In this document: positions 1-9,877 of the stretch, piece after piece
How positions within the stretch are numbered: position 1 is the first letter of the stretch
Layout of the letters: each line of letters starts with the position of its first letter
NCBI GenBank assembly: GCA_903898855.1
Contig: CAIUHB010000244.1
Coordinates: 1-9,877 of the forward strand
Length of the DNA: 9,877 bases
Reading direction: 5' to 3'
Origin: an uncultured Actinomycetes bacterium
Lineage (GTDB): Bacteria; Actinomycetota; Actinomycetes; Nanopelagicales; Nanopelagicaceae
Notes under the pieces: generated by a model
What the model saw: the letters and a program-made list of their open reading frames with translations, nothing else
The model's database searches: none
What the model was told of the DNA's origin: nothing
Program-made: the position numbers and the translations under genes

Positions 1-312
1 AATGAACTCGTGCATACGGTTAAGAGTGCGAATAAATGTTGACTTGCCGCAACCGGAAGGACCGATGAGTGCGGTAACAGTGCCAGGCCAAAAGTCGAGC
101 GAGACATTGGAGAGTGCGTGCTTCTCGCCGAACCAGGCATGTACTCCACGCGCCTCAAGACCTACGCCCATGACATTGCTGCCGGGGGTCTTTGGTTGAT
201 GGCCCGCTGCGATACCAGCGAGTGATGATGGACTAATTGTCTGTTCCATATTCTCTTCACCATTCTCATTTTTTTCGTTATTGCCGTTTGGGCCAAAGTT
301 ATTGGTGGTCAT
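1..312 (-). CDS. pstB: Phosphate ABC transporter ATP-binding protein PstB (N-terminal 104 codons, cut by window edge)
   Basis: This is the ATPase subunit that powers high-affinity phosphate import through the PstC/PstA channel on the cytoplasmic face of the membrane. The visible part contains the Walker A motif GPSGCGKST followed by TFIRTLNRMHE, which is typical of PstB (Arg-Thr-Leu-Asn-Arg-Met). The start ATG (312-310) overlaps the pstA stop codon as ATGA, a 4-nt overlap that implies translational coupling. Before the ATPase domain, which starts near residue 52 (VGLEARGVHAWFGEK), there is a hydrophilic, Asn/Glu-rich stretch of about 50 residues that most PstB proteins lack. Internal ATG codons at residues 22 and 50 are therefore alternative starts. 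The ABC signature and Walker B lie outside the window. Family assignment is secure; the exact start is less so. Confidence 0.93.
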   Translation of the reverse strand, partial: MTTNNFGPNGNNEKNENGEENMEQTISPSSLAGIAAGHQPKTPGSNVMGVGLEARGVHAWFGEKHALSNVSLDFWPGTVTALIGPSGCGKSTFIRTLNRMHEFI

Positions 313-1373
313 TTTCCGACCTTTCGATTTCCGAGGTATCTAGCAGATCCAAAGAGAATCAAGACCATTGCAAGCAATACAAGAATTCCTGCCCACGCCC
401 TTGTTACTGACTGATCCGTTCCATTGTTAAAGCCCTTCCAGATGTAATAAGGAAGTGAACCCATAGGACCTTTAAACATGTTGTAGTTGGTGGTATCTCC
501 GCCACCGGTAAGAAGTACAAGCGGAGCGGTTTCGCCGGCAATACGAGCCACACCCAAGATCATCGCAGTAATCAATCCGCTGCGAGCAGCAGGAACGACA
601 ACCATCATGACGGTGCGCCACTGAGTGCCACCCAGAGCAACGCCAGCTTCGCGTAAGTCGCCGGGAATCAAAAGCAAAACTTCTTCGGAGGTACGAGCAA
701 CAGTTGGAATCATCAAGATGGCAAGTGCCAGCGATCCTTCGATGCCGTTGTAATTCTTGGTGAAAGGATAGACGATTGCAGCCAAGATAAAGAGTCCAGC
801 CACAATTGATGGCACACCAGACATCGCTTGCACCAAGAATTTAATGGGTCGAGCAAAACGACCTTTAATCTCGGTCAAATAAATTGCGGTCAAGATTCCA
901 ATCGGAACGCTAATGATCATCGCGAAAACAACCATCAATACTGTTCCAACAATTGCATGAACAAGTCCACCTTGAGTCACTGCATCATTGACGGTATTGG
1001 AGTGCATATCTTTGAGGAAGATATTGGGATGAATTCCCTTATAGCCGCGAACCACAACGGTGAGCAAAATACTGACGATAGGAGTTACGGCAATAAAGAC
1101 TGCTGCGGTAACGAATCCTCGAAAGATTGCATCTTTCGCAGCTGGAGCGCCACGGCGAAGGTAATTAACGATGAAATCGATGATGATGAAGGCGAAGAAG
1201 AAAATGGCGACGTAAGCCAGCTTTCCCTTCATCGCAGTGGCAGCAACAACACCAAATGAAATAAGGGCGGCAGCGATAAATTGCAGTGCCAGTTCAATCC
1301 GATCTTTTTTAGAAGCAGCCCAAGGCTTATTTGGCTTTGGCGTAATGCTGGCGGGAACGATGGTCTGTGACAT
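309..1373 (-). CDS. pstA: Phosphate ABC transporter permease PstA
   Basis: One of the two membrane-spanning subunits of the PstSCAB phosphate importer. The 354-residue protein has a polar N-terminus, hydrophobic segments at about 28-47, 52-70, 86-108, 137-165, 186-204, 212-224, 263-290 and 327-343, and a permease EAA loop at about 240-262 (REAGVALGGTQWRT) that docks on the ATPase. The following segment ends in the PstA/PstC-typical GET at 280-282. It is longer at the N-terminus than the E. coli protein (two extra hydrophobic segments before the core), as I recall being common in actinobacterial PstA. Its ATG overlaps the pstC stop by one base (TAATG), and its TGA overlaps the pstB start, so the three genes form one operon. 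A 143-codon open frame on the opposite strand is only a shadow. Confidence 0.96.
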   Translation of the reverse strand: MSQTIVPASITPKPNKPWAASKKDRIELALQFIAAALISFGVVAATAMKGKLAYVAIFFFAFIIIDFIVNYLRRGAPAAKDAIFRGFVTAAVFIAVTPIVSILLTVVVRGYKGIHPNIFLKDMHSNTVNDAVTQGGLVHAIVGTVLMVVFAMIISVPIGILTAIYLTEIKGRFARPIKFLVQAMSGVPSIVAGLFILAAIVYPFTKNYNGIEGSLALAILMIPTVARTSEEVLLLIPGDLREAGVALGGTQWRTVMMVVVPAARSGLITAMILGVARIAGETAPLVLLTGGGDTTNYNMFKGPMGSLPYYIWKGFNNGTDQSVTRAWAGILVLLAMVLILFGSARYLGNRKVGK

Positions 1374-2386
1374 TAGCGGCCACTCTTTCCAGCGCGAGCC
1401 ACGATGAAGTCGGCCAAGCTATTGATTATCAGAGTGACGACAAAGAGGATTAAACCGGCTGCCATGAGGGCTTTTACCTCCGCTGGGCTGGCCTCGCCGA
1501 ACTTCTGCAAAATCATCGAAGCCACGTTGCCACCGGCGCTAATGAGTACATGCCAGTTGACCTTATAAACAATATTGAGCACGGTATAGACCGCAACCGT
1601 CTCGCCCATCGCGCGACCTAGTCCAAGCATCGCACCGCCGATTACACCAGAGCGAGCATAAGGAAAGGCAACTGCGCGAATCATTGCCCAACGAGTTGCA
1701 CCGAGTGCGTAAGCAGCTTGAATGCGATCGAGTGGTGTTTGCGAGAAAATTTCACGAGAGATTGAAGTAACAATCGGAATAATCATGATGGCAAGAACTA
1801 GCCCAGCGATAAATGGCGAGCGCGAGAAGTAAGGAACTTCCATTTTGAAAAATGGAATAAAGCCCAGATATTTATGGAGCAATCTCGCCCAGTATTCACC
1901 GCTGGATTCCAACACGAAGAATCCCCACAGTCCAAAGAGGATTGATGGGAAGGCGGCCATTAAGTCGATGAGTGCAACCATGAACTTCTTGATGAAATTT
2001 GGTGCATAGAAAGTTAAGTAAATCGCAGCGCCCACTGAAATAGGGACACCAATTACTACTGCGATGGTTGCAATCACCAACGTGCCAATCAACATCGCGG
2101 CTAAACCAAAGTGTGAGCTCTTGGGATCAAATACTCCGTTGTCATCGACTACTGCGTGCCAATCGCTGCCAGTTATTAATCGAAGACCCTCGCTGTGAAG
2201 CGTGGAATATCCTTGATAGAGCAGGTAGCTCAGTATTAATCCGAGAATGACAAGTGATGAAAGTCCACCACCAGTTACGACTCCGCGAAATACTTTGTCG
2301 GAGAATCGTGGCTTGGTAGTGAGTACTCGCTTCGCTGGAATTGCGGAATTGGCTGCGGCAGGCGGAGTGACCTGGGTGGCTGACAT
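1373..2386 (-). CDS. pstC: Phosphate ABC transporter permease PstC
   Basis: Partner permease of PstA in the inner-membrane phosphate channel. The 337-residue product has a cytoplasmic N-terminus rich in Ala/Pro, a first membrane segment at about 40-58, and a permease core from about 95 to 330. The EAA loop is at about 221-243 (RIQAAYALGATRWAMIRAV), followed by GLGRAMGET at 255-263, the PstC hallmark. PFPSILFG-like sequence AAFPSILFG at 144-152 is also typical. The start ATG (2386-2384) has an AGGA ribosome site 7 nt upstream. It is the first gene of the operon; the usual pstS substrate-binding gene is not directly upstream, because the next gene (orn) points the other way. A four-unit PHO-box-like array precedes it, which fits induction by phosphate starvation. 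Confidence 0.96.
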   Translation of the reverse strand: MSATQVTPPAAANSAIPAKRVLTTKPRFSDKVFRGVVTGGGLSSLVILGLILSYLLYQGYSTLHSEGLRLITGSDWHAVVDDNGVFDPKSSHFGLAAMLIGTLVIATIAVVIGVPISVGAAIYLTFYAPNFIKKFMVALIDLMAAFPSILFGLWGFFVLESSGEYWARLLHKYLGFIPFFKMEVPYFSRSPFIAGLVLAIMIIPIVTSISREIFSQTPLDRIQAAYALGATRWAMIRAVAFPYARSGVIGGAMLGLGRAMGETVAVYTVLNIVYKVNWHVLISAGGNVASMILQKFGEASPAEVKALMAAGLILFVVTLIINSLADFIVARAGKSGR

Positions 2387-2393
2387 GGCGCAA

Positions 2394-2397
2394 TCCT
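2394..2397 (-). promoter_or_regulatory. Ribosome binding site of pstC
   Basis: On the minus strand the leader reads ACGAGGATTGCGCC and then ATG, placing AGGA 7 nt before the pstC start. This supports the chosen start codon. Confidence 0.7.
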
Positions 2398-2400
2398 CGT

Positions 2401-2417
2401 AAAAGCGCAGGGCTTTT
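2401..2417 (-). other. Small hairpin in the pstC leader
   Basis: AAAAGC at 2401-2406 and GCTTTT at 2412-2417 form a perfect 6-bp stem with a 5-nt loop, just upstream of the pstC ribosome site on the minus strand. It may shape the leader RNA or be incidental. No stretch of U follows on that strand, so it is unlikely to be an intrinsic terminator for pstC. Confidence 0.35.
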
Positions 2418-2418
2418 G

Positions 2419-2458
2419 AGTGAGAAAAAGGTTACGAGATGGTGAACGACGAGTGAAA
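2419..2458 (-). promoter_or_regulatory. PHO-box-like array (four 11-nt-spaced units) upstream of pstC
   Basis: Read on the minus strand, units TTTCACT (2458-2452), GTTCACC (2447-2441), CGTAACC (2436-2430) and TCTCACT (2425-2419) begin exactly 11 nt apart. Actinobacterial PhoP is known to bind 11-nt direct repeats of GTTCACC type upstream of pst operons; the second unit is identical to that consensus and the others match 4 to 5 of 7 positions (the third unit, 4). Four units would accommodate two PhoP dimers. The array ends 32 nt before the pstC ATG. No phoP/phoR gene is in the window, so the regulator is inferred. Confidence 0.65.
2429..2457 (-). promoter_or_regulatory. Candidate core promoter of the pst operon
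   Basis: On the minus strand TTCACT (2457-2452) and TAACCT (2434-2429) are separated by 17 nt; the latter fits the actinobacterial TANNNT -10 box. A transcript would start near 2422, giving a leader of about 36 nt. The elements overlap the PHO-box units, so one of the two readings may be coincidental. Confidence 0.35.
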
Positions 2459-2487
2459 TCCCGTACGGAGGCGCCAGGCTCAGCCGT

Positions 2488-2493
2488 TACCCT
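2488..2493 (+). promoter_or_regulatory. -10 box of orn, suggesting a leaderless transcript
   Basis: TACCCT fits TANNNT and ends 7 nt before the orn ATG at 2501, so RNA would begin at or next to the start codon. No Shine-Dalgarno sequence is present before that ATG, which fits the leaderless mRNAs common in actinobacteria. No convincing -35 box is seen. Confidence 0.4.
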
Positions 2494-2500
2494 TAACCCC

Positions 2501-3073
2501 ATGGCCAGCAATAGCAAGAACGGTAAGAACGACTCCCCCAACCTGATTTGGGTCGATTGCGAGATGACCGGGCTAGACCTTAATAAAGATGCATTGGTGG
2601 AGATTGCGGTGCTGGTGACTGATGCCCAACTCAATGTCCTGGGCGAAGGCGTCGACCTTGTCATTAAGTGCGATCAAGCCTCCTTGGATGGGATGAATGA
2701 CTTTGTCCGCGAGATGCACACCGCCTCTGGCTTAATCACCGAAATTCCAAACGGCGTCACCCATGCCGAGGCCGAGGCCGCCATCTTGGAGTATCTCGCC
2801 AAGTACGCCCCCGATGCCGGCAAATCCCCATTGGCCGGAAACTCGGTCTACGTTGATCGCGGCTTCATTGCGCGCGACCTTCCGGCCTTCAACGCCTACC
2901 TGCACTACCGCACGATCGATGTCTCGACGATTAAAGAGTTGGCTCGACGCTGGTATCCACGCACATATTTCTCTGCGCCAAAGAAGACCGGCAATCACCG
3001 GGCGCTGGGCGATATTCGAGACTCCATCGATGAGCTCGATTACTACCGAAGCTCCATATTTATTAAGGACTAA
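2501..3073 (+). CDS. orn: Oligoribonuclease Orn (DEDDh 3'-5' exonuclease)
   Basis: Cytoplasmic exonuclease that degrades very short RNAs, including dinucleotides such as pGpG, to mononucleotides, the last step of RNA turnover. Counting from the ATG at 2501 (190 residues), the DEDDh residues are all visible: D19 and E21 in WVDCEMTG, D119 in NSVYVDRGF, and H166 and D171 in GNHRALGDIRDS. The block DVSTIKELARRWYP at 140-153 is diagnostic of Orn. The frame is open back to a GTG at 2420, but those 27 extra residues are Arg-rich, unlike Orn N-termini, and overlap the regulatory region of pstC, so the inner ATG is preferred. It is divergent from pstC. In other actinobacteria orn is a close neighbour of tRNA-His; here a secreted-protein gene lies between them. 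Confidence 0.96.
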   Translation: MASNSKNGKNDSPNLIWVDCEMTGLDLNKDALVEIAVLVTDAQLNVLGEGVDLVIKCDQASLDGMNDFVREMHTASGLITEIPNGVTHAEAEAAILEYLAKYAPDAGKSPLAGNSVYVDRGFIARDLPAFNAYLHYRTIDVSTIKELARRWYPRTYFSAPKKTGNHRALGDIRDSIDELDYYRSSIFIKD

Positions 3074-3086
3074 GTTAAGCACTCTC

Positions 3087-4493
3087 ATGAACAATTACTT
3101 AGGTAAATCTGAATCAGGAGAGCGAAGCAAGAAGCGACTACTTTTTATTGGAATCGCCGCTTTGCTCGGTTCATTGATATCTATTCCACACGCAAACGCT
3201 GTAGTTGTGCCAACTGCTCCAACAAATATCTCCGTCACTGCCGCCGCCGGCGCCTAAGTCGTGAGTTGGCAGCCACCTCAATACGACAGCAACAGTGTTA
3301 CTGCATATTCAATTGAATATTCATCCACGGGCTCAGCTCCTTGGACTGTAGCCAGCAACTCAATTGCAGCATCAGCACGTAACTACACAATTTCTTCCCT
3401 TAATCCAGGTACTTATTATTTTGTTCGAATGACCGCGCTCAATGGCGCGAGCGCAAGTCCTTACGGGTATCCATGGACCCCGATCTATAGCACCAGCACC
3501 ACCAATCGCGATGCGAACAGCAAAATCGTTTATGACTCCGGTGGCGGATTAGGTGGCAGTGATTCAGCCTCTGTTGTTCAGTCAGCAATGACCGCTGGCG
3601 GATATGGATTTACGCGCGTGAAATACCATATGGAATACAAGCAAAGCTCTGCACTTGTATATGCAGATGCCGATATGGCCAAGTGGGATACATCAACAAT
3701 TCCTTATAACTCACAAACTTCCTACGGTGCATCAATATCAAGTTTGCGTGTTCCATCCTCGGCGGCTGCTGACTTATTCCAAGTCCAAACTAACGTTAAC
3801 GACCTCACCGTGGTCTCAAGTCTCTCCACGTTAAATGTTTCAAATAAAGTTGGCCGTTTGGAAATCTGGCCTTATAACTATGCCCAAGGAGTCAGCGGTC
3901 TTTCATATCCCGGAAATGGCTCAAATTACGATCTTGATGATCAATATATTTCCGGTGGATATTACGGTTCTTTTCAGGTGCACGATGTGACTGATTCCAA
4001 CACGATTCTTGCCTGGAACGATCACGCAAATGGCGTTACTTCCGATGTTGGAATCGGAACAATGAGTGGTGGCAATCCCGACTGGACTTTTTGTGGAGCA
4101 CAAACGCCTCTTTGTACTTCCTGGTCGGCATTTCATCTCTATATTTACATCAACATTCCAGCAACACCCACAAATCCAAATAGTTCGTCAGTCTCGCTAA
4201 ACGTCGCAGCTTCAACATCATTCCGAACAGCTACGTCGATTGTGGCCAACACCTCCCTCAGCGGAAAAGTAACTTTTTATGCAAATGGCAAGCGGATTCC
4301 AGGATGCATATCTCTTCCCACTGTCACCAACAATGGCGTTAACCCAGCTACCTATTCCGCAACCTGCTTCTGGCGCCCATCGGTTCATGGGCAGAACAAC
4401 GTAAGCGCCACTTTCACTCCATATGTCGGACCCACTTCTCGGGGAGCTTCGCTGACCCCAATCACTACGATCTCCCGCACAACCACTCGCTAA
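3087..4493 (+). pseudogene. Secreted fibronectin-III / lectin-like surface protein, interrupted by an in-frame stop
   Basis: From ATG 3087 the frame encodes a Lys/Arg-rich start, a hydrophobic core and a probable signal peptidase site (IPHANA before VVVPTAP), then the first strand of a fibronectin type III domain (PTAPTNISVTAAAGA). A TAA at 3255-3257 stops it after 56 codons, yet the same frame goes on for 411 more (VVSWQPPQYDSNSVTAYSIE), completing that FnIII domain. The stop therefore looks like one substitution, such as CAA or AAA to TAA. After FnIII (to about 3500) comes a beta-rich region of about 210 residues with LEIWPYNYA, YGSFQVHD and DVGIGTMSGGNPDWTF, resembling, from memory, a domain of secreted planctomycete/verrucomicrobial sialate O-acetylesterase-like proteins. 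The last 100 residues form a module shared with the gene at 5541. The 3' part could only be made alone from GTG 3261, which lacks a ribosome site and would begin inside FnIII. A sequencing error is possible. Confidence 0.75.
4191..4490 (+). other. Shared C-terminal surface module, copy 1
   Basis: The last 100 codons of the interrupted FnIII protein contain GKVTFYANGKRIPGC, a second Cys in ATCFWRPSVHG, then SATFTP and a terminal RTTTR. These line up with the end of the protein at 5541-6995. The fold is probably Ig-like, and the two Cys could form a disulfide. The function is unknown; an envelope-anchoring or sorting role is only a guess. Confidence 0.7.
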
Positions 4494-4520
4494 CCACTCG
4501 ATTCAGCTTCCCGAGCGAGT
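4485..4520 (+). terminator. Inverted repeat after the FnIII protein gene, no U-tract
   Basis: ACTCGCT at 4485-4491 pairs perfectly with AGCGAGT at 4514-4520 across a 22-nt loop and overlaps the stop codon. There is no run of T after it, so a role as terminator is uncertain. Confidence 0.3.
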
Positions 4521-4544
4521 CATCGCGACCTATTTCCCCTGGGG

Positions 4545-4550
4545 TAGGAT
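4545..4550 (+). promoter_or_regulatory. Candidate -10 box for tRNA-His
   Basis: TAGGAT fits TANNNT and would place the transcript start around 4557, a few bases before the mature tRNA 5' end. No clear -35 box is present. Confidence 0.3.
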
Positions 4551-4562
4551 TGGCCATCCATG

Positions 4563-4638
4563 GTGGGCGTAGCTCAGCTGGTAGAGCACTCGGTTGTGGT
4601 CCGAGATGTCGCGGGTTCGAGCCCCGTCGCTCACCCCA
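4563..4638 (+). tRNA. tRNA-His (anticodon GTG)
   Basis: A full cloverleaf is visible. The acceptor strands GTGGGCG (4563-4569) and CGCTCAC (4628-4634) pair with one G-U, the anticodon arm is CTCGG TTGTGGT CCGAG with anticodon GTG, and the T loop has GGTTCGAGCC. C at 4635 can pair with G at 4562, the extra G(-1):C73 pair that identifies histidine tRNA. CCA is encoded at 4636-4638. It lies between a secreted-protein gene and ppa. Confidence 0.97.
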
Positions 4639-4650
4639 CCCTTTTCCGCA

Positions 4651-4675
4651 GATTTCTGCACGATTTCTGCACGAT
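4651..4675 (+). repeat. Tandem 11-nt repeat between tRNA-His and ppa
   Basis: GATTTCTGCAC occurs twice in perfect tandem (4651-4661, 4662-4672) and is followed by a partial third copy, GAT. It begins 13 nt after the tRNA CCA and ends about 20 nt before the ppa start. A similar 11-nt tandem repeat follows tRNA-Lys. Such spacing can bind a response-regulator dimer, but the sequence does not match the PHO box; slippage duplication is the simple alternative. Confidence 0.85.
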
Positions 4676-4681
4676 GAACCC

Positions 4682-4686
4682 AGGAG
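4682..4686 (+). promoter_or_regulatory. Ribosome binding site that fixes the GTG start of ppa
   Basis: AGGAG sits 7 nt before GTG 4694. This supports GTG as the start rather than any downstream ATG. Confidence 0.8.
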
Positions 4687-4693
4687 ATAATTA

Positions 4694-5209
4694 GTGAGTA
4701 CAACCGGAAAGCCAACTATCTTCGACGTCGTTATCGAAATCCCAGCAGGTAGCCGCAACAAGTACGAGATCAATCACGATACCGGCGAAGTTCGCCTAGA
4801 CCGCATGCTCTTTACCGCAACTCGTTTTCCCCACGACTACGGATTTGTAAAAAACACTCTCTCTAACGATGGCGATCCACTTGACGCACTGGTCATGCTT
4901 GATGAGCCAACTTTTCCAGGATGCGTTGTGAGTTGCCGCGTAATTGGCATGTTCCGCATGACCGATGAAAAGGGCGGCGACGACAAACTTCTCTGCGTCG
5001 CAGCTGGCGATATTCGTAAATCTAATCTCAAAGATTTAGATGATGTTCCATACTATGAACTCGAAGAAATTAAGCACTTCTTTGAGGTCTACAAGACACT
5101 TGAGCCAGGCAAAGAAGTACATGGCGGAGACTGGGTCGGGCACGATGCCGCCGAAGCAGAAATCCAAGCTTCCTACGACCGTTACAAGACAACTCCTTCA
5201 AAGCATTAA
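4694..5209 (+). CDS. ppa: Inorganic pyrophosphatase (family I, soluble)
   Basis: Cytoplasmic, Mg-dependent enzyme that hydrolyses pyrophosphate to two phosphates and so drives nucleotide polymerisation and activation reactions. The 171-residue length fits bacterial family I enzymes. Active-site residues are visible: E15 in [12 protein letters not shown] with K23 and E25, FPHDYGFV at 45-52, the metal-binding motif DGDPLD with D59, D61 and D64, and D96-D97-K98 in GGDDKLL. The C-terminal YK(T)LEPGK at 133-140 and the following WVGHDAAE also fit. Translation begins at GTG with a good AGGAG site. glnB follows after only 3 nt, so the two are probably co-transcribed; this pairing is not a standard one. 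A tandem 11-nt repeat precedes the gene. Confidence 0.97.
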
Positions 5210-5212
5210 TAG

Positions 5213-6995
<1,783 letters not shown>

Positions 6996-7002
6996 GCGGT
7001 GA

Positions 7003-7018
7003 GGCACTTCGATGTGCC
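7003..7018 (+). other. Short hairpin after the Ig-repeat gene
   Basis: GGCAC and GTGCC form a perfect 5-bp stem with a 6-nt loop, 7 nt after the stop codon. No T-run follows. It could protect the 3' end of the message or help termination together with the next hairpin. Confidence 0.3.
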
Positions 7019-7046
7019 GCGATTTAGGCTGGCAGAGATGCGCTTT

Positions 7047-7077
7047 AAACCCTCAACCCGCCGTAGATAGGGTTTTT
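7047..7077 (+). terminator. Probable intrinsic terminator after the Ig-repeat gene
   Basis: AAACCCT (7047-7053) pairs with AGGGTTT (7069-7075) across a 15-nt loop, and the T-run at 7073-7077 overlaps the stem end. It would close the ppa-glnB-surface-protein unit before tRNA-Lys. The stem is A/T-rich at its base and the loop long, so strength is uncertain. Confidence 0.45.
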
Positions 7078-7104
7078 GCAGCCCGTCCCCGGCGCTGATA
7101 GGGT
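7076..7104 (+). promoter_or_regulatory. Candidate promoter of tRNA-Lys
   Basis: TTGCAG (7076-7081) and TAGGGT (7099-7104) are separated by 17 nt, and TAGGGT fits the actinobacterial TANNNT -10 box. Transcription would start near 7111, 43 nt before the tRNA. A second TAGGGT at 7068-7073 lies in the terminator stem. The -35 box matches TTGACA at only three positions. Confidence 0.38.
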
Positions 7105-7153
7105 CTGCTCCGCACCAAGTAAGTACCCGCAAGACCACAATTTCACATATCCC

Positions 7154-7226
7154 GCGTTGTTAGCTCAGTTGGTAGAGCAGGTGACTCTTAATCACCGGGT
7201 CGGGGGTTCGAGTCCCTCACAACGCA
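7154..7226 (+). tRNA. tRNA-Lys (anticodon CTT)
   Basis: The acceptor strands GCGTTGT (7154-7160) and ACAACGC (7219-7225) pair perfectly, with discriminator A at 7226. The D arm has AGCTCAGTTGGTAGAGC, the anticodon arm is GGTGA CTCTTAA TCACC with anticodon CTT, and the T arm contains GGGGTTCGAGTCCC. No CCA is encoded; CTT follows, so CCA must be added after transcription, unlike the tRNA-His in this window. Confidence 0.97.
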
Positions 7227-7238
7227 CTTATAGACAGG

Positions 7239-7260
7239 TGATTTTCTCCTGATTTTCTCT
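7239..7260 (+). repeat. Tandem 11-nt repeat between tRNA-Lys and the DUF1566-like gene
   Basis: TGATTTTCTCC (7239-7249) is followed at once by TGATTTTCTCT (7250-7260), 10 of 11 identical. It begins 13 nt after the tRNA end, the same offset as the repeat behind tRNA-His, and lies directly upstream of a TACAAT box. It could be an operator overlapping a promoter, a U-rich tRNA trailer, or slippage. Confidence 0.8.
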
Positions 7261-7265
7261 ACAAT
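7260..7265 (+). promoter_or_regulatory. Candidate -10 box for the DUF1566-like gene
   Basis: TACAAT fits TANNNT well. A start near 7272 would give a leader of about 67 nt to ATG 7339. No good -35 box lies at 17 nt; that region is occupied by the 11-nt tandem repeat, so an activator might be needed. Confidence 0.4.
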
Positions 7266-7321
7266 TACTGCATTGTTGAGTCGCTGATTACGAACCGTTC
7301 CTGGCTCCTACTCTTCAAGAT

Positions 7322-7329
7322 GTGAGGAG
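7322..7329 (+). promoter_or_regulatory. Ribosome binding site deciding start 7339 over 7330
   Basis: GTGAGGAG ends directly against ATG 7330, too close for that codon to be used, but lies 9 nt before the in-frame ATG at 7339. Confidence 0.65.
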
Positions 7330-7338
7330 ATGTCGCTA

Positions 7339-8520
7339 ATGTCCAATTCGACAGACGACATCTACAGCGACGATCCAAGTGATTCGACGTCAATTCCAGC
7401 AAAGCGAAAACTCTCGGCGTTGCTAGCTTCCATAACACTTCTACTCGGTGGCGCGTATTTTGTGCAGACAACCCTCGCCGCGAACTTCTCTATCAATTCG
7501 GGACAGATTGAGTTCGGCCAAGGTGCGACTGCGACAACGGCATGCACCGGTTTAAATACTTTGACAGTTACTCCGAGCGCAGCGTTTGTTAATGCATCGG
7601 GTAGTGGCTCCCATTATTTTTCATCTTTTACAATCTCAAATATTCCGAATTCTTGCTACGGTGACGATTTCACTATCAAAGCCTATGGAAGCAGCGGCAA
7701 CACCCCACTTTCGATTTTTAATACAAACTCAACCACCGCGGTTATCTACGACAACGGCGGAACATTCGAAGCCGGAGCAGGCAGTGCAGGTCTAACGGTC
7801 AGTGGGAGCTCTGGGTCGTTTACGACTACCTTCACTTCTCCAGTCGCATTGGCATCTACCGTCTTTAAGCTGACGCTAGAAAGTGGACCACACACAGCAA
7901 GCGCTTACAACGTCGGCGACGTCGGTCCAGGCGGCGGAATCATTTTTTATAAAGACCTAGCAGGGTTTAGTTGTGGCCCTACATTCAGCTCTACCGGCTC
8001 TCCTTCGGGGGGCCTATGCAATTATCTTGAAGTTGCTCCGAATACTTGGACTTCGCCTTCGGATGCAACAACTGTTTTATTGGGCAATCGGAATGATGCA
8101 GCACAAATTAGCGGGGTACGTCTTGATTCATCCGTCGTTTTCGATCCAAATGATGTTGGACTTGGCTATAAAAATTCACTCGCTTTTCGCGCTGACTCCA
8201 GAGCTATAGCTAATACTGGAATTAGATTTGTTCGAGATTACAACGGCGGAGCATTAAGCGATTGGTATGTTCCAGACTCTACAGAGTTGAACATACTTGT
8301 TTATTGGTCAAAGGGATTGACGCCTGTTCTAAACGCAAGATCTACCTCGTCTGCCGCCTTAATTAACGGCAACTTTAATTCAGGTTATTATTACTACAGC
8401 TCCTCACAGACTGGGTCCAATCCCTTTGGCGCTTACATCCAAAATTTTGGCAATGGAGGAGTCGTAACGAATCAATGGAGCGATGTGGGCATGCGTGTGC
8501 GGCCTATTAGAGCTTTCTAA
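7339..8520 (+). CDS. Exported protein with DUF1566/Lcl-like C-terminal domain
   Basis: From ATG 7339 the product has 393 residues (396 from ATG 7330). A polar, Asp/Ser-rich stretch of about 20 residues and AKRK precede one hydrophobic segment (about 25-47, ending TTLAANF), so it is either a long signal peptide or a signal anchor. Residues 50-183 form a Ser/Thr/Gly-rich beta domain with one Cys near each end (C69, C106). From about 189 the sequence VGDVGPGGGIIFY opens the second domain, with C212 and C227 and EVAPNTW. The end matches the DUF1566/Lcl pattern: DWYVPDSTELNIL, YYYSSSQ, AYIQNF and MRVRPIRAF. That family has a C-type-lectin-like fold and is found on secreted bacterial proteins; its ligand here is unknown. 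The gene is preceded by tRNA-Lys and its own candidate promoter. Confidence 0.87.
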   Translation: MSNSTDDIYSDDPSDSTSIPAKRKLSALLASITLLLGGAYFVQTTLAANFSINSGQIEFGQGATATTACTGLNTLTVTPSAAFVNASGSGSHYFSSFTISNIPNSCYGDDFTIKAYGSSGNTPLSIFNTNSTTAVIYDNGGTFEAGAGSAGLTVSGSSGSFTTTFTSPVALASTVFKLTLESGPHTASAYNVGDVGPGGGIIFYKDLAGFSCGPTFSSTGSPSGGLCNYLEVAPNTWTSPSDATTVLLGNRNDAAQISGVRLDSSVVFDPNDVGLGYKNSLAFRADSRAIANTGIRFVRDYNGGALSDWYVPDSTELNILVYWSKGLTPVLNARSTSSAALINGNFNSGYYYYSSSQTGSNPFGAYIQNFGNGGVVTNQWSDVGMRVRPIRAF

Positions 8521-8527
8521 TAGTTCA

Positions 8528-8566
8528 ATAGGCATATGGGGTCGAATTCCAATCCCGGTTGCCTAT
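8528..8566 (+). terminator. Long inverted repeat after the DUF1566-like gene, no U-tract
   Basis: ATAGGCA (8528-8534) pairs with TGCCTAT (8560-8566), and inside it GGGGT (8538-8542) can pair with ATCCC (8552-8556) with one G-U. It starts 7 nt after the stop codon. This is a good hairpin but lacks a T-run; it resembles the U-less inverted repeat behind the FnIII gene in placement. Confidence 0.45.
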
Positions 8567-8638
8567 CAAATACTCGTTGATGAACAAATGTCGAAATAAA
8601 ATTCACTAAAGTTTAGGCATCTGCAATTGAGACACGAC

Positions 8639-8647
8639 CGGAGGAGG
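8639..8647 (+). promoter_or_regulatory. Purine-rich ribosome site of the beta-helix gene
   Basis: CGGAGGAGG-type sequence ends 12 nt before ATG 8660, somewhat far but the only strong site nearby. The frame is open to TTG 8627, upstream of this site, which would add an Arg-rich stretch before the signal peptide and is not favoured. Confidence 0.5.
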
Positions 8648-8659
8648 AATAGAGCCAAG

Positions 8660-9877
8660 ATGAAGAGTTTTATTAGAGTTATTACTTCAATCAATCTAAT
8701 ACTTACATTCGTAACCTTAATGCCGGCTTCTGCCCACGCTGCCCCTTTAAATTTCTTCGTAGCCACAAATGGTTCTGACAAAAACCCCGGCACACTTCAA
8801 AAGCCATTTAAGACCATTCAGCACTGCGTCTCGTCGCGACCTGGCAATTCCACCTGCAATGTACGTGCTGGAAATTACTTTGAAACGGTAGTGCCGACAA
8901 GTAGCGGATTAACTGTTCAAAGTTACAACAACGAAAAAGTGACTTTAGATAGCAGAAAATCAGTAACCGGCTTCAAGCAATACGCTCCAAACAAATATGT
9001 TGCAAAAGTTACTTTGCCGTTGGGCGACGACAATCAAATATTCTTTAATGACACTAGCGGAATCCTTGCCATGTGGCCTAATACGACAGATTTACTTCAC
9101 CCGAACTGGGAGCGAATTCCCAATGAGATTTCGCCTGAAAACCTATTGACTGATTCTCAAATACCTTCGGGCCTCTCGGGGACCGGAAGCATCAAGTTTT
9201 TCAGTGGGGATGATGCCTGGACATCACAAACCGGATCTTTCGATAATCCTCAGTCCGGCAACTTACATTTCACCTTAGACGGTGCCAGCACCGGAATTTA
9301 TATAACTCCAGCAAAAAATGGTCTCTACTATCTATTTAATAACATTGCTTTTCTTGATACCGCATATGAATGGTTTTACAACCCGACAGAATCCAAATTA
9401 TTTGTTCAGATTCCGAGTGGTTCAAATATCAATAACTTTAAAATCTCCTATAAATCTAAAGAAACACTTGTCGATTTAAGAGGTTCAGCCCATGTAACAA
9501 TAAAGAATATTTCCTTATTCGGCGGCACGATTGCTATGGATGAGCAAAGTCAAGGAAATTTAATCGATGGAATCAATGCCAACTATGTCTCGAATAACAC
9601 ACGTTCTTATGACAACACAACGACGCATAACTGGGCGCATGGGAATTCTACTATTGTGCGCTTATAACCAAAAGGACAATCCAAATCCAGGTGACGGGCC
9701 TACAAATTCACAGATTAGCTACAACGATATTTTCAATTTCGGCACAATGAGTGTCGACATTGGTGGGGTTTATCTCAGTGGTTCTGTTAATACCGGACTC
9801 GTGATTGATCATAATTGGATTCATAGTTCGGCTTATCCTTCGCAAATTCCAATCTCTCAAAGCATCCCGAACACAAC
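8660..9877 (+). pseudogene. Secreted right-handed parallel beta-helix protein, frameshifted and cut by window edge
   Basis: The product begins with a signal peptide (MKSFIRVITSINLILTF, cleavage after SAHA), followed by FFVATNGSDKNPGTLQKPFK, the opening of DUF1565/pectate-lyase-type parallel beta-helix proteins; many such proteins act on or bind polysaccharides. The first frame ends at TAA 9665-9667, but the frame starting at 9645 reads on as ILLLCAYNQKDNPNPGDGPT and stays open to the window edge with beta-helix-like repeats (SQISYNDIFNFG, GLVIDHNWIHSS). Removing one G from the GGG at 9641-9643 joins the two as THNWAHGILLLCAYNQKD, so a +1 insertion there is the simplest explanation. It may be a real mutation, phase variation or a sequencing error. 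No catalytic residues can be assigned from the visible part. Confidence 0.8.

Follow-up and report, generated by a model that had tools for sequence, protein, structure and literature searches.

Two secreted proteins encoded in the window (the whole stretch of 9,877 nucleotides analysed here) carry the same C-terminal end on unlike N-terminal parts, and the locus raises the question of what such a constant end on variable proteins is for. The initial annotation took it for what a sorting or anchoring signal would look like. On balance, we lean towards reading this end, hereafter the module, as a C-terminal sorting or docking domain through which a group of small freshwater actinobacteria displays proteins on the surface independently of sortase.

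Two module genes in one window

Behind minus-strand genes that we take to be pstC, pstA and part of pstB, the window carries an oligoribonuclease gene, the first module gene (3087–4493), tRNA-His (4563–4638), ppa, a P-II-like gene, the second module gene (5541–6995), tRNA-Lys (CTT; 7154–7227), a gene for a secreted protein with an Lcl_C C-terminus (7330–8520) and a parallel beta-helix-type gene; the features that have coordinates in this sentence are on the plus strand. The P-II-like gene and the second module gene share 11 bases, at the 3′-end of the former. Gene names other than those backed by Pfam and tRNA matches are our presumption. The beta-helix-type gene (8627–9877) has a DUF1565-like start; its frame stops at 9667, yet similar protein sequence seems to run on in a different frame as far as the window end, which suggests a frame break.

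The first module gene encodes a secreted protein with a signal-like start, an fn3 domain and a C-terminal module (4185–4490), while the product of the second, of 484 amino acids, joins a signal-like start and an unrelated N-terminal part to a module at 6699–6992. Both C-termini contain GKVTF[YK]AN, IPGC, a second Cys, HG, SATFTP and RTxxR. The two modules match each other (BLASTP E 5e-14) and the N-terminal parts do not (no BLASTP match at E < 0.01), so that the initial annotation was right both about the shared end and about the difference in front of it. It had also stated that neither end bears an LPXTG motif or membrane anchor, and reading both sequences confirms this, with no hydrophobic helix in either. 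It gave the basic tail as RT-x-x-R or RT-x-R; the first form is correct, but the second is not, since both tails read RT-x-x-R (ISRTTTR-stop at 4490 and PRTGKR-stop at 6992).

An in-frame TAA at 3255–3257 stops the frame that starts at 3087 after 56 codons. We therefore place the first module at the C-terminus of the open frame 3258–4493 and treat the first gene as interrupted as sequenced: the module that had been assigned to the protein at 3087 is present, but the frame that starts there is broken before it. The pieces on either side of the stop were analysed separately, with the sequence left unmended. A relative in genome G030 has an open frame across the corresponding region, and the TAA may mark a pseudogene, a variant or an assembly error.

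The module is a predicted Ig-like domain outside named families

The module is about 98 residues long, with R-[TS]-x-x-R at its extreme C-terminus. Structure prediction gave an Ig-like beta-sandwich with two conserved cysteines, and a fold search placed it among common Ig/FnIII-like sandwiches; the 50 listed rows of that search contain no structures of type IX C-terminal domains (CTDs), which bears neither for nor against a relation to them. Each isolated module was compared with Pfam and NCBIfam, and no model matched at E ≤ 1, in agreement with the earlier statement that no named family could be recognised; likewise, a 59-sequence module profile found no relative among PDB sequences at E ≤ 1. 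Big_3_5 (PF16640) shares the Ig-like fold and matches an earlier repeat of the 5541 protein weakly, under its cut-off; as Pfam matched neither isolated module at E ≤ 1, membership in this family was dropped.

Two protein searches with the module returned 7 and 9 proteins, whose N-terminal parts include LamG and Gly-rich domains. An alignment scan found one matching species-genome record, an actinobacterial MAG whose locus adds a subtilase, and single-module scans of viral contigs and genome contigs found no close relatives. In a 12-row alignment, both Cys and both Arg of the tail are among the invariant columns.

Searching 201 genomes of the order with a tail-bearing profile gave matches in 76; the richest genome had 17. 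Hits were opened in 38 of these, 21 of which have terminal modules and 17 internal ones only. The other 38 were counted as non-terminal: their listed hits end before the tail, in open reading frames mostly of 300–350 amino acids, and the hits of some of these genomes are absent from the listing. A class-wide search, whose sample is partly the order itself, matched 38 of 394 genomes, 17 of them with a best E above 1e-8; two matches opened outside the order set (G338 and G280) are both internal.

Terminal position and the arginine tail

Because including the tail would bias a profile towards C-terminal hits, the last ~17 residues were cut from the alignment before terminality was tested. The resulting tail-less profile (alignment A3, 58 rows) was run on the 15 genomes with at least 3 hits in the order-wide search, except G050 and G056 (three each); those of their hits that were opened later are internal. 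The genome search gave 132 rows, all within stretches that were then scanned locally, and the local scan yielded 134 hits at E ≤ 1e-4, with at most 17 in any genome. As many as 120 of the 134 end 14–26 residues before the stop codon (mode 18), in genomes that had been picked with the tail-bearing model and with a core alignment built from that model's hits. Three hits run off contigs and 11 are internal: five extra copies in proteins that also end with a module, three in one contig-cut protein and three within a conserved protein of ~310 amino acids. The initial annotation had proposed a profile search for secreted proteins sharing this end alone, and many such proteins with diverse N-terminal parts were indeed found.

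An RxxxR string lies within 4 amino acids of the stop in 112 of the 120 terminal hits, and seven of the other eight still end in Arg. The form is R[TSAV]xxR in 98 of the 112 tails, and Arg is the very last residue in 91. Neighbouring ORFs of at least 150 amino acids end in RxxxR in 5 of 296 cases, one of which is actually a module gene. Counted from the final Arg (position 0), the 112 tails have V or I at –7 (88), R at –4, T or S at –3 (78) and G, T, N or S at –2 (102). Single-module genomes have degenerate tails (RVTER, EQRR, TARP, VIPRG, RVVRRS).

Related Ig domains are internal only in the 17 other opened genomes of the order, where they sit in large repeat proteins and in a conserved exported protein of ~310–350 amino acids. 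Repeat proteins of ~1,500–4,100 amino acids with internal module relatives were seen at loci L205, L207, L211, L140, L141 and L121, in genomes without tailed terminal copies. The ~310–350-residue protein (for example L129:728-1666, minus strand) joins an internal module relative to a ~200-residue domain without known family, and two members gave no Pfam match above cut-off; orthologues occur in G087, G091, G101, G109, G138, G140, G031, G054 and G338, near other conserved exported genes. It was dropped as a candidate module partner, as it occurs in genomes without terminal modules. The initial annotation had set against a sorting role a module that lies internally or at random positions, or that belongs to a common Ig-like family showing no C-terminal preference; most copies are terminal, but the fold is a common one and internal relatives exist.

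The module is joined to variable cargo

The proteins in front of the module were analysed for 116 terminal hits from a first pass with the tailed model (20 genomes and the window). By a simple rule of charge and hydrophobicity, a signal-like start is present in 95 of the 100 with a visible 5′-end and absent from five, one of which is the window piece after the stop; in 16 the start lies outside the stretch. N-terminal parts of at least 30 amino acids (n = 113) fall into 56 clusters at E < 1e-10 and half coverage. Single linkage at E < 1e-5 merges 95 of the 113 into one group, which we attribute to shared repeats. Pfam domains in the 56 representatives are of surface type: Gly_rich_2 (19), LamG (9), fn3 (6), He_PIG (4), LRR_5 (2), and S8, PA14 and Lcl_C (one each).

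Similar modules are found on dissimilar cargo. Two neighbouring genes of G095 have modules 70% identical and N-terminal parts without similarity at E < 1e-5, and the module of the S8 protease is 55% identical to that of a G194 protein whose N-terminal part shows no similarity. One G030 protein joins a part like the window's first protein to a repeat like that of the second. The ppa contigs of G085, G109, G184 and G194 carry module genes with N-terminal parts unrelated to those of the window. The region near ppa and the tRNA genes may be a hot spot, as the window, G030, G085, G109, G184 and G194 keep different surface-protein genes there.

A neighbouring family and a SipW-type cluster accompany terminal modules

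The family of the window protein 7330–8520, here named P, recurs beside module genes in 13 of 122 stretches, from 10 genomes and the window. In 12 of the 13 the P gene is the next ORF to the module gene (in the window, tRNA-Lys lies between them), and several P/module gene pairs are separated by a few bases or overlap. The other 109 module-gene stretches, many of them short, have no P gene, and most module-rich genomes carry their module genes away from the P cluster described below. P proteins combine a short leader and a hydrophobic segment with a conserved exported domain that contains EFGQG and two Cys, and their C-termini vary: nothing, Lcl_C (as in the window), LamG or PF03736. Lcl_C and LamG thus occur both at P C-termini and as cargo of module proteins. 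P is a second modular system, with a constant N-terminal exported domain and variable C-terminal domains, the mirror image of the C-terminal module. A module protein of G129 has a leader that resembles the P type by eye, with no profile match. Homologues of 7330–8520 number 395, of which 120 were listed, one of them named as a Candidatus Nanopelagicaceae protein. Together with the actinobacterial MAG, this name suggests that the window stems from a freshwater actinobacterium of the Nanopelagicales type.

P genes belong to a conserved cluster in the order F3-P-P-(P)-F1-F2-F6-F5-F4, complete or cut by the stretch end in 16 of the 20 stretches fetched for it, with a partial variant in a seventeenth. 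In G018, G021, G028 and G059 the cluster ends in a P gene that is followed by the genome's only module hit. The genes adjoining the cluster (response regulator, Wzy_C-like, MotB-plug-like) vary by genome among stretches L185–L199 and L202. F1 is a signal peptidase of the SipW/archaeal/SEC11 type that also matches SEC11A/C and has conserved Ser, His and Asp, which we take to be the catalytic residues. All eight F1 members match TIGR02228 at E ≤ 0.001 and seven of the eight match NF046067 (SipW); the first member scores 48.7 against the TIGR02228 cut-off of 51.85 and 17.7 against the 190 of SipW. Judged by these profile matches, F1 is a kind of SipW-type peptidase and not the SipW equivalog. F2 appears by eye to be a multi-pass membrane protein, with a weak MG2 match in 2 of 9 members and no other family, and F6 is a collagen-repeat protein (one member tested: PF01391, E 1e-13).

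Among the 201 genomes of the order, P is present in 20 of the 21 with terminal modules versus 18 of the 180 others, strong F2 hits (E < 1e-50) in 19/21 versus 9/180 and strong F1 hits (E < 1e-40) in 19/21 versus 10/180 (38, 28 and 29 genomes in total; weaker-only hits in 25 further genomes for F2 and 24 for F1 were left uncounted). Fisher P-values are 4e-16 for P, 7e-18 for F2 and 2e-17 for F1, computed with kinship ignored over genomes that are not independent. Two genomes, G030 and G001, have terminal modules with no strong F1 or F2 hit; G001, which holds only 0.9 Mb, also has no P hit. Conversely, P occurs with no terminal module in 18 genomes and F2 in nine, so the cluster does not depend on the module. 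When those 18 P genomes and six more were searched again with a better model, 22 hits were found in 10 of the 24, none of them terminal. P is present in nearly all genomes with tailed modules, and 18 P genomes have no terminal ones; tailed modules therefore go with P, and not vice versa.

By ppa identity, used as a marker of kinship, several genomes without module hits stand at 93% and the cluster-bearing G018, G021 and G028 at 73%, which by that single marker suggests a patchy presence of modules. The marker was dropped for placing the window itself, ppa being too conserved.

As to the co-occurring processing enzyme that the initial annotation had suggested looking for, a linked signal-peptidase cluster does exist, with F1 in 19/21, but F1 is of the kind that cuts N-terminal signals; we therefore do not take it for an enzyme acting on the tail.

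Comparison with known surface-sorting systems

In the type IX secretion system, as described in the excerpted text of PMC4804311, an Ig-like CTD and its last residues direct cargo, the last strand and residues being important in RgpB. The module resembles these domains as a predicted Ig-like sandwich at the C-terminus of varied exported cargo, but theirs are Bacteroidota with an outer membrane, whereas the module is found in actinobacteria. Actinobacteria are monoderm. Neither module matches any model at E ≤ 1 in NCBIfam, a library that presumably includes the type IX CTD models. By analogy, the module appears to work like a type IX CTD in design and is not a member of that family.

LPXTG signals are likewise C-terminal, sit on variable surface proteins and have a basic end. 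However, the final 45 residues of the 120 terminal relatives contain no hydrophobic helix (mean Kyte-Doolittle value over 17-residue windows at most 1.57), and an LPxTG/LAxTG string occurs in the last 60 residues of one of the 120, inside the domain and not before a helix. Sortase (PF04203) was detected in three of the 15 module-rich genomes and in none of 15 that lack module hits, genome completeness not being given. LPXTG/sortase membership was dropped on these grounds. The PEP-CTERM, GlyGly-CTERM and MYXO-CTERM tags, handled by exosortase, rhombosortase and myxosortase, respectively, combine a short motif, a hydrophobic helix and a basic cluster, according to the excerpts of PMC11980579; they share with the module a C-terminal position and basic last residues, but the module is a folded domain with no helix. 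Exosortase (PF09721) was found in 0 of the 21 terminal-module genomes, with a positive Methanocaldococcus control, and PEP-CTERM membership was dropped as well.

A parallel to the cluster, by peptidase type and gene order, is the tapA-sipW-tasA operon of Bacillus, with donor-strand assembly of TasA as outlined in the excerpted PMC9674648. There too exported subunits are encoded beside a SipW-type signal peptidase. P proteins differ, however, in that six of them gave no TasA/M73 (camelysin) match in Pfam, the best PDB match for P had E 0.96, and a fold search with a weak P model (pLDDT 69.5) was led by the Lcl_C part and had no TasA-like fold among its rows; the cluster also adds F2, the collagen-repeat F6 and F3–F5. 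The passages of PMC9674648 on this operon describe no variable cargo with a C-terminal docking domain. Donor-strand assembly for the module is thus only a suggestion by comparison.

A candidate address domain for surface display

Fixed position, fixed end, variable cargo and linkage to an export cluster together point to a C-terminal address domain. Cargo of many kinds would be exported through its N-terminal signal, which is signal-like by sequence. The C-terminal domain would then fold as an Ig-like sandwich, possibly closed by a disulfide between the two conserved Cys, leaving a free basic tail, R-[TS]-x-x-R-COOH, after its last strand. A membrane assembly or a structure at the surface, made of P proteins and the linked cluster (F1, F2, F6, F3–F5), would recognise the domain and its exposed end, perhaps through strand complementation as in TasA fibres; we infer this recognition step from co-occurrence and gene adjacency. 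Swapping the N-terminal part while keeping the end would change what the cell displays. The sorting or anchoring signal of the initial annotation is thus favoured by secreted proteins that share only this end, diverse N-terminal parts, sortase-poor genomes and the linked cluster, while the common Ig fold, the internal relatives and the N-terminal type of the peptidase keep this support partial.

More tentatively, these genes may constitute an undescribed sortase-independent display system of monoderm bacteria, in which an Ig-like domain ending in R-[TS]-x-x-R would direct as many as 17 different cargo proteins in one genome to a fibre or membrane assembly (P, F2, F6) linked to a SipW-type peptidase; the module and the type IX CTD would then be independent counterparts.

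The module could instead be the substrate signal of a new sortase-like transpeptidase, encoded in the cluster (F2, or F7) or elsewhere, that would cut near the tail and link the cargo covalently to the wall, a lipid or a glycan. Recognition of a terminus would suit the two conserved Arg and the almost constant distance from the free end, F2 co-occurs in 19/21, and the one F7 protein tested matches PF04932 (Wzy_C, E 8e-12), an O-antigen-ligase-like family; F7 adjoins F3 in 5 of the 20 cluster stretches and lies near P genes in a sixth. We nevertheless consider such an enzyme unlikely, given the sortase and exosortase counts above, an F2 with no recognisable catalytic family, an F7 not seen at the other cluster stretches and residues before the tail of which only the hydrophobic –7 and –9 are fixed.

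Somewhat less probable still is passive binding of the module to wall or an anionic polymer, with the basic tail providing charge and no dedicated partner. The surface-type cargo would suit this, as would further basic residues besides the two defining Arg (K or R at –5 in 50 and K at –1 in 21 of the 112 tails), but charge does not need Arg at the very last position or Ser/Thr at –3, and does not explain the association with P genes. Least probable is that adhesins end by chance in an ordinary Ig-like domain serving as stalk or cap, with no sorting role: the common Ig/FnIII-like fold and the internal relatives in 17 other genomes are in its favour, but 120/134 terminal hits, the same tail on 112/120 and diverse cargo including a subtilase speak against it.

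Among the matches listed in the open-licence PMC literature, none deals with such a module or with surface sorting in this lineage, or gives an account of sortase-free surface placement in Nanopelagicales-type actinobacteria.

Freshwater actinobacteria of the Nanopelagicales type are among the commonest bacteria in lakes. With the module, candidate surface proteins of these cells become readable from sequence, and the linked cluster supplies candidate partners, so that questions of display, grazing and phage receptors become testable. The module would be a second Ig-like C-terminal address domain, outside Bacteroidota.
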